Below, in pieces: positions 1 through 64,000 of a DNA stretch of 64,000 nucleotides. The notes under the pieces were generated by a model. The model saw only the letters and a list, made by a program, of their open reading frames with translations. It was not told the origin of the DNA and searched no databases. Every line of letters starts with the position of its first letter. Positions within the stretch are counted from its first letter, which is position 1. The stretch spans positions 1,736,001 through 1,800,000 of the forward strand of contig NZ_CP009520.1 in the NCBI RefSeq assembly GCF_000969905.1. Reading direction: 5' to 3'. The stretch is from Methanosarcina vacuolata Z-761 (GTDB lineage: Archaea; Halobacteriota; Methanosarcinia; Methanosarcinales; Methanosarcinaceae). The translations under genes were made by a program, and so were the position numbers.

Positions 1-1
1 T

Positions 2-334
2 CGTATAAATTCAGATGAGAACGAGAACATTGGTAATAAAAAGAGAACCAGTTCCAGTTCTGGCTCGTTACTCTTAAAGTATAATAATTCACTTGCGAAT
101 ATAACATCCAATAATTCTTCTAACTCAATCTCTGAAGCCGGAGATATATATGATGAAGAAAATCTCTCTATGTCAGAAAAGAATAAGACTACAGCAAAAG
201 GAGAAACTCAAAACAAAACAGCAGTTACGGATAGCATGGATAAAGCTAAAGCTATGCCAGAACTTGCCTCAATAAACTTGATTTTCACTCTGTTTTTGGT
301 GTTCTGTCTTTTCAAGCGAGAGCTGACAAAGTAA
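2..334 (+). CDS. C-terminal end of a surface-anchored protein (partial)
   Basis: An open frame runs from the window edge to TAA at 332-334. It encodes a long Ser/Asn/Thr-rich stretch with many N-x-S/T sequons, typical of an exported N-glycosylated archaeal protein, then a final hydrophobic segment (roughly the last 25 residues, LASINLIFTLFLVFCLF) followed by KRELTK. That arrangement is a C-terminal membrane anchor with a cytoplasmic positive tail. The glycan-rich linker resembles the tail of the TolB-like protein at 19094-20449, so this may be the end of a similar propeller protein; that is inference, because the catalytic or structural part lies outside the window. No recognised sorting motif is certain. 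Confidence 0.75.
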   Translation, partial: RINSDENENIGNKKRTSSSSGSLLLKYNNSLANITSNNSSNSISEAGDIYDEENLSMSEKNKTTAKGETQNKTAVTDSMDKAKAMPELASINLIFTLFLVFCLFKRELTK

Positions 335-348
335 GATAGTTTGTCTAT

Positions 349-371
349 GTAAGATAGTTTGCCTATCTTAC
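349..371. terminator. Perfect 9-bp stem-loop after the surface protein gene
   Basis: GTAAGATAG and CTATCTTAC pair across a 5-nt loop, 15 nt after the stop codon. The left arm is part of an 18-bp direct duplication (331-348 and 349-366, one difference). It lies between convergent genes, so it may end transcription from both sides. Confidence 0.45.
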
Positions 372-410
372 ATCTTCTCGGTTTATGATCAACAAAAAAA
401 TTTTTATATT

Positions 411-1019
411 TTATTCTCCCCGTAGCTCAAGCCCTACTTTTACTCCTTTTATAACGGCTTCAGTAATCTTTCTTCCAAAATCCGTGCTTGAACCCGCGTA
501 AGGAATTTCCTTTCTTTCTTCATTTTCCAGGCCAGGGTTTGAGTCAATTTCATAAGCAACAATCACTGCATCCGTATTGGTGCCCAGGAAAGTGTAGCCT
601 TTCTCAAGCAAAGCAAGCCCTTTTGCTTCTGTGGCTGTGATTATCGCTCCGAGAAGAGCTGTCTCGGATAGCCTTACTTTTGAGATCAGAATTATATTTA
701 TGGTTCCTACTTTTGCCCTGAATTCTGAACCATTGCTCACGCCAGCAGTTATGAAAGCTGTCATATAGTCATTTTCTATTACCTGAAGGTACTCCATTTT
801 TACAGCTGTAAGAAGGCCGAAGTAAGCCCCTTCAAAACTCAATTTCAGGGCTTCTTCTTTTACGAATTCTCTTGGGTCTGGTGGATTAAAGGTTCTTGGA
901 ACCTGTTTGTTGAAAAGATACTTTACCCGTGCACGGCCGCCGTTTAAGCCCGTGCTCACGGTTTCGAAATCTCCTTTGATTATAAGGGTGCTGTCCTTCA
1001 GATAGTATTCCATACACAT
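411..1019 (-). CDS. cbiZ: Adenosylcobinamide amidohydrolase CbiZ
   Basis: CbiZ removes the aminopropanol side chain of adenosylcobinamide to give adenosylcobyric acid, letting archaea salvage incomplete corrinoids. The 202-residue protein shows the family core: ITAGVSNG near residue 90, the GTINIILI strand, and the ITATEAKGLALLEKG / GTNTDAVIVA block in the C-terminal half. Corrinoid salvage is important to a methylotrophic methanogen. Two starts are possible: ATG at 1019 and ATG at 1013. A GGAG sits 3 nt before the first and 9 nt before the second, so 1013 has the better spacing. It is monocistronic here; no cob/cbi neighbours are visible. Confidence 0.85.
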   Translation of the reverse strand: MCMEYYLKDSTLIIKGDFETVSTGLNGGRARVKYLFNKQVPRTFNPPDPREFVKEEALKLSFEGAYFGLLTAVKMEYLQVIENDYMTAFITAGVSNGSEFRAKVGTINIILISKVRLSETALLGAIITATEAKGLALLEKGYTFLGTNTDAVIVAYEIDSNPGLENEERKEIPYAGSSTDFGRKITEAVIKGVKVGLELRGE

Positions 1020-1132
1020 GAGCTCCGTTTTTTGTTATAGAAGTATTATATAAGTATAATAGTTGGTCGAACTTATGAGATAATGCTTTCAAAATGAGAA
1101 TAGTAGTTTAGGGAGCAATCAAAACCGATCAG

Positions 1133-1612
1133 TTAAATTCCCATGCAGAAATTCTCAAACTTTTCATGGCCGAGTAATTCTTCGGATTTTCCTTCGAAAA
1201 CGATCCTTCCATTCATCAACATGTACGCATTATCGCTTATCTCCAGTGCTTTTTTGACATTCTGTTCAACTATAAGCACCGTAAGTCCGAACGTTTCTTT
1301 TAGCTCCAGAATTTTCTGAAATGTATCGTTTGCAAATCTCGGTGAAAGCATGGCTGTAGGTTCATCGAGTATGAGAAGTTCTGCCTTCTTTATAAGGGCT
1401 GAAGCTATTGCAAGAAACTGTCTTTCACCGCCGTTCAATGTACCTCCTTTCTGTTTTAGCTTCGTTGTAAGTTCAGGAAATACTTCAAGGGCTAAATCCA
1501 GCTGATCCCTGTATTCTCCATTTTCAAGAATATAACCAGCGATTTTAAGGTTTTCCTCAACTGTTAAATTAGTAAAGATATTCTCTATCTGTGGAAGGTA
1601 AGCTATACCCAT
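1133..1612 (-). pseudogene. LivF-type ABC ATPase fragment lacking its N-terminus
   Basis: The 159-residue frame matches the C-terminal two thirds of LivF, the branched-chain amino acid ABC transporter ATPase: the IAYLPQIENIFTNLTVEENL switch region, a signature LNGGERQ, Walker B LLILDEP, and the H-loop position replaced by VEQNV as in LivF. The Walker A segment and about 75 N-terminal residues are missing. In-frame TAA lies 9 nt upstream of the first ATG, and no coding remnant is visible in the next 150 bases. No transporter partners are nearby. It is best read as a decaying fragment that cannot bind ATP normally. Confidence 0.7.
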
Positions 1613-1975
1613 TCCTGTCTTTTAGCTTTTCTCATAGGCGCGGCTGCTGGTGTTTAAAAATTCCAGGATTAAATCACTTAGAATATGTTCTCTGATCAAT
1701 TATTCTAAAGTTTAAGCCTTGTAAGCTCCGGAATTTCTCCCTTCAATTAATAAGGGTGGGTTCAGGCAGTAGAACAATGTGTTTCAGGTCTGACTCAGGA
1801 AAAAGTAGCAGAGATTAAAATAAGTGTTTTAAAAGGCTTTATTAAATTGAAAAAGAAGTCTCGAAGCGATGGTGTTTTGCTCTAAACGGCTCTTGATACG
1901 TTCTTTTTTGATACGTTCTTTCTCCCCCCCTCAACATAATAAACTATTTAACACTGTGTATATATATAACTAATA
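1613..1975. other. Intergenic region without a gene
   Basis: No convincing gene was seen. The right end has a TATA-like TATATATATAA at about 1959-1969 just before the next small gene, which could be leaderless. A short duplication of GATACGTTCTTT lies near 1897-1920. Confidence 0.5.
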
Positions 1976-2161
1976 ATGGATCACAGGTATTACTCATACT
2001 GGTTAGCTCTTATTATTCTTTCTGGAATATTTTATGTTATTTTTGGAACATTCTATACTGTTTTCGGTTTTAGTGGATTTCTAATCATTGCAGGTGTCTT
2101 TTTTGTTATAAGTGTTCTGTATGGTCTATGGTATTCTATTTCTCATAAATCTCACAGTTGA
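1976..2161 (+). CDS. Small two-helix membrane protein, unknown function
   Basis: The 61-residue product has two hydrophobic segments (about 8-30 and 33-54) with a short polar N-terminus and a His/Ser/Lys tail, so it should sit in the membrane with both ends on the same side. I do not recognise a family. The ATG follows an AT-rich TATA-like run by only a few bases and has no ribosome binding site, which would fit a leaderless transcript. It ends 140 bases before an IS5-type insertion. It could be a chance open frame, but the hydrophobic pattern is regular. Confidence 0.4.
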   Translation: MDHRYYSYWLALIILSGIFYVIFGTFYTVFGFSGFLIIAGVFFVISVLYGLWYSISHKSHS

Positions 2162-2305
2162 ATAAAACGTTTAATTGTGAGTAAATGTTCAATATTTTTG
2201 AAAAATTTTAGTATTGTGAAAAAATAATAGAAGTATTTTTGGATATGTAACAAAAATTAGTTTTCTGCTTATTACTAATCGTAATTATGCATTTATATAT
2301 AGAGC

Positions 2306-2787
2306 CTATCCCAAAAGCTCATTTACTCTAATTATTGCTGCTACCATTACAACTCCTAAATATGATGTCTCTTTAATTTCATATCTTGGAAATACTTTCT
2401 TGCATGACTCTATCCAGCTAAAGAACCTTTCTACTATGCTTTTCTTTTTGTATTCTTCTTGATCTACTTTTATTGGTCTTCCTCTCTTCTTTTTCTTCCT
2501 ATTTCTTTTATTTACTGGTATATTGGACTTTATTCCTCTTCTTCTGTTATATTTTCTAATTTTAGCTGTATCATACATTGCATCAGCTGTTACTTTGGAA
2601 GGCCTGTTAACAGGCCTTCCTACAGGTCTCTTTATATTGAAATTTTTAAGTGTAGGTATATAAAGTGTAGAATCATTCTTATTTGCAGGAACAATAATAA
2701 TCGAGAGAGGCAGACCTTGCAAATCTACTAAAACGCTTATTTTTATTCCTTTTATTTTTTTGTGGCCATCGTAGCCGATATTCCCCC
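2306..2787 (-). CDS. IS5-type transposase, C-terminal frame (OrfB)
   Basis: This frame continues the DDE transposase after the A6G5 slip site: GYDGHKK, then VDLQGLPLSI, the second Asp region DAMYDTAKI, and the Glu region IVERFFSWIESCKK, which is the IS5 Y-(2)-R-(3)-E(6)K-like signature. It reaches to within a few bases of the left inverted repeat. There is no good independent start near the slip site; the ATG at 2722 would lose the first part, so translation probably depends on frameshifting from OrfA. Confidence 0.8.
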
Positions 2788-3111
2788 TTTTTTAGCCGGA
2801 ACATCCTTTGTATCAGTAAAGCAGTGAGAAAGATCTATTTTATTCAAATCGTAACCTTTGTTTAAAAGTTCATTGAAAATCTTCTGATAGATGCCATGTT
2901 CACACAGATATAGATGGAATCTATGTACTGTTGACTTAGATCCATATTTCCTGGGAACGTCTTTCCACGTACAACCTGTCATAACAACATACAAAATACC
3001 GTTCATTAACTTCCTCAGATTTGCACGTGGCCTTCCTGTAGGCGGTTTCTGTGGAGGAAGATAAGGTTCCATGGATTCCCATAGAACATCATCGATTTCA
3101 CGAAATGACAT
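2752..3111 (-). CDS. IS5-type transposase, N-terminal frame (OrfA)
   Basis: The 119-residue frame holds the N-terminal DUF4096-like part of an IS5/IS427 transposase, from MSFREIDDVLWE through GCTWKDVP and KSTVHRFH to the first catalytic Asp region FTDTKDVPAKKG. After AKKGG the frame leaves the transposase reading and ends quickly. The matching continuation (NIGYDGHKKIKG) is in the -1 frame, joined at a run of six A and five G on the coding strand (plus-strand 2783-2793). Such A6G runs support programmed -1 frameshifting in related elements. Confidence 0.85.
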   Translation of the reverse strand: MSFREIDDVLWESMEPYLPPQKPPTGRPRANLRKLMNGILYVVMTGCTWKDVPRKYGSKSTVHRFHLYLCEHGIYQKIFNELLNKGYDLNKIDLSHCFTDTKDVPAKKGGISATMATKK

Positions 3112-3400
3112 AAAGGTAAATTTATAATTTCAACATAATATTGCTTTTGGGATAGGCTCATAGTAAGTAAAGCAAAAAAGATCTAAGTTTACACTTTAGA
3201 TGATTAATGGCTTATATTACCGTTTTTTAGTTCAAACGTATAAGTCCTAATGTATAAGTCATATCCCTAATATATATGTTCTAACGCTGATGTATAAGTC
3301 CTGTAAGTTTTCACATGAACTTTCTAACGTTTAACACAAAACCTCCTGATCTAATGAAGCCAGAACTGTTAAATATCTAGAGAAAATACAAATAGTTTTT

Positions 3401-4192
3401 ATGTATTCCTGGGATCCAAAACTTTACTCTTCTAATTCCTCAGCTCAGAAAAACTGGGGTTTTGAACTTCTTGCAAAGCTGAATTTGAAAGGAAATGAAA
3501 GGTTTCTGGATGTTGGCTGCGGGGACGGAAAACTTAGTGCTGATGTAGCAAAAAGCTTACCTGAAGGCTCTGTTCTAGGAATCGATCTATCTGAAGAGAT
3601 GATTACTTTTGCCAGGAATCATTATCCTCAAGAGAAGTTTCCAAACCTTGCTTTTATGCAAGCAAATGCAAGTGAACTTACTTTTGATTCTGAGTTTGAT
3701 ATTGTTTTCTCCAATGCTGTTCTTCACTGGATAACGGCTCCTGAAGCTGCTCTGAAGGGTTTTTGGAAAAGCCTCAAACCCGGCGGAGTATTTCTGGCCC
3801 AGCTTGGAGGGAGAGGAAACGCTGCAGAAATCCTCAAAATTCTTGACTATATGCTTGAAAATGAAAAATGGAGTTCTTATTTCAGGGATTTTGTATTTCC
3901 ATATGGTTTTTACGGACCTGAAGAATACGGTAAATGGCTCAAAGAAGCAGGTTTTTCAATTAGGCGTTTGGAATTGATCTCAAAAGATATGGCTCTTCAA
4001 GGAGAAAGTGCACTTTTTGCCTGGATTGCTTCAACCTGGCACCCCTATATACAGCAGGTACCTCAAGAATTGAAAGAGGATTTTATAAGTGAACTTGTAA
4101 CTCTTTTTGTAAAGAGTTATCCGCCTGATAGCAAAGGATACGTCCATGTCCAGATGAAAAGGCTGGAAATTGAGGCTTATCTTGAGAAGTGA
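3401..4192 (+). CDS. Class I SAM-dependent methyltransferase, Tam-like
   Basis: A 263-residue Rossmann methyltransferase. The SAM-binding motif LDVGCGDGKLS lies near residue 37, the acidic GIDLSEEM near 60, the motif around FDIVFSNAVLHWI near 105, and LKPGGVFLAQLGG near 125. The NAVLHW motif and the W-rich C-terminal half are typical of trans-aconitate 2-methyltransferase relatives, but substrate is not predictable. Its last six codons (EAYLEK-stop) are the first unit of an eight-copy tandem repeat running past the gene. It stands alone between an IS element and ilvE. Confidence 0.8.
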   Translation: MYSWDPKLYSSNSSAQKNWGFELLAKLNLKGNERFLDVGCGDGKLSADVAKSLPEGSVLGIDLSEEMITFARNHYPQEKFPNLAFMQANASELTFDSEFDIVFSNAVLHWITAPEAALKGFWKSLKPGGVFLAQLGGRGNAAEILKILDYMLENEKWSSYFRDFVFPYGFYGPEEYGKWLKEAGFSIRRLELISKDMALQGESALFAWIASTWHPYIQQVPQELKEDFISELVTLFVKSYPPDSKGYVHVQMKRLEIEAYLEK

Positions 4193-4323
4193 GGCTTATC
4201 TTGAGAAGTGAGACTTATCTTGAGAAGTGAGGCTTATCTTGAGAAGTGAGGCTTATCTTGAGAAATGAGGCTTATCTTGAGAAATGAGGCTTATCTTGAG
4301 AAATGAGGCTTATCAGGAGAAAT
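4172..4323 (+). repeat. 19-bp tandem repeat grown from the methyltransferase 3' end
   Basis: Eight contiguous 19-bp units, GAGGCTTATCTTGAGAAGT and close variants, start at 4172, 4191, 4210, 4229, 4248, 4267, 4286 and 4305. The first unit is the coding sequence for EAYLEK plus the first base of the stop codon. Later units carry G-to-A changes, and the last reads CAGGAG in place of CTTGAG. The array ends just before the ilvE promoter region. Confidence 0.95.
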
Positions 4324-4399
4324 AAATTTGTAAGACAAAAGAGTATAAAAATATATTAAGTTCAGATTTGATTAAAGCTTCAAACATGGTGGTTTATAC

Positions 4400-5278
4400 A
4401 TGAGCGAATTACTGATTTATATTAATGGAGACTGTGTCCCCAGGTCCGAAGCCAGGGTTTCGGTCTATGACCACGGTTTTCTCTATGGCGACGGAGTGTT
4501 TGAAAGTATAAAGGCGTATAACGGACGTGTCTTTAAGTTAAAGGAACATGTTGACAGGCTTTATGACTCAGCAAAGGCAATTGCAATGGATATTTATCTT
4601 ACAAAGGATGAGATGACTGAGGTAATTCTTGAAACCCTGAGGAAAAACAACCTCAAAGATGCTTATGTCCGTCTTGTAGTCTCAAGGGGAATTGGAGACC
4701 TTGGGCTTGACCCTCGCAAGTGTGAAAAACCAAATATAATTGTCATAGCTCAGGGCTGGGGAGCTATGTATGGCAACCGCTACGAAGCAGGAATTATAGG
4801 AGTTAGCGTCTGTGTCCGACGAAATGCACCTGACGTTCTATCCCCGAATATCAAATCTCTGAACTACTTGAACAACATACTGGCAAAGATTGAAGCCAAT
4901 GAAAAAGGAGGAGACGAAGCCATTTTCCTGGACCAGAATGGCTTTGTGTGCGAAGGTTCGGCAGACAACATCTTTGTTGTCAAGAATGGTAAGGTCTATA
5001 CTCCTCTGACAATCAGTAATCTAAAAGGAATAACCAGAGCTACAGTCATCGAAGTTCTGGACCAGATGGGATACGAAACTATCGAAGCAAACCTGGGCTT
5101 ATTTGACCTTTACACGGCAGATGAAATATTTGTCACCGGCACCCTGGCTGAAATGGCTCCGCTTATCAAGGTAGATGGAAGACTGATTGGAGATGGAAAG
5201 CCAGGTCCGATTGCCAAAAAGCTGGCCAGAGGTCTCAAAGAAGTAACTGCAAACAGTGGGACTCCGATCTACTCTTAA
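4400..5278 (+). CDS. ilvE: Branched-chain amino acid aminotransferase (fold type IV PLP)
   Basis: IlvE moves the amino group between glutamate and the 2-keto acids of Val, Ile and Leu, the last step of their synthesis. The 292-residue length fits the family. Visible landmarks are [14 protein letters not shown] (23-36), RLVVSRG (91-97), the PLP lysine K152 in [10 protein letters not shown], and the phosphate-binding EGSADNIF and TGTLAEM segments. The start ATG follows a GGTGG (4389-4393), which may act as ribosome binding site. No other ilv genes are adjacent. A D-amino acid aminotransferase or aminodeoxychorismate lyase is the main alternative in this fold, but the archaeal IlvE pattern fits best. 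Confidence 0.9.
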
Positions 5279-6003
5279 AAGCTTAAAATAGAAGATGAAA
5301 GCGGATCTTTGTTTCGTATTCCATCTTTTGTTTTATTTCTAAATTTTTTTTGTTTATAAACACTTCATCTCGATAATTTTGACTCCTGTGTAGAATAAAG
5401 GCTCTTCACTATCCCGTATGGATAAGATGATTTTCAACTCAAGACTGCATTGGTTTTTATGAGAATATTATGAGGATATCCACACATAACAACAAGGGAC
5501 ATAAATTTAACTTGCCTTTCAAAGGTGTGTGATTTTACGGTATCTAGAGACTTTGTTTGTGTATGCCTAATAAATGAATATTCCTTCCGATAACGATTTT
5601 GTTAGGATGAAAGGTATTTCTTTAACAAAATTTTTGAAAGATTTTAGTTTTCGTACCTGTAGCTTTATTTTTTCTAGAATAACAAATGATCAAATACATA
5701 TTTTGCATGGCCACAAAAAAATCCGTATTCAAAATATCGTATACGAGTGGCCTTCTAAACAAATTAATGTATTGGTCAGTTGTGGGTTTTTTACATTGTT
5801 GCGTTGTAACTTTAATTGTGAACTAAAATTAGGTTCTACGTTTATATACATTTTGCGAATAAAAACGAAATGAATATATTTTTTAAAGTGAATTTACTAG
5901 TTAGGATCAACAATTCAAGCGAAAATGAGAAGTCGCTTGATGCTGATTTTAAGGAAAATTTTTGGCAAAAACGCATTTCTTTGAAAGTAAAGTTTAAATG
6001 TAT

Positions 6004-6057
6004 TATATTTAGGTCATAACTTATTACAATTATATTTAGGTCATAACTTATTACAAT
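6004..6057. repeat. 27-bp perfect tandem duplication
   Basis: The 27-bp unit containing TTTAGGTCATAACTTATTAC occurs at 6004-6030 and again immediately at 6031-6057, with no differences. No function is evident. Confidence 0.9.
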
Positions 6058-6234
6058 TTCACAAAATAGAAGGTCAAACTAAACACTCTAACCAATACAC
6101 ACCGGCACTATAGTAGATATCTTAAAGTTAACAAATAAGACTAAATGGAAATAGTATTTCATTGTACAACAAATCGTACAACAAATAATAACTGTATAAA
6201 AATCAAAATATAAATTTATTACAACGGGAGCGCA

Positions 6235-6283
6235 GAGGGTCACGAATACCCCATTCTTTAGATTGGGGATGAAGTGAACCCTC
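6235..6283. other. Stem-loop, first of two related hairpins
   Basis: Outer arms GAGGGT and ACCCTC enclose an inner hairpin CCCCATTCTTTAGATTGGGG. The CTTTA loop and TACCCCAT arm are shared with the hairpin at 6435-6484. Such structures resemble ends of IS200/IS605-type elements; no tnpA or tnpB is next to it. Confidence 0.5.
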
Positions 6284-6434
6284 GCCTCTTCGTATTTCTC
6301 TTTGAATATCTAAACCATAGCTTCCTTTTATAGATACATCAAATCTGATAGGAAACCGAGGGTCAAAATTTCAATCACTTATGTTAAGGAAACCTTGTTA
6401 AAGGATACTTAATCATCTGTCTCCAAGTAACCGG

Positions 6435-6484
6435 GCGGGCGGCCCGAAGCATACCCCATCCTTTAGGGTGGAGTGGCCGCCCGC
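6435..6484. other. Strong GC-rich cruciform-type stem-loop
   Basis: A perfect 10-bp outer inverted repeat GCGGGCGGCC / GGCCGCCCGC (6435-6444 and 6475-6484) encloses a second hairpin built on CCCCATCCTTTAGGGTGG. It is far more GC-rich than its surroundings. It abuts the 5' border of the transposase remnant, which suggests that an IS200/IS605-like end was inserted into, or recombined with, that transposase gene. Confidence 0.6.
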
Positions 6485-6486
6485 AA

Positions 6487-6795
6487 TTTGATTTGAAAAA
6501 ACCTCAAAGAATTGAAACTTTATCAATGGTAATGGTTTTAACTCTGATGGTTTACTCGATGGTGGAATGGAAGCTAAGAAAAAGGCTAAAAGAAACAGGG
6601 GAAACAATACCTAATCAGGTTAAAAAGCAAACTCAAAAGCCCACTTCAAAGTGGGCTTTTGTGCTGATGAGGAAAATTACAGAAGTAAAAGTGGAAGTTG
6701 ATTCAAGGGTGATAACCAAAATTGTCAACATGGATGAAGTTAAGGGCAAGATAATAAGGTTGATGGGGAAATATTGTGAAAAATACTACTTTTGA
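6487..6795 (+). pseudogene. C-terminal remnant of an IS1634/IS4-type transposase
   Basis: About 100 codons in frame begin abruptly after the hairpin with FDLKKPQRIETLSMVMVL, continue through VYSMVEWKLRKRL, ETGETIPNQ and KWAFVLMR, and end at TGA 6793-6795. This is the end of a large IS4/IS1634 family transposase; the catalytic Asp residues and the rest of the protein are absent. A perfect inverted repeat AAAAGCCCAC / GTGGGCTTTT lies inside at 6635-6660. A second, more decayed copy of the same 3' end is at about 7660-7715. Confidence 0.65.
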
Positions 6796-6833
6796 GTGGA
6801 GATCTGCGGAAAGACGGATAGAGGGGGGTAAAA

Positions 6834-7262
6834 ATGAACATCCATTATAAAATATTTATGATAAACCAGAAAAAAATATTTAAAATTACAATTGATTTAG
6901 TCACTATTATCATCCTTTATATACTGCTACTGGCGCTACTTGTGGGAGTAATAAATCTCCTCCTGAATGTCAAATCAATTCTAATCGGGACTCTTGGAGG
7001 CGGTTTAGATCAGATAGTATCTGGTGTCCTCACAATTTTTATTCTCATTGATCTTTTCAAGACTTTTGCTGATTTTCGCGAACATGAAGAAATCAGAATT
7101 ACATATGTAACCGATGCTACGATTTTAATAGTCATGCGTGAAATCGCAGCAGGGGTATATGGCCAAAGATTTGATTATCAATTTATTTTAGGCCTATCTA
7201 CATTGTTGTTAATACTAGGGATAATAAAAGCGCTAGCTGTCAAATATCCATCCAAACAATAA
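6834..7262 (+). CDS. PsiE family membrane protein
   Basis: The 142-residue protein has four predicted membrane helices (about 20-45, 55-80, 90-110 and 115-137) and the PsiE-family pattern: an Asp-Leu-Phe block (LIDLFKTFADF) followed by a conserved VTDATILIVMREIAAGVYG. PsiE proteins are named for phosphate-starvation induction in E. coli; their biochemical role is not established. The start has a strong AGAGGGGGG ribosome binding site. It follows a transposase relic and is not in an operon. Confidence 0.7.
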   Translation: MNIHYKIFMINQKKIFKITIDLVTIIILYILLLALLVGVINLLLNVKSILIGTLGGGLDQIVSGVLTIFILIDLFKTFADFREHEEIRITYVTDATILIVMREIAAGVYGQRFDYQFILGLSTLLLILGIIKALAVKYPSKQ

Positions 7263-7715
7263 TTTATTCACTATCATTTATAGTAGTAAATAATGTATAG
7301 GCTCTGTAAAAATTTTATTACTTATTTGATTTTTAATAATTTCTATCATAAAGAGAACAATGGCGCAAAAATACCCAGTTGCTTGCAGCGATATTCACTA
7401 CCGCAACTTTATTTTCATTAAAAATTATTAAATTCTGTACATTGGTCATCGGTTAAGGAATTTTCTTGCCTGAAAGCTATCGATTTTGCATTAGAAGCCG
7501 GCTTTATATTTTGGCCTATTTAAGTGAAATCGATACCCTGTTCCAGCTCATAAATTATAAAATATTTGACAAACGTTGTGGAAAATTGACGCGATTTGTC
7601 ATGATTCCTCCCTTAACTGACGACGCATGAAATACTGTACAACTTAAGTAACCAAATTTGATGGAAAAAATTATGAAAAATATTATTTTAGAGGAGAGAT
7701 CTCTAGAAAGTCGGA
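7263..7715. other. Intergenic repeats and transposase relic
   Basis: No gene seen. It holds one copy of a dispersed repeat (7438-7625) and, at about 7660-7715, a decayed copy of the IS1634-type 3' end: GATGG...TGAAAAATATTA...AGATCTCTAGAAAGTCGGAT matches 6761-6818 with scattered substitutions. Confidence 0.6.
7438..7625. repeat. About 190-bp dispersed repeat, copy 1
   Basis: The stretch starting ACATTGGTCATCGG and ending near CTTAACTGACGAC matches 14134-14324 along its whole length with scattered substitutions and small indels. Neither copy contains an open frame. Both copies lie next to small genes of unknown function. It may be an old non-autonomous element; no terminal inverted repeats are clear. 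Confidence 0.75.
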
Positions 7716-7988
7716 TCAACTGTACTCCATCTTTTTAGGGATATGCTCCACACAGATTTCCTTGATCATTGTCACTTTCATTGTATTTGTTTCTTTATCA
7801 GGTTCACCAGTAACTTCAACGAATTTACGGCAGAAAAACTCAAGGTAATAGTCTAGTTCCCATGGACCTCTATCCCCATAATTCAGTAGAAATTCCCTGT
7901 CCCAGGTCTGAAGATAATAATCTGGACCTTCACCTTTGCTTCCAATCCGTCCATATTTTACATAAACGAGTCCTTCAAAAATTTCCAC
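7716..7988 (-). CDS. Hypothetical protein, 90 residues
   Basis: I do not recognise this protein. It is acidic to neutral and aromatic-rich (many Trp, Tyr, Phe), with no membrane segment, and could be a compact beta/alpha domain. The start is GTG at 7988, chosen because AAAGGGGGA sits 6 nt upstream, an unusually strong ribosome binding site that argues for a real gene. It lies alone between repeat debris and a DUF4177 gene. Confidence 0.5.
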   Translation of the reverse strand: MEIFEGLVYVKYGRIGSKGEGPDYYLQTWDREFLLNYGDRGPWELDYYLEFFCRKFVEVTGEPDKETNTMKVTMIKEICVEHIPKKMEYS

Positions 7989-8307
7989 ACAGTGTTCCCC
8001 CTTTTGATATACAATTCCAACTTAAAAAACAAATTATTTCAAAAGGTAATATTACCATATTATAACAATTGCTTTTCAGTATAATAAGGATGCGAGTATT
8101 ACCACATGACACTTTTTAAGAGACTTTTTATTATTTTCTGGTTTTTTGAATGATGGCTGTCAACTGTCAGCAGAATCACTATCAAATTTTGATGGTCCCA
8201 GAATATATTAAAAAGTCTCTTTTTTCCTTCTGTTTGGATTATTTATAGTTTCATTGCAATATATAAATTACGAAATTTGTCTTTATCTTTAATAGGAGGG
8301 ATATTAA

Positions 8308-8490
8308 ATGATACATTTATGGGAGTATGATTCTCGCAGGATTGATGGTTTTAACACGCCACAACAAATGAGCGAACTTGAAAGAATCGGAAATGAAGGC
8401 TGGGAACTGGTTTTGATCAAGGATGATATTGATGAAGAAGGAAGGGTAACTGCTATTTTCAAACGGGCAAAGCTCGAGACGATATCTTAA
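8308..8490 (+). CDS. Small DUF4177-like protein
   Basis: The 60-residue protein has the short DUF4177 pattern: an N-terminal WEYDSRRIDG strand, a middle MSELERIGNEGWELV helix-strand with the conserved GWEL, and a C-terminal VTAIFKRA strand. Family members are small beta-alpha-beta proteins of unknown role. A strong ribosome binding site TAGGAGG lies 8 nt before the ATG. It appears to be a single-gene unit. Confidence 0.7.
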   Translation: MIHLWEYDSRRIDGFNTPQQMSELERIGNEGWELVLIKDDIDEEGRVTAIFKRAKLETIS

Positions 8491-8549
8491 TAACTTTATT
8501 TTTTATTACTTTTTGTGCAACCCACATTGAATTAAGCATTTTGTCCTTT

Positions 8550-8636
8550 TTTTAAAAACTAAATCCTGAAGAGCAGAAAATACTTTCATGGTGCATGATA
8601 ATGCTTATTTTAGTTCAAAGCCGATAATTGTATATG
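8550..8636. repeat. Duplicate of the pentapeptide gene upstream region
   Basis: This stretch (from the T/A run through AACTAAATCCTGAAGAGCAG to ATAATTGTATATG) is repeated at 9161-9245, directly upstream of and into the start of the pentapeptide-repeat gene, with few differences. Here the homology stops at the first base of the MITE-like element, at the point where the gene would begin. Confidence 0.85.
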
Positions 8637-8752
8637 TAGGACTTACGCGGTTGAAATGATAAATCGATAGCATTAAACCTCCAAATGTCTAATAAATAAC
8701 CAAGCACAACTCCGAATGTGCTTGATTTTATACCTCAAGTGCGTAAGTCCTA
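8637..8752. mobile_element. 116-bp MITE-like element
   Basis: Perfect 12-bp terminal inverted repeats, TAGGACTTACGC at 8637-8648 and GCGTAAGTCCTA at 8741-8752, bound 92 bases with no coding capacity. An internal hairpin (CAAGCACA...TGTGCTTG) is present. No transposase with these ends is in the window, so it would have to be mobilised in trans. Confidence 0.7.
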
Positions 8753-8809
8753 GTCTTTTCTCAGTAGAGATTGCAGTCTTTGAGAAATTTGGATGTATTT
8801 TTTGTTAAT

Positions 8810-9067
8810 TCAAGGTTTGAAATATTTTTCCTTTTCTCGCATTTTTAGTTCCCTTTGTTTCTTCAAGAGTTCTTTTAACGTTGGTGGAAATGGGCACATA
8901 TTCGCAAGTTTTTTGTTATCCATAATATATAAAGGCTTTTTTTCTATTTTTACTCTTGTGTTAGAGCTGCTGATTTTCTTTGATAGTCTTCTTTCCTTCT
9001 GAGTGAGGGCAATGTACCTCATATTCTGCAAAATATAGATGCCATAAATTACTGAAAAAAATACCAC
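8810..9067 (-). CDS. Possible small membrane-anchored protein
   Basis: The 85-residue frame begins with a hydrophobic segment (about 2-14) and continues as a strongly basic, charged chain ending KKQRELKMREKEKYFKP. No family is recognised. The start is GTG at 9067 and the ribosome binding site is weak. It lies between the MITE-like element and the duplicated promoter of the pentapeptide gene, so it may simply be part of the duplicated or inserted material. Confidence 0.3.
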   Translation of the reverse strand: MVFFSVIYGIYILQNMRYIALTQKERRLSKKISSSNTRVKIEKKPLYIMDNKKLANMCPFPPTLKELLKKQRELKMREKEKYFKP

Positions 9068-9160
9068 ACTGAAAGAACCGTGCAGGATAGCAACGTCATA
9101 GGATAAAACGTAGCTGTCATTCTTGCAGTTCTTATAGACCCATATTATAAATAGACACAG

Positions 9161-9245
9161 TTTTTTAAACTAAATCCTGAAGAGCAGAAGATATTTTCAT
9201 GGCATAGTAATGCTTATTTTAGTTCAAAGCCGATAATTGTATATG
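9161..9245. repeat. Second copy of the duplicated upstream region
   Basis: This copy directly precedes the pentapeptide-repeat gene and contains its first ATG (9243). It matches 8550-8636. The pair suggests a duplication of a promoter segment, or an old duplication of the gene start of which only the promoter survives. Confidence 0.85.
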
Positions 9246-10271
9246 GATATTCCAGAGCGAAAAGACCTTCGAGGAGCTAACCTTCAAGGAGCTGACCTTA
9301 TAGAGGCTAACCTTCAAGGAGCTAACCTTGAAGGGGCTAATCTTCAAGAGGCTAACCTTCGAGGAGCTAACCTTCAAGAAGCTAACCTTCGAGGAGCTGA
9401 TCTTTTTTACGCTGATCTTACAGAGGCTAACCTCGAAGGGGCTAACCTTCAAGAGGCTAACATTGAAAAGGCTACCCTTCAATTGGCTAACCTTCATCTG
9501 GCTAACTTTAAAGAGGCAAACCTTCAAGGAGCTAACCTTCAAGGGGCTGATTTTTATGGAGCTAACCTTGAAGGGGCTAATCTTCAGGGAGCTAACCTTT
9601 ATGGAGCTGATCTTCAAGAGGCTAAACTTGAAGGGGCTAACCTTGAGGGAGCTAAACTTGGAGGAGTTAAACTTGAAAGGGCTTACCTTATAGAGGCTAA
9701 CCTCGAAGGGGCTAACCTTGAAGGGGCTAAACTTGGAGGAGCTAAACTTGAAAAGGCTAAACTTGAAAGGGCCTACCTTATGGAGGCTAACCTTGAAGGG
9801 GCTAATCTTGAAGGAGCTAAACTTAGAGGAGCTAAACTTGAAAGGGCTTACCTTGTAGAGGCTAACCTTGAAGGGGCTTACCTTATAGAGGCTAACCTTG
9901 AAGGGGCTAATCTTCAAGGGACTAACCTTACATGGGCTTACCTTATAGGGGCTAACTTTAAAGAGGCTAAACTTGGAGGAGCTAACCTTGAAGGGGCTCA
10001 CCTTAAAGAGGCTAACCTTGAAAGGGCTGACCTTAAAGGAGCTTCCCTTGAAAGAGCTAACCTTAAAATGGCTAAACTTGAAGGGGCTAACCTTCAAGGA
10101 GCTAACCTTAAGATGGCTAATTTTGAAAGGGCTGACCTTAAAGGAGCTCAGCATTTATCACTTGACCAGCTTTCAAAAGTGAAAACACTTTATGATACAA
10201 AATTAGACGAAGAGTTCCACATACCATTAAAAAAGAAGTATCCTGCCCTTTTTGAAAAACCTGATGAATAA
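9243..10271 (+). CDS. Large pentapeptide-repeat protein
   Basis: About 55 tandem pentapeptides of the A(N/D/K)LxG/E type run from about residue 8 to 300, predicting a right-handed quadrilateral beta helix. The short C-terminal domain after the repeats (from HLSLDQLSKVKTLYD) resembles the capping helix seen in other pentapeptide proteins. Function cannot be assigned from sequence; some relatives mimic DNA and bind gyrase, most are unknown. I chose ATG 9243 over the in-frame TTG at 9237. The 15-bp codon periodicity keeps other frames open, including a 311-codon opposite frame that is an artefact. The 5' region is duplicated at 8550-8636. Confidence 0.9.
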   Translation: MDIPERKDLRGANLQGADLIEANLQGANLEGANLQEANLRGANLQEANLRGADLFYADLTEANLEGANLQEANIEKATLQLANLHLANFKEANLQGANLQGADFYGANLEGANLQGANLYGADLQEAKLEGANLEGAKLGGVKLERAYLIEANLEGANLEGAKLGGAKLEKAKLERAYLMEANLEGANLEGAKLRGAKLERAYLVEANLEGAYLIEANLEGANLQGTNLTWAYLIGANFKEAKLGGANLEGAHLKEANLERADLKGASLERANLKMAKLEGANLQGANLKMANFERADLKGAQHLSLDQLSKVKTLYDTKLDEEFHIPLKKKYPALFEKPDE

Positions 10272-10388
10272 CCGGATGATTGATGAAATAGAAAAGAAGT
10301 CAAACTTGAACTTATTCCCTAAATGAGCAGAGTTAAAGTTAAAATAGTTAGTAGTCTTTTTAGAAAAGTTGCAATAAGGAGGTATATT

Positions 10389-10784
10389 ATGAAATTAGAT
10401 TTCAAAGACCTTGCTCTCAGGTTCGTCTTCGGGGGAACTGCTGTTGCTGCCTGTTATATCATGCTGCAGATAATCCCTTCAAAATCTTTTGCTGGAGTTT
10501 TTGCAGCTTTTCCAGCTGTTATGGTAGCGGCCGTGATAATGGCAGGACATTTCGGAAGTTCTGAGCAAGCTTCTGACATTGCCCTTGGAGCTAGCGCAGG
10601 GATGATAGGCTGCACTATATGCGTGCTCACTGCTGCCTTCTGTATGGAGCACCTTAACAGTTGGAGCCTTTCAATTATCATTGCTCTGCTGGTTTGGTTT
10701 TTCAGCTCATATTTATCGACCAGGCTGATCCAGGGTTTCCTGGGAAAAATGAAGGAAAAAAGACAGCAAAAAATACGCTATTGA
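10389..10784 (+). CDS. DUF3147-like small membrane protein
   Basis: The 131-residue protein has four hydrophobic helices (about 10-27, 35-55, 62-85, 90-110) and a basic tail KMKEKRQQKIRY, consistent with an inner membrane protein with a cytoplasmic C-terminus. The pattern FRFVFGGTAVAACYI...FPAVMVAAVIM fits the DUF3147 family, whose function is unknown. The start at 10389 is chosen over an upstream ATG (10323) because AAGGAGG lies 7 nt before it. It stands 120 bases after the pentapeptide gene on the same strand. Confidence 0.65.
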   Translation: MKLDFKDLALRFVFGGTAVAACYIMLQIIPSKSFAGVFAAFPAVMVAAVIMAGHFGSSEQASDIALGASAGMIGCTICVLTAAFCMEHLNSWSLSIIIALLVWFFSSYLSTRLIQGFLGKMKEKRQQKIRY

Positions 10785-10941
10785 ACTTTAAGATTCCAGA
10801 AAAGCCCTGAACAAAGAAATTCTTCCGGGCTCATCTTTACCATCCTTTTGCGGACTTTCCTTAACTTTCCCGGGATTTGTACTACTTCAAAATATTTTGG
10901 AATCTTCACTCCTGTTTTTGTTATTTTATTTACCGGACTTA

Positions 10942-11100
10942 TTATTTTAATTTCATTGGTTCTCCACAGCATGTTACATTGCCGGTACAGCATGCATCGG
11001 TAGAGCAGGATACATCCCCGCACTCTTTTACTACCTGAAGTTCAAAACCACATGCTTCGCAACGAAGGACCTGACCCATTTTCAAATCTCCACAGTTCAT
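10942..11100 (-). CDS. Small Cys-rich desulforedoxin-like metal-binding protein
   Basis: A 52-residue protein with nine cysteines. The framing motifs GQVLRCEACGFELQVV (residues 9-24) and VTCCGEPMKLK (42-52) match the rubredoxin-like desulforedoxin fold, which binds one iron or zinc with CxxC and adjacent CC pairs. Between them is an extra segment CGDVSCSTDACC with four more cysteines, not seen in the minimal desulforedoxin domain. The start is supported by GAGGTGA 7 nt upstream. A role in oxygen or sulfur chemistry is likely but not shown. The gene is convergent with the DUF3147 gene. Confidence 0.7.
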   Translation of the reverse strand: MNCGDLKMGQVLRCEACGFELQVVKECGDVSCSTDACCTGNVTCCGEPMKLK

Positions 11101-11525
11101 TTTCGTGTCACCTCAATAGTCTTAATATGGAAAGTATGTAATTTAGGTTCAAACTGCTTTTGAAACAATGATTCTGAAAATTAGTCTATAAAATAGCCCT
11201 GAGCTCTCTGAAAAGCAGCAGCCTTGAAAGCAGGAACAATAGATAGCCCAGGTAGGAAAATCCGCTCAGACCCCTACAATATCATAAAAATGAGAAAGAA
11301 CATCCTTAATATATTTTCTCTTCAGTCATTTTTCTAGATTTTTCTAGATTTTTCTAGATTTTTCTAGATTTTTCTAGATTTTTCTAGATTTTTCTATGCT
11401 TCAGTTTCAGTTACATTTTTAAATATCTACTCTATCAGATGAATAAATTCTTATCATATTTGCCGCAAATATCTATAGCAATCTGGCAAAACCTATTTTC
11501 GAATCAAAAAACAGGAAATGTTTCT
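11101..11525. other. Intergenic region with a 10-bp tandem repeat
   Basis: No gene seen before the DUF89 start. From 11331 to 11396 a 10-bp unit TTTCTAGATT repeats six times plus a partial unit, giving a string of TCTAGA palindromes in a T-rich context about 130 bases upstream of the next gene. A TATA-like TTTTTAAATAT follows at about 11415. Confidence 0.75.
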
Positions 11526-12407
11526 ATGAAGATGAACCCACGCTGTACCTATTGCCTGCTTTCAAGAGTACATTTTCAGTCTAAACTTTCTACGGATGAT
11601 GAAGACCTCATAAGCAAGACCATCAAGGAATGCCTTGAAGTTGTGACCAAAAACTACAGTCCCGATGTGGTATCTGCTTCCGTAGCCACTAAAGTTCACA
11701 GAAAATGCTACGAGGTTCTGGGAGACAATGACCCTTATGCGGTAACAAAGAAACTTATCGACCAGGCTGCGCTGAAAGTCCTGCCTGTAGCAAAAGAAAA
11801 GATTTACGAAAATTCTCCAGAAAACGGGGAACTTTTCAGGCGAGCAGTGCTGGCATCCGTGGTTGCGAATTACTTTGATTTCGGAATTATGGGTTTTGAT
11901 GCCAGTGAAGACAAATTTGAGGCTGCTTTTCGGAAATACTTCGAACACGGGCTTGATGTGGATGACACTCCCAAAATGCTCGGGCTCATGCAGGACGTTG
12001 TTTACATTGCCGACAATTGCGGAGAAATTCTCTTTGATACGCTTGTTTTTGAGATCATCAAGAAACTCGGTGGAAAGATCACACTCGTAGTCCGGGGTGG
12101 ACCCATTCTAACAGACGTGACTTTAGAAGAGATCAAAGAGTTCGAAATTGATAATAAAGTCGATAGAGTCCTGACAACCGGTTCAAATGCCGTAGGTGTC
12201 CTGATTGAGGAATCTCCAGCCGAACTCCTTCAGGCAATGAAAGATGCGACTCTTATTATCAGCAAGGGCATGGCCAATTACGAAACTTTATCCGAGCACA
12301 ATTTTGGGCCAATTGCGTACATGCTTCTTACTAAATGTGAGTGTGTTGCCGAAGACCTGGGACTTGAAAAGGACTTATCCATTGCAAAACTGATGAACTA
12401 TCCCTGA
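11526..12407 (+). CDS. DUF89 family phosphatase-like protein
   Basis: The protein matches the archaeal DUF89 (ARMT1-like) family, metal-dependent phosphatases proposed to hydrolyse damaged sugar phosphates or nucleotides. Visible marks are the N-terminal Cys pair CTYC, the central VVYIADNCGEILFDTLVFE (metal-binding Asp/Asn), VRGGPILTDVT, and the late ISKGMANYETLSE. The start ATG 11526 (MKMNPRCTYC) is chosen over an upstream in-frame ATG at 11439 because the family begins at the Cys motif and an AGGAAA precedes it. Length 293 residues fits subfamily I. It is monocistronic. Confidence 0.8.
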   Translation: MKMNPRCTYCLLSRVHFQSKLSTDDEDLISKTIKECLEVVTKNYSPDVVSASVATKVHRKCYEVLGDNDPYAVTKKLIDQAALKVLPVAKEKIYENSPENGELFRRAVLASVVANYFDFGIMGFDASEDKFEAAFRKYFEHGLDVDDTPKMLGLMQDVVYIADNCGEILFDTLVFEIIKKLGGKITLVVRGGPILTDVTLEEIKEFEIDNKVDRVLTTGSNAVGVLIEESPAELLQAMKDATLIISKGMANYETLSEHNFGPIAYMLLTKCECVAEDLGLEKDLSIAKLMNYP

Positions 12408-12610
12408 GTTTTCCTCTGAGAAGTTTTCGGAAACTTCTTATCTATCAGGCTCACTAATAGCTATAGCTATGGATGGCCTAAAAACAATTTAATGCATGCA
12501 GTAGCGCATGTAGTAAAGTGCTAATACCACGGCATAGAATATATTATTATACTGAATTTATACAAACAAAATTGAAAAATATAAAATGAATTATAAGGAG
12601 AAAGAAAAAA

Positions 12611-12799
12611 ATGTGTGAACTTAATGTGTTCTTGCTTCGTGGAGATGAGCGTGAGAGAATTATGGATTCCGTAGCAAGGATCTTTGTTGAAGGCAACTCA
12701 ATCCAGCTTACTGGAATTTTAGGAGATCAAATGACTGTTGAAGGCTCAATTAGGGAAGTTAACTTCTCACGGGGAGAAGCCCTTATCCTTGCAAATTAA
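12611..12799 (+). CDS. CooT family small nickel-binding-type protein
   Basis: The 62-residue protein starts MCELNVFLL and ends SRGEALILAN, matching the small CooT/COG1532 family: Met-Cys at the N-terminus, then two beta strands and a DSVARIFVEGNSIQLTG core. In Rhodospirillum rubrum CooT binds nickel through its second-residue cysteine as part of CO dehydrogenase maturation. Methanosarcina needs nickel for CODH/ACS, hydrogenases and F430, so a nickel role is plausible here. The ribosome binding site AAGGAGA is 8 nt upstream. Confidence 0.8.
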   Translation: MCELNVFLLRGDERERIMDSVARIFVEGNSIQLTGILGDQMTVEGSIREVNFSRGEALILAN

Positions 12800-13686
12800 A
12801 CTTTTTATTTTTTCGTTTTACCTCTTTTTTAGATCTGACGTTTTTTTCCCTTTTTTATCTCCTTATTCCCCTGTTTATCTCCTTTTTCCTATCTGTATTC
12901 TACATTTCAACCCCCTTTTAATTTTTCCACCGAATTTGTGTCAATACCGGTTTACTTTTCCCGATTTTGGCCCGAACTTGTTGAGTTTCTTCATCAGTGT
13001 GTTATTCACGGCATAGAGGAGTTTGCAAAAGATCCTGGAAGAAAACTGAGTAAAAAACTCGAAAACTTCCAGGATGTTCTAAAATGGCTAGATATACGCA
13101 GTTACGTTGGAGTGCAATATTTGCAGAGAATGCATCAGATTTATTGACAGTAATTCTGCATATATGTGGAATTCAAAGAATTGTTGAAACGATAATGAGT
13201 GTATGAAAGTCAAGCATTAGATCCGCATGTAAACAGGGAAAGATTTAGAGATGAATGGTTTGAATAAAAAATGAAAGAACAGGGTTCAAAAAGAATAACA
13301 GGAGACGGAAATGAATTTTTACCGATGACCAATGAATAAGGTTTAAATGAATGAGTAAACGGAAAGATACAATTCGAAATAATAAAAAGAGGTTTTGGAG
13401 AAAACGATATCGAGAAAAACAGTGAAATTTATCAGACATCTGCAGAAAGTGGATTGTACCTGAATTTCAGAGAAAATACCTATTAGAGTTTAAAGTTAAT
13501 TATACCTAATATCAATTGTAGAAATAGTTTGAGTTTTGAAACAGTCTACCAAAACCAATTTTATTCCGAAATTGAAAAGAAATTCAGAACACTCTTTACG
13601 ATAAGAGACTCGATTGGTTATTTATAACATAGAATTGAGAAAAGTAATTTTAGTTTTGGGATAAGCTCAAAGATAAGTATGTCAGT
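12800..13686. other. Gene-poor region with fragments and an IS-end relic
   Basis: No intact gene recognised. A 69-codon frame (12938-13147) contains a helical, charged stretch (EEFAKDPGRKLSKKLENF) that may be the tail of a lost gene. At 13653-13668 GTTTTGGGATAAGCTC matches the right inverted repeat of the IS5-type element at 3143-3159 in 15 of 16 positions, so an IS5-type copy probably once ended here and has eroded. Confidence 0.5.
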
Positions 13687-14097
13687 TTATTTTTTGCCTT
13701 TTTCATTCCATTCCATTAAAGCTTTTTCAATAGATATCAAAGTAAACATAGTAGTATTGAATATCTCATCTGGGTGTTGAGGCATCCATCTGATTTCATC
13801 AAGAACATCTTTTGGGAGCCTAACAATATCATTCATTTCTTCTCCTATCTTCATGAAATATTCAGTATATTGTGAACCGTACCTACTGTTTGCACTCGCA
13901 GTGATAGAAATATATTGAGTAAATGACCCGTCATTCATTATATCTCTCGAATATCTGTACTGAATTTCTTCAATACAATCCGAATAATCATTATGCAGTC
14001 TTCTGACTGTATCTGGAATTGATTCACCGTCTTTTTGCAAAGCTTTCAGGTCTGAAAATACACTTTTTGAGAGTCGAATAGTTTTGTACTGTTTCAC
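13687..14097 (-). CDS. Ribbon-helix-helix type antitoxin-like protein
   Basis: The N-terminal 40 residues, MKQYKTIRLSKSVFSDLKALQKDGESIPDTVRRL in outline, fit a MetJ/Arc ribbon-helix-helix DNA-binding domain as found in archaeal VapB-like antitoxins. The remaining 95 residues are not recognised and are longer than usual for an antitoxin. No toxin gene is adjacent on either side, so a toxin-antitoxin role is not shown. The start is GTG at 14097 with no visible ribosome binding site. It is next to a dispersed repeat copy. Confidence 0.55.
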   Translation of the reverse strand: MKQYKTIRLSKSVFSDLKALQKDGESIPDTVRRLHNDYSDCIEEIQYRYSRDIMNDGSFTQYISITASANSRYGSQYTEYFMKIGEEMNDIVRLPKDVLDEIRWMPQHPDEIFNTTMFTLISIEKALMEWNEKGKK

Positions 14098-14133
14098 GCT
14101 ACTACATATGTAGTTAAAGTATATAAATAAATT

Positions 14134-14324
14134 ACATTGGTCATCGGCTAATGAATTTTCTTGCCAGAAAGTATCGATTTTGCATTAGAAACCAGCTTTC
14201 AATTTTGGTCTGTTTACATGAAATCGACACTCTTTTCCAGCCCATAACTTAATAAAATATTTAGCAAGAATTGTGGAAATGGACGCAGTTTGTCACGATT
14301 TCTTACTTAACAGAAATAAACGAC
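14134..14324. repeat. About 190-bp dispersed repeat, copy 2
   Basis: It matches 7438-7625 from ACATTGGTCATCGG through AGTATCGATTTTGCATTAGA and TTAATAAAATATTTAGC to the end, same orientation, with moderate divergence. Confidence 0.75.
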
Positions 14325-14527
14325 TCTGGTCCAAAATCTAGTGATTTTTGTATTTTTCGATTGAAATCATGAACTTGCAGGAAGAATTCGTTCTTCAATC
14401 AAACTCAATATTTGATATCGAAAGACTTCCATCGAGAGGACGTATTTAATGGATTATAACCAATTATAAAATCTAGTGATTTTCAATTTCACGTTTATCA
14501 CTGGATTTTGGTACTGAGTCAAATAAA

Positions 14528-14642
14528 CAGTAATAAGATAATAAAATGTGCAGTAATAAGATAATAAAATATGTAGTAATAAGATACTAAAATATGCAGT
14601 AATAAGATAATAAAATGTGCAGTAATAAGATAATAAAATGTG
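14528..14642. repeat. 23-bp tandem repeat, five units
   Basis: Five contiguous 23-bp units of CAGTAATAAGATAATAAAAT plus TGTG/ATG-type ends at 14528, 14551, 14574, 14597 and 14620. Units three and four differ by single bases. A short duplication TTTATGGTTGATAAT follows and spans the start of the next frame. Confidence 0.95.
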
Positions 14643-14663
14643 CAGTTTTATGGTTGATAATTT

Positions 14664-14939
14664 ATGGTTGATAATAACCCTGATAGTCCACACAATAATC
14701 CCGAAAAAAGAAAAAATCCTTTTAAGAAAATGTTAGATAACATGAAAAATCTTATAAAAAAAGATGATGAAGATAATAAGCCGTCTTCTTTTGAAGCATC
14801 TAAAACCGAAAAAAGTAAAGGCTCAAATACTCCGAAACTTGAAGCATCTGAAACAAAAAAAGATAAGAGGTCAACGCGTGAAAGAAAAGCTAATAGTAAG
14901 GAGCAGAAGCTTCCAAAGAAGTTTAAAAAAGGTTGGTAA
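14664..14939 (+). CDS. Hypothetical highly charged protein
   Basis: The 91-residue frame is hydrophilic, rich in Lys, Glu, Asp, Ser and Asn, with no hydrophobic segment, so it is probably disordered. It has an early PHNNPEKRKNPFKKMLDN segment that might form a helix and a basic end KLPKKFKKGW. No family is recognised and no ribosome binding site is evident. The amino acid composition looks biological rather than random for an AT-rich region. Confidence 0.4.
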   Translation: MVDNNPDSPHNNPEKRKNPFKKMLDNMKNLIKKDDEDNKPSSFEASKTEKSKGSNTPKLEASETKKDKRSTRERKANSKEQKLPKKFKKGW

Positions 14940-15309
14940 TAGACACTATAAACCTGATTGAATATGAAACCGTAATTTGTAGAAATAGTTTGATAATTGT
15001 GATCAAAGGCAGTGTGCCATTTATTCTGTAAAATCACAAATCTCAAGAAGTTGCCGGGTCGAAAAGTCTATATCAGAAGATCAATTTTTTCTATTGTACG
15101 CAAAAAATTGACTTCAAATTTACAGCAAATTAGAGACACTGACTCAAATTTTCATTCATTACGAAAAACATCTACTGATTAGTGACAATTAGTAACGGGT
15201 CTGAAGAAGCAGAAATTCGTGAAGGAAAAACTAAAACAGAGCTAAAAAAGCTACAGATAAAAGAAATAAATGATTAAAGGAGAAGCAAGAAACAAAAACT
15301 GTTTCCTGT
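14940..15309. other. Intergenic region without a gene
   Basis: Nothing supportable was seen apart from AT-rich sequence between convergent genes. Confidence 0.5.
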
Positions 15310-15810
15310 TTACTTCAGTAGCTTAATCATTTCTCTTCCAAAAGCATGAAGATCATCAGGGCTTCTTGAGGATACAAAATTCCCGTCAATTACAACTTCT
15401 TTATCTTCGTAAAGTGCGCCTGCGGCTATGATATCATCTCTTATCCCTGGCCAGCAGGTTGCTTTCCTGCCTTTTATGACGCCTGCAGAGACGAGAACCT
15501 GTGGGCCATGGCAAATTGCAGCAACCGGCTTGTTTTCTTTGAAAAAGTGTCTTGTAATCTCAAGTGCATTCTCGTCAAGCCTCATTTTTTCGGGGCCTTT
15601 TCCTCCGGATATTACAAGAATACCATAATCTGCAGGGTTTATGTCTTTAAAAGCAATGTCTACATTGACCTCATACCCATGCTTTCCTTTTATTGGACCC
15701 TTCTTCATTGAAGCTACATGTGTTGTAATCCTCTCTTCTTTCAAGCGGTGGTAAGGGTAGAAAAGTTCAAGATCTTCAAAACCATCGGCTCCGAATATGA
15801 GTGCCTTCAT
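15310..15810 (-). CDS. DJ-1/PfpI family protein
   Basis: The 166-residue protein is a class I glutamine amidotransferase-like DJ-1/PfpI member. The nucleophile elbow AAICHGPQVL places Cys100 next to His101, and Glu12 (GFEDLEL) is the acid that normally contacts the nucleophile; LVISGGKGPEKMR forms the usual loop. Relatives are described as intracellular proteases, glyoxalases or deglycases, and the exact reaction here is unknown. Length equals typical PfpI. It is monocistronic, with a tandem repeat array upstream of its promoter region. Confidence 0.85.
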   Translation of the reverse strand: MKALIFGADGFEDLELFYPYHRLKEERITTHVASMKKGPIKGKHGYEVNVDIAFKDINPADYGILVISGGKGPEKMRLDENALEITRHFFKENKPVAAICHGPQVLVSAGVIKGRKATCWPGIRDDIIAAGALYEDKEVVIDGNFVSSRSPDDLHAFGREMIKLLK

Positions 15811-16161
15811 GTGAAACTCCCCCCGGGTTTTAGCTTTACGGCTTTAGCCTTGCGTTTAAATTTTCCAGACTTAATTTTCCAGACTTAATTTTCCAGACTT
15901 AATTTTCCAGACTTAATTTTCCAGACTTAATTTTCCAGACATTTCAAAATTGATTTTACGGGTACAATTTTGAGTACCTAATTTCACAAATTTGAGTACT
16001 TAATTTCACAAATAATACTTCATTCACAAATGAATGATTATTTCTGCAGCACATATACCTTGTCTGATTTCGAAAATACAATAGGTAACAATGGTTAGGT
16101 CATGAAATAAGTAACAGCAGCTCGATCATTGAACAGGTAACAGCATTCATGCCTGAAAGGC
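15811..16161. other. Intergenic region with 15-bp tandem repeat
   Basis: From 15857 to 15940 the 15-bp unit TTAATTTTCCAGACT recurs about six times, followed by two near-copies of GAGTACCTAATTTCACAAAT at about 15972-16011. No gene seen. Confidence 0.8.
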
Positions 16162-17346
16162 TTAAATTGCTTCAAGGGCCTGTTTGAGGTCTTCAATTAT
16201 GTCTTCGTAATCTTCAATCCCTACCGAGAGCCTGACAAGCCCGTCAGTTATGCCCACACTCTTTCTTACTTCATGAGGGACACATGCATGAGTCATAGAT
16301 GCAGGGTGCTGGATAAGAGTATCCGTAGCTCCGAGGCTCACAGCAAGAGAACAGAGCTTTACATTGTCCATGAGCTTCCTCCCGGCTTCAATTCCGCCTT
16401 TTACCTCAAAAGAGAGCATCCCGCTGAATCCGCTCATTTGCTTGCGTGCAAGTTCATGCTGAGGATGACCTGGAAGCCCTGGATACCTGACCCACTCTAC
16501 CTCAGGTCGTGATTCAAGAAATTCCGCAACCTTCATTGCGTTTTCAGCGTGCCTTTCCATCCTGATATGCAGGGTTTTAAGTCCTCTTATGCAGAGCCAG
16601 GCTTCATGCGGCCCCATAATGCCTCCTGTATACCCAACAACCTCAGACATTCTATTAATAAAATCCTTATTTCCTGCAACGATTCCGCCAAGCAAATCTG
16701 CATGACCGCCTATATATTTTGTACAGCTACTCATAGAAAGGTCTGCACCAAGCTCAAGAGGCCTCTGGAAATAAGGTGTTGCAAAAGTGTTGTCCACAAC
16801 GCAGAGGGCCCCGTTTTCCCTGGCTATCCTGGCTATTTCAGGAATATCGCATACAGTAAGCGTAGGATTTGCAGGACTCTCAAGAAAGACCATTTTTGTC
16901 TCGGGCTTAAAGGCTCTCCTTACATTTTCGGTTTTAGAGGTATCGATGAAACTGACCTCTATTCCAAGTCCTGGCAAAACCTGAGAAAAGAGGCTGTATG
17001 TGCATCCGTATACTACATCCGTTGAAATAAGGTGGTCTCCTTGCTTCAGGGCAGTTAACGCAATTGCGGTGATCGCTGCCATTCCCGAGGCAAAGGTCTG
17101 CCCTGCTTCCCCACCTTCAAGCGCAGCAAATTTTTCAGTGAGAACAGCATGTGTGGGAGTGTTTGGAGGAATTCTGGCATATACATACCCGGATTCATCT
17201 CCTGCAAACCTTGCTGCTCCCTGCCTGGCATTCTCAAAAATGAAAGTCGAAGTCTGGAATATCGGAGTTGTATGCGCCCCAAAAACCGGATCCGGCTTTT
17301 CTGCGGCATGTACACATTTTGTTGCAAACTTCACTTCTCTTTCCAT
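16162..17346 (-). CDS. Methionine gamma-lyase-like Cys/Met metabolism PLP enzyme
   Basis: A 394-residue fold-type I PLP enzyme of the trans-sulfuration family. PLP lysine K210 is in SSCTKYIGGHAD, with Tyr54/Arg58-type contacts in SGYVYARIPPNTPT. Residues 112-117, VYGCTY, put Cys115 exactly where methionine gamma-lyase has its conserved active-site Cys (Cys116 in the Pseudomonas enzyme), which argues for methionine to methanethiol, ammonia and 2-oxobutyrate rather than cystathionine chemistry. Cystathionine gamma-lyase or synthase remains possible. Methanethiol is a methanogenic and sulfur intermediate in Methanosarcina. It stands alone; metY-metX is 5 kb away. Confidence 0.75.
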   Translation of the reverse strand: MEREVKFATKCVHAAEKPDPVFGAHTTPIFQTSTFIFENARQGAARFAGDESGYVYARIPPNTPTHAVLTEKFAALEGGEAGQTFASGMAAITAIALTALKQGDHLISTDVVYGCTYSLFSQVLPGLGIEVSFIDTSKTENVRRAFKPETKMVFLESPANPTLTVCDIPEIARIARENGALCVVDNTFATPYFQRPLELGADLSMSSCTKYIGGHADLLGGIVAGNKDFINRMSEVVGYTGGIMGPHEAWLCIRGLKTLHIRMERHAENAMKVAEFLESRPEVEWVRYPGLPGHPQHELARKQMSGFSGMLSFEVKGGIEAGRKLMDNVKLCSLAVSLGATDTLIQHPASMTHACVPHEVRKSVGITDGLVRLSVGIEDYEDIIEDLKQALEAI

Positions 17347-17676
17347 CTCCCCAAATCCCTATCAAAATTAGTCTCCGGAATATGTATTGCTTTTCCGGTA
17401 ATTATTTGTTTGGCGTGAAGCCCAAAAAAGCCTTCTCTTAAAACGCCTTCTCTCAAAACACTTTCTTTCAAAATACCTTCTCTCAAAACACCTTCTCTCA
17501 AAAAATCTTCTCTATTTTCTGAAAGCTAACAAAGAAAACCTGATCTTGTCTCCAGGAGTTATACACGTGTGTCAGAAATTTTAAAAATAAAACCGCTATA
17601 TATCTGGAGCAAAAGCTGTGATTAAATAAACAATATTTGCTTTAGAAGCATTTAAAACGCTACAGGAAGACCTTCT
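17347..17676. other. Divergent intergenic region with short repeats
   Basis: No gene. From about 17430 to 17515 imperfect 17-bp repeats of the type CCTTCTCTCAAAACACC occur about five times. A TATA-like CTATATATC near 17597-17605 could serve pncB. Confidence 0.6.
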
Positions 17677-18882
17677 GTGATACAATCCATACTTGATAAC
17701 GACCTTTATAAATTCACCATGCAACTTGCCGTGCTTGAACTTTTTCCTAAAGCTGATGCTGAATACCGGTTTACCAACCGGGGTTCCCAGCGCTTTACTA
17801 CGGAGTTTGTAGAAGAACTGGAAAGGACTATACGCGAAGATATCTCGAAATTAGCACTAACAGAAGAAGAATACAACTGGCTTTCAGAGAACTGCCCTTA
17901 CCTGAAACCTATGTACCTTGAATATCTTAAGAATTTCCGCTTCAAGCCAGATGAGGTAAAAGTCTGCCTTACCGAAGAAAAAGATCTGGACATACGGATA
18001 AAAGGGCCCTGGCACAGCACGATTCTCTGGGAAATTGTCCTTATGGCTACGGTTTCGGAACTCTACTTCACAACCATTGAAAAAGAGTGGAATGGAGAAT
18101 CCCAGAAGGGCTGTACTTCCGAATCCGTACTGGCTGCCTATGAAAATAAGATTCTTGAGATGGGAAAAGCCCTTGAGGAAAACAACTGCCTTTTTTCGGA
18201 GTTTGGAACCCGCAGGCGAAGAAGTTCCGAACTCCACGACCATGTAATGAAAGCCCTGGCCGGGATAAAAACCCTGACAGGAACAAGCAATGTGTATTTT
18301 GCAAAAAAATACGGCATGAAACCGATCGGGACAGTCGGGCACGAATGGATTATGGGTACCTCGGCACTTGTGGGGTTAAGGTATGCAAACCGTTTTGCTT
18401 TTGAAAACTGGATAGATGTTTATAATGGAGACCTGGGAATTGCCCTTACTGACACTTTCGGCTCAAAAGCCTTTTTCAAGGATATGGACCTGAGGTTATC
18501 AAAAATTTACGACGGGTTCAGGCACGACAGCGGAGACCCTTACGACTTTGTGGATGCTGTGATAGAGCACTATCGGAAAATGGGTATAGATCCCATGAAA
18601 AAATTACTCGTTTTCAGTGATGCCCTCAACGCAGATACTGCAATCCAGCTCAAAAAATACTGCGAAGGAAAAATCAACTGCAGTTTCGGCATAGGCACAA
18701 GCCTTACCAATAACTCCGATTTCTTCCGAGAAAGCCCTCCTCTTAATATGGTCATAAAGCTGCACAGCATTGACGGTATTCCTGTTGTAAAACTGAGCGA
18801 TTCTCCGGAAAAGGAAACCGGAGAAAGAGATGCTATAAGGGTTGCAAATTACATTTTTGGAAGAAAAGGGCTGGATGAATGA
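17677..18882 (+). CDS. pncB: Nicotinate phosphoribosyltransferase
   Basis: PncB joins nicotinate to PRPP to form nicotinate mononucleotide in NAD salvage. The 401-residue protein shows the family marks: [15 protein letters not shown] at the N-terminus, [14 protein letters not shown] near 175, TVGHEWIMG (catalytic His) near 220, [10 protein letters not shown] near 290, [11 protein letters not shown] and GIGTSLTNN at the PRPP phosphate site. The start is GTG at 17677, with AGGAAG 7 nt upstream. De novo NAD synthesis is represented by nadA at 25919. The gene end is triplicated as an 18-bp tandem repeat. Confidence 0.93.
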
Positions 18883-18923
18883 TTTAAGCTGAATGAATGA
18901 TTTAAGCTGGATGAATGATTTAA
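18870..18923 (+). repeat. 18-bp tandem repeat derived from the pncB 3' end
   Basis: Three 18-bp units, GCTGGATGAATGATTTAA, GCTGAATGAATGATTTAA and GCTGGATGAATGATTTAA, start at 18870, 18888 and 18906. The first contains the final codons of pncB and its TGA. Confidence 0.95.
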
Positions 18924-18939
18924 GAGTCAAAGGCTAAAA

Positions 18940-18962
18940 TCCCACGCTCTTTAAACGTGGGA
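18940..18962. terminator. Stem-loop after pncB
   Basis: TCCCACG and CGTGGGA pair around CTCTTTAAA. It lies 57 bases after the pncB stop. The CTTTA-containing loop resembles the hairpins at 6235 and 6435, so it might be an IS200/IS605-like end rather than a simple terminator. Confidence 0.5.
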
Positions 18963-19093
18963 CACAGCCGTCAACTAGATTCGTTTTCGTTATCTGGGAA
19001 TTTTTTTCTGCATTCATACCCATATTATTAATTTTCCTAATCTTACAGTGGAGAGGCTGAAGATGTAGATCCAGGATCTATAACTGCGGTATC

Positions 19094-20449
19094 TTAGCCA
19101 CTAATTGTAGAATTATTTAAACCATTTCCTGATGTAGAGTCTAAAATGTTTAATGCAGGTTCAAGTTCTATAACAGCAATATCTGAGCCACTAATTGTAG
19201 AATTATTAAAACTGTTTTCGGACATAGAATCTGAAATGTTTATCATGGAATTATTAACTGTTACATAATTATTTATTACTGAGTTATCCATTGTTGTAGA
19301 ATTACCTTCTGATGTAGAATTATCTTCTGATGTAGAATTATTTGTCATTGTAGAGTTATTTGTAGTCATAGAACTGTTATAACTATTCAGTAAAACAGAA
19401 CTCGAACCATTTATTGTAGAGTTTTCCAAAGTATTCTGCATCTTATGTACCGTAAAAACTATTTTTGAGCCGTCAGGGCTCCATCTGGGGTTCGAGTCGA
19501 TTACTCCGATATTGTCTGTAAGCCTTATCTTATAGCTTCCGTTAGTATCACGAAGCCAGATTTCAGGCTTTCCTCCTTCATCGGATATATATACTATTCT
19601 TTTTCCATCAGGACTGTAAGAGGGGTCCCATTCCCCGTATGAAGTATTGGTAAGCTGAGTCTGGTTTGTACCATGCCATTCTATTGTCCATAGGTCGGGT
19701 TCCTCTTTAGAATCATTAGCACTGTATATTATTTTTAGGCCAAGAGGGCACCAGTCTTTCCCCATTCCGACATTTTCTGAAGTACCGAGCCTGGTCTTAT
19801 CGCTTCCATCCCGATTAACTATCCAGAGCTGGGACGGATTATCTCCTAACTTCTGGGTGTATACGATTTTTTTTCCGAGGCGGCACCATGCGCCCCATCC
19901 TTCTGATTTGTCAGGGTCATCTGCAACAGGAGTTACGGTTTCATTTTTCAGGTTCACAAGGTAGAGGCCTGTTTGGGAACCATTTGATTTTGTTAAAATC
20001 AGTTCTGTTCCATTGGGATTTATATCACTAAAGCAAGTAAGATTTCCCTCTCCAATGCCTGTTCGCTCTATTTCACTTCCGTTTGCTTTCATTTTATACG
20101 ATTCCAAATTATCGGATCCGTCTCTGTGAACCGTATACAGGATATAATTTCCATCGACAGTCCATACCGGAAACAATTCTGATTCGGGGCTGTCAGTAAG
20201 AAAAGTAATATTTTCTACAGGGCTGTCAGCATAAGTTTCTTCTTCATAACCTTCGACTTCTCCGGTTGGGACATAAGTTAGGTTCGAATCTGAATAAAAA
20301 TCGTTCTGTGAATCATTCTGGGCTATACTCCATCCAGATTCTTCCGTAAAATTACCATAGTCGGATATGGAACTCGGTTCTGCTACTGCAGGTAACGTAA
20401 GAAGTACGAATGTTAAGAATAAAGAAAAGTACCTGTATGCGATTCTCAT
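19094..20449 (-). CDS. Exported TolB-like beta-propeller protein with glycan-rich tail
   Basis: A signal peptide (about 1-23, cleaved after AVA) precedes a linker and a run of PD40/TolB blades from about 75 to 335, for example WTVDGNYILYTV, SYSPDGKRIVYIS and RWSPDGSKIVFTV. The last 115 residues are Ser/Asn/Thr-rich with many N-x-S/T sequons. No C-terminal membrane anchor is present. The end contains a partial duplication (NNSTISGSDIAVIELEPALN then NNSTISG-stop): the second copy has TAA where the first has TCA, and a readable frame continues about 16 codons beyond, so the stop looks like a recent point change. Likely a surface or secreted binding protein. Confidence 0.75.
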   Translation of the reverse strand: MRIAYRYFSLFLTFVLLTLPAVAEPSSISDYGNFTEESGWSIAQNDSQNDFYSDSNLTYVPTGEVEGYEEETYADSPVENITFLTDSPESELFPVWTVDGNYILYTVHRDGSDNLESYKMKANGSEIERTGIGEGNLTCFSDINPNGTELILTKSNGSQTGLYLVNLKNETVTPVADDPDKSEGWGAWCRLGKKIVYTQKLGDNPSQLWIVNRDGSDKTRLGTSENVGMGKDWCPLGLKIIYSANDSKEEPDLWTIEWHGTNQTQLTNTSYGEWDPSYSPDGKRIVYISDEGGKPEIWLRDTNGSYKIRLTDNIGVIDSNPRWSPDGSKIVFTVHKMQNTLENSTINGSSSVLLNSYNSSMTTNNSTMTNNSTSEDNSTSEGNSTTMDNSVINNYVTVNNSMINISDSMSENSFNNSTISGSDIAVIELEPALNILDSTSGNGLNNSTISG

Positions 20450-20772
20450 AAATTATCACCGTTAACTCAAAAAAGTTAGTGTTATGAATATAAATAATTA
20501 ATTACTAATTTATTGAAATATTCGTTTATTTGTATTTATTAATGCTAACTTATAAATTATAAATATATATTAAAAAGAAGATATTTGGATAATTAGAAAA
20601 TCAATTCTATTTTTACCGTATAGGGAAGAAATCTAAAAGCAAAATAGAAGTTTTACCTGGGGAAGATAAATGTTAAAATCCCAGGCAGAACTTAAAATTA
20701 AATAAACTTTTTGATTTTAATCAATTGACTTTTTTATTTAAATTAATTATTTACTGTGAAAGCCGTTCCTGG
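20450..20772. other. AT-rich intergenic region
   Basis: No gene seen. It is very AT-rich, with several TATA-like stretches (for example ATAAATATATATTAAAAAG near 20559) that would serve the propeller gene. Confidence 0.5.
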
Positions 20773-21522
20773 TTATGAGGCTTTATTGTATCCCTCAGCC
20801 AGATTGACATTTACATACACTACGGCTTCATTAGTATGTTTGTATGCATAATCATCAGTAATTTCCGGCAGCTTGTCCGCTTCGTCCTGCGAAGTAACAA
20901 CTGTGCCTGCTGGAATATACCTTCCGTCAGGAACAGTTACACCAATTGCTGCTGCTGTAGGCTCAAGTACGCAGTTGTTTCCTATTTTTGACTTAAAAAC
21001 GAAAGCCTGCATACCGATGAAAGTATCGTTGCCTACAGAAGCTGGGCCATGAACCTGAGATTGGTGGGCAAGTGAAACATTTTCTCCTATATAGACTGAG
21101 TATTTCTTACCATCAACCTCAACAAGGTTCTTTTCTACAGGCTCGCCTTCTTCATTGATTGTCTCAAGGCCATGAAGTACAACTCCATCCTGGACATTGC
21201 TACCGTTTCCTACAAAAATCGGCATTCCTTCGTCACTTCGAATAGATGCCATTGGGGAAACCATAACACTGGCACCTATTTCCACGGCTCCGATGACTGA
21301 AGCCTGAGGATCAATACAGGCTGTGGGATCAATAACAGGTGATGTAGGTACAGAATTCCATGGTGTTACCGGATTTTCCCTGATATTAGAAAACCCGCTA
21401 TCGGTTATTTCCTGTGTGACATTGCTCTCTGCTCCTTCACCTTCAGAGACACATCCGCTCCCTAAAAGGGCCAGTGAAAGAGATAGAATAAGTATTGTAA
21501 AGATCTGCTTGTTAAATCTCAT
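20773..21522 (-). CDS. cam: Gamma-class carbonic anhydrase Cam
   Basis: Cam hydrates CO2 to bicarbonate outside the cell and is thought to help acetate-grown Methanosarcina remove CO2. The 249-residue protein has a signal peptide with a lipobox-like LLGSGC (Cys24) and a left-handed beta helix of hexapeptide repeats. Metal ligands His117, His153 and His158 and the catalytic Glu98 and Glu120 are all present at the spacing of Methanosarcina thermophila Cam (His81, His117, His122, Glu62, Glu84 in mature numbering). The acidic loop around Glu120 also marks true Cam rather than CamH. No operon partner. Confidence 0.93.
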   Translation of the reverse strand: MRFNKQIFTILILSLSLALLGSGCVSEGEGAESNVTQEITDSGFSNIRENPVTPWNSVPTSPVIDPTACIDPQASVIGAVEIGASVMVSPMASIRSDEGMPIFVGNGSNVQDGVVLHGLETINEEGEPVEKNLVEVDGKKYSVYIGENVSLAHQSQVHGPASVGNDTFIGMQAFVFKSKIGNNCVLEPTAAAIGVTVPDGRYIPAGTVVTSQDEADKLPEITDDYAYKHTNEAVVYVNVNLAEGYNKAS

Positions 21523-21739
21523 ATAGGTCCTCCATTGACAGGTAGGAAGGTTATAAAATATATAGACATTTCTATATTTATTTAAAAAAAGTTAAAAAAA
21601 TAAAAATGGGGAAATTTTATTTTTAGAAAGGCTTCTGTAACCAGGCATCACAATTAAAGATATTTTACTAAAAATTTTCTTCAACAGAAACCGAAATAAA
21701 TTCAAAAAAGTCTTATATTTAAGAGATGTGGAATGTCTC

Positions 21740-22438
21740 ATGGAGGCTGTGTTTCAAATTTCACTGGAATCTATAATGGCAGACCTGCCCGCCTTTACGG
21801 TAATTGCAGTCTGGAATTTGTTTGTGATCCTGTTTCTCTCAAAAAAGGTATATCAAACTTCTCTGAAAAAGGGAAGGTCGATTAACTCTTCAATGTATTT
21901 TTCAAGAAAAGTAATTCACTTCCTGGCTGGCGGACTGACAGCAATGCTGCTCCCCTTTGTCGCTCATGAGCCGATTTTACCGGCGGCTACTGCTTTTGGG
22001 CTTGCTCTTATAACCTACCTGCCACATAAACTCAACAGGAGAATGTACTGGTTCCAGGACCCCGAAAATCTCTATGATGTGGATTTTACATTAAGCTGGG
22101 GATTAATAGTATTTTTTACCTGGTACATTGACAGGAGTTTCTGGCTTGGAGTAGTTCCGGTACTTTTCATGGCATATGGAGACGGGATTACGGGCATAAT
22201 AAGGAACCTTAAGTATAGTAAAAGGACAAAAGCCTGGGAAGGCTCTGCAGGGATGCTAGTGCTTTGCATAATTATTGGCGCAAAAATGGGCTTTGCAGGG
22301 CTCTTTGCAGGAATAGTGTGCACACTTATAGAAAGAGTCGAGAATATAGATGATAATATCACAGTACCAGCAGCTGGCCTGTTTATCCTGCTCTCAGCTC
22401 ACTACTATTTCCCCTCTCTTACAGCTCCCTTTTACTGA
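21740..22438 (+). CDS. Dolichol/phytol kinase-like membrane protein
   Basis: An integral membrane protein with about seven hydrophobic helices. Family marks are SRKVIHFLAGGL near residue 60, MAYGDGITGIIRN near 140 and KAWEGSAGML near 165, followed by ERVENIDDNITVP, which match the CTP-dependent polyprenol kinases (Sec59/phytol kinase, COG0170). It probably phosphorylates an isoprenoid alcohol used in lipid or glycan carrier metabolism. ATG 21740 is chosen; an in-frame GTG at 21728 is also possible. Neither start has a convincing ribosome binding site. It is convergent with metX. Confidence 0.75.
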   Translation: MEAVFQISLESIMADLPAFTVIAVWNLFVILFLSKKVYQTSLKKGRSINSSMYFSRKVIHFLAGGLTAMLLPFVAHEPILPAATAFGLALITYLPHKLNRRMYWFQDPENLYDVDFTLSWGLIVFFTWYIDRSFWLGVVPVLFMAYGDGITGIIRNLKYSKRTKAWEGSAGMLVLCIIIGAKMGFAGLFAGIVCTLIERVENIDDNITVPAAGLFILLSAHYYFPSLTAPFY

Positions 22439-22526
22439 TTTTCGCCCTTAATGAGGGCAAAATTCCTGTATGGTTCTGGATGAAGTAAAAGAAATTTCCA
22501 ATCAAAAACTAAAAAAGCGCCCAAAA

Positions 22527-25453
<2,927 letters not shown>

Positions 25454-25567
25454 TCATCTCCAGCCCAAATTTCTTTGCTACCCCGCCAGGCTATTTCTCA
25501 GCATCTTTTTAGTCGTCTTTATTCGACTTTAACCAACTTTATTAAACTTCTTTTTACCTTTTGGACA

Positions 25568-25639
25568 AATCAGGAGTGGGAATCGAACTCACATAATTCC
25601 GGGTTGCAGCCGGAAGCATCACCACTCTGCCATCCTGAC
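25568..25639 (-). tRNA. tRNA-Cys (GCA), divergent copy
   Basis: The 72-nt cloverleaf: acceptor GTCAGGA / TCCTGAT (one G1-U72 wobble), D arm GCA/TGC, anticodon stem TCCGG/CCGGA with loop CTGCAAC (anticodon GCA, A37), 5-nt variable loop, T stem GTGAG/CCCAC with loop TTCGATT (an A-C mismatch in the stem), and discriminator U73, the main cysteine identity base. CCA is not encoded. It is clearly different in sequence from the three tRNA-Cys genes at 45-50 kb. The weak first pair and T-stem mismatch leave some doubt about efficiency, but promoter and operators upstream suggest it is used. Confidence 0.85.
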
Positions 25640-25681
25640 GCTTATCTCTTTTTGTATGTATTCACAATCTTCTTACATTTG

Positions 25682-25732
25682 TTCACAATTGTGATTGTTT
25701 GTTCACAATCGTGAACCTACTATAAATAACTA
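25682..25732 (-). promoter_or_regulatory. tRNA-Cys promoter with two operator palindromes
   Basis: On the minus strand: a TATA-like TTATTTATAG (25723-25732), palindrome TTCACGATTGTGAA (25702-25715; plus strand TTCACAATCGTGAA), then ATCACAATTGTGAA (25682-25695). The distal palindrome starts about 27 bases after the TATA box, the same place as in the other tRNA-Cys promoters. Both lie across the expected start site, so binding there should repress. Confidence 0.7.
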
Positions 25733-25918
25733 CCTATTAAGTAATAGATGTTAATACAGACAATTACTTATAATAATAAATTAAAGTATAAATAATTATT
25801 TGTAATAATAAAACATGTGGGAATTTGAAAGTCCCGGAAAATTTTTTGTTAAAAAATTTCCGTGAAAAGTTAAGGAAAAAAGTATGGAGCCCTTGATTTT
25901 TCCCTTGCCATTTAAATT

Positions 25919-26833
25919 TCAGGATCTGCTTATCTCAAGCATCCTGTCCAGGGTTCTTTTGGCTTTGACCCTTATATTTTCCGGGACATGGATTTCATAT
26001 TCCATATTCTGCAAGCTGTTCAGGATAGCCTCAAGGGTTATTTTCTTCATATTGTAGCAAAAAGTCTTCTCTGAAGCGGGATAGAACTTCTTACCCGGGT
26101 ATTTCCTTTTCAGGTTTCTAACAATTTCCCTTTCGGTTCCAATTATGAATTCCGTGGAACCTGAACTTTCAACTTCATTTACAATTCCTGATGTACTGAG
26201 AACCCGATCTGCAAATTTCAGGACTTCAGGCCTGCATTCTGGATGTGCAAGAAACTCAGCATCAGGATGAAATTTTTTCAACTCTTCTAGATTTTCTTCA
26301 CTGATATTGTCATGAACATGACAGAATCCTGGCCAGAGATGTATCTTTTTATCAGTATGAAGGGATACGAAAGCTCCCAGGTTTTTGTCCGGAATAAATA
26401 TAATCTCCCGTTCCTCAATTGAATTTACCACATTTATTGCATTTGCAGACGTACAGCATATATCGGATTCAGCTTTTACGGCTGCCGAACTATTGACATA
26501 GCATACGACTGCAGCCTCGGGATGTTTTTCTTTTGCGGCCCTCAGAGACTCAGCAGTAACCATATCAGCCATAGGGCAACCTGCATCGGGTACGGGTAAG
26601 AGGACTGTCTTCTGAGGAGAAATTATTGCTGCAGATTCTGCCATAAAGTGAACGCCTGCAAAAACTATAACATCAGCTTTTGAACTAACTGCAGCTTTGC
26701 AAAGGGAAAGCGAATCCCCGATAAAGTCCGCAACTTCCTGAACTTCGCCGCGAGTGTAAAAGTGGGAAAGGATAACTGCATTCCTTTCGACTTTAAGTTT
26801 TTTTATCTCTTCTATAATTAACTCGTTTTCCAT
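25919..26833 (-). CDS. nadA: Quinolinate synthase
   Basis: NadA condenses iminoaspartate with dihydroxyacetone phosphate to quinolinate for NAD synthesis and needs a [4Fe-4S] cluster held by three cysteines. The 304-residue protein keeps the typical pseudo-repeat order: LSHFYTRGEVQEVADFIGDSL, FAGVHFMAESAAI, CYVNSSAAVKAE with the first Cys, the second in AHPECRPEV, and the third in KTFCYNMKK near residue 284. It lies downstream of the nifS-nifU-E1 genes on the same strand, a sensible place for an Fe-S enzyme, although a 178-base gap allows its own promoter. nadB and nadC are not in the window. Confidence 0.93.
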   Translation of the reverse strand: MENELIIEEIKKLKVERNAVILSHFYTRGEVQEVADFIGDSLSLCKAAVSSKADVIVFAGVHFMAESAAIISPQKTVLLPVPDAGCPMADMVTAESLRAAKEKHPEAAVVCYVNSSAAVKAESDICCTSANAINVVNSIEEREIIFIPDKNLGAFVSLHTDKKIHLWPGFCHVHDNISEENLEELKKFHPDAEFLAHPECRPEVLKFADRVLSTSGIVNEVESSGSTEFIIGTEREIVRNLKRKYPGKKFYPASEKTFCYNMKKITLEAILNSLQNMEYEIHVPENIRVKAKRTLDRMLEISRS

Positions 26834-27011
26834 AACGATCTATTCCTTATATTGCAGGGAGTGTTCCTTATACTCCAGGAGTAATTAATAAAAGGATAAT
26901 GTAAAATTTAAGCACTGAATGAAGGGACAATGATGAATTTAAAAAGTTAATAAAAGATAAATGATGACTTAAGGAAGTGAAGAAAGATGAAAGATTAATT
27001 CAGGAATAATT

Positions 27012-27743
27012 TCATTTTCTTTTATTAACTCCACAGACCGGGCAATTTTCTGATTTATTAATCTTCAGTTCACTGAAAGAGCATGAAAGCCCGTCCCATA
27101 ACAAAAGGCGATTTTCCAGCAGCTCTCCCTGCCCTGTCAGATACTTAATCGCTTCATTAGCCTGAATAGTTCCTATTACTCCCGGAGTAGTTCCAAGTAC
27201 AGGAAATACTTCTTTTTTAAAGGAGGTTGGAAAGATACAGCAAAGGCATGGTGTCTTTCCCGGAATTACTGTTGTTGCCTGACCTCTGTAGCCTGAGACT
27301 GCTCCATGAACCAGGGGTATATTCCGTTCCACTGCAAGCCTGTTCAGCACATGCCTTGTATCAAAATTATCAAGAGCGTCTATTATAATATCACATGGAG
27401 GAACTATTGAGCCTGCATTCTCAGCCGTGATTTTTTCCTTGATAGTCTCGACTTTTATTTCCGGATTCAGGGAAAGGAGCTTTTCCTCTGCGGATGTGGT
27501 CTTTTCTCTTCCGACATCCTTTTCATGATGGAGAAATTGCCTGTTAAGGTTGCTGAGTTCTACCGAATCAAAGTCTGCAAGTATTATTTTTCCAACACCT
27601 GCAACTGCAAGGTAAGTGGAAACCGGAGATCCAAGCCCTCCTGCTCCGATAACAAACACTGTTGCTTTCCTTAACTTTTCCTGACCTTCTTCCCCAAAAA
27701 GCATTATCTGCCTGGTATATTTTTCTGCTGTATATTTCTCCAT
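27012..27743 (-). CDS. E1-like sulfur-carrier adenylyltransferase (ThiF/MoeB/HesA)
   Basis: The protein activates the C-terminal glycine of a ubiquitin-like sulfur carrier (ThiS or MoaD type) with ATP. The 243-residue length, the VFVIGAGGLGSPVS nucleotide loop, the LSNLNRQFLH block, IDALDNFDTRHVLN, and the two zinc pairs CLCC and CPVC are all as in MoeB/ThiF. No rhodanese domain is present. It follows nifU by 59 bases, so it may receive sulfur from NifS. A partner carrier with a C-terminal Gly-Gly is encoded at 37595. It could serve thiamin, molybdopterin, cysteine or tRNA thiolation; sequence alone does not decide. Confidence 0.88.
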   Translation of the reverse strand: MEKYTAEKYTRQIMLFGEEGQEKLRKATVFVIGAGGLGSPVSTYLAVAGVGKIILADFDSVELSNLNRQFLHHEKDVGREKTTSAEEKLLSLNPEIKVETIKEKITAENAGSIVPPCDIIIDALDNFDTRHVLNRLAVERNIPLVHGAVSGYRGQATTVIPGKTPCLCCIFPTSFKKEVFPVLGTTPGVIGTIQANEAIKYLTGQGELLENRLLLWDGLSCSFSELKINKSENCPVCGVNKRK

Positions 27744-27802
27744 TTATGTGCTCCGGGATTTCAATGTACTATAGTTTCCAGGATCGGCCATAAGAGCCGG
27801 GA

Positions 27803-28192
27803 TTATTCATCCCATGGCTCAAGCCCTTTTTTCTTTAGATAATCATTAATTGCCTCATGAATCGCTTCTTCTGCAAGCATTGAACAGTGCATTTTAATCG
27901 GAGGAAGGCCATCAAGGGCTTCTGCGACGGCTTTATTTGACAGTTTCCAGGCTTCTTCCAGGGTTTTTCCCTTAATCATTTCAGTTGCCATACTGCTCGA
28001 TGCAATTGCAGCTCCGCACCCGAAGGTCTGGAATTTTACATCCGCAATCCGATCATTCTCGACCTTGAGGTAGATTTTCATTATGTCTCCACACTTCGCG
28101 TTTCCGACCTCTCCTACGCCGTCACTGTTCTCAATGCTTCCCATGTTTCTCGGGTTTGAAAAATGATCCATTACTTTAAGGCTGTAGTCCAT
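27803..28192 (-). CDS. nifU: NifU/IscU Fe-S cluster scaffold
   Basis: The 129-residue protein is a single-domain U-type scaffold on which NifS-derived sulfur and iron are assembled. The three cluster cysteines are present in NAKCGD (about 36), FGCGAAIASSSMATE (about 62) and KMHCSMLAEEA (about 105), with the Asp next to the first Cys. I set the start at 28192 (MDYSLKVMDHF) because GGAGG lies 7 nt upstream; an upstream in-frame ATG would add nine unrelated residues. It follows nifS by 115 bases and belongs to its operon. Confidence 0.93.
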   Translation of the reverse strand: MDYSLKVMDHFSNPRNMGSIENSDGVGEVGNAKCGDIMKIYLKVENDRIADVKFQTFGCGAAIASSSMATEMIKGKTLEEAWKLSNKAVAEALDGLPPIKMHCSMLAEEAIHEAINDYLKKKGLEPWDE

Positions 28193-28307
28193 GAGTTGTC
28201 CTCCAGTGTTACTTTTCAATTACAGGCTCTTAGTTTTCGGTTACTCTAAAATATTCAAAACTTTTAAAAACGACTTCAGTTTATTCAATATCGTAAACGG
28301 TTGCCCC

Positions 28308-29492
28308 TCAAATAGTCCTGTACTCTTTAGGGGTCAGAGGAGACATATTTCTCAGTTTCTGTACGATATCAGGCACAGCCTCAAGTACCCTGTCCACATC
28401 TTTTTCGGAATTCATCCTTCCGAGGCTAAGTCTGAGTGAACCGTGAACGATTTCATGCGGGACTCCGCAAGCTGTAAGCACGTGAGAAGGCTCGAGAGAA
28501 GAAGAATTACATGCGCTTCCGGTAGATGCGAAAATTCCTTTTGCGTTCAGTAGCAGCAGAAGCGATTCGCCCTCTATGTATTCAAATGTGACATTTACAT
28601 TATTTGCAAGCCTCTGTGTAGGATGCCCATTGAGATGGGTTTTCGGGATTTTCAAAAGTCCTTTTATGAGGCGCTCTCTCAGCTCCAATAGAGTTTTATT
28701 GGATTCCTCAATTTCGGCTGTTGCAAGCTCTATAGCTTTTCCAAGCCCCACAATGGAAGGGACATTCTCGGTTCCGGCCCTGCGCTTTCTTTCTTGAGCC
28801 CCACCGTGCAGAAGGATATCTATTTTTGTCCCTTTTCGAATGTAAAGAGCTCCACAGCCCTTTGGGCCTTCAAACTTATGTCCTGAAAGTGAGAGAAGGT
28901 CGATATTCATTTTTTTAACATCGATAGGAACATGGCCTATTGCCTGTACAGCGTCCGTATGGAAATAGATCCGGTTCTCTTTCGCAATTTTTCCGATTTC
29001 CTCTACAGGCTGGATTGTACCTATTTCGTTGTTTGCAAGCATTATGGAAATAAGGATAGTATCGTCTCGAATTGCCTTTTTCAACTCCTCAGGGGATACC
29101 ATTCCATATTTGTCAACAGGCAAGTATGTTACCTCAAAGCCCTGTCCTTCTAGCCAGGCACAGGTATGCAGAACTGCGTGGTGTTCGATAGAAGAAGTGA
29201 TTATGTGTTTTCCTTTATTCCGGTTTGCAAAGGCTATACCCTTAATTGCCCAGTTATCGGATTCCGTGCCTCCGGATGTGAAATATATCTCGTTTTCTTC
29301 GGCCCCGAGAGCATTGGCAACCTTTGTTCTTGCTTTGTCTATTGCATGTTTTGAGATTTTTCCGATCTCATAGATAGAAGAAGGGTTTCCAAAATTCTCG
29401 GTCAGGTAGGGAAGCATCTCTTCGACAACTTCTCTCCTTACAGGAGTTGTAGCAGAGTTGTCCATGTAAATGGTCTTGTTTTCAATGGTCAC
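28308..29492 (-). CDS. nifS: Cysteine desulfurase NifS/IscS
   Basis: NifS converts cysteine to alanine and leaves a persulfide for Fe-S assembly and thiolation. The enzyme has YMDNSATTPVRREV at the N-terminus, the PLP lysine in LSLSGHKFEGPKGCG and the sulfur-carrying Cys in STGSACNSSSLEPSHVL, a short loop with group I character. The longest frame starts at ATG 29522, but its first codons are the operator palindrome itself; GTG 29492 with AAGGTG 5 nt upstream is the more likely start, giving VTIENKTIYMDNSATT. Operon order is nifS, nifU, E1-like gene. The operator just upstream predicts regulation with cysteine supply. Confidence 0.92.
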   Translation of the reverse strand: MTIENKTIYMDNSATTPVRREVVEEMLPYLTENFGNPSSIYEIGKISKHAIDKARTKVANALGAEENEIYFTSGGTESDNWAIKGIAFANRNKGKHIITSSIEHHAVLHTCAWLEGQGFEVTYLPVDKYGMVSPEELKKAIRDDTILISIMLANNEIGTIQPVEEIGKIAKENRIYFHTDAVQAIGHVPIDVKKMNIDLLSLSGHKFEGPKGCGALYIRKGTKIDILLHGGAQERKRRAGTENVPSIVGLGKAIELATAEIEESNKTLLELRERLIKGLLKIPKTHLNGHPTQRLANNVNVTFEYIEGESLLLLLNAKGIFASTGSACNSSSLEPSHVLTACGVPHEIVHGSLRLSLGRMNSEKDVDRVLEAVPDIVQKLRNMSPLTPKEYRTI

Positions 29493-29501
29493 ACTCACAC
29501 C

Positions 29502-29515
29502 TTCACAATTGTGAA
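29502..29515. promoter_or_regulatory. Operator palindrome at nifS
   Basis: Exact TTCACAATTGTGAA, ending 9 bases before the proposed GTG start of nifS. A TATA-like CTTAAATAG (29531-29540 region, minus strand) lies about 15 bases on the other side, so the site covers the transcription start. Confidence 0.75.
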
Positions 29516-29730
29516 TATCCATAGCATCAAGACTATTTAAGTTTTATCGTAGAATTCTGCGGGAAAACTTAGAGATATGCAGGAGAAAACCCCAATAATT
29601 TACATAGAGTTAGGAAAATTGTTAAAAATCAAGCAGGTTCCTCAAAATTTTTCTTTCTCCTGTTGCCCATGCGGTACTCATTACTATTTTTCTGAATGAC
29701 CATAATTTATATGCATATACGATATATTCA

Positions 29731-29744
29731 TTTTCAATTGTAAA
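29731..29744. promoter_or_regulatory. Degenerate operator-like site at the regulator gene
   Basis: TTTTCAATTGTAAA keeps the CAATTG core and matches the operator in 11 of 14 positions, 13 bases before the regulator ATG. It could mediate weak autoregulation, or be chance in AT-rich DNA. Confidence 0.35.
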
Positions 29745-29757
29745 ATCTCAAAAAGTG

Positions 29758-30147
29758 ATGATAACTGTGGAAACTCCATGTCAGAAAATTGTGTGGGATC
29801 TGGTTCCCGCAATAAGGGCCAGTCTTGCAATCGAACTTGTAAAAAAAGGACAGTCACAGGCAGCGTCTGCAAAGTTGCTGGGGATTGCCCCGTCGGCAGT
29901 TTCCCAGTACATTTCGGGAAAAAGAGGCTACAGGATTGAGTTCCAGGGCGAGACGAAAGAATTGATTGAAAAACTTGCGCAGGATTTGATCGATAACAAC
30001 GTCTCTGACTTTGTAATAAGGGTTTGTGATATCTGTGTAAGTGCCAGAGGAATTGAAAATAAGTGCAGTAGTGGTTGCGGTTCGGAAAAACAAGCTGGTG
30101 ATAATAAGGAAGATGAAGCGAAAAATCAAGAAAAAGCTGAAACATAA
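29758..30147 (+). CDS. HTH transcriptional regulator with Cys-rich C-terminal motif
   Basis: The 129-residue protein has an XRE/lambda-repressor-like helix-turn-helix (about 31-56, GQSQAASAKLLGIAPSAVSQ) and a second part with four cysteines, C90-x2-C93-x9-C103-x3-C107, plus C8 near the N-terminus, followed by a Lys/Glu-rich tail. The cysteines could hold an Fe-S cluster or zinc, or react with sulfur species. It is divergent from nifS and just upstream of cysK, both of which carry the shared operator, making it the best local candidate for the operator-binding protein. That link is inference. GTG 29755 precedes ATG 29758; no ribosome binding site is visible. Confidence 0.8.
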   Translation: MITVETPCQKIVWDLVPAIRASLAIELVKKGQSQAASAKLLGIAPSAVSQYISGKRGYRIEFQGETKELIEKLAQDLIDNNVSDFVIRVCDICVSARGIENKCSSGCGSEKQAGDNKEDEAKNQEKAET

Positions 30148-30224
30148 AACCGTCTTTTATCGAGTCTTCTACTGTTTTTCTATACCATATCGTAAGATCT
30201 TATTCAGTTTTCAAGCATGTTTTT

Positions 30225-30339
30225 TCAATAACGAAATTTCTCGAGATTCAATAACGAAATTTCTCGAGATTCAATAACGAAATTTCTCGAGATTCGATAA
30301 CGAAATTTCTCGAGATTCGATAACGAAATTTCTCGATAA
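30225..30339. repeat. 23-bp tandem repeat, five units, upstream of cysK
   Basis: Five head-to-tail 23-bp units built on CAATAACGAAATTTCTCGAG (last two with CGATAACG). Each unit includes the palindromic GAAATTTC and CTCGAG. The array ends just before the TATA-like CTATATTTAA and the cysK operator. Confidence 0.95.
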
Positions 30340-30360
30340 CTATATTTAACATAAGGTTAA

Positions 30361-30374
30361 TTCACAATTGTGAA
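30361..30374. promoter_or_regulatory. Operator palindrome at the cysK promoter
   Basis: Exact TTCACAATTGTGAA about 12 bases downstream of the TATA-like ACTATATTTAAC. A leader of about 225 bases separates it from the cysK ATG. Confidence 0.75.
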
Positions 30375-30487
30375 TTTCCTGCAAATTACCTGTATGTTGC
30401 AGCAGTACTTGTAGCTCAAAAATTCAGAGTTTCAGGTGGATTAAAGCGTAATTTGAGAAACTATGACGAGGTCTGAAAAAGGCTCGA

Positions 30488-30595
30488 GTGAAAAAAATTG
30501 CATGGCTGACAGCTTCTAACATAATAAACGAATTAAAACCCATACTGAATCTGAACGAAACAAGCACGCGGCAGACGCAGGTAAGGAGACAATAG
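30488..30595 (+). CDS. Possible 35-codon leader ORF before cysK
   Basis: GTG at 30488 opens a 35-codon frame ([20 protein letters not shown] at the start) that ends with TAG 30593-30595, five bases before the cysK ATG; its end overlaps the cysK ribosome binding site. It contains no cysteine codons. It may be a leader peptide coupled to cysK or chance. Confidence 0.2.
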
Positions 30596-30600
30596 ATAAT

Positions 30601-31527
30601 ATGGGACGAATATATTCCGATATAACCTGGACAATTGGTAATACGCCTCTTGTCAGGTTAAACCGCATAACAGAAGGTTTGCATGCGGATGTGTTAGCTA
30701 AAGTCGAGTCCTTTAATCCTATGGGAAGTGTGAAGGACAGAATAGGGTTGTCAATGGTTGAAGAAGCCGAACTTGCAGGTAAAATCAAAAAGGGTACCAC
30801 TATTGTTGAAGCAACCAGCGGCAATACCGGCATAGGACTTGCATGCGTCTGTGCTGCCCGTGGCTATAATCTCATACTGGTTATGCCTGAAACAATGACA
30901 GTAGAAAGAAGAAAACTGCTGACAGCCCTGGGAGCAGAGCTGGTTCTAACCCCCGGAATGGAAGGAATGAAAGGAGCAGTCAATAAAGCCGAGCAGATGG
31001 CTGCCGACGACCCTGAACTTTACTTTATAGCTCAGCAATTTCAGAACCCTGCAAACCCTGAAATCCACCAGCTGACAACAGCTCAGGAGATCTGGAGAGA
31101 TACGGACGGCAAAGCAGATGCTATTGTAGCAGGCGTTGGAACAGGCGGAACTATCACAGGCATTGCCAGCATAATTAAAAAACGGAAATCTGCTTTTAAG
31201 GCAATTGCAGTCGAGCCTGCCGAATCTCCCGTGCTCAGCGGCGGAAGCCCTGGACCACATAAAATCCAGGGTATAGGTGCAGGTTTTGTTCCTGATGTAC
31301 TTCAGCTTGACCTTGTTGATGAAGTAATCAAAGTAACCGGAGACAACGCCGCTGCAACATCCCGGCGCCTGGCAAAGGAAGAAGGCATCCTTGCAGGCAT
31401 ATCCTCAGGCGCTGCTACCTATGCTGCACTTCAGGTGGCGGCCAGGGAAGAAATGAGCGGGAAAACCATTATTGTAATTTTACCGGATACGGGAGAGCGT
31501 TATCTGAGCACCGACCTCTTTGACTGA
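30601..31527 (+). CDS. cysK: Cysteine synthase (O-acetylserine sulfhydrylase)
   Basis: CysK replaces the acetyl group of O-acetylserine with sulfide to make cysteine. The 308-residue fold-type II PLP protein has [12 protein letters not shown], the PLP lysine K45 in [24 protein letters not shown] at the substrate loop and [12 protein letters not shown] at the PLP phosphate. GGAGA lies 10 nt before the ATG. It is followed by cysE and a DUF59 gene on the same strand. With SepCysS encoded in the same window, this organism has both a free-cysteine route and a tRNA-dependent route. Confidence 0.95.
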
Positions 31528-31626
31528 TTGTCAGCAACTTTTGACCAATTTATCAGCAACAGTTTGACTGATTCGTCTGATACTGGCTGACCGTTTGATT
31601 TGACAATTAATACCGGAAGATTTCGA

Positions 31627-32238
31627 ATGGTAATCAGGGAAGATATCAGGACCGTTTTTAAAAAAGACCCCGCAGCAAGGTCTACGCTTGAGGTAATCTG
31701 CTGCTATCCTGGCCTGCATGCTGTCTGGATACATCGGATATCTCATTTGCTCTGGGAGAGACATTTTTACTTTCTGGCCCGTCTGCTCTCTCACATTTCC
31801 AGGATGTTAACAGGTATTGAAATCCACCCAGGAGCAAAGCTTGGAAGGAGAGTTTTCATAGACCACGGGTCCGGAGTGGTGATCGGAGAAACTGCTGAGG
31901 TAGGCGATGACGTTTTGATATATATGGGAGTTGTATTAGGCGGGACAGCTCTGGAAAAGACAAAACGTCATCCTACTATTGAAAATGACGTGGTTATTGG
32001 TTCAGGAGCATCAGTACTTGGGCCAATCACTGTTGGAAAAGGTGCTAAAATTGGCTCCGGCTCAGTTGTGATCCGGACAGTTCCACCAGGAGCTACTGCA
32101 GTTGGTGTCCCTGCGCGGATTACAGGGCCAGAAACATCCGTATATACAGGACCACTAGATCATAATAAGCTACCAGATCCAGCACTTCTAGTGATAAGCC
32201 AGATGCTTGACCGGTTGAGCAGGTTGGAAGAAATTTAA
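31627..32238 (+). CDS. cysE: Serine O-acetyltransferase
   Basis: CysE acetylates serine to O-acetylserine for CysK. The 203-residue protein is the short type: a helical N-terminus ([19 protein letters not shown]), then a left-handed beta helix of hexapeptides including [20 protein letters not shown] with the catalytic His and [13 protein letters not shown] 31627 with GGAAGAT upstream is preferred to an in-frame TTG at 31600. It lies 99 bases after cysK. The C-terminus is 25-30 residues beyond the hexapeptides and lacks the Ile end that docks into CysK in many bacteria. Confidence 0.93.
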
Positions 32239-32269
32239 GGCGCATGAAGAGTTAGTTTCCGGGCACGGA

Positions 32270-32569
32270 ATAACTCCACAAGGAACAGTACTTAAAGATG
32301 AGCAAATTTATTCCCTCCTAAAAGAAATAGTCGACCCTGAAGTAGGGATGGATATTGTCAAACTGGGCCTGGTAAAGGAAGTAATAATCGAAGGATCAAA
32401 TGTAGATATAAACCTTGTATTGACAACAAGCGCCTGCCCTATGATTGAGTACCTCAAGGACCAGATCCGGCGAAAAGTCTTGAATGCTGGCGGGATAGAA
32501 AAGGTTAATGTCAATATTCTTGATGAACCCTGGAAAGGGGATCTATTCAAAAAACAGATAGTCTATTAA
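32270..32569 (+). CDS. DUF59/MIP18-type Fe-S assembly factor, start unclear
   Basis: The frame encodes LLKEIVDPEVGMDIVKLGLV followed by LVLTTSACPMIEYL, the signature of the MIP18/PaaD/SufT-like DUF59 family that helps Fe-S insertion. The only ATG in frame (32348) falls inside the conserved DPEVGM motif, and the frame is open upstream to a stop at 32216-32218 with no ATG, GTG or TTG. Either a non-standard start such as ATA 32270 is used, or the gene is damaged. It is the third gene after cysK and cysE, which suits a sulfur/Fe-S operon. Confidence 0.65.
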   Translation: MTPQGTVLKDEQIYSLLKEIVDPEVGMDIVKLGLVKEVIIEGSNVDINLVLTTSACPMIEYLKDQIRRKVLNAGGIEKVNVNILDEPWKGDLFKKQIVY

Positions 32570-32704
32570 AATGCGTGTTTGGCATGAAAGTTCTTCCAAG
32601 TACTTTCATTTCTTTGTGCCTGTGATTAGAAGAATTTCATATGCGTTTTTTAGAAAGCTTGACATGAGAGAGAAGAGTGGAGAATAAATCTTTCTCATTC
32701 CTTC

Positions 32705-33376
32705 TCATTCCTTCTCATGCTTTTTGATTCGCTGAATCATATCAATAAAGTACTTAGTTTCTCTTTTTACATCGTCACTGCACACAACTGCAGAAATTGC
32801 GACCAGGCTGTCAGCTCCGTTCTGAATAACACTTTCGCAGTTTTCCTTGTTTATTCCGCCAATAGCAACTACAGGAAGCTTTATTGCATCTTTAACTTCT
32901 CGGATTTTAAGTGAACCTATTCCTTTCCCTGCATCTTTTTTTGTAGCAGTATCGAATATTGGGCCAAGGCCCAAATAGTCAGTCCCTGATTTTTCCGCCA
33001 GGACTGCTTCCTCTCTGTCATTTACACTAAGGCCGATTATTTTATCCTCACCAAGGAGCTTTCTTGCCGTTTCAACAGGCATATCGTCCTGGCCAATATG
33101 GACTCCATCCGCATCAACGGCTAAAGCAACATCGATCCTGTCATTTACCAGAAATATTGCCCTGCCACTGCAGATTCTCTTAATTTCTGAAGCCTCTTCG
33201 ACCATTTCTTTCGTACTTTTATCCTTTTCCCGGTACTGAACAATCCTGCAGCCTGACTCGACTGCGTCCTTTACATCGGATAAAGTCCCTTTTTTAGAAA
33301 GTCCGGAATCTGTCACAAGGTAGAAGTCGATTTCTTTCAAAAGGGAACTTTTCCAGCTGAAGTCTTTCTGGTTCAT
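32705..33376 (-). CDS. thiE: Thiamin phosphate synthase
   Basis: ThiE couples the pyrimidine pyrophosphate and thiazole phosphate halves of thiamin. The 223-residue TIM barrel has [11 protein letters not shown] near the start, the substrate-binding [39 protein letters not shown] with the magnesium ligands, [15 protein letters not shown] at the phosphate loop and [10 protein letters not shown]. thiM follows upstream on the same strand after a 218-base gap containing a minisatellite, so the two are consecutive genes of the same pathway. No TPP-riboswitch-like element was recognised upstream. Confidence 0.93.
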
Positions 33377-33481
33377 GATGATTAATCCATCCGATACGCA
33401 CGTTTTTCAAAAACGTTCTTTATAATCTCATTTTTCTGAACTTATGGTTCTTTTTACTTAATTTACCTTTTTCTCTTTCAA

Positions 33482-33600
33482 ACTCACGATTCTTCTCTTT
33501 CTCTTCCGAACTTACGATTCTTCTCTTTTTCTTCCGAACTTACGATTCTTCTCTTTCTCTTCCGAACTTACTGTTTTCCATTTTTCTTCGGAACTTACTG
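33482..33600 (-). repeat. 28-bp tandem repeat beyond the thiM stop
   Basis: Read on the minus strand, thiM ends GAAGAACAGTAA; after a short partial unit, three units of about 28 bp follow, each beginning TAAGTTCGGAAGA and ending GAAGAATCG. The ends mimic the gene terminus, so the array probably grew from it. Confidence 0.8.
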
Positions 33601-34380
33601 TTCTTCAAAATTCATCATACTTTTTACTTTCTCATCCGACAGGTTGAACACCTCATCATACAGGTTAACCTTGAAACTTCCTGGCCCGTTTGATTTACTT
33701 GCTGCAAGTTCTCCTGCAACTCCAAAGTAACATAATGCTTCTCTGGACGCTTCGCAGTAGTCCGGATTAACTGCGGCAAACAAACCTATTACAGAGGCAG
33801 CCATGCATCCTGTTCCGACAATCGACCCCATGAGTTCATGCCCGTTCTTAACAACAAAAACTCTTTCTCCGTCACTTATAATATCTTCTTTTCCTGTCAT
33901 CACGATAACGGAAGAGCTTAATTTTGCAAATTGCTTCGCAATCTTTACAGGGTCTGCATTAATTGATGTTGCCTCAACTCCTTTAGTCTCAGCGCTTTCG
34001 CCCGCCAGTTTTGCAATTTCCGAGTAATTGCCTTTTATAATATCGATACGGGCAGAACCAAGGATTTTAGCAGCCATTTCGTCTCTGAATTTCGTAGCTC
34101 CGACCCCGACGGCATCAAGCACAATAGGAATTTTCTTTTCGTTTGCAGCGGCAGCAGAGAGAAGCATGGAGTCGATTATTTCAGAGGTCAGGGTTCCGAT
34201 GTTAAGCACAAGAGCCGATGAAATCCCTGTCATTTCAGCGCATTCTTCAGGGGCATGCGCCATTACAGGCAGCGCACCGAAAGCTCTTGTCATATTTGCG
34301 CAGTCGTAGATAGTTACCCAGTTCGTTATATGATGTATGAGTGGTTTTGTTTCTCTTATTGTTTTTAATGGTTTGTTCAT
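33595..34380 (-). CDS. thiM: Hydroxyethylthiazole kinase
   Basis: ThiM phosphorylates hydroxyethylthiazole, a thiamin salvage step upstream of ThiE. The 261-residue protein shows [58 protein letters not shown] and the anion-hole [15 protein letters not shown] with the catalytic Cys. Start at 34380 is chosen because GAGG lies 7 nt upstream; the longer frame adds only four residues. It is separated from fdhD by about 100 bases. Confidence 0.93.
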
Positions 34381-34484
34381 AGAATTCCTCAAAAACGTTT
34401 TAAAAAGTGATTTATCTGCATACTGGCACTTGTGCCAGAGATTTATATCAAATTATTGTTACCGGAAATCATCTGCAATATAGG

Positions 34485-35411
34485 TTACTCATTTCTTACC
34501 CTTTCCACGCCTGTGTAAATATTCATCTTCTGGCTCCTAACAAAGCCGATAACAGTAAGGCCGGCTTTCTCTGCCATGCTTATGGCAAGCGTAGTGGTTG
34601 CACCTCTGGATGCGATAATAGGAATATTAGCCATAAGGCATTTTCTTACCATCTCAGAAGAAATCCTTCCTGAGCAGGTCACAATTGTCCTGGAGAAGTC
34701 CACACCATGTTTCAGTCCGTAACCTATTGCCCTGTCAAGGGCATTGTGCCTGCCGATATCTTCTATTATGCAAATCTTTCCTTCCGGCCCGAAGAGCCCT
34801 ATAATATGTATGCCGCCTGTTCTGGTATGCAGATCTGATACCAGCGTTTCTTTCATTATAGTTTTAATTGTTGAGACATTAGTGACCATATCCGACTGGA
34901 TTTTCGGGAGCCGATCCGCGTCCAAATATGAAGTATCGCCTCCACATCCCGAAAGGACAGTTTTGCCTGAAAGCATGATTGAAAAAGGGTCTTTTGTCAG
35001 TACACTGGCACTGAGAGTGATGGGATCATCTGTTTTTTCTTTATTCTCTCTGTTTTTCTCTCTGTTTTTCTCTCTGTTTTTCTCTCTGTTTTTTTCTCTG
35101 TTTTCATCTCTGTTTTTTTCTCTGTTTTCATCTCTGTTTTTCTCCCTGTTTTCATCTCTGTTTTTCTCTCTGTTTCTTTCTCTATTTTCTTCTATGTGCA
35201 ACGATTCTATATCCTCGAGTTTGCGAATAATTCTTTCTGTATATAATAGTCCTGTTACAAACTCTTCAAGCAATGTCGGGCTTACCATAGCGGTTAAAGC
35301 ATGGCGGCCGTTGACAAAGACTGCAAGAGGCACTTCAATTACGACTTCGTGAGACGATGGGACCATTGATCCGGGATCATATTTTATACAGGAGACCGTA
35401 CTGTACATCAT
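34485..35411 (-). CDS. fdhD: FdhD-type sulfur transfer protein with a repeat insertion
   Basis: FdhD carries sulfur from a cysteine desulfurase to the Mo/W-bisMGD cofactor; in a methanogen the client could be formylmethanofuran dehydrogenase or formate dehydrogenase. Family marks are HEVVIEVPLAVFVNGR, LLEEFVTGLLYTERII, the redox-Cys region LSGCGGDTS, HTRTGGIHI, EDIGRHNALDRAIGYGL and SEMVRKCLMANIPIIASRGA. Only one Cys remains where bacterial FdhD has CxxC. Residues about 75-126 are a low-complexity ENREKNRD repeat not found in normal FdhD. Start at 35411 has AAGGAG upstream. It follows sufS by 13 bases, the expected persulfide donor. Confidence 0.9.
   Translation of the reverse strand: MMYSTVSCIKYDPGSMVPSSHEVVIEVPLAVFVNGRHALTAMVSPTLLEEFVTGLLYTERIIRKLEDIESLHIEENRERNREKNRDENREKNRDENREKNRDENREKNREKNREKNREKNRENKEKTDDPITLSASVLTKDPFSIMLSGKTVLSGCGGDTSYLDADRLPKIQSDMVTNVSTIKTIMKETLVSDLHTRTGGIHIIGLFGPEGKICIIEDIGRHNALDRAIGYGLKHGVDFSRTIVTCSGRISSEMVRKCLMANIPIIASRGATTTLAISMAEKAGLTVIGFVRSQKMNIYTGVERVRNE
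35034..35189 (-). repeat. 12/24-bp in-frame repeat inside fdhD
   Basis: A purine-rich minisatellite with basic unit GAGAAAAACAGA (minus strand) repeats about 12 times in frame, encoding alternating REKN and RDEN. The length is a multiple of 3, so the reading frame survives. It sits at a surface loop position between the first strand-helix part and the Cys motif. Confidence 0.9.
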
Positions 35412-35424
35412 TATACCATACTCC

Positions 35425-36606
35425 TTACACGATACGTGCGATTTCTTCAATTGTTTCAAGAAGCAGGTCAACCTCCTCCTGAGTATTGTACATGTAAAAG
35501 CTTGCTCTCACAGTGCCGTTTTGGAGCCCCAGAGACTTCATTAACGGGATACAGCAGTGATCTCCCGAACGGACAAGAATTGCGGCTCTTTCGTCAAGCA
35601 AATAAGCTATTTCGTGGGGGTGAATTCTATCTATAGTAAAAGAGACAATCCCGATCCTGTTTTTCATATCCTGCGGCCCATATATAGTAATATTTTCAAT
35701 ATCGGGAAGCCCTTTGAGCAGGCGTTCAGTCAGTTCCTGTTCATGCCTGAAGATAGCATCCATCCCCAGGTTTTCAAGATATTTTACCGCCTGTCCAAGC
35801 CCTATTGCACCTGAGATGTTCGGGGTGCCTCCCTCGAATCGCTGATAACCGCCAGTCAGAGAATAAAACTCAGTAGTTACGTCCTCGACTGTGCCTCCAC
35901 CAAGTATGAGAGGAGAAATAAGCGAGTCTCTCATCCACAGAACGCCAGTGCCCGTTGGCCCGAGCATCTTGTGGCCCGAAAAGCATAAAAAATCGCATCC
36001 AATACGCCGGGCATCTACAGGAAAATGAGGGACGGACTGTGCCCCATCAACCAGAAAATAGGCTCCCTGCGTTTTGCAGATGTCAGCAATCTCCCGCATA
36101 GGCTGTACGGTACCAAGTACGTTTGAGGCATGGCTAACTGCAACAAGTTTTGTATTAGCTGTAATCGCTTCTTCAAATTCCTCTATATCAAAAATCCCGG
36201 CTTCGTCTGGTCGGATAACAACCAGTTCAACGCCTTTCTGACGCAGTCGAAGCCAGGGGAGCAGGTTGGAGTGATGCTCAAAAATCGTTGTGACTATTCG
36301 GTCTCCTGACTGCCAGTCAAGGCCTGCTGCAACCATATTGATAGCCTCGGTTGTATTCTTGGTAAAGACTGTAGTGCCTTCTTTCCCACCAATGAAATTG
36401 CTGACCAGATCATGTGCGTCCTGATACTTTTGGGTTGCAACCCTTGTAAGCCTGTGCATTCCTCTTCCAACATTGGCGCGGTATTGCCGGTCATATTCGT
36501 TCATCGCAGCTATTACAGGCTCGGGAACAAGGCTCGTTGCCGCATTATCCATATAATGAAGGTATCTGGAGATTTGGAAGTCAGCTATGCAGTCTTTGAG
36601 CTTCAT
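35425..36606 (-). CDS. sufS: SufS-type cysteine desulfurase
   Basis: A class V PLP aminotransferase-fold enzyme that takes sulfur from cysteine. The 393-residue protein has YMDNAATSLVPEPV, NVGRGMHRLTRVAT, VTTIFEHHSNLLPW, the PLP lysine in FSGHKMLGPTGTGVLW and the catalytic Cys in VRSGDHCCIPLM, group II (SufS/CsdA) features. It sits between larE (4-base overlap) and fdhD (13-base gap), so a larE-sufS-fdhD operon dedicated to cofactor sulfuration is likely. No sufBCD is seen nearby. Confidence 0.9.
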   Translation of the reverse strand: MKLKDCIADFQISRYLHYMDNAATSLVPEPVIAAMNEYDRQYRANVGRGMHRLTRVATQKYQDAHDLVSNFIGGKEGTTVFTKNTTEAINMVAAGLDWQSGDRIVTTIFEHHSNLLPWLRLRQKGVELVVIRPDEAGIFDIEEFEEAITANTKLVAVSHASNVLGTVQPMREIADICKTQGAYFLVDGAQSVPHFPVDARRIGCDFLCFSGHKMLGPTGTGVLWMRDSLISPLILGGGTVEDVTTEFYSLTGGYQRFEGGTPNISGAIGLGQAVKYLENLGMDAIFRHEQELTERLLKGLPDIENITIYGPQDMKNRIGIVSFTIDRIHPHEIAYLLDERAAILVRSGDHCCIPLMKSLGLQNGTVRASFYMYNTQEEVDLLLETIEEIARIV

Positions 36607-37400
36607 AACACTTCATCCATACTCCCGCTTCTGTATCCTTTAATATCGAGGGTAATGTACGAAAAGCCGCAATCCTGCAATACCTCCAGTATTCGAGCTC
36701 GCATGTTTATTGCCTTTTCAAGCTCTTCAGGCACTAACTCGATTCTTGCAATCTTGCCATGAAGCCTTACCCGCAGATTTGAAAACCCCAGATCGTGCAG
36801 CGAATTTTCTGCGTTTTCTATAGTTTGCAGCTTTTCAACTGTGATTTCTTCCCCATATGGAATTCGTGACGCAAGGCATGAAGATGACGGTTTATTCCAG
36901 AACTCACAGTCACAGTCCTGAGCCAGTTGCCTTATCTGTTTCTTTTGAATCCCAAGCGAGAGAAAAGGATGCAGGATTCCTTCTTCATTACTTGCCTGAA
37001 GTCCGGGGCGGTACTCATTGAGATCGGAAGCATTAATTCCATCGGCTATTTTTGAGATTCCCAGTTTTTCAGCCTGATCTTTTAATATCCTGGCAGATTG
37101 TTTTTTACAGATATAACAGCGATTGGGGCTGTTTTTTCTGAATTTTTCATTTTCCATAATCGGAAAGGGAATTATAGAGCAGGATATACCGAACTTTTGT
37201 GCGTTTTCCTCCGCTTCCTTAACAGCTCTTCTGGGGACAAGAGGCGCGTCAAAAAGTATACATTTTACCTTATCCTGAAGTACTTTTTGCGCAAGTAATG
37301 CAAGCAAAGTACTATCTATTCCTCCTGAATATGAAACAAGTAAACACTCTAATCCTGCAAGTTCTTTGAGCAACGCATCCTGTACATTTTCTTTTTCCAT
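36603..37400 (-). CDS. larE: LarE-like ATP-dependent sulfur transferase
   Basis: A PP-loop enzyme, VSYSGGIDSTLLA at residues 22-34, that adenylates a carboxylate and adds sulfur. In LarE the substrate is the pyridinium dicarboxylate precursor of the nickel-pincer cofactor. Cys175 in PSSSCLASRIPYGE equals the sacrificial Cys176 of Lactobacillus LarE. Cys95 and Cys98 (RCYIC) give three cysteines, the set seen in the variants that hold a [4Fe-4S] cluster and can act repeatedly. Start at 37400 is chosen at the family N-terminus; a longer frame adds 93 unlike residues. LarB/LarC are not in the window. The operator is 68 bases upstream. Confidence 0.82.
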   Translation of the reverse strand: MEKENVQDALLKELAGLECLLVSYSGGIDSTLLALLAQKVLQDKVKCILFDAPLVPRRAVKEAEENAQKFGISCSIIPFPIMENEKFRKNSPNRCYICKKQSARILKDQAEKLGISKIADGINASDLNEYRPGLQASNEEGILHPFLSLGIQKKQIRQLAQDCDCEFWNKPSSSCLASRIPYGEEITVEKLQTIENAENSLHDLGFSNLRVRLHGKIARIELVPEELEKAINMRARILEVLQDCGFSYITLDIKGYRSGSMDEVL

Positions 37401-37467
37401 GGATGAATACCGACCTTTTATGTTCATTTTTTTGACTGTACCGGAAACATTAAATTTTCCAAGAACA

Positions 37468-37481
37468 TTCACAATTGTGAA
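37468..37481. promoter_or_regulatory. Operator palindrome between larE and the MoaD-like gene
   Basis: Exact TTCACAATTGTGAA in the divergent intergenic region, 68 bases upstream of larE and 114 bases upstream of the MoaD-like gene. One site could control both directions. Confidence 0.75.
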
Positions 37482-37594
37482 TATGCTGAAATGGGCATAA
37501 TTGGTAATAATACTTTTTGTCCAGAAAACGAGAGTGAATATAGAATTACAGATTGAAAAAGTGATACAAAAATGTGAGTACTGACGGTGGAAAC

Positions 37595-37873
37595 ATGAAA
37601 ATTCGAGTAAAAACTTTTGCTCAGATAAAGGACATTCTAGGAGCAGACAGCTTTCTTGAATGCCAGAACGACATTTCAATGCGGGAACTTCTTAAAGCCC
37701 TTCGCGAAAGAGCCGGAAAGTCTGAAGACCAGCTTTTTTCCAGGAACGGATACCTGCACAGTAATTTGGTTTTAATGCTGAACGGTGCACGAATTTATGA
37801 AGAGGAAATTGATTCTCTTACACTTTCAGAAGGAGACGAAATCACACTGCTTTCTCCAGTTTCAGGAGGATGA
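37595..37873 (+). CDS. MoaD/ThiS-like ubiquitin-fold sulfur carrier
   Basis: The 92-residue beta-grasp protein ends LLSPVSGG, with the Gly-Gly needed for adenylation and thiocarboxylate formation. The pattern KIRVKTFAQIKDILGADS and LVLMLNGARIYEEE...GDEITLL is MoaD-like. ATG 37595 follows GGTGG at 5 nt spacing; an upstream GTG (37574) is less likely. The E1-like protein at 27012 is the only matching activator in the window. No moaE is present, so molybdopterin synthesis is only one option; other thiocarboxylate-dependent sulfur insertions are possible. Confidence 0.85.
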   Translation: MKIRVKTFAQIKDILGADSFLECQNDISMRELLKALRERAGKSEDQLFSRNGYLHSNLVLMLNGARIYEEEIDSLTLSEGDEITLLSPVSGG

Positions 37874-38008
37874 TCCTTAGCGAAAATTATTAGAAAAATA
37901 ATATTAAGAAAATATCAGTTTCCAAAGAAATCTTAATTGAAAAATCTCAATTTGAGGATTGATGTGTAATCCATTTTTACAGATAAAGTGTGTAAGAGAT
38001 GAATTTTT

Positions 38009-38467
38009 ATGACCGGTGCAAAAATGCTTCTCATGATGGGGTGTCCCGAGGTCCCAATTCAAACCAGTATTGCCCTGTACTTATCCCATAAGCTGACTAA
38101 ATTAGGATTCGATGTAACCGTTGCCGGGACAACTGCTGCAAGCAAACTTTTGAAAGTGTCTGATTCCGACGGCTATTATGTAAAAAAGCTGGTAGATCTC
38201 GACAAAACTATAGTAGATGTCATTGAAAAAAGAACGGATTTCGATATGTGCTTCGCCTTTATGCATAACGATGCAGGAATGACTTATGCAACGACCATGA
38301 GCTCCATTTCTCAGGCCAGGATGTACTCCATAGTCTTTGGCAGGAATGCCGATGCTCTGGCCGAAACCATAGAGTTCGACTGTGAAAAGATCGTCGCACA
38401 GGACGTTCACAATCCTGTTCGCCTTAAAAACAAGCTGGATAAGGTAATGGAGGAGATCGTCAAATGA
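38009..38467 (+). CDS. DUF1890 methanogen-specific protein
   Basis: The 152-residue protein belongs to DUF1890, so far linked to methanogens. Seen features are an N-terminal MLLMMGCPEVPIQTSIALYL (a Rossmann-like loop with a Cys), TVAGTTAASKLLKVSD, and a distinctive MCFAFMHNDAGMTYATTMSS block near residue 90. Function is unknown. It overlaps the DUF1894 gene by 4 bases, implying translational coupling and probable interaction. Confidence 0.85.
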   Translation: MTGAKMLLMMGCPEVPIQTSIALYLSHKLTKLGFDVTVAGTTAASKLLKVSDSDGYYVKKLVDLDKTIVDVIEKRTDFDMCFAFMHNDAGMTYATTMSSISQARMYSIVFGRNADALAETIEFDCEKIVAQDVHNPVRLKNKLDKVMEEIVK

Positions 38468-38853
38468 GCTGTATTGAGCAAATGAAGTATACAATCCACC
38501 TGCAAAAGACGAGCTTCAAGGAGGCAAGGGAGTATATTGAGAAAAACTCTGACGAAGTTTACTATGTATCTCCCGGATACAAAATCTTCAAAGATTATTA
38601 TATAATAGGAATACCACCAATTGCAGTTGGGGCAAAGGGTAATGCTCTGGTCTTCCCCTATACAAAGCCCTGCCATGGAAGCTTTGTCCTGAGCATAGAC
38701 AATGAAGACAGCATAAAAGAGATTAATCGGCTCAGGGAGGCGGGCAAAGGAAAGGCAACAGCTTCAGTGAAGAAAGGCAACTCTCCTGAAATTTCCAAGG
38801 TATCTTTAACCAGCTATGAGGATATGTGGAAAAAACAAGACCTTGAAAACTGA
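38464..38853 (+). CDS. DUF1894 methanogen-specific protein
   Basis: The 129-residue protein matches DUF1894: SCIEQMKYTIHLQKTSFKEAREYIEKN at the start, YYVSPGYKIFKDYYIIGIPPIAVG in the middle and FPYTKPCHGSFVL before a charged tail. It is coupled to the DUF1890 gene. The pair lies between sulfur-transfer genes and thiI but carries no operator. The biochemical role is unknown. Confidence 0.85.
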   Translation: MSCIEQMKYTIHLQKTSFKEAREYIEKNSDEVYYVSPGYKIFKDYYIIGIPPIAVGAKGNALVFPYTKPCHGSFVLSIDNEDSIKEINRLREAGKGKATASVKKGNSPEISKVSLTSYEDMWKKQDLEN

Positions 38854-38863
38854 CCATAATAAA

Positions 38864-38928
38864 GATAACAGAAATAGATAACAGAAATAGATAGCAGAAA
38901 TAGATAGTAAAAATAGATAGCAGAAAAA
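38864..38928. repeat. 13-bp tandem repeat, five units
   Basis: GATAACAGAAATA and variants (GATAGCAGAAATA, GATAGTAAAAATA) repeat five times directly after the DUF1894 stop. Confidence 0.9.
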
Positions 38929-39097
38929 GTTTTCAATGTAGAGAAAGAAGATTCATAGATTCCTATTGATATTAAGGGAAAGTGTATAATATAGAGAAAT
39001 ACCTTCCTGGCCCGGAGAATATTTCTCTTAATCTGGAAAACAGTATAAGAGAGCAAATAACATTTGTACGGGCCAGAAAGAAGTACTGGAGTTTTTC

Positions 39098-40390
39098 TCA
39101 GAGTTTAAGGACTTGTGCTCCTTTCATAGCATTGGAAACCATAGTCTCGATATCCATTTTTCTTTCCTCAAGTACGATAAGGTCGTATTTTGCCCCTATT
39201 TCAGGACGCTCGGGGACAGCAGTACAGCTACCTGCTGATCTATTGGAGATATCGTAGGTCCCAATCTTGCGGGCAATATCCATGATTTCAGTTTTGTCTA
39301 ATGCAATCAAAGGGTGATAAATCGGGATAGCAAGCTGATAGATTTCAGCATACATATTTGCAGCAGTCTGGGAAGCTACCTGTCCCAGGGAAGAACCGGT
39401 GATAATTCCGCTTGCACCTTCTTTTATCATAACCTCATAGGCTTCCCTGTACATCATGCGTTTGCAGAGAAGACAGGTATTTTTTCGGTTGCAAATGTCT
39501 ATAAAAGCCTTGAGATTGGGACCGTGAGGAATTTCATAAGTCGTAAACTGATGTCCTGGAGCCCATTTTTGGAGCTGCCGGATGCAGTCAAAAGCACGCT
39601 CTCTTGCCGCGTCTTCTGCATAAGGAGAGTTACTGCAATAAACAGGTGTAATCATTACGCCACGCTTCATCATAAGCCATGCTGCAACAGGAGAGTCAAG
39701 CCCGCCGGACATTAAAACTACCATACTACCCTGCGTGCCGAGAGGAAGACCCCCTACTCCTTTAAATGTTTTTAGATAGACGTAAGCCAGGTTCTGCCTC
39801 ATTTCAACAAAAATTTCCTTATCAGGAGAACTCAGGTTAACTCTGGGATGTTTTCCTTCTTTTTCCAGTTCATTCCAAACAGCATCCCCACAGTTTTTCC
39901 CTATGTCTGCCGAAGAAAAAGTATGGTTTCCACTTCTTCGGGCTCTGATAGCAAAAGACTCTCCTTCTAAAACAAGATCCCTGGCGAGGGCAGCACATAC
40001 ACTGGCTGCACTCTCAAGAGTAGGCTCTGCTGTCAATGCAGGAGACGTTGAGACTATCCCAAAAACATCAGCTGCGGCTTCGGCTGCACATGGATCCGCA
40101 CTCTCGATAAAGATCCTGCCCCATTCCCGCCGGATCTGAGAATAGGGAATGTTTCTTGAGTCAAGCATTGCGGCAATGTTCCTCATAAGGATTTTCTCGT
40201 ACCAATTTCGGACTCCAGTACTTTTAAGAGCAAGTTCACCATACCGGACTATAACTACTTCTGTCTTAATTCCATACTCGGAACAAGAGAATTCTGAATC
40301 CAAAAAATCCAGTTTTCTTGTATCATTATCTGGAGTGTGTTTATTTTCCTGATGAGTACGAATGCGAGATTCAATTTTTTCTTTAACCAT
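39098..40390 (-). CDS. thiI: tRNA 4-thiouridine synthetase ThiI
   Basis: ThiI makes s4U at position 8 of tRNA. After a charged N-terminal extension of about 40 residues come VVIVRYGELALKSTGVRNWYE, a THUMP domain, and the PP-loop VLMSGGLDSPVAAW. There is no C-terminal rhodanese domain. Cysteines in NTCLLCKRMMYRE (CxxC) and SAGSCTAVPERPE match the methanogen ThiI type, in which conserved cysteines bind an Fe-S cluster and use sulfide directly. Start 40390 is the longest; the family core begins near residue 43. It lies downstream of the marker-16 locus on the same strand after 280 bases. Confidence 0.9.
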   Translation of the reverse strand: MVKEKIESRIRTHQENKHTPDNDTRKLDFLDSEFSCSEYGIKTEVVIVRYGELALKSTGVRNWYEKILMRNIAAMLDSRNIPYSQIRREWGRIFIESADPCAAEAAADVFGIVSTSPALTAEPTLESAASVCAALARDLVLEGESFAIRARRSGNHTFSSADIGKNCGDAVWNELEKEGKHPRVNLSSPDKEIFVEMRQNLAYVYLKTFKGVGGLPLGTQGSMVVLMSGGLDSPVAAWLMMKRGVMITPVYCSNSPYAEDAARERAFDCIRQLQKWAPGHQFTTYEIPHGPNLKAFIDICNRKNTCLLCKRMMYREAYEVMIKEGASGIITGSSLGQVASQTAANMYAEIYQLAIPIYHPLIALDKTEIMDIARKIGTYDISNRSAGSCTAVPERPEIGAKYDLIVLEERKMDIETMVSNAMKGAQVLKL

Positions 40391-40670
40391 GAAAATTACC
40401 AGCCGTTAAATAAATAGCCCAAAAATCCAGAATTTCAAAATATAAAACAATTATTCAGTTGTGGTAACTGATATCACGCTGATCCAGGAATTTCTAACAT
40501 AAGTCTCTAATGAAGTTTTCCAGTAATTTTTGAACTGCTTTTGTAACCTGTTTTCTGTAACATTATTGACTGACATGAGATCAGCATTGACTGACGTGAG
40601 ATCAGCACTGTAATTCCAGAGTAAGTTCATATCTCCATACTGCAGAGTAAGTTCATAACTCTACAACTGA

Positions 40671-41915
40671 TTACAGAGGTTCCAGCATCTTTGTAGGTAC
40701 GAATTTATGCTCCAGGATACGGTTCTTAAGCATTGTACAGAGCCTTTCTGCCCGTGCCCTGTCTGACTGCCTCAGAGATATAGGGACAGTTCCTTCAGCC
40801 AGTTCTATAGACCCCAGTCTTGCAAGGAATACTCCTTCAGAACACTGGAGCGTACAGGTTCCGCAGTTGATGCAGAGATCTCTGTTGATAGCGCAATCAT
40901 TTGAAATCGCTTCTGTGGGACAGGTGCGCATTGCGGCACAGTCTGGATGGTGCAGACACCTATCTTTTTCGGCACGAATAACTTTATCAGTGCCTCCCCA
41001 TACATTCCCGTAATTCACTTTTGCATGTGCAGTGCGCCCGTTTACGTCTGCTACTGGTAGCGGGACATTCTGGTCCAGAATTTTTAATCCTGAAAGAATC
41101 TCTTCATCAAGGACAGGGATAGGGACTGCAAGTGAGGTAAGGCATTCAGGGCCGTGTGCTGTTTTCATCCCTCCCATCATGGTCGGGTTCATATCTTTCA
41201 TGTCTGCATATGCTGAGACGTTTGGCTTATCAGGACTGGCCCTGGTCCCTTTTCCCATGATATAACCTGGTGCACCATTTAAGAGAACTCTTGTACCCAC
41301 ACCTATTGACCTGTGAGAAGGATCGTTCTGCAGAGGATTTATTTCACCGCATCCTGATACCGTTGTTTCCGTAAATGGACCTGTCAGGCCTGTCACAGAG
41401 AAGATAGTGTTAATCGTTGGAGAAGCGGGATTTATCAGTGCATTGTAATTTTTAAACGCGAGCCTTGTGGTAATGATCCTGGCAAATTCGATCTCATCAA
41501 GCGTAACCTGGTTTTCATATTGCTTTCCGTGTGCTTCTACCGTCACGTCAATAGTTTTCCCTTTTACAAGGTCCCGGAAAAGATGACCTCCGCCATATTG
41601 TTCATTTGCATGTGCTGTCCCGTTTATCACAAGGTCTACAACCCCGAGCCTTTCGTTCGGACAGGGGCCCGGTTGAGCAGGCACACCGTTTAGCCAGATT
41701 GCATCCGCTCTCTCGAAACTGTTTTTTTCAGCTACCGGCACCATCATAACTGCCATAGTTCCTGACATCACGCCAAAAGTTCCTGTTGTTACTACATCCA
41801 CGTCGTCAACAGTCACCTCTTTTCCATCACGAACCATCAACTTGAGCTCGGCAGCTGTAAGGATTATGGCTTCTTTGTTTGCAATCTTCTGATTTATTTC
41901 TTCAATCGTTTTCAT
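40671..41915 (-). CDS. DUF39 protein with ferredoxin domain (methanogenesis marker 16 type)
   Basis: The 414-residue protein has the DUF39 domain of archaeal homocysteine-biosynthesis proteins (VDVVTTGTFGVMSGTMA, VPAQPGPCPNERLG, SGCGEINPLQNDP, RVLLNGAPGYIMGKGTR) followed by a C-terminal two-cluster ferredoxin part (HPDCAAMRTCPTEAI, LCINCGTCTLQCSEGVF). This combination is the methanogen-restricted marker-16 metalloprotein family. The related DUF39 enzyme makes homocysteine from aspartate semialdehyde and a sulfur donor; marker 16 itself is uncharacterised. Ribosome binding site GGAAG precedes the ATG. It is last in an operon with a small Fe-S protein, a GTPase and an ABC ATPase. Confidence 0.85.
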   Translation of the reverse strand: MKTIEEINQKIANKEAIILTAAELKLMVRDGKEVTVDDVDVVTTGTFGVMSGTMAVMMVPVAEKNSFERADAIWLNGVPAQPGPCPNERLGVVDLVINGTAHANEQYGGGHLFRDLVKGKTIDVTVEAHGKQYENQVTLDEIEFARIITTRLAFKNYNALINPASPTINTIFSVTGLTGPFTETTVSGCGEINPLQNDPSHRSIGVGTRVLLNGAPGYIMGKGTRASPDKPNVSAYADMKDMNPTMMGGMKTAHGPECLTSLAVPIPVLDEEILSGLKILDQNVPLPVADVNGRTAHAKVNYGNVWGGTDKVIRAEKDRCLHHPDCAAMRTCPTEAISNDCAINRDLCINCGTCTLQCSEGVFLARLGSIELAEGTVPISLRQSDRARAERLCTMLKNRILEHKFVPTKMLEPL

Positions 41916-41958
41916 AGTCTTCCAACCTTTTCGATAGTCTCAACATTTTCAATAGTCT

Positions 41959-42627
41959 TCATAATATCCTGATGTCCTCAAGCCTAACGTGAAGTCCAGA
42001 AGGTTTTTGAAAACACATATTCACAAGAGCCGTATGTGCAAGTCCTATCATGCAGTTGCCAGGCAGAAAATATTGACGGGTTCCGAACACAGGAGGTCTC
42101 TTTATAGTACTGGCAATTCCTTCAAAAGCGTGCACATGGTATGCCTGAATATCATGGGCATCTTCTTTTCTGGCAACCATGGGACCTACGGTATGGCATT
42201 CAATTACGCCTGTGACCGGATTTGCGCTCAGAACTCTTAAAGCATGATATACCGGACATCCTGGACCTGCCGGACGGCCAGTTACGAGGTCTCCTTTTTT
42301 GATATCCCATTTTTCTACAAGGTCTGCCCTGAAGGGCACTATAAACTTCCGGGCTGACGGTTCATCCGGAAATGGCAGGAGAACAAAGTCGTATTCTTTT
42401 CCAGCCACATCTACACCGGAGTAAGTGTTTCTTGCCTGAATAGCGAGGTTTTTCAGGCTTACGATTTTTTCCGGACGCACTGTCTTTTCTACGGTGTTTT
42501 CTATACTATAGAATGGACACATATCCAGCTCTGTTAATCCCGTTTCAAGTCTGGAAACAAAGTCCGAACAGGTCTGAGAACCGCAAGCTCCGCAGTTTTT
42601 CCCCGGAGGATTCCAGTTATTCATCAT
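41959..42627 (-). CDS. Fe-S protein with CODH/ACS-gamma-like cluster motif
   Basis: The N-terminal NCGACGSQTCSDFVSRLETGLTELDMCPFY is a PF04060-type [4Fe-4S] motif (CxxC-x4-C-x16-C) as in corrinoid Fe-S proteins. The remaining 180 residues include a barrel-like segment (VPFRADLVEKWDIKKGDLVTGR) and several His and Cys residues (VIECHTVGPMV, AYHVHAF), not recognised as a known enzyme. Start 42627 forms an ATGA overlap with the upstream GTPase stop and has GAGG before it; a longer frame to 42726 would overlap by 100 bases. Translational coupling suggests a complex with the GTPase and marker-16 protein. Confidence 0.8.
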   Translation of the reverse strand: MMNNWNPPGKNCGACGSQTCSDFVSRLETGLTELDMCPFYSIENTVEKTVRPEKIVSLKNLAIQARNTYSGVDVAGKEYDFVLLPFPDEPSARKFIVPFRADLVEKWDIKKGDLVTGRPAGPGCPVYHALRVLSANPVTGVIECHTVGPMVARKEDAHDIQAYHVHAFEGIASTIKRPPVFGTRQYFLPGNCMIGLAHTALVNMCFQKPSGLHVRLEDIRIL

Positions 42628-43331
42628 CAGTCGCCTCTGTATAAGGGTTCTGGCATATCCAGTGGCCTGATGACTCCAAAGTGGTTTTTCCATCCGATTT
42701 CTTTTTTCCCTATACATACGGTACATACACCAAGCGGGGGAGCACCTCTGAGCTTGATCTGATCAGATCCTATATCCGGGTGATCGGCAATCCGCCTCAT
42801 AAGGTATCGTAAACCGGTCCCCTGAACTGCGTTTGTCTCTACAATGTCAATTTTTGGGACAACTTTTCGGATACTTTCTCTGAAAACTTCCTTTTCTGCC
42901 TGAGACACAAGATCAGTCTTGGTAACGACTGCTACATCTGCAAGCGCAAGCATAGGAGCCATTTTGAGAGGGGAGTTTGTTCCTGAGATCGCACTGACGA
43001 CTGCAATTCCAAGTGAGTACGTTGTGTAAGGAGTACACCTGAGACAGAGGCCTGCGCTTTCAATTATCAGGATGTTTCTGGACAGACTTTCAGCCCAGAG
43101 TAACGCATCTTCAAGCACCAGAATTCCCATATGGTCAGGACACACGTCTCCGGAATAGATCTTTTTGACAGGAATCTCGAACTCTTCTGCAAGCTCCTGG
43201 TCTTCTGTCGCGTGTACAACGTCAATCTTCAGGAAGGCAGGAAGCGACCCCTTCGGGAGATTCTTTATAACCTGGCGAATGACAGCGGTTTTTCCTCCGC
43301 TTGGAGGACCGGCGACGATTAAAAGTTTCAT
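42627..43331 (-). CDS. G3E-like (CobW/HypB/UreG) P-loop GTPase
   Basis: The 234-residue protein has Walker A GPPSGGKTAVI at 8-18, IIESAGLCLRCTPY at the switch/Walker B region and the base-specificity motif VTKTDLVS near 145, in the order of the SIMIBI metallochaperone GTPases. A C-terminal GAPPLGVCTVCIGKKEIGW places a CxxC near the end, and LCLRC gives a second CxxC; both could bind metal. Such GTPases insert nickel, cobalt or zinc into client enzymes, so a metal-insertion step in the marker-16 locus is plausible. It begins 6 bases after the ABC ATPase gene. Confidence 0.8.
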   Translation of the reverse strand: MKLLIVAGPPSGGKTAVIRQVIKNLPKGSLPAFLKIDVVHATEDQELAEEFEIPVKKIYSGDVCPDHMGILVLEDALLWAESLSRNILIIESAGLCLRCTPYTTYSLGIAVVSAISGTNSPLKMAPMLALADVAVVTKTDLVSQAEKEVFRESIRKVVPKIDIVETNAVQGTGLRYLMRRIADHPDIGSDQIKLRGAPPLGVCTVCIGKKEIGWKNHFGVIRPLDMPEPLYRGD

Positions 43332-43337
43332 TTTGAC

Positions 43338-44156
43338 TCACACCCTGTTAAACTGGAGGCTTTGTTTGGCTGGGGTCATAAAAACCTTTGAAGAAACGGA
43401 CGAAAAATCAGCTCCCTGTCTGAGTTTTTCTCTTATTTGATGGAGCTTGTCTTCGATTAAAGCAAGATCTGCAATAAGAGGCTGCTCCTCTCCTGTGGAT
43501 TCGATTACAGACGCAACTCCGCCATGTTTCATCACTATACGCCTATCTGCCGTAAGAGCAAGATAAGGATCGTGTGTTACAAGGATTACTGCCTTGTTTC
43601 CCCCCTGGAGAGACTGGATGACGCGGTCTTTAAAAATACCTGCGTTTTCAATCTCATCAAGCAAAAGTATAGGTGTATCGCCGATTACAAGTGCATCTGC
43701 GATCATTAGAGAGCGAGTCTGTCCTCCGGATAACCCGCTCATCCTGCTTTTCAGGCTAATCGATTCACCTGTAAATGTATTTGCAAGCTTTATTGTTTCT
43801 TCAAGCAAGTCTTCTCTACCTGGTTTCCGTGCTCTGATATGCATTAGCAGAAATTCTTCGACTGAAAGATCTGCCAGGCAACGCGTGTTCTGGGTTATCA
43901 GGGCGATGGGTTTGAAGGCTGGCTCTCGTACGAAGGATTCAGGAGGCTCCTGGCCATTGATAAGGATTCGCCTGCCTGTAATACTATCTCCTTGCGCAAG
44001 AGTTTCAATATCATTGATTAAAGCTGACTTTCCTGAGCCAGTTGGGCCTACAATTGCAAGAGTATCCCCTGGCCTTATTTCCAGGGTTTCAAATCCTTCC
44101 TTTTCTCCAAATCGGTTTTTCCCAGATTGAACCATAAGAGTGAATTGCTTTGTCAT
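43338..44156 (-). CDS. ABC-type ATPase of the marker-16 locus
   Basis: A 272-residue stand-alone ATP-binding cassette: Walker A VGPTGSGKSALIND, Q-loop LITQNTRCLADLS, signature LSGGQTRSLM, Walker B PILLLDEIENAGI and H-loop VTHDPYLAL. No membrane partner is encoded nearby, so it is probably soluble and may act as an ATPase in maturation, as AtwA does for methyl-coenzyme M reductase. ATG 44156 lies 1 base from an operator palindrome; a TATA-like TTATAAAG at about 44180-44187 predicts a leaderless or near-leaderless transcript. First gene of the operon. Confidence 0.85.
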   Translation of the reverse strand: MTKQFTLMVQSGKNRFGEKEGFETLEIRPGDTLAIVGPTGSGKSALINDIETLAQGDSITGRRILINGQEPPESFVREPAFKPIALITQNTRCLADLSVEEFLLMHIRARKPGREDLLEETIKLANTFTGESISLKSRMSGLSGGQTRSLMIADALVIGDTPILLLDEIENAGIFKDRVIQSLQGGNKAVILVTHDPYLALTADRRIVMKHGGVASVIESTGEEQPLIADLALIEDKLHQIREKLRQGADFSSVSSKVFMTPAKQSLQFNRV

Positions 44157-44157
44157 A

Positions 44158-44171
44158 TACACAATTGTGAA
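44158..44171. promoter_or_regulatory. Operator palindrome at the ABC ATPase start
   Basis: TACACAATTGTGAA, one mismatch to the operator, lies between the TATA-like box and the ATG, directly abutting the start codon. Binding would block both initiation complex and transcript start of the whole operon. Confidence 0.7.
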
Positions 44172-44398
44172 GATTTGTGCTTTATAACTCTTTCCGCAAA
44201 ATAGCTAAGATTATCCTTAAAAGCCAAGAACTAATTAAATTATGTCCTTTATAGGAAATAGTATCAAAAATGGTGGAAATAATAGATTAATTCAAACCTG
44301 CAATTTTCCCTCTATAAAAATCTCAGGAAATTATTGCAAGATTTATATGAAAAACAGTAATCTGCTCCTCAAAATTGTGCTGAATTGATTCTATGTGC

Positions 44399-45391
44399 TC
44401 AAATATCTTTATTAGGTGTCAGGTCACAGCCAGTACATAGAAGACACATTGTTCGCGATTTATCGACACAGAGCGACTCACGGTCAAGCATATCCTTCAG
44501 CATACCTCCCAGTTTTAAAAGCCGCGCAGTGTCTGGCCTTGTGATCTTCACATTTTTTCTTAGTGGGCTGGGAGAAATAGGTCTTAGAATTGGAATTATG
44601 CATCGGCTTGTAAGGAGCTTGATGCCCTTTTGGACAGTTTCGTCACTTTCCCCAAGGCCAATTATAAAATTCGAAGAAACCCTATTTTTTCCGAAAACAT
44701 TCACTGCACTGTCGAGAGCATCAAGAACATTGTAGAGCGAGAGGTCAGGACAGAAGCGCCTGAAAAGCTCAGGGTCCATAGTTTCAACATTGTATTTTAT
44801 CTCACCTGCGCCTGCAGAATAAAGTTCTTCTGACGAACCTGTCGTGGGATAGACCGAGACACCTACTGGAAGATCGTACTCACGCGTAAGTTGCTTTATG
44901 ATACTTGCCGCCCTCTGGACTTCTGTCTTTGGCGAAACAGCTACACCGCTGGTAAGGGAAATTGCCTTCAGTTCGCCTGTTGCATAAGCTTCCTCAACCA
45001 TCTTCAGAACCTTTGTACTATCCTTTATCCCTCCCTGGATTTTCGGTACCGGACAAAACTGGCAATCATACACACATTTTTCAGATAGCGTAATGTATGC
45101 CTGTTCCGGACAGTGACAAAGCGGACGTTCAAGTGCTCCCCTGGCAACTACATCATTGCCTTTAACAATTACCACATGCTCATCTTCCGGTACTAAACGC
45201 AAAGGAGATGCATCATTAATTGTAAGCCTCACCCTTCGGTTTCCAGACTTCAAAAAGATTGAAGTGCCACCTGCTCCGGGTCCGGCTGTAGCCTTGCTCT
45301 CAAGCTTGTCAGGAAAAAGAGAATCATCTACCTGAACACTTCCTATGCTTAACAGAGCTGCCTTAGTATTCGTATTCAGTTCTTTGTCCAT
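44399..45391 (-). CDS. Radical SAM protein next to the marker-16 operon
   Basis: The 330-residue protein has the radical SAM cluster motif CVYDCQFC (Cx3Cx2C), a glycine-rich SAM region SLTSGVAVS and the barrel strands VGVSVYPTTG, YNVETMDPELF and FIIGLGESDETV. A preceding CHC and a C-terminal CVDKSRTMCLLCTGC suggest one auxiliary Fe-S cluster. About 90 N-terminal residues form a separate beta-rich domain (GAGGTSIFLKSGNRRVRLTIND). The overall look recalls lipoyl- or biotin-synthase-like radical SAM enzymes but I cannot name the reaction. It is upstream of and on the same strand as the ABC ATPase, with its own triple operator. Confidence 0.8.
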   Translation of the reverse strand: MDKELNTNTKAALLSIGSVQVDDSLFPDKLESKATAGPGAGGTSIFLKSGNRRVRLTINDASPLRLVPEDEHVVIVKGNDVVARGALERPLCHCPEQAYITLSEKCVYDCQFCPVPKIQGGIKDSTKVLKMVEEAYATGELKAISLTSGVAVSPKTEVQRAASIIKQLTREYDLPVGVSVYPTTGSSEELYSAGAGEIKYNVETMDPELFRRFCPDLSLYNVLDALDSAVNVFGKNRVSSNFIIGLGESDETVQKGIKLLTSRCIIPILRPISPSPLRKNVKITRPDTARLLKLGGMLKDMLDRESLCVDKSRTMCLLCTGCDLTPNKDI

Positions 45392-45485
45392 AATTATGCA
45401 CTTCAGAAAGCAAAATACTCAGTGAATTTGCTCAGTACAGTTACCGTATACTAATAGTAGTGTTTACAATCGTAAGCTAAATTGA

Positions 45486-45558
45486 TTAACAATTGTGAAT
45501 ATAATCGTAAGCTAAATTGATTAACAATTGTGAACTGTGCAATATTAACAATTGTGAA
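45486..45558. promoter_or_regulatory. Triple operator upstream of the radical SAM gene
   Basis: Three copies of TTAACAATTGTGAA (one mismatch to the operator) at 45486-45499, 45521-45534 and 45545-45558. The first two are the ends of a 32-bp perfect direct repeat (45468-45499, 45503-45534) that begins AATCGTAAGC. They are 95-167 bases upstream of the radical SAM ATG. Confidence 0.75.
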
Positions 45559-45806
45559 TAAAAAGCTTATGATCGATTCCAATTAATTATAAAATGTGAA
45601 TATTAAAATAGAAAGGTCTATTTTATTTCGGTTCGGTTTCAATATCTGTCTAGGAAGTTCCCTTGCAAACATAATAACAATATCTGTCTTGGAAGTTCTC
45701 TTACAAATATAATAACAATATCTGTCTTGGAAGTTCCCTTGCAAACATAATAAGCCAAACTTCAAAATTAAAATTTCAAATCCTCTTTTCCGCAAAGTTC
45801 CTTAAA

Positions 45807-45881
45807 AGGCATATTTTGCCTCAAAGAGCAGGTTTAAATATTAGGAATAAGTATGATGATTTGCTCATTCACAATTGTGAA
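45807..45881 (+). promoter_or_regulatory. tRNA-Cys promoter module
   Basis: In order: dyad AGGCATATTTTGCCT (45807-45821), TATA box TTTAAATATT (45833-45842), operator TTCACAATTGTGAA (45868-45881), then the tRNA 7 bases on. The same layout recurs at 49363-49436 and 48250-48324. The dyad is in an activator position and the palindrome in a repressor position. Confidence 0.8.
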
Positions 45882-45888
45882 TGCCGGT

Positions 45889-45959
45889 GCCAGGGTGGCG
45901 GAAAGGCTACGCAATGGACTGCAGATCCATTTATCCCGGTTCGATTCCAGGCTCTGGCT
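45889..45959 (+). tRNA. tRNA-Cys (GCA), G37 type
   Basis: 71 nt: acceptor GCCAGGG / CTCTGGC (one G-U), D arm GCG/CGC, anticodon stem ATGGA/TCCAT, loop CTGCAGA (GCA, G37), T stem CCCGG/CCAGG with loop TTCGATT and one C-A mismatch, discriminator U73. CCA is not encoded. The gene and its promoter are near-identical to 49363-49514, a clear duplication. G37 allows m1G37, which is known to matter for recognition by SepRS. Confidence 0.95.
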
Positions 45960-46175
45960 TAAAAGTGTTCTCATAAACTCTATCAGAAAACTTTTAGTAA
46001 GAAAGTTTAGGATTTTTACTCCGGGAGATTTTAACAAAAGTACACTAATAGTAAAATCAGGTACTTCCAACCGTATTTAGTATGTTGATATTTAAGCAAC
46101 CGAAATCTGATACTAGCAACTTAAATCTGGTACTATTGATTTTTCGTATTTCAACTGTGTAAGTTTGAATCTACT

Positions 46176-47210
46176 ATGAGAAAAACGAACTTTTATTCAA
46201 CGGGATTCAAAATGACTGAAATTGAAGTTAGAGAATTGGTACCATCCGAATACAGAGAATGGGATTTGCTTGTGCAAGAAACTCAACCGGGTACACTTTT
46301 TCATACAAGTGACTGGCTGGAAACTTACAGAAATGTTCTTTCAAAGGACCTTAGATTCTACGGTTGTTTCAGAAACGATAATGAGCTTGTAGGTGGATGC
46401 CCTCTATTTGTCAGGAACTTCAAAGGAATCCTCAAGATGGCATCTTCGACCAGTAATATGATTGACTACTGCGGACCTCTTATCAAAGAAAGTTCCAGCA
46501 CCAGAACAAATAAAAAAGCGCAGGAAACTCACGAAATCTTTGACGCACTCAGGAAGTTTCTGTGCAGACAGGGTTTTGATAGTATTCACCTGAGATTCTC
46601 TCCGGGAATTGAGGATATCAGACCGTTTACCTGGAATGGATGGGACTCAAAGGTCCATTACACCCATCACCTGAATCTGAAGGAAAATGTTGATAATAAG
46701 ATCTCAAGGACAATAAGGAAGGACCTCAAGTCTGTATTAAAGGCGGGGCTTGAGACAAAGATATGGAATGACCTTGAAACTTATTATAGTCTGCTTTCCA
46801 AAACGTATGAGAGGCAGAATCTCAAACCACCACTACCCAAAAGGTTTTTCGAAAAGGTTTTTGACCTTATTCAAAAAAAAGATATCGGTTACATGCTTAT
46901 ATCCGAAACTCCAGAAGGAGAAGCCGTTGCAGCGCATTTGACTCTTTACGGAAAAGAAAGTACGATTGGCTGGTCTTCTGCCCGGAATCCGGCTTTTAAC
47001 CTTAGAGGATCAAATGCTCTCCTTTACTATAATGAGTTCCTCGACTTGCAGTCCAGAAATTTCGAATACATGAATGTTATGGCAGGAAATGTTCCCAGAT
47101 TTGCGGATTATATTATGGGCTTTTCTCCTAAACTCGTTCCTTACTACAGTGTAACCTTAGAGAACAAGAAATATTCAATTCTCAAGGCCTTATATAAAGT
47201 AGCGACTTAA
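46176..47210 (+). CDS. FemAB/GNAT-type acyltransferase-like protein
   Basis: The 344-residue protein fits the FemAB-like GNAT superfamily (PF13480 type): an N-terminal domain with TLFHTSDWLETYRNVLSK and FYGCFRNDNELVGGCPLFV, and a second GNAT-like half with IRKDLKSVLKAGL, GEAVAAHLTLYGKESTIGWSSARNP and ALLYYNEFLD. Relatives transfer aminoacyl or acyl groups to peptidoglycan precursors or exopolysaccharides; in an archaeon the acceptor may be a surface polymer or lipid. If FemX-like it would use an aminoacyl-tRNA, intriguing beside tRNA-Cys genes but unproven. A second ATG at 46212 is possible. Confidence 0.7.
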   Translation: MRKTNFYSTGFKMTEIEVRELVPSEYREWDLLVQETQPGTLFHTSDWLETYRNVLSKDLRFYGCFRNDNELVGGCPLFVRNFKGILKMASSTSNMIDYCGPLIKESSSTRTNKKAQETHEIFDALRKFLCRQGFDSIHLRFSPGIEDIRPFTWNGWDSKVHYTHHLNLKENVDNKISRTIRKDLKSVLKAGLETKIWNDLETYYSLLSKTYERQNLKPPLPKRFFEKVFDLIQKKDIGYMLISETPEGEAVAAHLTLYGKESTIGWSSARNPAFNLRGSNALLYYNEFLDLQSRNFEYMNVMAGNVPRFADYIMGFSPKLVPYYSVTLENKKYSILKALYKVAT

Positions 47211-47466
47211 TATAAAAATTGGGGTTATTTTTTGAGTTGTTGTTGAAAATCAGAAGATCCAGAAGATCCCAAAAAATAATCATACACGAAAAAATCAAAA
47301 ACCAGGACCACTTTGAGGAGAATTATAATTACTGTTTTTCTCCTTTCTTCAGGTGTATCATTAATGCATATAACTGTATACAATTAATAAAAACAAGTTT
47401 TGTTTAACATATAAACAGATAAAATTTATATTTTTACTTTTAAACAGGAAAGATGGGGATGAAAAA
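47211..47466. other. Short gap without a convincing gene
   Basis: A 62-codon frame (47219-47407) has no ribosome binding site or recognisable domain and is not called. A TATA-like TTTATATTTTTA lies about 40 bases before the next gene. Confidence 0.4.
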
Positions 47467-47796
47467 ATGAAGGTCGCTATCGTTTCAACTGATGGTAAGG
47501 TTATCAACCAGCATTTTGGAAAAGCATCCAGGTTTTTTATATTTGAGATTGATGATTGTGGTAAAATACAATTCTTAGAAGTTAGAGAGACTATGCCTTT
47601 ATGTGGCTCAGCGGATGAAGGGCATGCCGATGATGTTTTAAGCAGAACAATTTCTTTGATATCTGACTGTGAAGCTTTGCTTTGCTCCAGAATTGGCAGC
47701 AGGCCGCGAGAAGAATTAAGGAAAAAAGGAATTAAACCAGTTGAAACTCCCTACTTTATTGACGAAGCTTTAAAAAGTATATCTGAAGCTGAATAA
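47467..47796 (+). CDS. NifX/NifB C-domain-like iron-molybdenum cluster protein
   Basis: The 109-residue protein is a single dinitrogenase iron-molybdenum cofactor biosynthesis domain (PF02579): KVAIVSTDGKVINQHFGKASRFFIFEI at the start with the conserved HFG, and CEALLCSRIGSRPREELRKKGIKPVETPYFIDEAL at the end. Relatives bind Fe-S cofactor precursors. Ribosome binding site GATGGGGATG precedes ATG. No nif operon is adjacent, but a nitrogenase-like pair lies 7 kb downstream, so a cluster-carrier role for that system is an open possibility. Confidence 0.85.
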   Translation: MKVAIVSTDGKVINQHFGKASRFFIFEIDDCGKIQFLEVRETMPLCGSADEGHADDVLSRTISLISDCEALLCSRIGSRPREELRKKGIKPVETPYFIDEALKSISEAE

Positions 47797-48249
47797 TCAG
47801 GGTTAAACAGTTCCAAGTCACCTTATTTCCGAATTATGATTCACTAATGTTTAGCAAATATAATGACTTTCCATATCTGAAAAATTACAGATGCCAAAAC
47901 ATTATACACTTATTTTTGAGCCACAGTAATTCCTGTTTAATCTCTTGAACCTGCAAGAGTAATCTGGAGAATAATCTGGAAAATAATCTGGAAGATAATC
48001 TGGAAAATAATCTGGAAAATAATCTGGAAAATAATCTGGAAAATAATCTGAAAGATAATCTGAAAAATAATCTGAAAAATAATCTGGAGAATAATCTGGA
48101 GAATAATCTGGAGAATAATCTGGAGAATAATCTGGAGAATAATCTGGAGAATGATCTCTATTCTTGTTGAAATCGGAGAGGTTGCACAACTGCTTTTTTC
48201 TATCAAACAGGCAATTTACATCCTCAATCTGCGGATATTGATAATTTGC
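47797..48249. other. Intergenic region dominated by a minisatellite
   Basis: No gene is called. Open frames across the repeat (reading NLEN on one strand and PDYS/IILQ on the other) are products of the 12-bp period, not evidence for a protein. Confidence 0.7.
47961..48156. repeat. 12-bp tandem repeat, about 16 units
   Basis: AATCTGGAGAAT and variants with GAAAAT, GAAGAT, AAAAAT repeat continuously. Variation is concentrated at three positions. The last unit diverges into GATCTCTATTC. Confidence 0.95.
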
Positions 48250-48324
48250 AGGCACTTTTTGCCTTAAAAACGAAATTTAAATATTAATAATGAATAGGAT
48301 GTTTTGTCAGTTCACGAATGTGAT
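48250..48324 (+). promoter_or_regulatory. Orphan tRNA-Cys-type promoter module
   Basis: Dyad AGGCACTTTTTGCCT (48250-48264), TATA box TTTAAATATT (48276-48285), then a decayed palindrome TTCACGAATGTGAT (48311-48324) at exactly the spacing of the tRNA-Cys promoters. No tRNA follows; the next gene starts at 48427. Either it drives that gene or it is left from a lost tRNA-Cys copy. Confidence 0.65.
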
Positions 48325-48426
48325 GACAATCGAAAAAAGAGCTGAAAAGATAGGTAAAATGGAAAAAAACAGAACAGATAGACTAATTTGAAGAAGGTAA
48401 AAGCATGAATTCAATAAGGTTAAAGT

Positions 48427-48891
48427 ATGAAAGGAGCGATCGTTGACGGAACAGAAAATTCTGCCCTCGATCTGAATGAAAATATTGCTGAAGAAGTATG
48501 GCGAGAGTTTGAAGATGAGCTTACGGTTGAAATATTCTGGGAAGCTCTTGATCTAACTGGGTTCCACATTCTCCTGCATATGGTATATCATATACTTCTT
48601 GCAGTAGAGTATGTATCTCCTGAAGTTATAACCAGCCCTCTTGATGTGATTGAACAGAAGATTTCTCAAAATGAGAACGATCTCCTTGAAGAAGGAAAAT
48701 CCAGAGTGTGGCGGATATTCAATAGATATCACATTTCAGGCACAGGGATAAAAATGCGCGGACAGCTAAGAGCAGAAAATAGAAAAGATCCAGGGTTATA
48801 TGGGAACTTTGTCACAGAGTCCAATAATACATTAACTAACTCTGTGTTTCCAAATATAACCGAAACATTAACTTCCTCATACTGTTGTTGA
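48427..48891 (+). CDS. Hypothetical protein in the tRNA-Cys array
   Basis: The 154-residue protein is not recognised. The first half is acidic and helical (EEVWREFEDELTVEIFWEALDLTGFHILLHMVYHILLAV in outline, no signal peptide), the second half basic then Asn/Thr-rich. Its only two cysteines are the last two residues (SSYCC-stop), encoded TGT TGT. AAGGTT lies 8 nt before the ATG. It is preceded by a tRNA-Cys-type promoter and followed 470 bases later by the next such promoter. A Cys-Cys end could act as a metal ligand or as a translation sensor of Cys-tRNA; both are speculation. Confidence 0.55.
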   Translation: MKGAIVDGTENSALDLNENIAEEVWREFEDELTVEIFWEALDLTGFHILLHMVYHILLAVEYVSPEVITSPLDVIEQKISQNENDLLEEGKSRVWRIFNRYHISGTGIKMRGQLRAENRKDPGLYGNFVTESNNTLTNSVFPNITETLTSSYCC

Positions 48892-49362
48892 TTGAGATTA
48901 TAAAATCCCTAACCTCCTATTTTCTTTTTTGTTTGAAAATTTACTGTCACAAAATATTTTCGAAAAGAAAAACCTCATTTTAACTAATCAACCATTAAAA
49001 ATAAGCAGCATTTCGAATCACGATTTCTGAATATTTATACGAAAAAAGACCAAACTATAGGAGCTCCATATATTATTGTACCAGCTCTTTTGATCATGTT
49101 GTTAACAATTTATTTTTCACCTTTTCCGCATCATATCATTAACCAATAGTAATCGGATTTCAAATAAATTTCTTGTAACTACTCTTGTTCATTATTCATT
49201 TCTCCTTCTTTTCTGAATACTATAGCTTGCTGTAACCTTTTAAAAAATATTTCTGCTAGCATTGTATAGATACCATGCAGTAATTTACTATGCTTATAGG
49301 TTCTCTATCAATACGAGCAGAAAACTTGTGAAGAAAAATTTCAGTTTCTCTTTGAAGTAAAA
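48892..49362. other. AT-rich intergenic region without a gene
   Basis: Only T-rich terminator-like runs after the previous gene and short open frames were seen. Nothing recognisable. Confidence 0.5.
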
Positions 49363-49436
49363 GGTATTTTTTGCCTCAAAAAGCAGGTTTAAATATTAAA
49401 AACGAGTATGATGTGTTGCTAATTCACAATTGTGAA
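49363..49436 (+). promoter_or_regulatory. tRNA-Cys promoter module
   Basis: Dyad AGGTATTTTTTGCCT (49363-49377, one arm mismatch), TATA box TTTAAATATT (49388-49397), operator TTCACAATTGTGAA (49423-49436), tRNA start 49444. Nearly the same sequence as 45807-45881. Confidence 0.8.
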
Positions 49437-49443
49437 TAGTGGT

Positions 49444-49514
49444 GCCAGAGTGGCGGAAAGGCTACGCAGTGGACTGCAGATCCATTTATCCCGGTTCGAT
49501 TCCAGGCTCTGGCT
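49444..49514 (+). tRNA. tRNA-Cys (GCA), G37 type
   Basis: 71 nt with a perfect acceptor GCCAGAG/CTCTGGC, anticodon stem GTGGA/TCCAT (one G-U), loop CTGCAGA, T stem CCCGG/CCAGG with the same C-A mismatch as the copy at 45889, discriminator U73. It differs from that copy at only two positions, so the pair is a recent duplication that included the promoter. Confidence 0.95.
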
Positions 49515-49566
49515 TAAAAGTTTTCTTGTAAATAGAAACAGGAAAGCTTTTAACAAAAAAATTTTA

Positions 49567-49639
49567 AGGCGCATTTAGCCTGAAGGAGGAACAAATAAAG
49601 GTTATAATGAATTGCAAACACCGACTTCACAATTGTGAA
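49567..49639 (+). promoter_or_regulatory. Promoter module of the tRNA-Cys/pscS/metY operon
   Basis: Dyad AGGCGCATTTAGCCT (49567-49581), weak TATA-like CAAATAAAG (49592-49600), operator TTCACAATTGTGAA (49626-49639, extended to a 16-bp palindrome by flanking C and G). Spacing from dyad to operator (44 bases) is close to the 45-46 of the other modules. It is the only obvious promoter before the tRNA-Cys at 49918. Confidence 0.65.
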
Positions 49640-49917
49640 GTACGCATAACAATCAAAATGTGGTTGAATTCCCTTTATGAATCATGTATAGACGAACAGA
49701 TAAAAACGACTCATATAACTCACAACTTAGTCAACAGCGTACTTTCCGCAGAAGTCCACAAAAGAATACCCGTTTATCAAATGGGTATAGCCCCCATAAA
49801 TCAGTATCAGTTAAACAGGATACTGGGCAGATAACCCCTCAATTTGTGTACATCTGCGGAATAAGAGTGCAAAGTAACAAAGTAACGAAGTAACAAAGTA
49901 ACAAAGTAACAAAAGAT
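49640..49917 (+). other. Leader region of the pscS operon
   Basis: About 280 bases between operator and tRNA. It has a hairpin with arms ATACCC/GGGTAT (about 49767-49790) and five 8-bp repeats of AAGTAACA (49870-49912) abutting the tRNA. No convincing gene. Small frames here lack a plausible start relative to the predicted transcript start. Confidence 0.5.
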
Positions 49918-49989
49918 GCTGAGATGGCGGAAAGGCTACGCGATGGACTGCAACTCCATTATATCCCGGTTCGATTCCGGGTCTCAGCT
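49918..49989 (+). tRNA. tRNA-Cys (GCA), A37 type, upstream of pscS
   Basis: 72 nt with all stems perfect: acceptor GCTGAGA/TCTCAGC, D arm GCG/CGC, anticodon stem ATGGA/TCCAT, loop CTGCAAC (GCA, A37), T stem CCCGG/CCGGG, discriminator U73. Its 3' end is 12 bases before the pscS ATG and there is no terminator between, so tRNA and mRNA are probably one primary transcript, separated by tRNA processing. The A37 loop is shared only with the tRNA at 25568. Confidence 0.95.
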
Positions 49990-50001
49990 TAGGGGTAGTA
50001 T

Positions 50002-51384
50002 ATGGATATAAGAACACAGAAAACATTTGAGGCACTTTTTGCCCTTGAAGATATTAGGGAGATCCTTAGACAAAGGCTTCCAAATACCAAAAGCCCAGAA
50101 GAAGAAAACACCATTAAAGAAAGTGTAAATAAGGTCAGAAAATTTCTGGATGATATCGAAAATGATGCCGGAACCCCGGAAGTAAGAAAAATAGCTGATA
50201 ATATTGATATTCGGTCCAGAGAAGAAACAAACATCAATATACAGCCAATCCAGGCAGCAGGAAGGCTTACACCCGAAGCACGAAAAGCTCTCATAGCATA
50301 TGGCGACGGCTATTCCACCTGTGATGCCTGCCGCAAACCTTTCAGGCTTGATAAAATAAGCAGTCCACCTATTGCTCCCTTTCATGAACAACTTGCAAGC
50401 TTCGTTAACATGGATGTGGCTCGAGTAGTGCCAGGTGCAAGGAGAGGGTTCCAGGCAGTGACATCGTCTCTGGTCAACAAAGGTGATTCCGTAATAGTCT
50501 CGGCTCTTGCTCATTATACAGAATTCCTAGCAGTAGAAGGAGCAGGAGGAATAGTTCGAGAAGTTCCCTTAAACGAACACAATATTGTGACTGCAGATGC
50601 TACTGCTGAGAAAATTGAAGCGGTTAAGCAGGAAACAGGTAAATTACCTGTACTGGTAATGATCGACCACTTTGATTACCAGTATGCAAACGAGCACGAT
50701 GTAAAAGGCATTGCAAAAGTTGCCCACCAGTATGACATTCCTTTCCTGTACAACGGGGCATATACTGTTGGCGTCAGGCCGGTTGATGGAAAAGATATCG
50801 GCGCGGATTTTGTTGTAGGTTCAGGCCACAAAAGCATGGCATCCCCTGCACCTTCTGGAGTACTGGCAACAACTGAAGAATGGGCTCCCAGGATATTCCG
50901 CACAACTCAGATGACTGGCGATCTAACCAAACGCAAATTTGGAGTAAAAGAAGTCGAGATGCTTGGCTGCACACTGATGGGTTCAACTTTGCTAGGCATG
51001 ATGGCTTCATTCCCTACAGTTAAGGAGAGAGTAAAGAATTGGGAAGACGAATTGAAAAAATCGAATTATCTGATCGATGGCTTGCTCGCTATTGAAGGCA
51101 GTAAAGTCGTCTCAGAGTATCCACGCAAACATACCCTTTCCAAAGTTGACACCATCAATAGCTTCGATCTTGTAGCGCAGAAAAATAAACGCAGAGGTTT
51201 CTTCCTTTCAGACGAACTTTCAAAAAAGGGTATTGTCGGAGAATTTGCAGGAGCCACAAGAGTCTGGAAACTTAATACATACGGGCTTTCGTGGGAGAAA
51301 GTTCGCTATGTCGTAGACACATTCCAGGAAATCGCTGAAAAATATGACCTTCAGGTAAACAAGGAGAAGAATTCCAATGACTAA
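50002..51384 (+). CDS. pscS: Sep-tRNA:Cys-tRNA synthase (SepCysS)
   Basis: SepCysS converts O-phosphoseryl-tRNA-Cys to cysteinyl-tRNA-Cys with PLP and a sulfur donor; it is the second step of the tRNA-dependent cysteine pathway of methanogens. The protein has the PLP lysine K277 in [14 protein letters not shown], the catalytic cysteines Cys107 and Cys110 ([10 protein letters not shown]) and Cys323 (EMLGCTLMG), all three known to be needed. At 460 residues it has an N-terminal helical extension of about 80 residues compared with shorter archaeal homologues. AGGGG precedes the ATG. It overlaps metY by 8 bases and follows its substrate tRNA gene. SepRS is not in the window. Confidence 0.95.
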
Positions 51385-52669
51385 TAACTATAAATTAGGA
51401 ACACTTGCCCTTCACGCCGGACAGAACCCGGATCCAGCTACAGGAGCACTTGTAGTACCTATATATCAGACTACCTCGTATGCATTCAAGGATGCAGATC
51501 AGGCAGCCAATCGTTTTGGGCTCAAAGAGCTTGGCAACATCTACACCCGTATAATGAACCCCACTACTGATGTGTTCGAAAAGCGCATCGCTGCCATTGA
51601 AGGTGGGACTGGAGCCCTTGGAGTTGCATCAGGTTCAGCAGCAATAACCTATGCTCTGTTAACTATTACTAGAGTAGGGGATGAAATAGTATCCGGAAAC
51701 AATCTTTACGGCGGAACCTACGAACTTTTTAGATACACTTTCCCCAAACTGGGAAGAAAAGTAATATTTGTAGATTCAACTGATGTAGAGGCGTACCGAA
51801 AAGCCATTAATGAGAAAACCAGGGCTGTTTATATTGAGTCACTGGGTAACCCGAAGCTTGATGTCCCAGATTTTGAGGCAATTGCTGACATTGCTCATAA
51901 AGCCGGGATTCCGGTTGTCGTAGACAACACAAGTGCTGTAGGGCTTGTCCGGCCTATTGAACATGGAGTTGATATCGTTGTGCATTCAGCAACCAAATAC
52001 ATTGGCGGGCATGGAAACTCAATTGCCGGTTCTATAGTCGATTCCGGGAAGTTCCCATGGAATAACGGTAAGTTCCCGGAATTCACAGATCCTGATCCAG
52101 AGTATCACGGCCTGAAATACTGGGACACATTTTCAGACTTCCCTGGGCTTGGGAACGTAGCATTTGTCTACAAAACAAGGCTGCAATTCCTTCGAGATAC
52201 AGGTGCCGCGATTTCACCTTTTAATTCATTCCTGCTGCTTCAGGGACTTGAAACCCTGCATCTGAGGATACAGAGGCACTCTGAAAATGCACTTAAGGTG
52301 GCAGAATACCTCTCAAACCATCCGAAGGTCTCGTGGATAAATTATCCAGGTTTGCCGGATCACCCAAGCCATGAACTTGCATCCAGATATCTCAAAGGTG
52401 GTTATGGTGGATTAATAGGATTCGGTGTAAAGGGTGGCGTGGAAGAAGGAAAGAAGTTTATTAACTCTGTGAAGCTGCTTTCACACGTTGCAAATATAGG
52501 AGATTCTAAAAGTCTTGTTATCCACCCAGCAAGTACCACACACCAGCAATTAACCCCGGCAGAGCAGGAAGCAAATGGGGTTAAGCCAGATTACATACGC
52601 CTTTCCATAGGTACTGAGGATATAGAAGATATAATCTTAGATCTGGAACAGGCTCTTGAGAAAGTGTAA
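51377..52669 (+). CDS. metY: O-acetylhomoserine sulfhydrylase, second copy
   Basis: A 430-residue MetY with [33 protein letters not shown] lysine in [15 protein letters not shown] and [14 protein letters not shown]. It overlaps the end of pscS, so it is translated from the same transcript as SepCysS and, presumably, tRNA-Cys. Compared with the copy at 24089 it lacks the charged N-terminal extension and carries a [14 protein letters not shown] insertion near residue 245. Placement in the cysteine operon suggests a partly different role, for example homocysteine synthesis linked to cysteine supply, whereas the other copy is coupled to metX. Confidence 0.93.
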
Positions 52670-52799
52670 CTTTAATTTGTGTTCTCTGGTACCAAGGCTA
52701 TTAGATCTTAAGGCTACAAAAGGCATTAAAAACGCTGTAAATTGATGAGGTAAAACTCATCTGTTTATTTTCAGTAATTTTGCTTTGTCAATTAACTTT

Positions 52800-52851
52800 G
52801 TCATATCAACTTTTATCAACTTCTATCAACTTTTATCAACTTCTGTCCACT
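52800..52851. repeat. Short imperfect repeat before pdxS
   Basis: About four units of a 12-bp ATCAACTT(T/C)T(A/G)T type sequence lie upstream of the TATA-like AAAATATTTAAC at about 52857. No regulatory role is evident. Confidence 0.6.
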
Positions 52852-52890
52852 TCTTTTAAAATATTTAACTGTGTTACAAGGATGACATTC

Positions 52891-53787
52891 ATGGACTTTG
52901 AAAAATTACGACATGGGACCGAACTTATTAAGCGGGGCTTTGCAAGAATGCAAAAAGGGGGTGTAATCATGGATGTTACAAACCCGGAACAGGCCAGGAT
53001 CGCAGAAGAAGCTGGAGCAGTTGCTGTTATGGCCCTCCAGGCTGTTCCAGCAGATATAAGAAAAGCTGGTGGGGTTGCCCGGATGGCCGACCCTGAGATT
53101 GTCCAGCAGATTATTGATACGGTTACAATTCCTGTAATGGCAAAAGCCAGGATCGGGCACTTTGTCGAAGCCGAAATTTTAGAAGCTCTCGGTGTTGACA
53201 TGGTGGACGAGTCTGAAGTCCTGACCCCCGCTGACCCCTACTTCCACATAGACAAAACGCAGTTCACCGTGCCTTTTGTCTGCGGTGCCAGAAACCTCGG
53301 AGAAGCCCTCAGGAGAATTAACGAAGGAGCAGCCATGATCCGAACTAAAGGAGAGGCTGGAACCGGAGATGTAAGCCAGGCAGTTAAGCACATGAAGCAG
53401 ATTCAGGGCGAAATCCGTGCACTTGCAGGGAAGACTAAAGAAGAGCTGATTATGGTTTCAAGGGAAATCGAAGCTCCGATAGAACTTGTAGTCGAAACAT
53501 CAAAAATGCAGCGACTGCCTGTGGTAAACTTTGCAGCCGGCGGAGTTGCAACCCCTGCGGATGCAGCACTTATGATGCGCCTTGGTGCAGACGGGGTCTT
53601 TGTAGGTTCAGGCATTTTCAAAGCCGAAAACCCTGAAAAAATGGCAAAAGCCGTTGTTGAAGCCGTAAACAACTTTGACAACCCTGCAAAACTCGCAGAA
53701 ATCTCAAAAGGCGTGGGCGCAGGCATGAAAGGTATCAGCGCAGACACGATCCCTGAACAGGAAGCCCTTCAGGAACGCGGCTGGTAA
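52891..53787 (+). CDS. pdxS: Pyridoxal 5'-phosphate synthase lyase subunit
   Basis: PdxS builds PLP from ribose 5-phosphate, glyceraldehyde 3-phosphate and glutamine-derived ammonia. The 298-residue TIM barrel is very typical: [27 protein letters not shown], the Schiff-base lysine in [41 protein letters not shown] and [18 protein letters not shown] 52891 with AAGGATG upstream is preferred to the ATG at 52882. PdxT, the glutaminase, is not adjacent. Placement after PLP-dependent sulfur enzymes may be meaningful, but it has its own promoter region. Confidence 0.95.
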
Positions 53788-53826
53788 AAATCCCGGTAAA
53801 AATCCACTTAGGACTCCTCAGTTACA

Positions 53827-54310
53827 TCATCCGGATTTCACTTCTCGAATGAATTTAAATCCCACGTCAGAAGCCCATTTAATGCGCTGTTCGGGTCTGG
53901 GCCGTATAGCCATTGGCGGACCCCGTGGAGTTTCTGGATCATAGTTCCAGTGTATAACGCCTAATTTACCTCCTGAAATTAAGATACGTTAGGCTTCATT
54001 TAGAAGCCTTTCTGGTTTTTCTGCATGAAGGATGTTACAAAGCATTCCATAATCCACACTCTGATTTTCCAGTCCGGAATCTTCAAGAGTGAAGTCACAG
54101 AGAATTATTTTTACGTTTTTTAGATTCTCATTGTTTGCCCTTTAGGTGACTCTTTTTATCATTTTTTCTTCAATATCAATGGCATACATTGTCCCTTTTA
54201 TCAACTTTAACGCAGGTATGACAACAGTTCCATAACCACATCCAAAATCAACTGCATTTGCTACGCTATGATCAAGTCCCATAGTCACCAGGAAAGCGTC
54301 CGCTGGCTTA
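53827..54310 (-). pseudogene. SAM-dependent methyltransferase with two stop codons
   Basis: The minus strand reads VDFGCGYGTVVIPALKLI, GTMYAIDIEEKMIKRVT, stop, ENLKNVKIILCDFTLEDSG, LLNEA, stop, RILISGGKLGVIHWNYDPETP and KWASDVGFKFIREV, ending at TGA 53827-53829. This is a class I methyltransferase in a single frame broken by two TAA codons; both are TAA, so pyrrolysine (TAG) cannot rescue it. The N-terminus is truncated near 54310. It has no visible partner genes. Confidence 0.8.
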
Positions 54311-54462
54311 TTGCTTCAACTCCTGTCCTTCCCAGCTTTAAAAAAGTCAAGGATAAAGGAAAAAACGGAGGATAAAATTCCCAAATTTAAAATTGAGTGG
54401 AAAAAGGAGTAGATCCACTCATCGAGATTATGCTCACAGAGGAGTATTCTCAGAAGCAATAA

Positions 54463-55812
54463 TCAAAGAGGCCCTGCGTATGTACTCATAACGTCTTCCA
54501 CTAAAGTGAGCCCTCCACTGAACCCTGCGTAATTGTGTTCAAGTATCACGCGGTTATATGAAGGGAATGAAACCGTCAAATGTAGGGCATTAAACTCCGG
54601 ACCGGATATAGGAGTTTCAAGAGAACTTGCCAGCAGGAACAGGAAATTTCTGTCTTTTAAATTTTCCCGAATCCTGTATGCATCCACTTCATATATTATT
54701 TCAGGCCAGGCAGGGGTTTCAAGGTCGGTTGTCAATTCCTCGTTTATCAGTTTACGGGCTTCTTCAGGTGGATTATCTGTTATCTGAACAATATCAGGTA
54801 GATAACCCATCTCGTTTGCAAGGTATTTTGTAATGCTTACAGCCGAATTACTGTCAGCGACAACCGCAAAATAAGGATGCGGCCTGGTGATCAGGAGTAT
54901 ATCGCCAACAAATTCTGCAAATCTGTAGGCTCGCTTTTCCTCTCTGGCAATCAGGTCTTCAATGACATCGGCTGAAACATCTAACCTTTCTCCTATGACC
55001 CTCAGGAATTCCGAGGTTTGTTTTGGTCCTATTGGTACCCCTGGGAAGGAGATATAAGGAGTATCGAACTTTTCTTCGAGTTTCTCTGCCGTTTTATGCC
55101 CTATCCAGCTTGAGAGGACAATATTATATTCAGCAGCCGGAATTTTTTTCAGGTTCTCAAGTGCTTCAAATTCTCCTACAATCAGATTTGCCTTCAAGCC
55201 TATTTTTTCAAGCAGGGTTTTTATCTCCCTTGCTTCGCCCTTCCAGAATATGTGCTGTGAAGGCACTATACCGAAAACGTTTACCAATCCTTTTTCTTTC
55301 GGAGCCTTTTCAAGGAGCTGGTCGATCACAGCGTCGAAAAAGTACTCGTAGCCGTCGTATGATGTCCCTGCAAAGCCTGAAGTATTTACATGTATGATTG
55401 GAACCTCAGGATTCTTTTCTTTATATCTTCTGATAACGGCTCCCACATCATCTCCTATAAGTGAAGGGACACAGCCAGAGATGACTGCAAATACTTCTCC
55501 ATTTACAAGTTCTACCGTTGATTCAATAAGCGCTTCAAGTTTTTTCTCGCCGCCGAAAATTACATGTTCCTCAACTAAAGAGGAACACGGGGTGCTTGTT
55601 CCACCGTAAGGGCCTCCAGCGTTCTGGCCACCACCGTAAAATTGACCAAAAAGCTGCCCTATTCCACATCCTGCCCCGGAATGGAGTATGGGAACAACTC
55701 CAAATATCCCTACTGCAGTTGAATAAGCTCCTGCAAGTGCGCAGGAGTAACGTGGTGCTTCAATAGCACCTGATATAACATTATTTGTCTCTAAAGGTTC
55801 ACTTATTCCCAT
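54463..55812 (-). CDS. Nitrogenase-like component 1, beta-type subunit
   Basis: The 449-residue protein belongs to the nitrogenase component 1 superfamily. Cys24, Cys49 (SGAGCGIGQ) and Cys114 (VISGCVPSLIGDDV) match the three P-cluster ligands of NifK. A long Gly-rich loop (QFYGGGQNAGGPYGGTSTP) follows Cys49 and is unlike NifK. It starts 12 bases after the alpha-type gene, so they are one operon. Similarity to NifK is distant; candidates are a methylthio-alkane reductase MarK-like subunit or an uncharacterised nitrogenase-like reductase. The reductase (NifH-like) is not in the window. Confidence 0.75.
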   Translation of the reverse strand: MGISEPLETNNVISGAIEAPRYSCALAGAYSTAVGIFGVVPILHSGAGCGIGQLFGQFYGGGQNAGGPYGGTSTPCSSLVEEHVIFGGEKKLEALIESTVELVNGEVFAVISGCVPSLIGDDVGAVIRRYKEKNPEVPIIHVNTSGFAGTSYDGYEYFFDAVIDQLLEKAPKEKGLVNVFGIVPSQHIFWKGEAREIKTLLEKIGLKANLIVGEFEALENLKKIPAAEYNIVLSSWIGHKTAEKLEEKFDTPYISFPGVPIGPKQTSEFLRVIGERLDVSADVIEDLIAREEKRAYRFAEFVGDILLITRPHPYFAVVADSNSAVSITKYLANEMGYLPDIVQITDNPPEEARKLINEELTTDLETPAWPEIIYEVDAYRIRENLKDRNFLFLLASSLETPISGPEFNALHLTVSFPSYNRVILEHNYAGFSGGLTLVEDVMSTYAGPL

Positions 55813-55824
55813 AATTACACCTAT

Positions 55825-57369
55825 TTACTCCTCTGCTTTAAGATAATACAGTGAATTTGGCTGTTTGTACCACCAGTCTTTATATGTACTCAGCGTCTTT
55901 TCCTTCATAGTCCGCTGATATGAATGGCTTTTTAGTGACTGCAAAAGGAAGTTTCCAAATGCAATCGCTCCCGTATAGCCGCTCTGGGTACTCCAGGGAT
56001 GTGCATCGGACCTCAAGGCATGCACCCTTGTTACACCCTTGTCGCGCTTGAATGCCCCTCCCTGGAACGGGCAGGTCATTGCGATATCGGGATTTCTATG
56101 GTTTGTTATATGTGTCTGTTCTGCGGCCTGGAAGGTATTTACCAGAATGTCAAAGTCCCCCATCTGGGCGAGCAATTTTTCAAGGTCCTTAAGGATGAGG
56201 TTGTCAAAGTCCTGGCACATTGCAGCTGAGGATTTAAGTCCAATTTCATCAAAGTACGGGACCTGAGCCAGAAGTCTTCCCTGCCCAAGTGCACCCAGCA
56301 CTTCTACTTTCTCTCCATTACCTTTGAAATTTTCAAATTCCTGCCTGATCGCCTTGAGTTTTGGAAGCCATTTTTCGTGTTCTTCTTTGATCAGGGCTTC
56401 TATTTCCCTTTCTTTTCCAGTGTGCCTCCCGATTTCCCTCAGCCACTCATCGGTGTGAGCAACTCCCATTGGTGAGGGATAGAGGAAATAAGGAACTCCA
56501 TATTCTTGCTTAAGTCCACGTGCAAGATAATCAGTGTAAGTCGGGCACAGGGGTGCAGTAACTGCAGCTTCGGAAAGTTGTTCAAACTGCTCCACAGAGG
56601 CGAATTCAGGGATGAAGTTAACTCTAAGACCGACTTTTCCCAGCAGGCGCTTTATTTCCAGTCTGTCCTGCCAGGTGTAGGAGAGCATACTGGCTACATT
56701 TATCAGATCTTTCTGTTTCTTTTCCGGTTTTTTGACGAGGTATTTTAAGACTGCATGCCAGAAGGCATCATAACCTGTCTGGACAAGTTTTGATCGTGAG
56801 CCTTCACAGTGAATAGGGACTATTGTTGCTTTTATTTCGGGCTGGACCTGTGAGACAACCCCTTCTATGTCCTCTCCGATTATTCCTGAAGTACAGGACG
56901 TAAGTATAAAGATCGCTTTAGGATTGTACCGTCTCTCGGCTTCCTTTATCGCTTCCCTGAGCTTTTCACCGGCACCGTAGACCACATCTCTTTCGCCGAG
57001 ATTTGTTGTCATCCAGTGGAGGTCGTAATTTGCAGGACGGCCAAGTTCAACAGGCACGTGTCTGTAGAGTTCACGGTAGCCGAGTGCTGCAGACGAGCAG
57101 CCGACAGGTGCATGATATATAGCTACAGCGTCACGGATTGTTCCGATCCTTACTGAAAGATAGAAGTTCAGAACACAACCACTTGACTGCTGAAAATTCC
57201 GTTCTCTTTGCCTCAGGCAGCCTGAACGGGCTTCTTTTGCAAGATCGCTTGCTTTTCCATACCAGACGTTAATACCGTTTGCCCTCTGTTCCCTGTTGGG
57301 ACATGTAGCCCGTGATAGGTCGATTCTATCCTCGATAAGTTCATTTTCAGTAAGTTCTGTTCCTGACAT
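55825..57369 (-). CDS. Nitrogenase-like component 1, alpha-type subunit
   Basis: The 514-residue protein keeps the NifD layout: P-cluster ligands Cys65 (SSGCVLN), Cys91 (APVGCSSA) and Cys159 (LTSCTSGIIGED), a cofactor Cys275 in APLCPTYTDYLARGLKQEYG, and His457 in AHPWSTQSGYTGAIAF where NifD has the cofactor His. Thus a FeMo-co-like or NifB-co-like cluster could be held. NifD residues around the N2 site (for example the RAP/HSW context) differ, so N2 reduction is not implied. Sulfur genes nearby (two MetY, methanethiol-forming lyase) make a methylthio-alkane reductase-like role attractive but unproven. Confidence 0.8.
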   Translation of the reverse strand: MSGTELTENELIEDRIDLSRATCPNREQRANGINVWYGKASDLAKEARSGCLRQRERNFQQSSGCVLNFYLSVRIGTIRDAVAIYHAPVGCSSAALGYRELYRHVPVELGRPANYDLHWMTTNLGERDVVYGAGEKLREAIKEAERRYNPKAIFILTSCTSGIIGEDIEGVVSQVQPEIKATIVPIHCEGSRSKLVQTGYDAFWHAVLKYLVKKPEKKQKDLINVASMLSYTWQDRLEIKRLLGKVGLRVNFIPEFASVEQFEQLSEAAVTAPLCPTYTDYLARGLKQEYGVPYFLYPSPMGVAHTDEWLREIGRHTGKEREIEALIKEEHEKWLPKLKAIRQEFENFKGNGEKVEVLGALGQGRLLAQVPYFDEIGLKSSAAMCQDFDNLILKDLEKLLAQMGDFDILVNTFQAAEQTHITNHRNPDIAMTCPFQGGAFKRDKGVTRVHALRSDAHPWSTQSGYTGAIAFGNFLLQSLKSHSYQRTMKEKTLSTYKDWWYKQPNSLYYLKAEE

Positions 57370-57976
57370 TAATCATTACTCCGTAAGAGACCTGTTTTTC
57401 GTAGTTAGTTTGTCTCCAGTATGTTTTGCTCTTGACATCACCTCTTCCATTCGCATTAATGAATATATAAATCGGGAAATCAGCAAAAATGTAAGCTAGT
57501 TTCTCATTATCCTAATTTTTGCGGCAAAAAAGAAAGTTCAGGAATAATTTAGTATTTGAACCAGATCCAGATGAATAAAATTTATCTGGACAATATCCGG
57601 TTTCAGTATCCTGAATGATGATAGGATTTGTTCCGATTCTGGATTAACTTGTTTATCCAGACCCGAGCCGGATAGGAATTTTTAAGTTTTTCCTCACTAC
57701 GCCGCACGGCCTAGAGGCCTGCCTGCCGTTTAAGAAAATAGTGACCTGAAAACCGATATCGCAAGTAGAAAGATGAGATTCTGAAGGAAAACGTCTCGAT
57801 TTGAAGGTTAGAGGAGTTGTTTTACTTAACTCCAGAAACCGATTTTTAATTCACAGCTGATATAGAACGCCTCCGACAGCTAGCCTGGCGGCTCTGTAAA
57901 AAAAGAAGAAAGAGATAGCAATAGAGATAAGAAAAAAGAGACTTGAACCAATAAAATAAAGATCATGAAGATATTC
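57370..57976. other. Intergenic region with a duplicated structured segment
   Basis: No gene seen. Part of it (about 57735-57935) is repeated at 58655-58850. Near 57605-57675 an inverted pair CCGG-rich segment (GACCCGAGCCGGAT and ATCCGGTTTCAG-like) occurs upstream of the nitrogenase-like genes. Confidence 0.5.
57735..57935. repeat. About 200-bp direct repeat, copy 1
   Basis: The stretch from AATAGTGACCTGAAAACCGA through TATAGAACGCCTCCGACAGC and CTAGCCTGGCGGCTCTGTAA to a purine-rich end matches 58655-58850. A conserved hairpin CCGxCAG-CTAGC-CTGxCGG lies inside. Confidence 0.75.
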
Positions 57977-58435
57977 TTAAGAATCTCTTTTAGGAAAAAG
58001 GAGAGTTTTTGTTGATGTAACATTGATACCGTTAATGTAGTTTAAGTTCAAGATTTGTTCTTTAGAAAAGCCTGAAGCGTTAAATTCAACTTGCCCTTTG
58101 ACAGAAATTGTAGAATTGGGACTTATGGTTTTGTTACCAATTATCTCATGATTCTCAGTTAGTACTCTTGCTAAAATATCTTTTGTAAAAATCGGTTCAA
58201 CAGAATCCAGATGAATTTCCCCATTTTTCTCGTTATATAAGACAAAATCGTAATTAAAGGCCTGTATGCTTGTATTATTTGCACTATCAATAGGACCTAA
58301 AACTTCTGTGGCTGACACTATTTTTAACCCGTCTTCTGCTTGGGAAGAGTTGCTGTTTTCCTTAATCTCAACAAACAATATAGCTAAAACTAAAAGAAAT
58401 ATTAAGATATTGCGTATTAAGTTTTTATTCACCAT
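57977..58435 (-). CDS. Membrane-anchored exported protein, unknown
   Basis: The 152-residue protein has one hydrophobic segment (about 8-23) after a basic N-terminus, then an extracellular-type domain with N-x-S/T sequons (NNTS, NKTIS, NSTIS, NASGF, NVTST). The beta-strand-like pattern (FNYDFVLYNEKNGEIHLDSV, STISVKGQVEFNASG) suggests a small Ig-like or FxLYD-type domain. No family is certain. It is bracketed by two direct copies of a 200-bp repeat, so it may have been duplicated or moved as a cassette. Confidence 0.6.
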   Translation of the reverse strand: MVNKNLIRNILIFLLVLAILFVEIKENSNSSQAEDGLKIVSATEVLGPIDSANNTSIQAFNYDFVLYNEKNGEIHLDSVEPIFTKDILARVLTENHEIIGNKTISPNSTISVKGQVEFNASGFSKEQILNLNYINGINVTSTKTLLFPKRDS

Positions 58436-58654
58436 ATCCTTCCTGAAACCAAACTAAAATGGTATTTCTGATAGTAGATTGCTGTTTACTAATGTCTGTT
58501 CAAAAAATGAATCAATTATTCAATAGCTAACTCATTGATCATTGCACAAATTTAAAAGTTCATGTTTGTAAATATAGTTTAAGTTTTTCAAATAAAATAT
58601 AAAAAGCAGTAGTATATATAAAAAATTGAATATAAAGAGTCCCTGATACAGAAT

Positions 58655-58850
58655 AGACAGTGAAATAACCTGAAAACAGAATTGCAGGTAACAAGATGAG
58701 ATAAAACACTTCTTGACTTGAGAAATTGTTTTATTTAACCCGAAAACCTACTTTAATTCATGGCTAATATAGAACGTCTCCGCCAGCTAGCCTGGCAGCC
58801 CTGTGAAAAAGGAGAAAAAGAAGAAAGAAGCAGTTAGTAATAGAGAGGAG
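58655..58850. repeat. About 200-bp direct repeat, copy 2
   Basis: It matches 57735-57935. In this copy the hairpin is GCCAG-CTAGC-CTGGC with a perfect 5-bp stem; several arm changes relative to copy 1 keep partial pairing. Confidence 0.75.
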
Positions 58851-59289
58851 AAAAAGTACAGTTCTTTGTCACTTTTACTTTTTGTTTTGTCTACTTTTTT
58901 TGAAAATGCCGCTCTCCTTTGTCGAGCGGGACAAATCACAGTATAGTGGGATGATTAAAAGTAATTTCGAGATCGAAATACAAGGATTAAAAGACAGATA
59001 TACTAGTATCTAAGCAATTTAGTTATGGATTATTATAATTAAGAACGGGACTAAAGATGAAGTATTGTCTATGTATTGAAGTATCATAACTAAGTTGCCA
59101 TGACACTAGGTTAGTTAATTAAAATTTCACAGTTGTATACTTTTAAAGGAATTTTGCTAAAATTATTTTTTACGATACAACTACCTTTTTTAAGACTGTA
59201 ATTTTCAGTTTAGAAAAACTTACGGAATATACTTTCTAAAATCCTGAGGATCTATTTTTCAGGATACCTATAATCCATAAGTTTAATTT

Positions 59290-59369
59290 GAGAGAGGGGA
59301 TTCGAACTCATGGACACCTTGGGAAGTGTATCTTAAGTCCATTGCCTTTGACTTGGCTGGACAACCCGT
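59290..59369 (-). pseudogene. Decayed tRNA-Leu (TAA-like)
   Basis: On the minus strand, TTGTCCAGCCAAGTCAAAGG (D-arm region), GGACTTAAGA (anticodon-loop region of a UAA tRNA-Leu), a long variable arm and GAGTTCGAATCCCC (T arm) are recognisable in the right order. The acceptor ends (ACGGG...CTCTC) do not pair, and the anticodon stem has mismatches, so it cannot be functional. Confidence 0.65.
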
Positions 59370-59722
59370 ATGGAAGGACACTTTAGTCTGCTCTTTGAAA
59401 ACTAAGCACATCGCAAGACAAACTGTAATTCGAACAATTTCCTCTAAAAACGCGCCTGGAAAAATGTTAAAAACATATTAAGACGCTTCACAAGAAACAA
59501 TAAAAGAAACAAAAATAGAAAAACTGTCAGGTTAAGGACTATAGGAACCTAAATCTTTTTATTACCCCATCAAACGTGAACGGTACATAAATCTCGGACA
59601 ATTTTCGTACATTAGGAAATAGCCAAAGAAAAAAATGAGAAATATTGCAACTGCAACTTATCTAGGACCTTCTAGTTTTTATACCCCGCCCTAAAAAGAA
59701 AGGAGCCTTTCGCCTTAGAGTT

Positions 59723-60742
59723 TCAAGCTGAAAGATTATACAAATAGATATCTCTGTTTTCCCGGTGTTCTGGGTCAGTTCGTGAGTCTATATATACGAT
59801 TTTATCTTCGTAAATTGCAGGCTCTCTTGCATAAGTGCTGTCAGTAATACGAGTTGTCTCGTTAGTTGAGATATTGTACATGTAAATGTCACTCGACCAT
59901 TTTTCTCCTCCTCTGTATTTTTTTTCCAACACTATTCTATCACCATATACATCTGGATTGGTCGAATTGCCATCAAAAGTGACTTGGCGTGTTTCATGCT
60001 TAGCAATATCTCGCATATAGACATCCATTACATTCATTAATTCATTTTTATATTCTATCCACACGACAATGTTTCCGTAAATTTTACCGCCACCTGCTCT
60101 ACCGGTTCTGCTGATGTCACTTATTCTCTTTGTAGGTATGTCGTATATGGAAATATTTGCACTATATTCGCCTGGATTTACCCGATTCATCCGTCCATAC
60201 ACAATTTTATTTCCGTAAGTAGAAAAACCCCACCGAGGATGCGTACCAAATAGATCATGTGTATATGGAATTAGTTGAACTTCTTCACTTGTGCTAAGGT
60301 TGTATAAATATAAACTGTTATACTCAGCGTTTTGATAATATGCAGGCTGACCATCAACATATTTTGACCTTACGTACACAACATTATCACCATAGATCGC
60401 TGGTGTACTCGTATTATCGATTTTAGTTTCTTTACCAGTGGAAATGTTATACACGATCACGCTTCCACCATCCCACCATGTAATTTTATCTCCCTGAATA
60501 GATGGGCTATTTTGTGCATATCCCAATCCGGTTATGTTTCCAGTAGTCAAGTCATACATGCCAACCATGTTACCAAAAGTATCAGACCATGTGACAATGT
60601 TGCCATAGATTGATGGACTCGATGTTAGCCTCGAACTTATAATCATAGTCTCTTTGCCAGCATTTGCTATTGATGTAAAGCTTATAAGAAAAATCAAAGC
60701 AAGCCCTATATGTATAATTTTATTCCCCACATTAATCCCCAT
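59723..60742 (-). CDS. Secreted beta-propeller surface protein
   Basis: A 339-residue protein with a signal peptide (cleavage after SIANA, about 28) and repeated blades of the form IYGNIVTWSD, IQGDKITWWD, IYGDNVVYVRS, TYGNKIVYGR, IYGNIVVWIE, VYGDRIVLEKK and IYEDKIVYID, i.e. seven TolB/YncE-like propeller repeats. It carries no membrane anchor. It is paralogous to the protein at 63050, and the 3' flanks of the two genes are also alike, so this is a segmental duplication. The IS1-type element and a DUF3795 gene lie between them. Confidence 0.8.
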   Translation of the reverse strand: MGINVGNKIIHIGLALIFLISFTSIANAGKETMIISSRLTSSPSIYGNIVTWSDTFGNMVGMYDLTTGNITGLGYAQNSPSIQGDKITWWDGGSVIVYNISTGKETKIDNTSTPAIYGDNVVYVRSKYVDGQPAYYQNAEYNSLYLYNLSTSEEVQLIPYTHDLFGTHPRWGFSTYGNKIVYGRMNRVNPGEYSANISIYDIPTKRISDISRTGRAGGGKIYGNIVVWIEYKNELMNVMDVYMRDIAKHETRQVTFDGNSTNPDVYGDRIVLEKKYRGGEKWSSDIYMYNISTNETTRITDSTYAREPAIYEDKIVYIDSRTDPEHRENRDIYLYNLSA

Positions 60743-60912
60743 AAAGGATATAATACTGGAAAACTACATCAACATTGCTGCTCATTAGCAATATGGGGGA
60801 AAAGAAAGAAGAATGAGGGTTATTTATTGTTTTAAAACAAAATTATAGTCTCCAAGCATGCTATCCCTATATCTTTTATGACACTTTTTCAGATTTAATT
60901 TTGATCTGAAGT

Positions 60913-61194
60913 TTACCTTAGTCCTTTTAAGACGGAAACCCTACCTTGAATTGATTTTTGATGTTCCTCTTCACTCAAGGAAGGATCCTTTAAAGAAATC
61001 CAAAGTTCGCAGGGGATTTGCGAACAACCGCCGCAATTTTGATAATCTTTTTCCTTAACGCATTTATAAACAGGGCAGATATCAGCACCGATATACTGGG
61101 CCCAATAAACCTTGCCTTCAACTGCATCACAACCGACACAGTCGTTATTCAGATGAGTACATCCTTCACAATTTGCTCCACATACACAGATCAT
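60913..61194 (-). CDS. DUF3795 Cys-rich protein
   Basis: The 93-residue protein has the DUF3795 pattern of paired cysteines: MICVCGANCEGCTHLNNDCVGCDA, then CPVYKCVKEKDYQNCGGCSQIPCELW. Twelve cysteines suggest a zinc or Fe-S binding fold; function is unknown. Start 61194 follows GGAAGGT at 7 nt; the longer frame lacks a ribosome binding site. It stands between the two propeller genes. Confidence 0.8.
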   Translation of the reverse strand: MICVCGANCEGCTHLNNDCVGCDAVEGKVYWAQYIGADICPVYKCVKEKDYQNCGGCSQIPCELWISLKDPSLSEEEHQKSIQGRVSVLKGLR

Positions 61195-61757
61195 CTTTAT
61201 ACCTTCCGTAAACAATTTCAGTAGTTATAAGCAAATTTTGTTGTTTAAGGTGAGTAACTGTTCTAAATTATTCAAAACGTTGAGTAGATTTATCAGTCAT
61301 TTGAATCTCAATACTATTGCATTCACCTTTACTTACAAAAGCTATCTCAAATTCATTATTCTTTGCCAAGTAAGCTGAAAGTATTCTTATATTTCAAAAG
61401 TTACTTTCTTTTTCATACTCAGATCTTCAAAATCTTACTAAGAATGAGATAGGAAGTCAATTCTTACCGTCAAAATTATGCAAAACCCTTTTTGTCAGCT
61501 GTGAAACCGCAGCCAATGAAATAACAAAATCGTAAAAGAATACTATGGATCGTGAGGAAAAGCTTAGGTTAAGAGTAAATAAATGCTTATTTATTTCTCT
61601 TCTATTCTTGTTTTTTCTGCACTCTAAATTTCTTATTTTCTCCAAATACAACTCATCTACATCCGGCCTTGTCCTTTAAATTGACGATTGCTCCACGTTT
61701 ATCAAAAGAGATATGTCTAATATGTAAAGTACCACATCACCAATTTAATTACAACTC
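61195..61757. other. Intergenic region without a recognised gene
   Basis: Only short frames occur (for example a 64-codon frame at 61457-61651 without ribosome binding site). Nothing supportable. Confidence 0.5.
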
Positions 61758-62942
61758 GCAAGATTTTTGATGGTCAATCTTTATTTGATTGATGTTTTAA
61801 AACACCTGAATGTCAGCAATTCCTTTAAGGTCCATATTGAGTCCACAATTCCTGCCTCTCTTGCAGGTGTATTTTTACATTCTACCCCTCTTTCATCTTT
61901 GTACTTTAATCCTCCATGACCTCTACAGAAGTTAAAGTGGGTACAATATAACCTCATTTGATGCTCTAACCATTCTTTGACTTTTGAAAACCCTATTGTT
62001 TTTCTTGAAACTCTGTTGTTATCCTGCCTAAAAGTCAGGTTTTGTCTTTCAAGTAAAGTTGTTGAGATTTCACTTTGTTCAATATTGTTTCCAAAGATAA
62101 TCTTCTTCTTGACTTTCTTAAGTAACCCATTTATTCTTATTTTGACTACCTGTGCATACTTCAAATCATCACGGGGAAAAATTTCTGGTTTCTTTGGTCT
62201 TCCTCTTTTCCCAGTTCTTGGATACTCAATTAAAACTCCAAAATGTTTCAAAAGGGCTTCTCTATAAAAGTTCAATCCATCTGTGACAAAAAGAGGTATT
62301 TTATCCGAAAGATGTTTTTTAACTGACTCGACTAACTTATCCGCAACATACTGTTTTCTTGGTCCTATTACAAAGTCCAGTATTAGCCTACAACCTGGTG
62401 CAAAAGCTACCCACATCCATGGCCCATTATCTTCATAATCCTTCATTCTAGGAACTTTTTTTTTGAATTATTACCCATAGTTCATCCATTTCTATCTTGG
62501 GTACATCCACGTCTTTCATCATACTGTCATTTACTTTATCGCATTGTTCAGCTGCACGAGCTAACCATCGTTTTACACTGGCAGATTCTACCTCTAAAAC
62601 ATCGGCAATGGCTTCAATGCTCATACCTTTCATAGACATTTTTAAAGCTAAATCAATAGTTTTCTCAGCTTTCCGAAGATTATGATAAAAAGTGTCTGTA
62701 TGGTCGTTGAATACTTTACCGCAATGACGGCAAAGATATCTTCTTGTTTTTTCTCCACGACTTATATATGTTCCATTTCCAGTAATATTGCCTTGGTTAG
62801 TAAGACCATAGAGCTTGCAGTTTTTGTTAGGACAGGCAACGTCAATGAATCTTGGTTTTGGACCTCTTTTTCCCATAACATAAACATATGATGTTAAAAG
62901 ATATAATACCAATCAGATACAAAGTGACCATCAGATTTTTGC
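61758..62942 (-). mobile_element. IS1-type insertion sequence
   Basis: About 1.2 kb with imperfect ends: left GCAAGATTTTTGATGGTCA (61758-61776) and right, read inward, GCAAAAATCTGATGGTCA (62925-62942). It contains an IS1 family transposase in two pieces. No clear target duplication was found. It separates two duplicated propeller genes. Confidence 0.75.
61781..62876 (-). pseudogene. IS1-type transposase, frameshifted in an A run
   Basis: The N-terminal part (from MGKRGPKPRF, 62876) has the InsA-like zinc finger CPNKNCKLYG...YLCRHCGK and an HTH (SIEAIADVLEVESASVKRWL), then DELWVIIQKK. The C-terminal part (DNGPWMWVAFAPG, LFVTDGLNFYREALLKHFG, TTLLERQNLTFRQDNNRVSRKT, CRGHGGLKYKDER) is the InsB-like DDE domain. 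The two frames meet at nine A on the coding strand (plus-strand 62456-62464). Removing one A gives a single continuous frame, so this copy looks like a one-base insertion mutant of a single-ORF archaeal IS1 transposase. Confidence 0.8.
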
Positions 62943-63049
62943 CGGGAATTAAAAGAAAAAAATGAGAAATATTTGCAACTACAACTTAGCTGAGAACCTT
63001 CTAGTTTTATATTCCGTCCTAAAAAGAAAAGAGCTTTCGCCTTAGAATT

Positions 63050-64000
63050 TCAAGCTGAAAGATTATACAAATAGATATCTCTGTATTCCTGGGATTCTGG
63101 ATCATCGCGTGTATCTACATATATAATTTTGTCGTTATAAATTGCAGGATCACCAGCACAAGTGCTGTTTGTAATACGAGTTGTCTCATTGGTTGAGATA
63201 TTGTACATATAAATGTCACTTGAAAAGTTGTTTCCTATCCAGTATTCTCTTTCCCACACTATCCTATCACCATATATATCCGCACTGGTAGAATTGTTAT
63301 CGAAAGTGACTTGACGTGTTTCATGCTTGGCAATATCTCGCATGTAGATATCCCTTGACTCATTTTTTTGTTCTACCCACACAACAATATTTCCGTAAAT
63401 TTCACCTCCTGCTGCTGTACCAGTTCTACTGATGTCACTTACTCTTTTTGTGGGTATGTCGTATATGGAAATGTTTGAACTCCATTCACCTGAATTTACC
63501 TGATTTGCCCGTCCCCATACAATCTTATTCCCGTAAATAGAAGGATAAAATCGAGCATGTTCATACGGAGTTAGCTGAGTTTCTTCATTGGTGCTGAGAT
63601 TGTATAAGTACAAACTGTTAGATTCATCATTTTGATGAGAGGCAGGCTGACCGTCCTCATATTTTGACCTTACGTACACAACATTATCACCATAGATCGA
63701 GGGCGTATTCGCACCAACAATTTTAATCTCTTTGCCAGTGGAAATGTTGTACACAATTATATTTTTATCATAATCCCACCATGTAATTTTATCTCCCTGG
63801 ATAACTGGGCTATTTCCTGCATGTCCTAGTCTGGTTATGTTTCCGGTAGTCAGGTTATACATCCACGCTGTGTCAGTAGTAGTCTCAGCCCATGTAACAA
63901 TGTTGCCGTAGATTGATAAATCCAATGTTAGCCTCGAAGCTACGACCCTAGTCTCTTTGCCAGCATTTGCTATTGATGTAAAACTTATGAGGAAAATCAA
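63050..64000 (-). CDS. Secreted beta-propeller surface protein (5' end outside window)
   Basis: Paralogue of 59723-60742 along the whole length: signal peptide end FLISFTSIANAGKET, then blades IYGNIVTWAE, IQGDKITWWD, IYGDNVVYVRS, IYGNKIVWGR, IYGNIVVWVE, IYGDRIVWERE and IYNDKIIYVD, ending DIYLYNLSA like its twin. The start codon is beyond the window edge. Sequence divergence is moderate, so the duplication is not very recent, but the conserved 3' flank (62955-63049) shows that it included non-coding DNA. Confidence 0.8.
   Translation of the reverse strand: MIFLISFTSIANAGKETRVVASRLTLDLSIYGNIVTWAETTTDTAWMYNLTTGNITRLGHAGNSPVIQGDKITWWDYDKNIIVYNISTGKEIKIVGANTPSIYGDNVVYVRSKYEDGQPASHQNDESNSLYLYNLSTNEETQLTPYEHARFYPSIYGNKIVWGRANQVNSGEWSSNISIYDIPTKRVSDISRTGTAAGGEIYGNIVVWVEQKNESRDIYMRDIAKHETRQVTFDNNSTSADIYGDRIVWEREYWIGNNFSSDIYMYNISTNETTRITNSTCAGDPAIYNDKIIYVDTRDDPESQEYRDIYLYNLSA

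Follow-up and report, generated by a model that had tools for sequence, protein, structure and literature searches.

A candidate Cro-type repressor with conserved cysteines and a palindromic operator at a sulfur and Fe-S assembly locus of Methanosarcina vacuolata

Introduction

Fe-S proteins are very abundant in methanogens, and little is known of how these organisms match sulfur assimilation, cysteine synthesis and the assembly of Fe-S clusters to supply. The locus described here raises this question in a concrete form, with a small gene for a helix-turn-helix (HTH) protein lying between a cysteine desulfurase gene (nifS) and a cysteine synthase gene (cysK), each preceded by the same palindrome. 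According to the original prediction the protein would be an operator-binding sulfur sensor. Do protein and palindrome belong together, which genes would they control, and which residues might carry the signal? The window analysed comprises 64,000 bp of M. vacuolata Z-761 (C2:1736001-1800000, in a genome of 4.56 Mb). The reading that we favour, with a probability of roughly 80%, is that of a homodimeric Cro-type HTH repressor which acts on a sulfur regulon through the palindrome and whose cysteines may serve in sensing. It would offer a concrete candidate regulator with an exactly defined operator, and a regulon that can be tested in genetically tractable species.

The regulator gene and its DNA-binding domain

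The regulator gene (from a GTG at 29755 or an ATG at 29758 to 30147, plus strand) was delimited by the open reading frame listing, the HTH profile and the orthologues, and encodes 130 or 129 aa, respectively; residues are numbered from the GTG. Its surroundings are as originally described, with nifS/iscS, encoding a cysteine desulfurase, in divergent orientation (28308-29522 as listed, minus strand) and, downstream, a listed open reading frame (30601-31527, plus strand) which we take, by recognition of its sequence, to encode a cysK-like cysteine synthase. The predicted HTH is also found in the protein, at residues 34-58 (29854-29928, plus strand) according to Pfam ranges, the family alignment and predicted helices (residues 35-42 and 46-54), and the stretch A-P-S-A-V-S-Q-Y-I-S-G-K-R-G-Y is almost invariant across the HTH of the aligned family. 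The score of the window protein against HTH_3 (PF01381) is 18.8 bits, under the gathering cut-off of 23 bits, and 25 of 28 aligned orthologues match this Pfam profile at E ≤ 0.01 (best E 3.8e-6); the Cro/XRE-type HTH appears to be real, though weak by profile.

The AlphaFold model has a mean pLDDT of 74.8, with residues 101-130 disordered (pLDDT <50). Foldseek found no significant match to this model (best E 0.6) and VIA-align only generic HTH domains at Z ≤5.0 (DeoR, SIRV1 ORF 55, IstA, TrpR), and we propose no structural relative beyond the generic HTH. Searches of solved structures with phmmer and profiles gave weak matches only (best PDB profile E 0.025), and a search of NCBIfam returned nothing meaningful.

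The operator and the genes that it precedes

The operator is a palindrome of 14 letters, TTCACAATTGTGAA, with TTMACAATTGTKAA as its wider form in the family. Genome-wide pattern searches yielded eight perfect sites, against none for the reversed pattern; seven of them lie within 37 kb (between C2:1765502 and 1801898), the eighth beside a paralogue of the regulator gene. At one mismatch or less the genome holds 16 sites, 14 of which fall within ~40 kb around the regulator and one beside the paralogue, leaving only the site at 3929725 elsewhere. In the window, 19 sites with up to three mismatches were counted where 6.7 were expected, a number that no shuffle reached. A chance or low-complexity origin of the palindrome is ruled out by the reversed-pattern controls.

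Perfect copies of TTCACAATTGTGAA precede both nifS and cysK, which agrees with the earlier description of an operator at each gene. The first (29502-29515), which belongs to the minus-strand promoter of nifS-iscU-hesA-(nadA), overlaps the over-long nifS reading frame, whose true start is probably a downstream GTG. The second (30361-30374), in the promoter of cysK-cysE, is found just downstream of the TATA-like TATATTTAA. About five tandem copies of a ~24-bp unit (AATAACGAAATTTCTCGAGATTC; 30226-30335) immediately precede the cysK promoter. Downstream of the paralogue, whose DNA is 86% identical (C2:1315900-1316289), lie another perfect operator and a further cysK-cysE pair, and the entire regulator-cysK-cysE block was therefore duplicated (L147:7898-10819).

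On the minus strand, a further perfect operator (37468-37481) lies in the promoter of LarE/ExsB-like, cysteine-desulfurase-like and fdhD genes, a one-mismatch operator (44158-44171) at the start of a series of ABC, CobW-type NTPase, FeS and HcyBio (homocysteine biosynthesis) genes, and three one-mismatch operators (at 45486, 45521 and 45545; 45486-45558) upstream of a radical SAM gene. An FdhD-like open reading frame (34485-35471) contains an internal run of ENREKNR/DENREKNR repeats. Two tRNA-Cys genes (45889-45959 and 49444-49514) have a perfect operator 7 bp 5' of them (45868-45881 and 49423-49436, respectively), and another perfect site (49626-49639), ~20 bp downstream of the TATA-like GTTATAATG, stands ~290 bp 5' of a tRNA-Cys(49918)-SepCysS-OAHS unit. 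Upstream of a tRNA-Cys gene that is followed by OAHS and MetX (25568-25639, minus strand), two one-mismatch operators (25682 and 25702; 25682-25715) are spaced 20 bp apart. Tandem operators at this distance of ~20 bp, or two helical turns, are common at tRNA-Cys promoters (L054 and L069 being other examples), suggesting cooperative binding. Within two mismatches, an operator was found at 45 of 60 tRNA-Cys genes versus none of 10 other tRNAs, a fraction biased upward by the choice of loci around the regulator, while the whole-genome counts are unbiased.

This neighbourhood recurs across two orders, with nifS-iscU-hesA divergent from the regulator gene, LarE-fdhD downstream of it, and SepCysS, OAHS, MetX, CysK-CysE and NadA likewise nearby. 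Genome G037, from another family of the same order, encodes a distantly related protein (39% identity to the regulator) directly after nifS-iscU (L158:11440-13335). Just past the window, a pair of operators (L146:2857 and 2886; C2:1801856/1801885) precedes a small open reading frame. A NifD/NifK-like pair is encoded at 54463-57369 (minus strand), with a NifH-like gene nearby (L146:1423-2337); its NifD-like protein matches the solved chains 9fmg and 9d9u, both named 'Nitrogenase', at E ~1e-77 and other nitrogenases at ~1e-31 and weaker. We believe 9fmg and 9d9u to be methylthio-alkane reductase, a sulfur-scavenging enzyme.

Conserved cysteines and the nature of the signal

The tail of the regulator reads C91-x2-C94-x9-C104-x3-C108 and thus carries the C-x2-C-x9-C-x3-C arrangement from which a sensing function was first proposed, and an additional cysteine, Cys9, left out of that proposal, is located near the N-terminus. 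Of 87 sequences, 85 have Cys9 (29779-29781, plus strand), within a conserved P-C-[QE], and 85 have the CxxC of Cys91 and Cys94 (30025-30036, plus strand); for each, a start-calling artefact accounts for one of the two sequences counted as lacking it. Cys104 (30064-30066, plus strand) is found in 84, with its counterpart in relatives usually 8-10 residues past Cys94. Cys108 (30076-30078, plus strand) is not conserved, a second cysteine past the CxxC being present in only 61 of the 87. All four clustered cysteines are thus in place in the window protein, but the last one is often absent in relatives, and the likely ligands are therefore Cys9, Cys91, Cys94 and Cys104 rather than the four cysteines of the tail.

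Judged from this conservation, an Fe-S cluster or a persulfide switch on these residues is plausible, and a structural zinc possible. In the alternative that deserves most weight the protein would still repress the regulon, with its cysteines holding a structural zinc or stabilising the dimer and the signal coming from elsewhere, be it cysteine, O-acetylserine or a partner such as CysK or IscU. It would be in keeping with the adjacent cysK, which has its own operator and was duplicated along with the regulator, and a CxxC with two more cysteines suits zinc as well. The conserved set, however, consists of a distant cysteine, a CxxC and one more, unlike a typical two-knuckle zinc site, and the regulon spans Fe-S assembly and Fe-S enzymes besides cysteine synthesis, which fits an Fe-S signal. 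We therefore consider this alternative rather unlikely, and sensing through the cysteines remains our preferred reading.

Promoter geometry and mode of action

Operators were oriented to the gene that they precede, and TATA-like boxes were scored on both sides of them. For tRNA-Cys operators, such a box lies 10-36 bp 5' in 30 of 49 cases and on the 3' side in one, the centres being mostly 26-33 bp away; for nifS operators the corresponding numbers are 26 of 55 and two, with centres mostly 22-24 bp away. At the promoters of tRNA-Cys, nifS, cysK, SepCysS and the radical SAM gene the operator follows the TATA centre at a distance of ~19-33 bp, and the spacing between operator and mature tRNA end is often 6-12 bp. 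Since transcription in archaea starts ~25 bp past the TATA centre, the operator covers the expected transcription start. This is the geometry of a repressor, and repression is likely from the layout of these promoters. In Methanomicrobiales, the operator in front of the regulator gene may coincide with the start site or may directly precede a second TATA-like stretch, and the latter placement would suit an activator, or a protein that both activates and represses. As this is at odds with the downstream position of the operator at the five kinds of promoter named above, we regard such a mode of action as improbable and prefer a plain repressor.

Pairing of regulator and operator across genomes

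The regulator gene seems to be among its own targets. As first noted, its promoter in the window contains a degenerate site with three mismatches, TTTTCAATTGTAAA, 10 bp 5' of the gene (29731-29744). Many other Methanosarcina have a related degenerate site 8-10 bp 5' of the start (26-27 bp in a few species), and in one genome (L059) the site is perfect. In Methanomicrobiales (Methanoregula and relatives) an exact TTCACAATTGTGAA is found ~44 bp upstream of the regulator, and in deeper lineages (L156, L261, L263, L269, L275) the corresponding place is taken by TTAACAATTGTTAA, an operator variant with one base changed per half-site. A match to TTMACAATTGTKAA with at most one mismatch lies within 250 bp upstream of 66 of 116 distinct regulator genes, against one for the reversed pattern; about a quarter of the orthologues (24 of 102) have no upstream site at up to two mismatches.

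The original prediction had proposed co-occurrence of orthologue and palindrome as a check, and among 392 genomes of the phylum an orthologue (E ≤ 1e-40) is indeed present in 52 of the 54 that have the exact palindrome. Fisher's test gives p ~4e-26 for this association, with phylogeny ignored and, as its input, a hand count of ~131 genomes whose orthologue reaches E ~1e-35 or lower. The association is also seen among close relatives: four genomes of genus g61 with the orthologue have 2, 1, 5 and 3 sites and four without it have none, in genus g67 one genome (G256) has the orthologue and two sites and another (G129) has neither, and all seven orthologue-lacking genomes from the family of the source, outside its genus, have no site.

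The two palindrome genomes without an orthologue have one site each. That of G242 is a chance site in the 3'-terminal part of an open reading frame, whereas that of G368, a draft of 400 contigs, is of the regulon type and precedes a desulfurase-fdhD unit. In a further relative (G009), six sites are present and the regulator was not found, because contig C97 of this assembly (75% complete) begins 63 bp before iscU, so that nifS and the regulator fall off the assembly. With a chance site, a fragmented draft and a truncated contig behind them, these genomes were rejected as a refutation of the pairing.

Because co-occurrence, autoregulatory sites and the recurrent neighbourhood agree, we judge regulator and operator to be linked, and their pairing, together with a sulfur regulon, is very likely on these comparative grounds; with a regulon of sulfur, Fe-S and tRNA-Cys genes in agreement as well, the claim of an operator-binding regulator has gained strong comparative-genomic support. 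Although the link rests on comparative genomics, it is highly improbable that a different protein binds the palindrome and the HTH protein is a mere neighbour, as the palindrome tracks the regulator over the 392 genomes, the only exact site of several genomes (G207, G293, G317, G359, G374, G387) lies in the regulator's own promoter, 46-48 bp before the match of its HMM, and the more distant paralogues checked, which are sited elsewhere, have no such site upstream.

A proposed model of sulfur-dependent repression

Computation supports the HTH fold, the autoregulatory operator, the co-occurrence, the content of the regulon and the location of the operator over the expected start. From there we infer that, under an ample supply of sulfur, cysteine or Fe-S clusters, a dimer of the regulator would bind TTCACAATTGTGAA, or its wider family form TTMACAATTGTKAA, and that, placed over the start site, it would block RNA polymerase. 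Repression would extend to cysK-cysE, SepCysS, tRNA-Cys, nifS-iscU, NadA, PdxS, sulfur-transfer and homocysteine genes, and usually to the regulator itself. Cys9, Cys91, Cys94 and Cys104 would act as the sensor, most likely by coordinating an Fe-S cluster or, alternatively, through persulfide or disulfide chemistry. Upon sulfur or Fe-S limitation the cluster would be lost and the promoters released, those of tRNA-Cys included. Control of tRNA-Cys would make sense because the SepRS/SepCysS route builds cysteine on tRNA-Cys as a carrier. The broader proposition, a phylum-wide archaeal repressor that is switched by an Fe-S cluster or persulfide and controls one tRNA species (tRNA-Cys) plus the cysteine-building enzymes, is more tentative, with odds somewhat short of even; if true, the availability of the cysteine carrier would be tied to sulfur and Fe-S status.

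Comparison with known regulators

The main ISC paper on M. acetivorans reports that iscSU2 clusters with genes for methionine and NAD biosynthesis, and the passages searched name no regulator of iscSU2 or of the genes for sulfur assimilation, cysteine synthesis and Fe-S assembly (PMC7585200). A survey of SepRS/SepCysS reports that some SepCysS genes have tRNA-Cys and sulfur genes in their vicinity, and words starting with 'regulat' or 'promoter' are absent from its main text (PMC5424206). A literature search covering the motif, COG2522 and sulfur or Fe-S regulators of methanogens found no description; subscription papers lay outside its scope, and an unseen report is possible.

The regulator resembles IscR, the Rrf2-family Fe-S-sensing repressor of the bacterial isc genes, as a small HTH protein with conserved cysteines encoded next to iscS-iscU, and, like IscR, appears to act as a repressor of its own gene as well as of those for Fe-S assembly. 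It differs in its Cro/XRE-like HTH and in a regulon that adds cysteine biosynthesis and tRNA-Cys genes; the Pfam hits listed for 28 family members include no Rrf2 domain, and the spacing C9 ... C91-x2-C94-x9-C104 does not match the C-x5-C-x5-C cluster motif of IscR. By these features the likeness is one of location and targets, and the protein is not a member of the IscR family. Control of cysteine synthesis genes and a cysK adjacent to the regulator recall CymR, the Rrf2-type repressor of cysteine metabolism in Firmicutes with CysK as co-repressor, but here the regulon includes Fe-S assembly and tRNA-Cys as well. SurR, the sulfur-response regulator of Pyrococcus, is likewise archaeal and has a redox-active CxxC, a motif that is conserved in our family; it has an ArsR-type winged helix and a different DNA motif and regulon, whereas a Cro/XRE-type HTH is combined here with a perfect 14-bp palindrome. 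Membership in the SurR (ArsR) type is ruled out, as HTH_5 matches only 3 of the 28 members, weakly, compared with 25 for HTH_3, and so is identity with ThiR, the protein having 130 aa and no ThiN domain (Pfam).

With repressors of the Cro/CI type (XRE, HTH_3) the regulator appears to share the HTH class by profile, to which it adds the N-terminal Cys9 and the CxxC...C tail, and it has no close relative among solved structures. We place it in a new family within a general kind of regulator that is already known; its regulon is unusual in containing tRNA genes, which suggests a dedicated repressor of the tRNA genes for one amino acid.

Follow-up and report, generated by a model that had tools for sequence, protein, structure and literature searches.

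Coenzyme M (CoM) and coenzyme B (CoB) are essential for biological methane formation. The methanogenesis marker 16 (MMP16) protein belongs to the COG1900/TIGR03287 family of coenzyme M synthases (ComF), as shown genetically in Methanosarcina acetivorans, where deletion of the MMP16 gene leads to CoM-dependent growth and to auxotrophy without sulfide (PMC12068725). The conversion of sulfoacetaldehyde to CoM is supported for other members of the family (PMC12068725 and the work it cites). The same study noted that the genes of an ATPase, a GTPase and a COG2000 protein cluster with CoM genes, and described both the role of this trio and the origin of the CoB thiol as unknown (PMC12068725). In the Methanomicrobiales, the CoM operon has the order ATPase-GTPase-COG2000-MMP16-cysteate synthase-comDE.

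In the 64-kb window (the whole stretch of DNA analysed here), we localized five open and intact genes on the minus strand, from 45391 to 40671. The first, at 44399..45391, encodes a 330-aa radical SAM protein (PF04055), paralog B of its family (cysteine-regulon clade; hereafter, radical SAM-B). It is followed by the gene of a soluble ABC-type ATPase at 43338..44162 (PF00005, 60 bits), with 274 aa if translated from the GTG at 44162 or 272 aa from the ATG at 44156, the latter being the more likely start; by a HypB/CobW-like (G3E) GTPase of 234 aa at 42627..43331 (PF02492); by a COG2000-type Fe-S protein at 41959..42627, with an N-terminal PF04060 [4Fe-4S] domain and a conserved domain of unassigned fold; and by MMP16-B at 40671..41915, whose 414 aa comprise a COG1900 domain and a two-cluster ferredoxin domain. 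The COG2000 gene starts at an internal ATG supported by homologs, and the longer ORF, which reaches 42726, is a frame extension. Six bases separate the ATPase and GTPase genes, the GTPase and COG2000 genes overlap at an ATGA, and 43 bases lie between the COG2000 and MMP16 genes. The set of five genes and these spacings had been given in the original prediction and agree with our re-reading of the ORFs, and its reading of the Fe-S, GTPase and ATPase content is borne out by the PF04060, PF02492 and PF00005 matches.

MMP16-B matches TIGR03287 with 511 bits (cut-off, 364) and PF01837 with 336 bits, and its residues C320, C326, C332, C348, C351, C354 and C358 are invariant. It shares with MA3299, the M. 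acetivorans MMP16/ComF (PMC12068725), the TIGR03287 match, the COG1900 and ferredoxin domains and the genus, whereas it differs in being a paralog linked to the ATPase/GTPase/COG2000 trio and placed under a cysteine operator. Its own genome has three COG1900 genes, which rules out marker 16 as a single-copy gene. The ortholog of the proven enzyme (copy A) is located 1.18 Mb away, adjoining cysteate synthase and comDE; MMP16-B is 47% identical to the copy at this locus and carries S-G-C-G in place of the C-G-C-G of copy A. Neither cysteate synthase nor comDE stands next to MMP16-B, whereas in Methanomicrobiales relatives they adjoin its counterparts. In the tree, the window MMP16 clade (support 100) joins a Methanomicrobiales operon copy (support 88), apart from the Methanosarcinaceae copy A (95). 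L-ASST, which serves homocysteine, is separately present in the genome, and copy B, copy A and L-ASST co-occur in four relatives (G197, G198, G200 and G201). The role in sulfur incorporation that had been proposed for the locus fits; the qualification that this role lay outside methanogenesis itself has to be dropped, as CoM is a methanogenesis cofactor.

The order of the four genes from the ATPase to MMP16 is conserved and contiguous in 22 of the 197 sampled genomes of the phylum, and in the fetched loci the block mostly continues into cysteate synthase and comDE. Compared with the first four genes of the Methanomicrobiales CoM operon, the window genes stand in the same order and are about 47-74% identical, although no cysteate synthase or comDE is attached to them and the Methanomicrobiales operons have no cysteine operator. 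Because the window copy groups with the Methanomicrobiales operon enzymes, the block looks like a transferred fragment. A survey of the co-occurrence of the families in other methanogens, which had been suggested along with the original prediction, was compatible with it. The claim of an undescribed system did not survive, since the MMP16 family has an assigned CoM synthase role and the clustering of the trio with CoM genes is already published (PMC12068725).

The trio itself is less widespread than MMP16 in this genus: its GTPase is absent from 20 of the 31 Methanosarcina genomes, so that in most of them copy A functions with no trio present, and the trio would be dispensable for the MMP16 family. 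Moreover, one genome (G056) has the trio with cysteate synthase and comDE, MMP16 not being found, and another (G183) has it with no MMP16, cysteate synthase or comDE nearby; thus, the trio may not serve MMP16 directly. The conserved partners of the ATPase are the GTPase, COG2000 and CoM genes, and no permease or binding-protein gene stands beside it in the window operon, so that the permease expected of an ABC transporter is missing. The GTPase scores 61.4 bits against HypB (TIGR00073), below the cut-off of 121.2, and 55 bits against PF02492; its CPDH, AGLCxRC and C-terminal CTxC motifs are invariant in 15 sequences, which places it among the G3E GTPases. It has the P-loop G3E domain and the conserved Cys/His and CxxC motifs of HypB, UreG and CobW, but differs from them in its sub-threshold HypB score and in its partners. 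The AlphaFold model of the COG2000 protein, based on seven near-identical sequences, reached a pLDDT of 37.6 and was not used.

As originally predicted, operators precede both transcription units, with three operator-like palindromes 5′ of the radical SAM gene and one at the ATPase gene. The window contains 12 copies of the sequence ACAATTGT, where 1.6 would be expected, a number that none of 100 shuffles reached. Allowing up to one mismatch, TTCACAATTGTGAA has 16 sites across the 4.56-Mb genome, whereas the reversed control has none; all but two of the 16 lie within one 40-kb stretch (C2:1,761,682-1,801,898). A TTCACAATTGTGAA-like palindrome in the promoter characterizes the cysteine operator group, whose members include four tRNA-Cys genes, SepCysS, CysK, a NifS/IscS-type desulfurase and an OAH sulfhydrylase, and the locus carries this palindrome. 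The sites at tRNA-Cys, SepCysS, CysK and IscS agree with the earlier claim that the locus and cysteine genes have operator control in common. In the promoter of the radical SAM gene, operator 1 (TTAACAATTGTGAA, 45545..45558) adjoins a TATA-like CTTTTTA and is conserved in Methanosarcina relatives; operator 2 (45521..45534) lies 24 bp from it, and this pair just 3′ of CTTTTTA is kept in nearly all compared Methanosarcina relatives. Operator 3 (45486..45499), the nearest to the radical SAM gene, lies within a local 35-bp duplication found only in the window and one relative (L125). The ATPase-gene operator, TACACAATTGTGAA (44158..44171), overlaps the start codon 3′ of a conserved TTATAAA box; the window and the three nearest relatives (L123-L125) have this site intact, and it is degenerate in L126, L129 and L130 (4/7 intact). 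The location of the operators just 3′ of TATA-like boxes fits repression. The divergent neighbour of the locus, tRNA-Cys (GCA) at 45889..45959 on the plus strand, has its own operator at 45868..45881 and belongs to the same group.

The cysteine operator is also present in Methanomicrobiales, Methanothrix and other lineages. None of the examined Methanomicrobiales CoM operons carried it, which suggests that the regulatory link of the locus is recent; the own-genome MMP16 copy beside cysteate synthase and comDE has no operator there either. The putative cysteine operator on a CoM-synthase fragment is new here. A candidate cognate regulator is an HTH protein of 129 aa that has four conserved Cys (PCQ, CxIC, C) and is encoded at 29758..30147 on the plus strand, with a second copy of its gene elsewhere in the genome (G000:C2:1315897-1316286); of 30 HTH homologs, 28 have the operator no more than 200 bp upstream. 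Our literature search for a regulator of tRNA-Cys/SepCysS in methanogens gave nothing relevant. Another HTH gene (cluster c13) lies close to several of the Methanomicrobiales CoM operons.

Taking gene content, homology, synteny, operators, paralogy and phylogeny as observed here, we consider it fairly probable that the locus is a sulfur-regulated CoM-synthase isozyme set together with a putative sulfur-chemistry radical SAM enzyme, that is, a cysteine/sulfur-regulated module finishing thiol cofactors. MMP16-B would be a second CoM synthase, converting sulfoacetaldehyde, reduced sulfur and electrons to CoM, and would have been kept with three accessory proteins. Among these, the ATPase and the metal-binding, HypB-like GTPase are likely to consume ATP and GTP in maturing or reductively activating a centre made of metal or Fe-S, with low-potential electrons probably coming from the COG2000 [4Fe-4S] protein. 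The block may have entered a subset of Methanosarcina as a fragment of a Methanomicrobiales CoM operon, cysteate synthase and comDE having been either lost or not transferred at all, so that MMP16-B would feed on sulfoacetaldehyde from the genome's own enzymes, whose genes lie 1.18 Mb away. It would then have come under the operator/repressor system that governs cysteine supply, and would therefore be made when sulfide or cysteine is short, which is when M. acetivorans cannot do without MMP16. The radical SAM gene, a further member of this operator group, would be transcribed on its own. The central enzyme family has been described before, but the cysteine wiring and the radical SAM enzyme have not. 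The locus offers a natural experiment, with a second CoM synthase, the trio and a cysteine operator with a candidate regulator, in a genus that has genetic tools and in which most species lack both the second synthase and the trio.

Radical SAM-B has a CX3CX2C motif (residues 106-113), which is invariant; in 38 sequences, C316, C319 and C322 of a C-terminal CX2CX2C (316-322) and C94 and C214 are also invariant, which would be enough for a second cluster, such as the auxiliary Fe-S cluster from which sulfur-inserting radical SAM enzymes draw sulfur. Its AlphaFold model (pLDDT 92.6) matches lipoyl synthase (Z 20.5, rmsd 3.2 over 231 residues), HydE (Z 19.1) and BioB (Z 19.0), so that it has the predicted fold and the cluster motif of LipA, LipS2 and BioB, but it falls below every curated cut-off (LipS2, 56 vs 270 bits; BioB, 32 vs 225 bits). 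LipA carries an N-terminal CX4CX5C, in place of which radical SAM-B has its C-terminal three-Cys motif. An extra N-terminal beta-rich domain also sets it apart from the CX3CX2C radical SAM barrels of LipA/LipS2, BioB and HydE. In a tree of the family sampled within the window's own phylum, an operator or tRNA-Cys lies just upstream in 39 of 47 rows of the radical SAM-B clade, as against 1 of 51 others, and radical SAM-B stands beside tRNA-Cys in other orders as well. Thus, the protein is a cysteine-regulon paralog of a methanogen-lineage family with a modelled lipoyl synthase/HydE/BioB-type fold, for which we propose sulfur or cysteine chemistry for a cofactor. It adds a specific radical SAM family, so far without annotation, that is linked to sulfur supply in several lineages of methanogens.

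The five genes had been predicted to form one set. In Methanomicrobiales, the four-gene block is an ordinary operon. Its tie to the radical SAM gene is loose, the two being neighbours in 9 of 31 Methanosarcina genomes and mostly apart elsewhere. The strongest competing view, which we hold to be a serious though not the favoured possibility, is that the radical SAM gene has no functional connection with the CoM operon and belongs to the tRNA-Cys/cysteine island, with tRNA thio-modification and cysteine or sulfur-donor chemistry as candidate roles and its adjacency an accident of gene crowding. In Methanomicrobiales and Methanothrix, the gene adjoins tRNA-Cys and SepCysS rather than the CoM operon, which rules it out as a fixed CoM-operon part in Methanomicrobiales, and radical SAM-B and the operon each occur without the other in Methanosarcina, where 4 of the 13 genomes with either have only one. 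Nevertheless, the nine Methanosarcina genomes with both always have them side by side (two-sided Fisher p = 1.3e-4 over the 31 genomes, which are not independent), and in two genomes of a distant family (G011 and G047) a radical SAM gene of the same family lies ~1.5 kb from the trio.

It is unlikely that MMP16-B, instead of being a CoM synthase, makes another thiol, such as 7-mercaptoheptanoate for CoB or homocysteine, from an aldehyde by a like reaction. Divergence is suggested by the presence of a second copy alongside an intact set of CoM synthase genes, MMP16-B has neither cysteate synthase nor comDE as a neighbour, and the CoB thiol step is unassigned, the COG1900 family having been suggested for it (PMC12068725); however, its nearest relatives are encoded within CoM operons, its score is well above the MMP16 cut-off, and homocysteine has its separate L-ASST. 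A speculative and still less probable reading is that the radical SAM family is the missing sulfur-inserting enzyme of CoB (7-mercaptoheptanoyl) synthesis, or a close partner, with paralog B induced by cysteine shortage, which would make the window locus an inducible gene set for both the CoM and the CoB thiol steps. The housekeeping radical SAM paralog adjoins methanogenesis marker 11 and aks/leu-type chain-elongation genes, whose Aks and Leu scores are below the specific cut-offs, in Methanocellales-like and Methanomicrobiales-like genomes. A search of the literature on the radical SAM family in CoB synthesis found nothing.

HypB-like GTPases and soluble ABC ATPases are typical of metallocentre maturation, and MMP16 has ferredoxin-type cysteines; both points favour the original view of an undescribed assembly machine, in which the radical SAM protein, ATPase and GTPase build a metallocentre on the marker 16 protein. 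We regard this as improbable: nothing supports treating marker 16 as the substrate on which the other four act, MMP16 occurs in the absence of the trio in most Methanosarcina, the trio is present in two genomes in which MMP16 was not found, and MMP16 has been assigned an enzymatic role of its own, a published finding that led us to reject an undescribed machine (PMC12068725). Equally improbable is a trio serving sulfonate/CoM uptake or sulfur supply instead of the last step, by an ATPase working with an SsuA-like binding protein or by handing on sulfur, since the SsuA-like gene near the trio in four loci (L083, L084, L085 and L094) and the IscS-type cysteine desulfurase inside the trio operon of L094 are set against the lack of any adjoining SsuA-like or permease gene in the window and in most Methanomicrobiales CoM operons. 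To our knowledge, no known ABC importer includes GTPase or Fe-S partners. The nitrogenase-like genes suspected from gene sizes near radical SAM-B proved to be MetX, OAH sulfhydrylase and SepCysS.

The five genes lie on the minus strand and, by profile search, encode a radical SAM protein (45391-44399, PF04055), an ABC ATPase (44162-43338, PF00005), a G3E GTPase (43331-42627, PF02492), a COG2000 Fe-S protein (42627-41959, PF04060) and the marker-16 protein (41915-40671, TIGR03287, 511 bits against a cut-off of 364). All are genuine and intact, with the spacing originally described. A longer COG2000 frame, starting further upstream within the GTPase gene, is possible; its homologs begin at the internal ATG that creates the ATGA overlap. 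The downstream neighbour is a ThiI gene (39098-40390), and a divergent unit with a tRNA-Cys gene (45889-45959) lies upstream.

Marker-16 (MMP16) belongs to the COG1900 coenzyme M (CoM) synthase family. Chadwick et al. 2025 showed that MA3299 of M. acetivorans is the main CoM synthase and that its deletion slows growth without CoM and causes CoM auxotrophy without sulfide; they also noted that genes for an ATPase, a Ni-binding GTPase and a COG2000 Fe-S protein frequently neighbour CoM genes (PMC12068725). With both this enzyme family and the clustering of its genes described before, the locus is not an undescribed system in kind, contrary to the original prediction; the underlying observation was real and well described, and its interpretation was partly right.

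The genome holds three COG1900 genes: the homocysteine enzyme L-ASST and two MMP16 copies. Copy A (C2:2,956,738-2,958,054 of the genomic contig) lies beside cysteate synthase and comDE in the arrangement of MA3297-MA3299, with no cysteine operator at its locus; copy B, the window gene, is 47% identical to it. Rooting the MMP16 tree on L-ASST places copy A with Methanosarcinaceae (support 95). Copy B joins the other Methanosarcina B copies (100) and next a Methanomicrobiales-type copy from genome G169 (88), among the copies that belong to CoM operons. The four genes from ATPase to MMP16 are contiguous and in the same order in 22 of the 197 sampled genomes, and in the fetched loci the block mostly runs on into cysteate synthase and comDE. 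Its GTPase is present in 11/31 Methanosarcina genomes, and both MMP16 copies occur together in G197, G198, G200 and G201. The CoM operons of Methanomicrobiales are without the cysteine operator. The simplest history is that part of a CoM operon was horizontally transferred from a Methanomicrobiales-like donor and then captured under the cysteine operator; as far as the searches reach, such a second, transferred and cysteine-operator-controlled CoM synthase set in Methanosarcina is new. Order names of the compared genomes were read from kinship codes and named loci of identical sequence (e.g., L146 from Methanocalculus chunghsingensis, which matches the G193 locus exactly). A contig filed as a Nitrospirae MAG (L126) bears the Methanosarcina five-gene locus at 84-93% identity, probably a binning error.

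The window contains 12 copies of the operator palindrome ACAATTGT, where 1.6 would be expected. Allowing one mismatch, the 14-mer TTCACAATTGTGAA has 16 sites genome-wide (reversed control, 0), 14 of them inside the 40 kb surrounding the locus. Operators stand before or beside four tRNA-Cys genes, SepCysS (at 50002), cysK, a NifS/IscS-type desulfurase, OAH sulfhydrylase/metX and larE; the tRNA-Cys genes (25568-25639 on the minus strand; 45889-45959, 49444-49514 and 49918-49989 on the plus strand) fall within one 25-kb stretch, most of them near an operator. Three operators (45486, 45521 and 45545) precede the radical SAM gene. Across the window and nine Methanosarcina relatives, nearly all radical SAM upstream regions carry an operator pair with 24 bp spacing directly after a TATA-like CTTTTTA, the third operator being a local duplication. 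The operator at the ATPase gene (44158), intact in only 4/7 genomes, overlaps the start codon and has a conserved TTATAAA upstream. The location of the operators downstream of TATA suggests repression.

Two genes in the genome code for a helix-turn-helix protein of 129-130 aa that has four conserved cysteines (PCQ, CxIC, C): one (29758-30147) is flanked by the desulfurase gene and cysK, the other adjoins a second cysK (G000:C2:1315897-1316286). Across the phylum, 28 of 30 homolog loci show an operator-like site in the 200 bp upstream, usually at a distance of 23-56 bp, and the pattern TTMACAATTGTKAA is present in 50/197 genomes, far above the reversed control. Based on these sequence patterns, the protein is likely the cognate, autoregulated factor of the operator, and it is probably the master regulator of a cysteine regulon in several methanogen lineages. 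The cross-lineage operator with its candidate regulator is likewise new as far as we searched. At 30232-30345, upstream of the cysK operator, a ~24-bp direct repeat (cgaaatttctcgagattcaataa) recurs several times.

The radical SAM family, distant matches included, occurs in 101/197 genomes of the phylum, among them many methanogens and methanotrophs, and is absent from several MMP16-bearing genomes of the 197. Its invariant residues are C94, a CX3CX2C triad, C214 and C316xxC319xxC322. The AlphaFold model (pLDDT 92.6) best resembles lipoyl synthase (Z 20.5, rmsd 3.2, 231 residues), HydE (Z 19.1) and biotin synthase (Z 19.0), three matches whose Z scores do not differ beyond error; sequence profiles agree, and in profile searches the protein misses all curated family cut-offs. 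A quick FastTree analysis separates a cysteine-regulon clade (support 93; 47 rows from Methanosarcina B copies, Methanomicrobiales and Methanothrix), in which the Methanosarcina B paralog is nested among Methanomicrobiales sequences, UBA207 nearest. An operator or tRNA-Cys lies just upstream in 39/47 of these rows versus 1/51 of the remaining ones (p = 3e-18, only indicative, as rows are related). The housekeeping paralog of this genome lies elsewhere (C2:354,243) and has no operator; in loci L114, L116 and L117 the housekeeping copy has methanogenesis marker 11 and aks/leu-type genes as neighbours, joined in some by a TPP enzyme, a setting that hints at coenzyme B, with ambiguous Aks versus Leu assignments. 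A candidate coenzyme B gene cluster in L114 (372-9837), L117 and L118 combines these genes with a DUF7714/XcbA-like protein, no radical SAM ORF being called in that of L118. This uncharacterised family, split into housekeeping and cysteine-regulon paralogs, is also new within the literature searched.

The operon and the cysteine-regulon radical SAM gene are adjacent in all nine Methanosarcina genomes that have both (in G228 the radical SAM copy is partial); two genomes have the operon only and two the radical SAM gene only (Fisher p = 1.3e-4, genomes treated without kinship correction). In Methanomicrobiales the two are usually apart, and in G011 and G047, from one distant family, a radical SAM gene lies ~1.5 kb from the ATPase-GTPase-COG2000 trio. 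The operon and the radical SAM gene may plausibly be linked in function.

Three motifs of the GTPase are invariant (CPDH, AGLCxRC and a C-terminal CTxC), as would be expected for a metal-binding G3E GTPase; its score falls below the HypB cut-off, and by that measure it is not HypB. COG2000 combines the PF04060 [4Fe-4S] domain, as in the corrinoid Fe-S protein, with a second domain. The trio is missing from most Methanosarcina, which then rely on copy A. It is present in two genomes in which no MMP16 was found, G183 (L086) and G056 (L085). In G056 it adjoins cysteate synthase and comDE; if CoM is made there, its last step must therefore fall to some other enzyme or reaction. In a Methanocellales-like genome (L094, 8289-11616), an IscS-type cysteine desulfurase gene separates GTPase and COG2000 in the trio operon. 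From G056 and L094, the trio is tied to CoM and sulfur genes, not strictly to MMP16; our best guess at its role, held with low confidence, is maturation or reductive activation.

Just past the window end, an operator pair 29 bp apart (G000:C2:1801856-1801898) lies downstream of a NifH-like gene, with no target identified. Two nitrogenase alpha/NifE-like proteins and that NifH-like protein, all below specific cut-offs, are encoded near a second OAH sulfhydrylase (window 54463-57369 and G000:C2:1800422-1801336); this set could be a nitrogenase-like sulfur-scavenging reductase of the methylthio-alkane reductase type.

Follow-up and report, generated by a model that had tools for sequence, protein, structure and literature searches.

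Archaeal tRNA genes are generally treated as constitutive. Two-site control, with a repressor and a separate activator acting on one set of promoters, is known in methanogens from NrpR and NrpA at the nif genes (PMC9765008), and the promoters considered here would likewise combine the two functions. In the clade VII SepCysS loci (Mukai et al. 2017, PMC5424206) an accessory SepCysS lies beside tRNA-Cys and sulfur genes. The likeness to the present locus is one of gene neighbourhood, since tRNA-Cys and sulfur genes adjoin SepCysS here as they do there. The main text of PMC5424206 has no occurrence of 'promoter' or 'palindrom', and among open papers we found neither a published description of a two-site tRNA-Cys promoter nor papers on the palindrome, such a sulfur regulator or a tRNA-Cys regulon. 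The distance at which archaeal Lrp activators bind 5′ of the core promoter is constrained (PMC2995911) and their sites are usually clustered, that of Ss-LrpB being TTGCAAAATTTGCAA (PMC4046817).

We have analysed a 64,000-nucleotide stretch of the Methanosarcina vacuolata Z-761 genome, hereafter the window. The explanation that we favour, at somewhat better than an even chance, is that it carries composite regulated promoters served by an upstream activator and a start-site repressor, the latter a small Cys-rich HTH-like protein, in response to a cysteine/sulfur signal.

Promoter architecture

The original prediction was of three promoters built from a dyad, a TATA element and a palindrome at rigid spacing. 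The coordinates confirm this layout with one small correction, the third dyad starting at 49362 and not at 49363 (Table 1). From each of the dyads at 45807, 48250 and 49362 it is exactly 11 bp to TTTAAATATT and, after this element, 25 bp to the palindrome, so that dyad and palindrome are separated by 46 bp. A fourth promoter, at 49567, had been credited with a similar dyad-palindrome distance and a weaker TATA; the distance holds (44 bp compared with 46), whilst there is no match to TTTAAATATT at all, and this promoter is a degenerate copy of the module. The placement at tRNA-Cys genes is correct for 45807 and 49362, which lie directly 5′ of tRNA-Cys, and incorrect for 48250, in front of an open reading frame (ORF), and for 49567, some 280 bp 5′ of the third tRNA-Cys and SepCysS. 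One relative (L137, genome G014) has an intact tRNA-Cys between the equivalent of promoter 2 and the ORF, and other relatives have decayed tRNA sequence in that position. Variants related to the degenerate palindrome of promoter 2 occur at the orthologous promoters in G004, G026 and G016.

Table 1. Coordinates of promoter elements and genes in the window
Feature	Position	Strand	Remarks
Two palindromes 5′ of metYX-linked tRNA-Cys (25568-25639)	25682-25715	-	no dyad
Palindrome, start of iscS operon	29502-29515	-	no dyad
Small Cys-rich HTH-like protein	29755-30147	+	130 aa; candidate palindrome binder
Palindrome 5′ of cysK-cysE	30361-30374	+	no dyad
Palindrome at larE-type gene	37468-37481	-	no dyad
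Three palindromes 5′ of radical-SAM gene 44399-45391	45486-45558	-	one mismatch each
Dyad, promoter 1	45807-45821	+	AGGCA-N5-TGCCT, AGGCATATTTTGCCT
TATA element, promoter 1	45833-45842	+	TTTAAATATT
Palindrome, promoter 1	45868-45881	+	TTCACAATTGTGAA
tRNA-Cys (GCA) behind promoter 1	45889-45959	+	accessory type
Dyad, promoter 2	48250-48264	+	AGGCACTTTTTGCCT
TATA element, promoter 2	48276-48285	+	TTTAAATATT
Degenerate palindrome, promoter 2	48311-48324	+	TTCACGAATGTGAT; three mismatches, half-sites TCAC/GTGA retained
ORF behind promoter 2	48427-48891	+	154 aa; conserved
Dyad, promoter 3	49362-49376	+	AGGTATTTTTTGCCT; one mismatch
TATA element, promoter 3	49388-49397	+	TTTAAATATT
Palindrome, promoter 3	49423-49436	+	TTCACAATTGTGAA
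tRNA-Cys (GCA) behind promoter 3	49444-49514	+	accessory type
Weak dyad, promoter 4	49567-49581	+	AGGCGCATTTAGCCT; two mismatches, no clear TATA
Palindrome, promoter 4	49626-49639	+	TTCACAATTGTGAA; perfect
tRNA-Cys (GCA)	49918-49989	+	directly 5′ of SepCysS
Accessory SepCysS (O-phospho-L-seryl-tRNA:Cys-tRNA synthase)	50002-51384	+	460 aa; NCBIfam TIGR02539

The 4.56-Mb genome contains the exact composite, dyad-N6-14-TTTAAATA, at two places, both of them in this region, and the reversed control pattern at none. With one mismatch allowed there are 39 matches in 30 genomes against four for the control. The short dyad alone (two mismatches allowed) is not uncommon in the window, with 32 occurrences against 24.5 expected; it is the fixed arrangement and its conservation that carry the evidence. 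Two further sites are ascribed to chance. A one-mismatch composite at 1728267 of the same genome is not closely followed by a protein gene and is probably near rRNA. A dyad-like site at 50030, inside SepCysS, is coding sequence (FEALFALE) that differs in the gene of a relative (L046).

The accessory SepCysS scores above the curated TIGR02539 cut-off (409.8 compared with 365.25 bits). All 30 Methanosarcina genomes searched have a SepCysS match, nearly all with a separate protein of approximately 388 residues that shares 41-44% identity; the 460-residue form is patchy within the genus.

Conservation of the two elements

Had the dyad been absent from tRNA-Cys promoters of other Methanosarcina, the original prediction would have regarded it as noise of recent duplication. 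It persists in other species, and in another order as well. In other Methanosarcina most promoters of the accessory tRNA-Cys module retain the dyad 46 bp from the palindrome. A loose-gap search, using the right half TGCCT, TATA and the palindrome, gives 16 promoters from 11 genomes, 15 of them equal in length and one a base longer. Dyad and TATA together are matched in 12 of the 30 genomes, and in most of these promoters the palindrome follows 46 bp past the dyad; such 46-bp promoters sit at tRNA-Cys, at pseudo-tRNA-Cys or the ORF, and at cooS (carbon monoxide dehydrogenase), the last in three species (G006, G007 and G020). Across genus promoters that were not selected by the dyad, the dyad columns average 0.80-1.16 bits compared with 0.15 in the upstream flank. 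The spacers are conserved too, at 0.69-0.84 bits, so shared descent contributes and may explain part of the rigidity within the genus.

Comparison with another order is more informative. The window's unrelaxed dyad and its own 11-bp gap were applied to promoters from Methanomicrobiales for which palindrome and TATA had been the sole criteria of choice; we rely on this test because the data had already been viewed when the relaxed dyad, GGNA-N5-TGCC, was drawn up. At tRNA-Cys/SepCysS promoters, 111 of 200 matches are found at a gap of 11, the next best offset giving 67 (0 of 2000 shuffles), and each half of the dyad alone also scores best at that gap. When 18 Methanomicrobiales genomes are searched for dyad and TATA with no requirement for the palindrome there are 12 matches, compared with two for the reversed pattern. 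All 12 belong to tRNA-Cys/SepCysS, to ThiF-MoaD genes or to a homolog of the radical-SAM gene 44399. The tRNA-Cys share is partly a matter of choice since the genomes were picked by way of their SepCysS loci, which does not apply to the radical-SAM and ThiF-MoaD matches. A second, imperfect copy of the palindrome abuts the TATA element in Methanomicrobiales. The description as a tRNA promoter module is too narrow, as the dyad is also found 5′ of cooS, a radical-SAM gene and ThiF-MoaD.

The dyad and palindrome had been considered separate elements and each does occur without the other at other tRNA-Cys promoters. A tRNA-Cys linked to metYX is matched in 25 of the 30 Methanosarcina genomes; it lacks the dyad and in most of them carries one or two palindromes. 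At the main tandem tRNA-Cys the palindrome is missing, and about half of the genomes have TTGCC 11 bp before TATA and two a fuller dyad, though these sequences are closely related and such traces count for little. The dyad therefore does not belong to every tRNA-Cys promoter. Neither element is present at the non-Cys tRNA promoters examined in the same genome (only 12 have a clear TATA), and the absence of the dyad from all of these upstream regions rules out a generic tRNA promoter element.

A candidate palindrome-binding protein

In the window the palindrome is found at sulfur genes, namely metYX with its tRNA-Cys, iscS, cysK-cysE, larE and the radical-SAM gene. What might bind there? The putative binder is most likely the product of gene 29755-30147 together with its paralog. 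The gene is placed between iscS and cysK, and the paralog adjoins a second cysK and has a palindrome of its own. Relatives are encoded in 15 SepCysS loci, ranging from Methanolobus to Methanothrix and the Methanomicrobiales, and in 14 of these the gene has a palindrome with at most two mismatches no more than 350 bp away, in most cases 20-50 bp upstream; the background density is 0.21 per kb. The corresponding site in the window, at 29731, is weak, with three mismatches.

Three cysteines of the protein (C8, C90 and C93) are invariant and a fourth is common; the structure model consists of five helices. There is no Pfam or NCBIfam match at E 0.001. A fold search returns weak matches, many of them to DNA-binding proteins, the best having a non-significant E of 0.85. 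As no curated family covers the protein we describe it as HTH-like rather than as a member of XRE (XRE/HTH_3).

Proposed regulation and alternatives

Archaeal transcription starts approximately 25-30 bp after TATA, the standard spacing. The palindrome is accordingly expected to begin a few nucleotides past the start, which is a repressor position. This agrees with the earlier reading of the dyad as activator-like and of the palindrome as repressor-like, the one being just 5′ of TATA and the other at the predicted start. We infer activation and repression, the identity of both binding proteins and the signal as follows. A dimeric activator, bound to the 15-bp dyad that lies 11 bp 5′ of TATA, would help to recruit TBP/TFB. 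With enough cysteine or sulfur, the HTH-like repressor would occupy TTCACAATTGTGAA, a little past the predicted start, and block polymerase. The targets would be tRNA-Cys, SepCysS and a few sulfur genes.

Does the dyad have to be a regulatory site? It might instead be a constitutive strengthening element of cysteine-tRNA promoters, an extended BRE or upstream contact, leaving regulation to the palindrome alone. The fixed 11 bp to TATA is what such an element would show, as is the degenerate dyad that stands without a palindrome at the main tandem tRNA-Cys. We nevertheless consider it unlikely given that the dyad is missing from the examined non-Cys tRNA promoters, recurs at sulfur genes and has a symmetric 5-5-5 form suggestive of a dimer.

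Slightly less probable again is that the dyad serves as a second operator for a repressor, or that its protein represses or only marks the promoter, with negative control at both sites. The dyad is symmetric and near TATA, and the sign of control is throughout a deduction, all of which this reading can accommodate. Archaeal repressors usually cover the TATA/start region. The dyad ends 11 bp before TATA, outside that region, in a place typical of archaeal activators (PMC2995911).

That one HTH-like protein binds dyad and palindrome alike would explain why the two share promoters, but the half-sites are dissimilar (AGGCA compared with TTCAC) and each element also occurs alone, making this quite improbable. 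A hairpin in RNA, or a terminator of the upstream transcript, is more doubtful still. It would be compatible with an inverted repeat that has a T-rich loop and with several copies inside tandem tRNA arrays; we dropped it because at cooS and in Methanomicrobiales the pairing is broken (AGGAA...TGCCT), yet the distance to TATA is still 11 bp. Likeness owing to recently duplicated tRNA-Cys units, which the 93% identity of window copies 1 and 3 over 116 bp might suggest, is refuted by conservation of the dyad in diverged Methanosarcina and by the same 11 bp in Methanomicrobiales promoters under the unrelaxed-dyad test, and its probability is negligible.

We therefore return to composite promoters with an upstream activator and a start-site repressor. 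Recurrence of the layout in methanogens of another order suggests that cysteine tRNA is probably tuned to sulfur supply and not made constantly. It is a tentative proposal, for which we would not claim even chances, that the dual-control cysteine promoter is ancient and common to two methanogen orders, with an activator reading GGNA-N5-TGCC 5′ of TATA at tRNA-Cys, SepCysS and genes of sulfur transfer, and a Cys-rich HTH-like protein repressing at the start. If true, sulfur or Fe-S status would govern the transcription of a single tRNA isoacceptor family, with tRNA-Cys and tRNA-dependent cysteine synthesis matched to supply. The analysis also supplies a candidate sulfur regulator for methanogens.

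Comparison with known systems

Our leading guess for the dyad binder is an Lrp/AsnC-type protein, by analogy; the symmetric 15-bp 5-5-5 form points to a dimer and would fit that of Lrp/AsnC. A search of the gene neighbourhood gave no regulator gene associated with the dyad. Matches to the AsnC/Lrp domain number only two in the genome, and one of them resembles a stand-alone domain. An Lrp protein that includes an HTH domain is encoded (L144, 62.6 bits to PF01037, an open frame with an N-terminal extension).

The activator sites of Ptr2 of M. jannaschii, LysM and Ss-LrpB are likewise 15-bp palindromes with 5-bp arms and an A/T-rich 5-bp centre (PMC2995911, PMC4046817). AGGCATATTTTGCCT and its variants form a 15-bp (semi)palindrome, T-rich at the centre in Methanosarcina, and the dyad core GCA-N5-TGC is the core of the Ss-LrpB site TTGCAAAATTTGCAA (PMC4046817). 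The position, 11 bp before TATA in two orders, is also that of archaeal Lrp activators (PMC2995911). Archaeal Lrp sites usually come in clusters of several imperfect copies. Nearly all promoters here have one dyad each, and one promoter (L015) has two, 20 bp apart. The targets of the dyad are tRNA-Cys and sulfur genes, unlike those of the Ptr2, LysM and Ss-LrpB sites.

A conserved two-site promoter on one isoacceptor family, common to its cysteine-making enzyme, would represent clear amino-acid-specific control of tRNA transcription. Compared with NrpR/NrpA, the present module has other sites and other genes, and it includes a tRNA gene as a class of target.

Promoter modules away from the tRNA-Cys genes

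The arrangement of dyad, TATA element and palindrome that marks the window's tRNA-Cys promoters recurs, with identical spacing, in three species (G006, G007 and G020), where it precedes a gene for a CooS-type carbon monoxide dehydrogenase. Within the window, the 154-residue ORF behind promoter 2 (dyad at 48250) matches no known family. Its relatives, down to about 34% identity, still end in Tyr-Cys-Cys (or Tyr-Cys); TGA comes next, and then a T-rich stretch. The stretch from 47796 to promoter 2 contains a tandem repeat whose unit is close to AATAATCTGGA. Three one-mismatch palindromes, set in near-identical repeat units, precede the radical-SAM gene.

Features at and around the promoter modules
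Feature	Location	Description
154-aa ORF	48427-48891	behind promoter 2
Radical-SAM gene	44399-45391	
Palindromes	45486-45558	three
Tandem repeat	47965-48160	
cooS promoters	L099, L109, L130	dyad-TATA-palindrome, spacing as in window module
Short ORF	L128, L260, from 1501	dyad and TATA, palindrome absent
Sequence resembling a decayed tRNA-Cys	L256, L270, from 1501	behind full module
Accessory SepCysS fragments	G020, contig C36, 47460-47692	short; one with stops

At L256 and L270 the sequence behind the full module looks like a badly degraded tRNA-Cys and gives no tRNA call. The SepCysS fragments in G020 come directly after a tRNA-Cys that has an intact dyad promoter.

At L128 and L260 a dyad and TATA element, with no palindrome, stand in front of the short ORF, whose last two or three codons encode Cys. 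A CCTCC...TTTT stretch follows, and then another ORF, whose product is similar to component 1 proteins of the nitrogenase type. This arrangement looks like a cysteine leader peptide or attenuator.

Follow-up and report, generated by a model that had tools for sequence, protein, structure and literature searches.

Methylthio-alkane reductase (Mar) has been described as the sole nitrogenase-like enzyme known to contain both large clusters (PMC12552129). Group IV D/K clades with Cys275 and three P-cluster cysteines per subunit, Archaea included, have also been described (Dos Santos 2012, PMC3464626), and an association of group IV D/K genes with O-acetylhomoserine sulfhydrylase was already noted in 2012 (PMC3464626). 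Another group IV system, Nfa, is said to hold all ligands for N2 reduction (PMC9147875, PMC11257099). For the methanogen clade considered here, we found no functional paper in the open-licence literature. In this report, we describe a member of that clade, a D/K gene pair in a 64-kb window of Methanosarcina vacuolata Z-761 (the whole stretch of DNA that was analysed, G000:C2:1736001-1800000), and compare its relatives, active site, reductase partner and gene neighbourhood with those of the known systems.

The D/K pair and its relatives

The pair consists of neighbouring ORFs on the minus strand, D (NifD/MarD-like, 514 aa; 55825-57369; PF00148, E 1.3e-69) and K (NifK/MarK-like, 449 aa; 54463-55812; PF00148, E 2.8e-70), both of them nitrogenase component 1 proteins (E ~1e-70). 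Their best solved matches are the Mar subunits of Rhodospirillum rubrum: MarD of 9FMG for D, at 263 bits with the next family at 111, and MarK for K, at 275 bits with the next family at 94. An AF2 model of D (pLDDT 81) also has 9FMG chain A as its best fold match, with about 31% identity in the fold alignment. Purifying selection on the genes is strong, dN/dS being 0.03-0.05 for D, 0.03-0.08 for K and 0.02-0.08 for D, K and the reductase gene H together. Methanosarcina sp. genomes hold D relatives at 97-98% identity, and D is decayed or broken in three related genomes (G076, G094 and G086).

A careful maximum-likelihood tree of 67 D-type proteins placed the window D inside a methanogen clade (25/25, support 100/100), which is sister (93/83) to a 24-sequence clade that contains R. 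rubrum MarD and carries the Arg-His pair of Mar; the protein, for which the first-pass annotation had entertained membership of the Mar family, thus falls outside the Mar clade and in a sister clade of its own. One contig (L045), 93% identical but with a Planctomycetota label, was kept out of the tree; it is most likely a Methanosarcina contig that was mis-binned. Two sequences from termite-gut bacterial MAGs nest within the methanogen clade, and two further sequences branch at its base: a D from Candidatus Methanoperedens (L056) and D1, carried on a plasmid of Ca. Chlorohelix allophototropha, the latter placed by a second, quick tree. A second D/K type, 33-37% identical to the window D, occurs in some Methanosarcina and Methanoperedens (L041, L042, L056:10963-12432 and L095); it branches outside both the methanogen and the Mar clades, and some of its members have a histidine in the column of Mar His429.

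The D type of the window was found in 11 of 111 genomes of the window genome's family, in 9 of 344 genomes sampled from its phylum and in 27 of 138 genomes of the Methanobrevibacter filiformis family. Some genomes contain two or three D/K pairs (G160, G408 and G103); a region of G160 (C1:2064000-2081000, L097-L098) packs three pairs of the clade into 16 kb with one H and one SsuABC-like transporter. A plasmid search matched Treponema besides Ca. Chlorohelix, and a search of viral contigs returned no match.

The window genome also encodes a nif set with its own NifEN-type pair, a second nitrogenase set and CfbCD, and its NifB gene (C2:1132069) is unlinked to D/K. An assignment to Cfb, the F430 biosynthesis system with a single D-type subunit and no K, was rejected, as D and K are adjacent here and CfbCD lies separately in the genome. 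A TGA flagged within the CfbC match proved to be the stop codon of CfbC itself.

Conservation and replacement of active-site residues

The comparison covered the alignment columns that the paper on the Mar structure singles out (PMC12552129). The six P-cluster cysteines (D Cys65/91/159 and K Cys24/49/114) and the cofactor cysteine D Cys275 are kept throughout the clade. A sequence check confirmed that all of these residues, and His457 of D, had been located correctly at first pass, and the cysteine part of the full ligand set then claimed holds across the clade. The histidine part does not: position 457 varies freely among relatives (H/R/D/A/E/L/N/S), so His457 was discarded as a cofactor ligand, and the invariant C-terminal histidine is His450. 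This residue opens an invariant H-x-x-R-x-D motif, present even in Chlorohelix D1, which lies near the position of NifD His442 but in a longer loop; in the AF2 model, pLDDT is below 50 over 434-454, the stretch that holds His450. The Gly-rich loop of K, at first considered unusual, has a comparable counterpart in MarK.

The lining of the site differs from that of Mar. The Loop I hallmark Arg428-His429 is replaced in the window D by Cys433-Pro434, within a conserved CPF motif in which Pro434 is clade-invariant; Mar His194/Trp195/Phe199 become Leu195/Val196/Tyr200, with Tyr200 invariant; and Mar Gln74 and His375 become an invariant Arg74 and Asp387, respectively. Relative to NifD, Val73 and Arg99 match Val70 and Arg96, and Val196 and Tyr200 stand in place of Gln191 and His195. 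In a 38-sequence residue count the rows were picked by His450 and Pro434, and the independent evidence for both columns is the tree-defined clade. Besides Cys275, His450 most likely holds the cofactor; Cys433, which takes the Loop I place of Mar Arg428, is the less likely candidate ligand because Methanoperedens has an alanine there.

A MarH-like reductase gene beyond the window edge

The first-pass annotation had reported no reductase nearby and had called for a nifH-like partner to be sought elsewhere in the genome. A PF00142 search of the whole genome revealed a NifH-family match at C2:1800434-1801222, past the window end at 1800000, within an ORF for a MarH-like protein of 304 aa (H; G000:C2:1800422-1801336, plus strand, start 64422 in window numbering). 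The start of H lies 422 bases outside the window, at a distance of 7.05 kb from the start of D, and the reductase seemed to be absent because the window edge falls between D and H. Among solved proteins H matches MarH of 9FMG best (404 bits vs 294 for the best nitrogenase NifH), and it carries a P-loop and two cluster cysteines, Cys96 and Cys132.

In most relatives H adjoins D/K, and in other methanogens the three genes stand side by side. In G103, H and D are divergent with only 284 bp between them; the D-H spacer in the window (57370-64000, no strand assigned), which holds a small unknown ORF, two propeller-like genes and a split transposase, is therefore an insertion and lies outside the system. 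Gaps of 2 to 10 kb between H and D, with unrelated genes inside, occur in G040, G088, G078 and the window genome. The two propeller-like genes encode paralogous secreted proteins (59723-60742 and 63050-64000, the latter running on in L024 to 2046), and the split IS1-like transposase (61781-62912) lies between them. In G040, a member of the window genome's family, an hgcAB-like pair lies between the MarH-like gene and D (contig C6; L064:6872-8301), with the motifs NVWCAAGK in the corrinoid protein and CMECGAC in the ferredoxin; hgcAB pairs are typical of mercury-methylating organisms.

Encoded beside the MarH-like gene is a conserved protein of only about 95 aa, which has the motif YRxxIDSxGxGHIRIxRR and no Pfam family (L024:3784-4227, and also in L046, L061, L062, L064, L066, L099, L100 and L101). 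It occurs in Methanosarcinales and Methanomicrobiales-type genomes and in 0/20 of the control regions described below.

Sulfur-related genes in the window and near relatives of the pair

The window contains a methionine gamma-lyase-like gene (16162-17346) and two MetY genes, at 24089-25447 and 51377-52669, as had been recognised at first pass. The latter, on the plus strand (TIGR01326, 655 bits, cut-off 495), encodes an O-acetylhomoserine sulfhydrylase that may act as acceptor of released sulfur. A NifX-like small protein with a Nitro_FeMo-Co domain (47467-47796, plus strand) is only loosely associated, 6.7 kb away; its homologues are linked to HDK in L048, L054, L056, L060 and Chlorohelix. 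A low-complexity tandem repeat at 47902-48255 (SPDY/FPDY-type if translated) is probably no gene. Window positions 40671-41915 encode methanogenesis marker 16 protein (TIGR03287, 511 bits), identified as the CoM synthase ComF (PMC12068725), and in L050 and L064 relatives of this gene are no more than 10 kb from HDK.

Among relatives, MetY is found near HDK in L046, L065, L068, L099 and Chlorohelix; linkage of MetY was seen in Methanosarcina, Methanospirillum and G195. Of the 43 stretches around HDK, 15 (about nine or ten lineages; kinship ignored) encode SsuA/TauA-family binding proteins, whose scores fall below the SsuA_fam cut-off, most of them together with an ATPase and a permease; no sulfonate/taurine-type transporter was found adjoining D/K in the window genome itself. 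Linkage of NifB-like genes to HDK occurs in Methanosphaera and other Methanobacteriaceae, in Methanoperedens and in the termite bacteria. Twenty 19-kb regions of the same genomes served as controls: none matched the transporter, MetY, NifX-like or small-protein profiles, and one matched the NifB-like profile. A Fisher test on hand-counted loci gave P ~0.001, with kinship between genomes ignored.

The plasmid of Ca. Chlorohelix, a phototroph of the Chloroflexota (L193, NZ_CP128401.1), yielded two D-type sets in the plasmid search. Its island runs from SsuA-like proteins, an ABC ATPase and a permease through a NifB-like gene, H, D1, K, NifX and MetY to a second set of NifB, NifX, H, D2 and K, in which D2 is of the Mar type, so that MetY sits between the methanogen-type and the Mar-type sets. 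The presence of the two types side by side suggests two substrates.

DISCUSSION

The gene set, the P-cluster ligands, Cys275, the invariance of His450, the clade and the neighbourhood are all read directly from the sequences. Taken with the analogy to Mar, they lead us to propose that the locus probably encodes an ATP-dependent reductase with a P-cluster and an [Fe8S9C] cluster, which would free sulfur from an imported organosulfur compound. D and K would form a nitrogenase-type heterotetramer working with the MarH-like ATPase, in which H, with a [4Fe-4S] cluster at Cys96 and Cys132, would give electrons, as ATP is hydrolysed, to a P-cluster with D Cys65/91/159 and K Cys24/49/114 as its ligands. 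Electrons would then pass to a NifB-made [Fe8S9C] cluster on D Cys275 and, most likely, His450, and the reduced cluster would cleave a C-S bond of an organosulfur compound, which the sulfonate/taurine-type ABC transporter present in many relatives may import. The released sulfur (sulfide, sulfite or methanethiol) would enter cysteine/methionine synthesis via MetY and related enzymes. For the cluster content, the ligation by His450, the C-S chemistry and the substrate class, this scheme draws on Mar (PMC12552129) and on the gene neighbourhood. The substrate is probably unlike that of Mar, given the different lining of the active site and the bacterium that keeps both types.

The first-pass annotation had gone further and proposed the reduction of methylthio compounds to methanethiol. 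A true methylthio-alkane reductase would convert methylthio-ethanol, ethyl methyl sulfide or dimethyl sulfide to methanethiol and a hydrocarbon, with MetY making methionine, and such a reaction would suit the facts that Mar is the closest characterised relative for all three subunits and that MetY and methionine gamma-lyase-like genes lie in the window. We nevertheless consider it unlikely, as the pair belongs to its own 100/100 clade, sister to Mar, the Mar residues Arg428-His429, His194, Trp195, Phe199, Gln74 and His375 are all replaced, Chlorohelix retains both types, and volatile sulfides would offer no obvious reason for a sulfonate/taurine-type transporter. What stands of the earlier interpretation is its wider frame: the closest structure (MarDK) and the NifB gene in the genome are consistent with a reductase that is related to Mar and has ligands for the P-cluster and the carbide cluster, and MetY together with the sulfonate/taurine-type transporters of relatives points to an organosulfur role. 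That role would itself be misleading if the enzyme catalysed another low-potential reduction and the nearby sulfur genes were there by chance of the island. The window genome would indeed have a sulfur island regardless of D/K, with genes for Sep-tRNA:Cys-tRNA synthase, the CoM synthase-like MMP16 and cysteine desulfurase, and the NMT1/SsuA transporter family is broad; the linkage of transporter, MetY and NifX, however, recurs in unrelated genomes, a Chloroflexota plasmid included, and the controls (0/20 with any of the three) make such a coincidence improbable.

Two further readings depart from organosulfur chemistry altogether. A group IV-A (Nfa-type) or back-up nitrogenase would reduce N2, as claimed for Endomicrobium proavitum, which fixes N2 via group IV genes without NifEN (PMC9147875, PMC11257099), and both the termite-gut organisms in the clade and the ligands of D (those for P-cluster and cofactor, a histidine near the NifD position, and the Val70 and Arg96 equivalents) are compatible with this activity. 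The absence of the nitrogenase residues Gln191 and His195, replaced by Val196 and the invariant Tyr200, speaks against N2 reduction, as do the sulfur-related neighbourhood and the two nitrogenase sets that the genome already has, and we regard it as very unlikely. The good scores of NifE-type models and the NifB/NifX linkage, which suits cofactor assembly, could instead indicate a NifEN-like scaffold, no catalyst itself, on which the carbide cluster of another enzyme is matured or stored; yet the pair has a dedicated MarH-like reductase, is often the sole D/K pair of its island and is closer to Mar than to NifE in fold and sequence, and with a NifEN-type pair already in the nif set of the genome a scaffold role seems highly improbable.

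If an organosulfur reductase is the correct reading, then the clade may represent, as we put forward only tentatively, a previously undescribed family of organosulfur (e.g. sulfonate) reductases that is widespread in methanogens, with P- and [Fe8S9C]-clusters and a cofactor histidine that sits in the C-terminal loop, as in nitrogenase, and not in Loop I, as in Mar, and hence a further catalytic type with a carbide cluster besides nitrogenase and Mar. Alike in its cysteines but different in its histidine position and lining, such a sister clade would reveal how the scaffold tunes the carbide cluster, and would also inform on where the ancestral ligand was placed. Many methanogens, gut Methanobacteriaceae included, would have a way of drawing sulfur from organic compounds that has so far gone unrecognised. 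Because Methanosarcina, a genus with genetic tools, carries the gene set, the idea is open to test.

Comparison with known systems

MarBHDK of R. rubrum (9FMG, 9D9U; PMC12552129) resembles the present locus in its H, D and K and a NifB relative, in the six P-cluster cysteines, in the equivalent of Cys270 as cofactor cysteine, in the Gly-rich loop of K and in the association with MetY; it differs in its separate clade and in having Arg428-His429 where the present D has Cys433-Pro434, with an invariant His450 instead, and a sulfonate/taurine-type transporter accompanies many relatives of the present pair. Similarly, IsrBHDK of Rhodobacter capsulatus combines HDK and a radical SAM partner with SsuABC/TauABC-type transporters and a proposed organosulfur role (PMC11423573). 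IsrD, however, retains only one of the three P-cluster cysteines (the Cys88 equivalent) and IsrB is not NifB-like (PMC11423573), whereas the present D has all three and the radical SAM protein linked to its HDK is NifB-like, and an assignment to Isr was rejected on the cysteine pattern. The Nfa system of E. proavitum (PMC9147875, PMC11257099), compared through its published descriptions alone, shares a group IV HDK without NifEN and an overlapping termite-gut distribution, and the present clade lacks the equivalents of NifD Gln191 and His195. The clades of Dos Santos 2012 (PMC3464626) were reported to lack His442, whereas the present clade has the invariant His450 near that position, in a longer loop. 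Finally, Mo-nitrogenase NifDK shares the fold, the P-cluster cysteines, Cys275 and the Val70 and Arg96 equivalents with the present pair, but scores far below Mar and has Gln191 and His195 where valine and tyrosine are found here.
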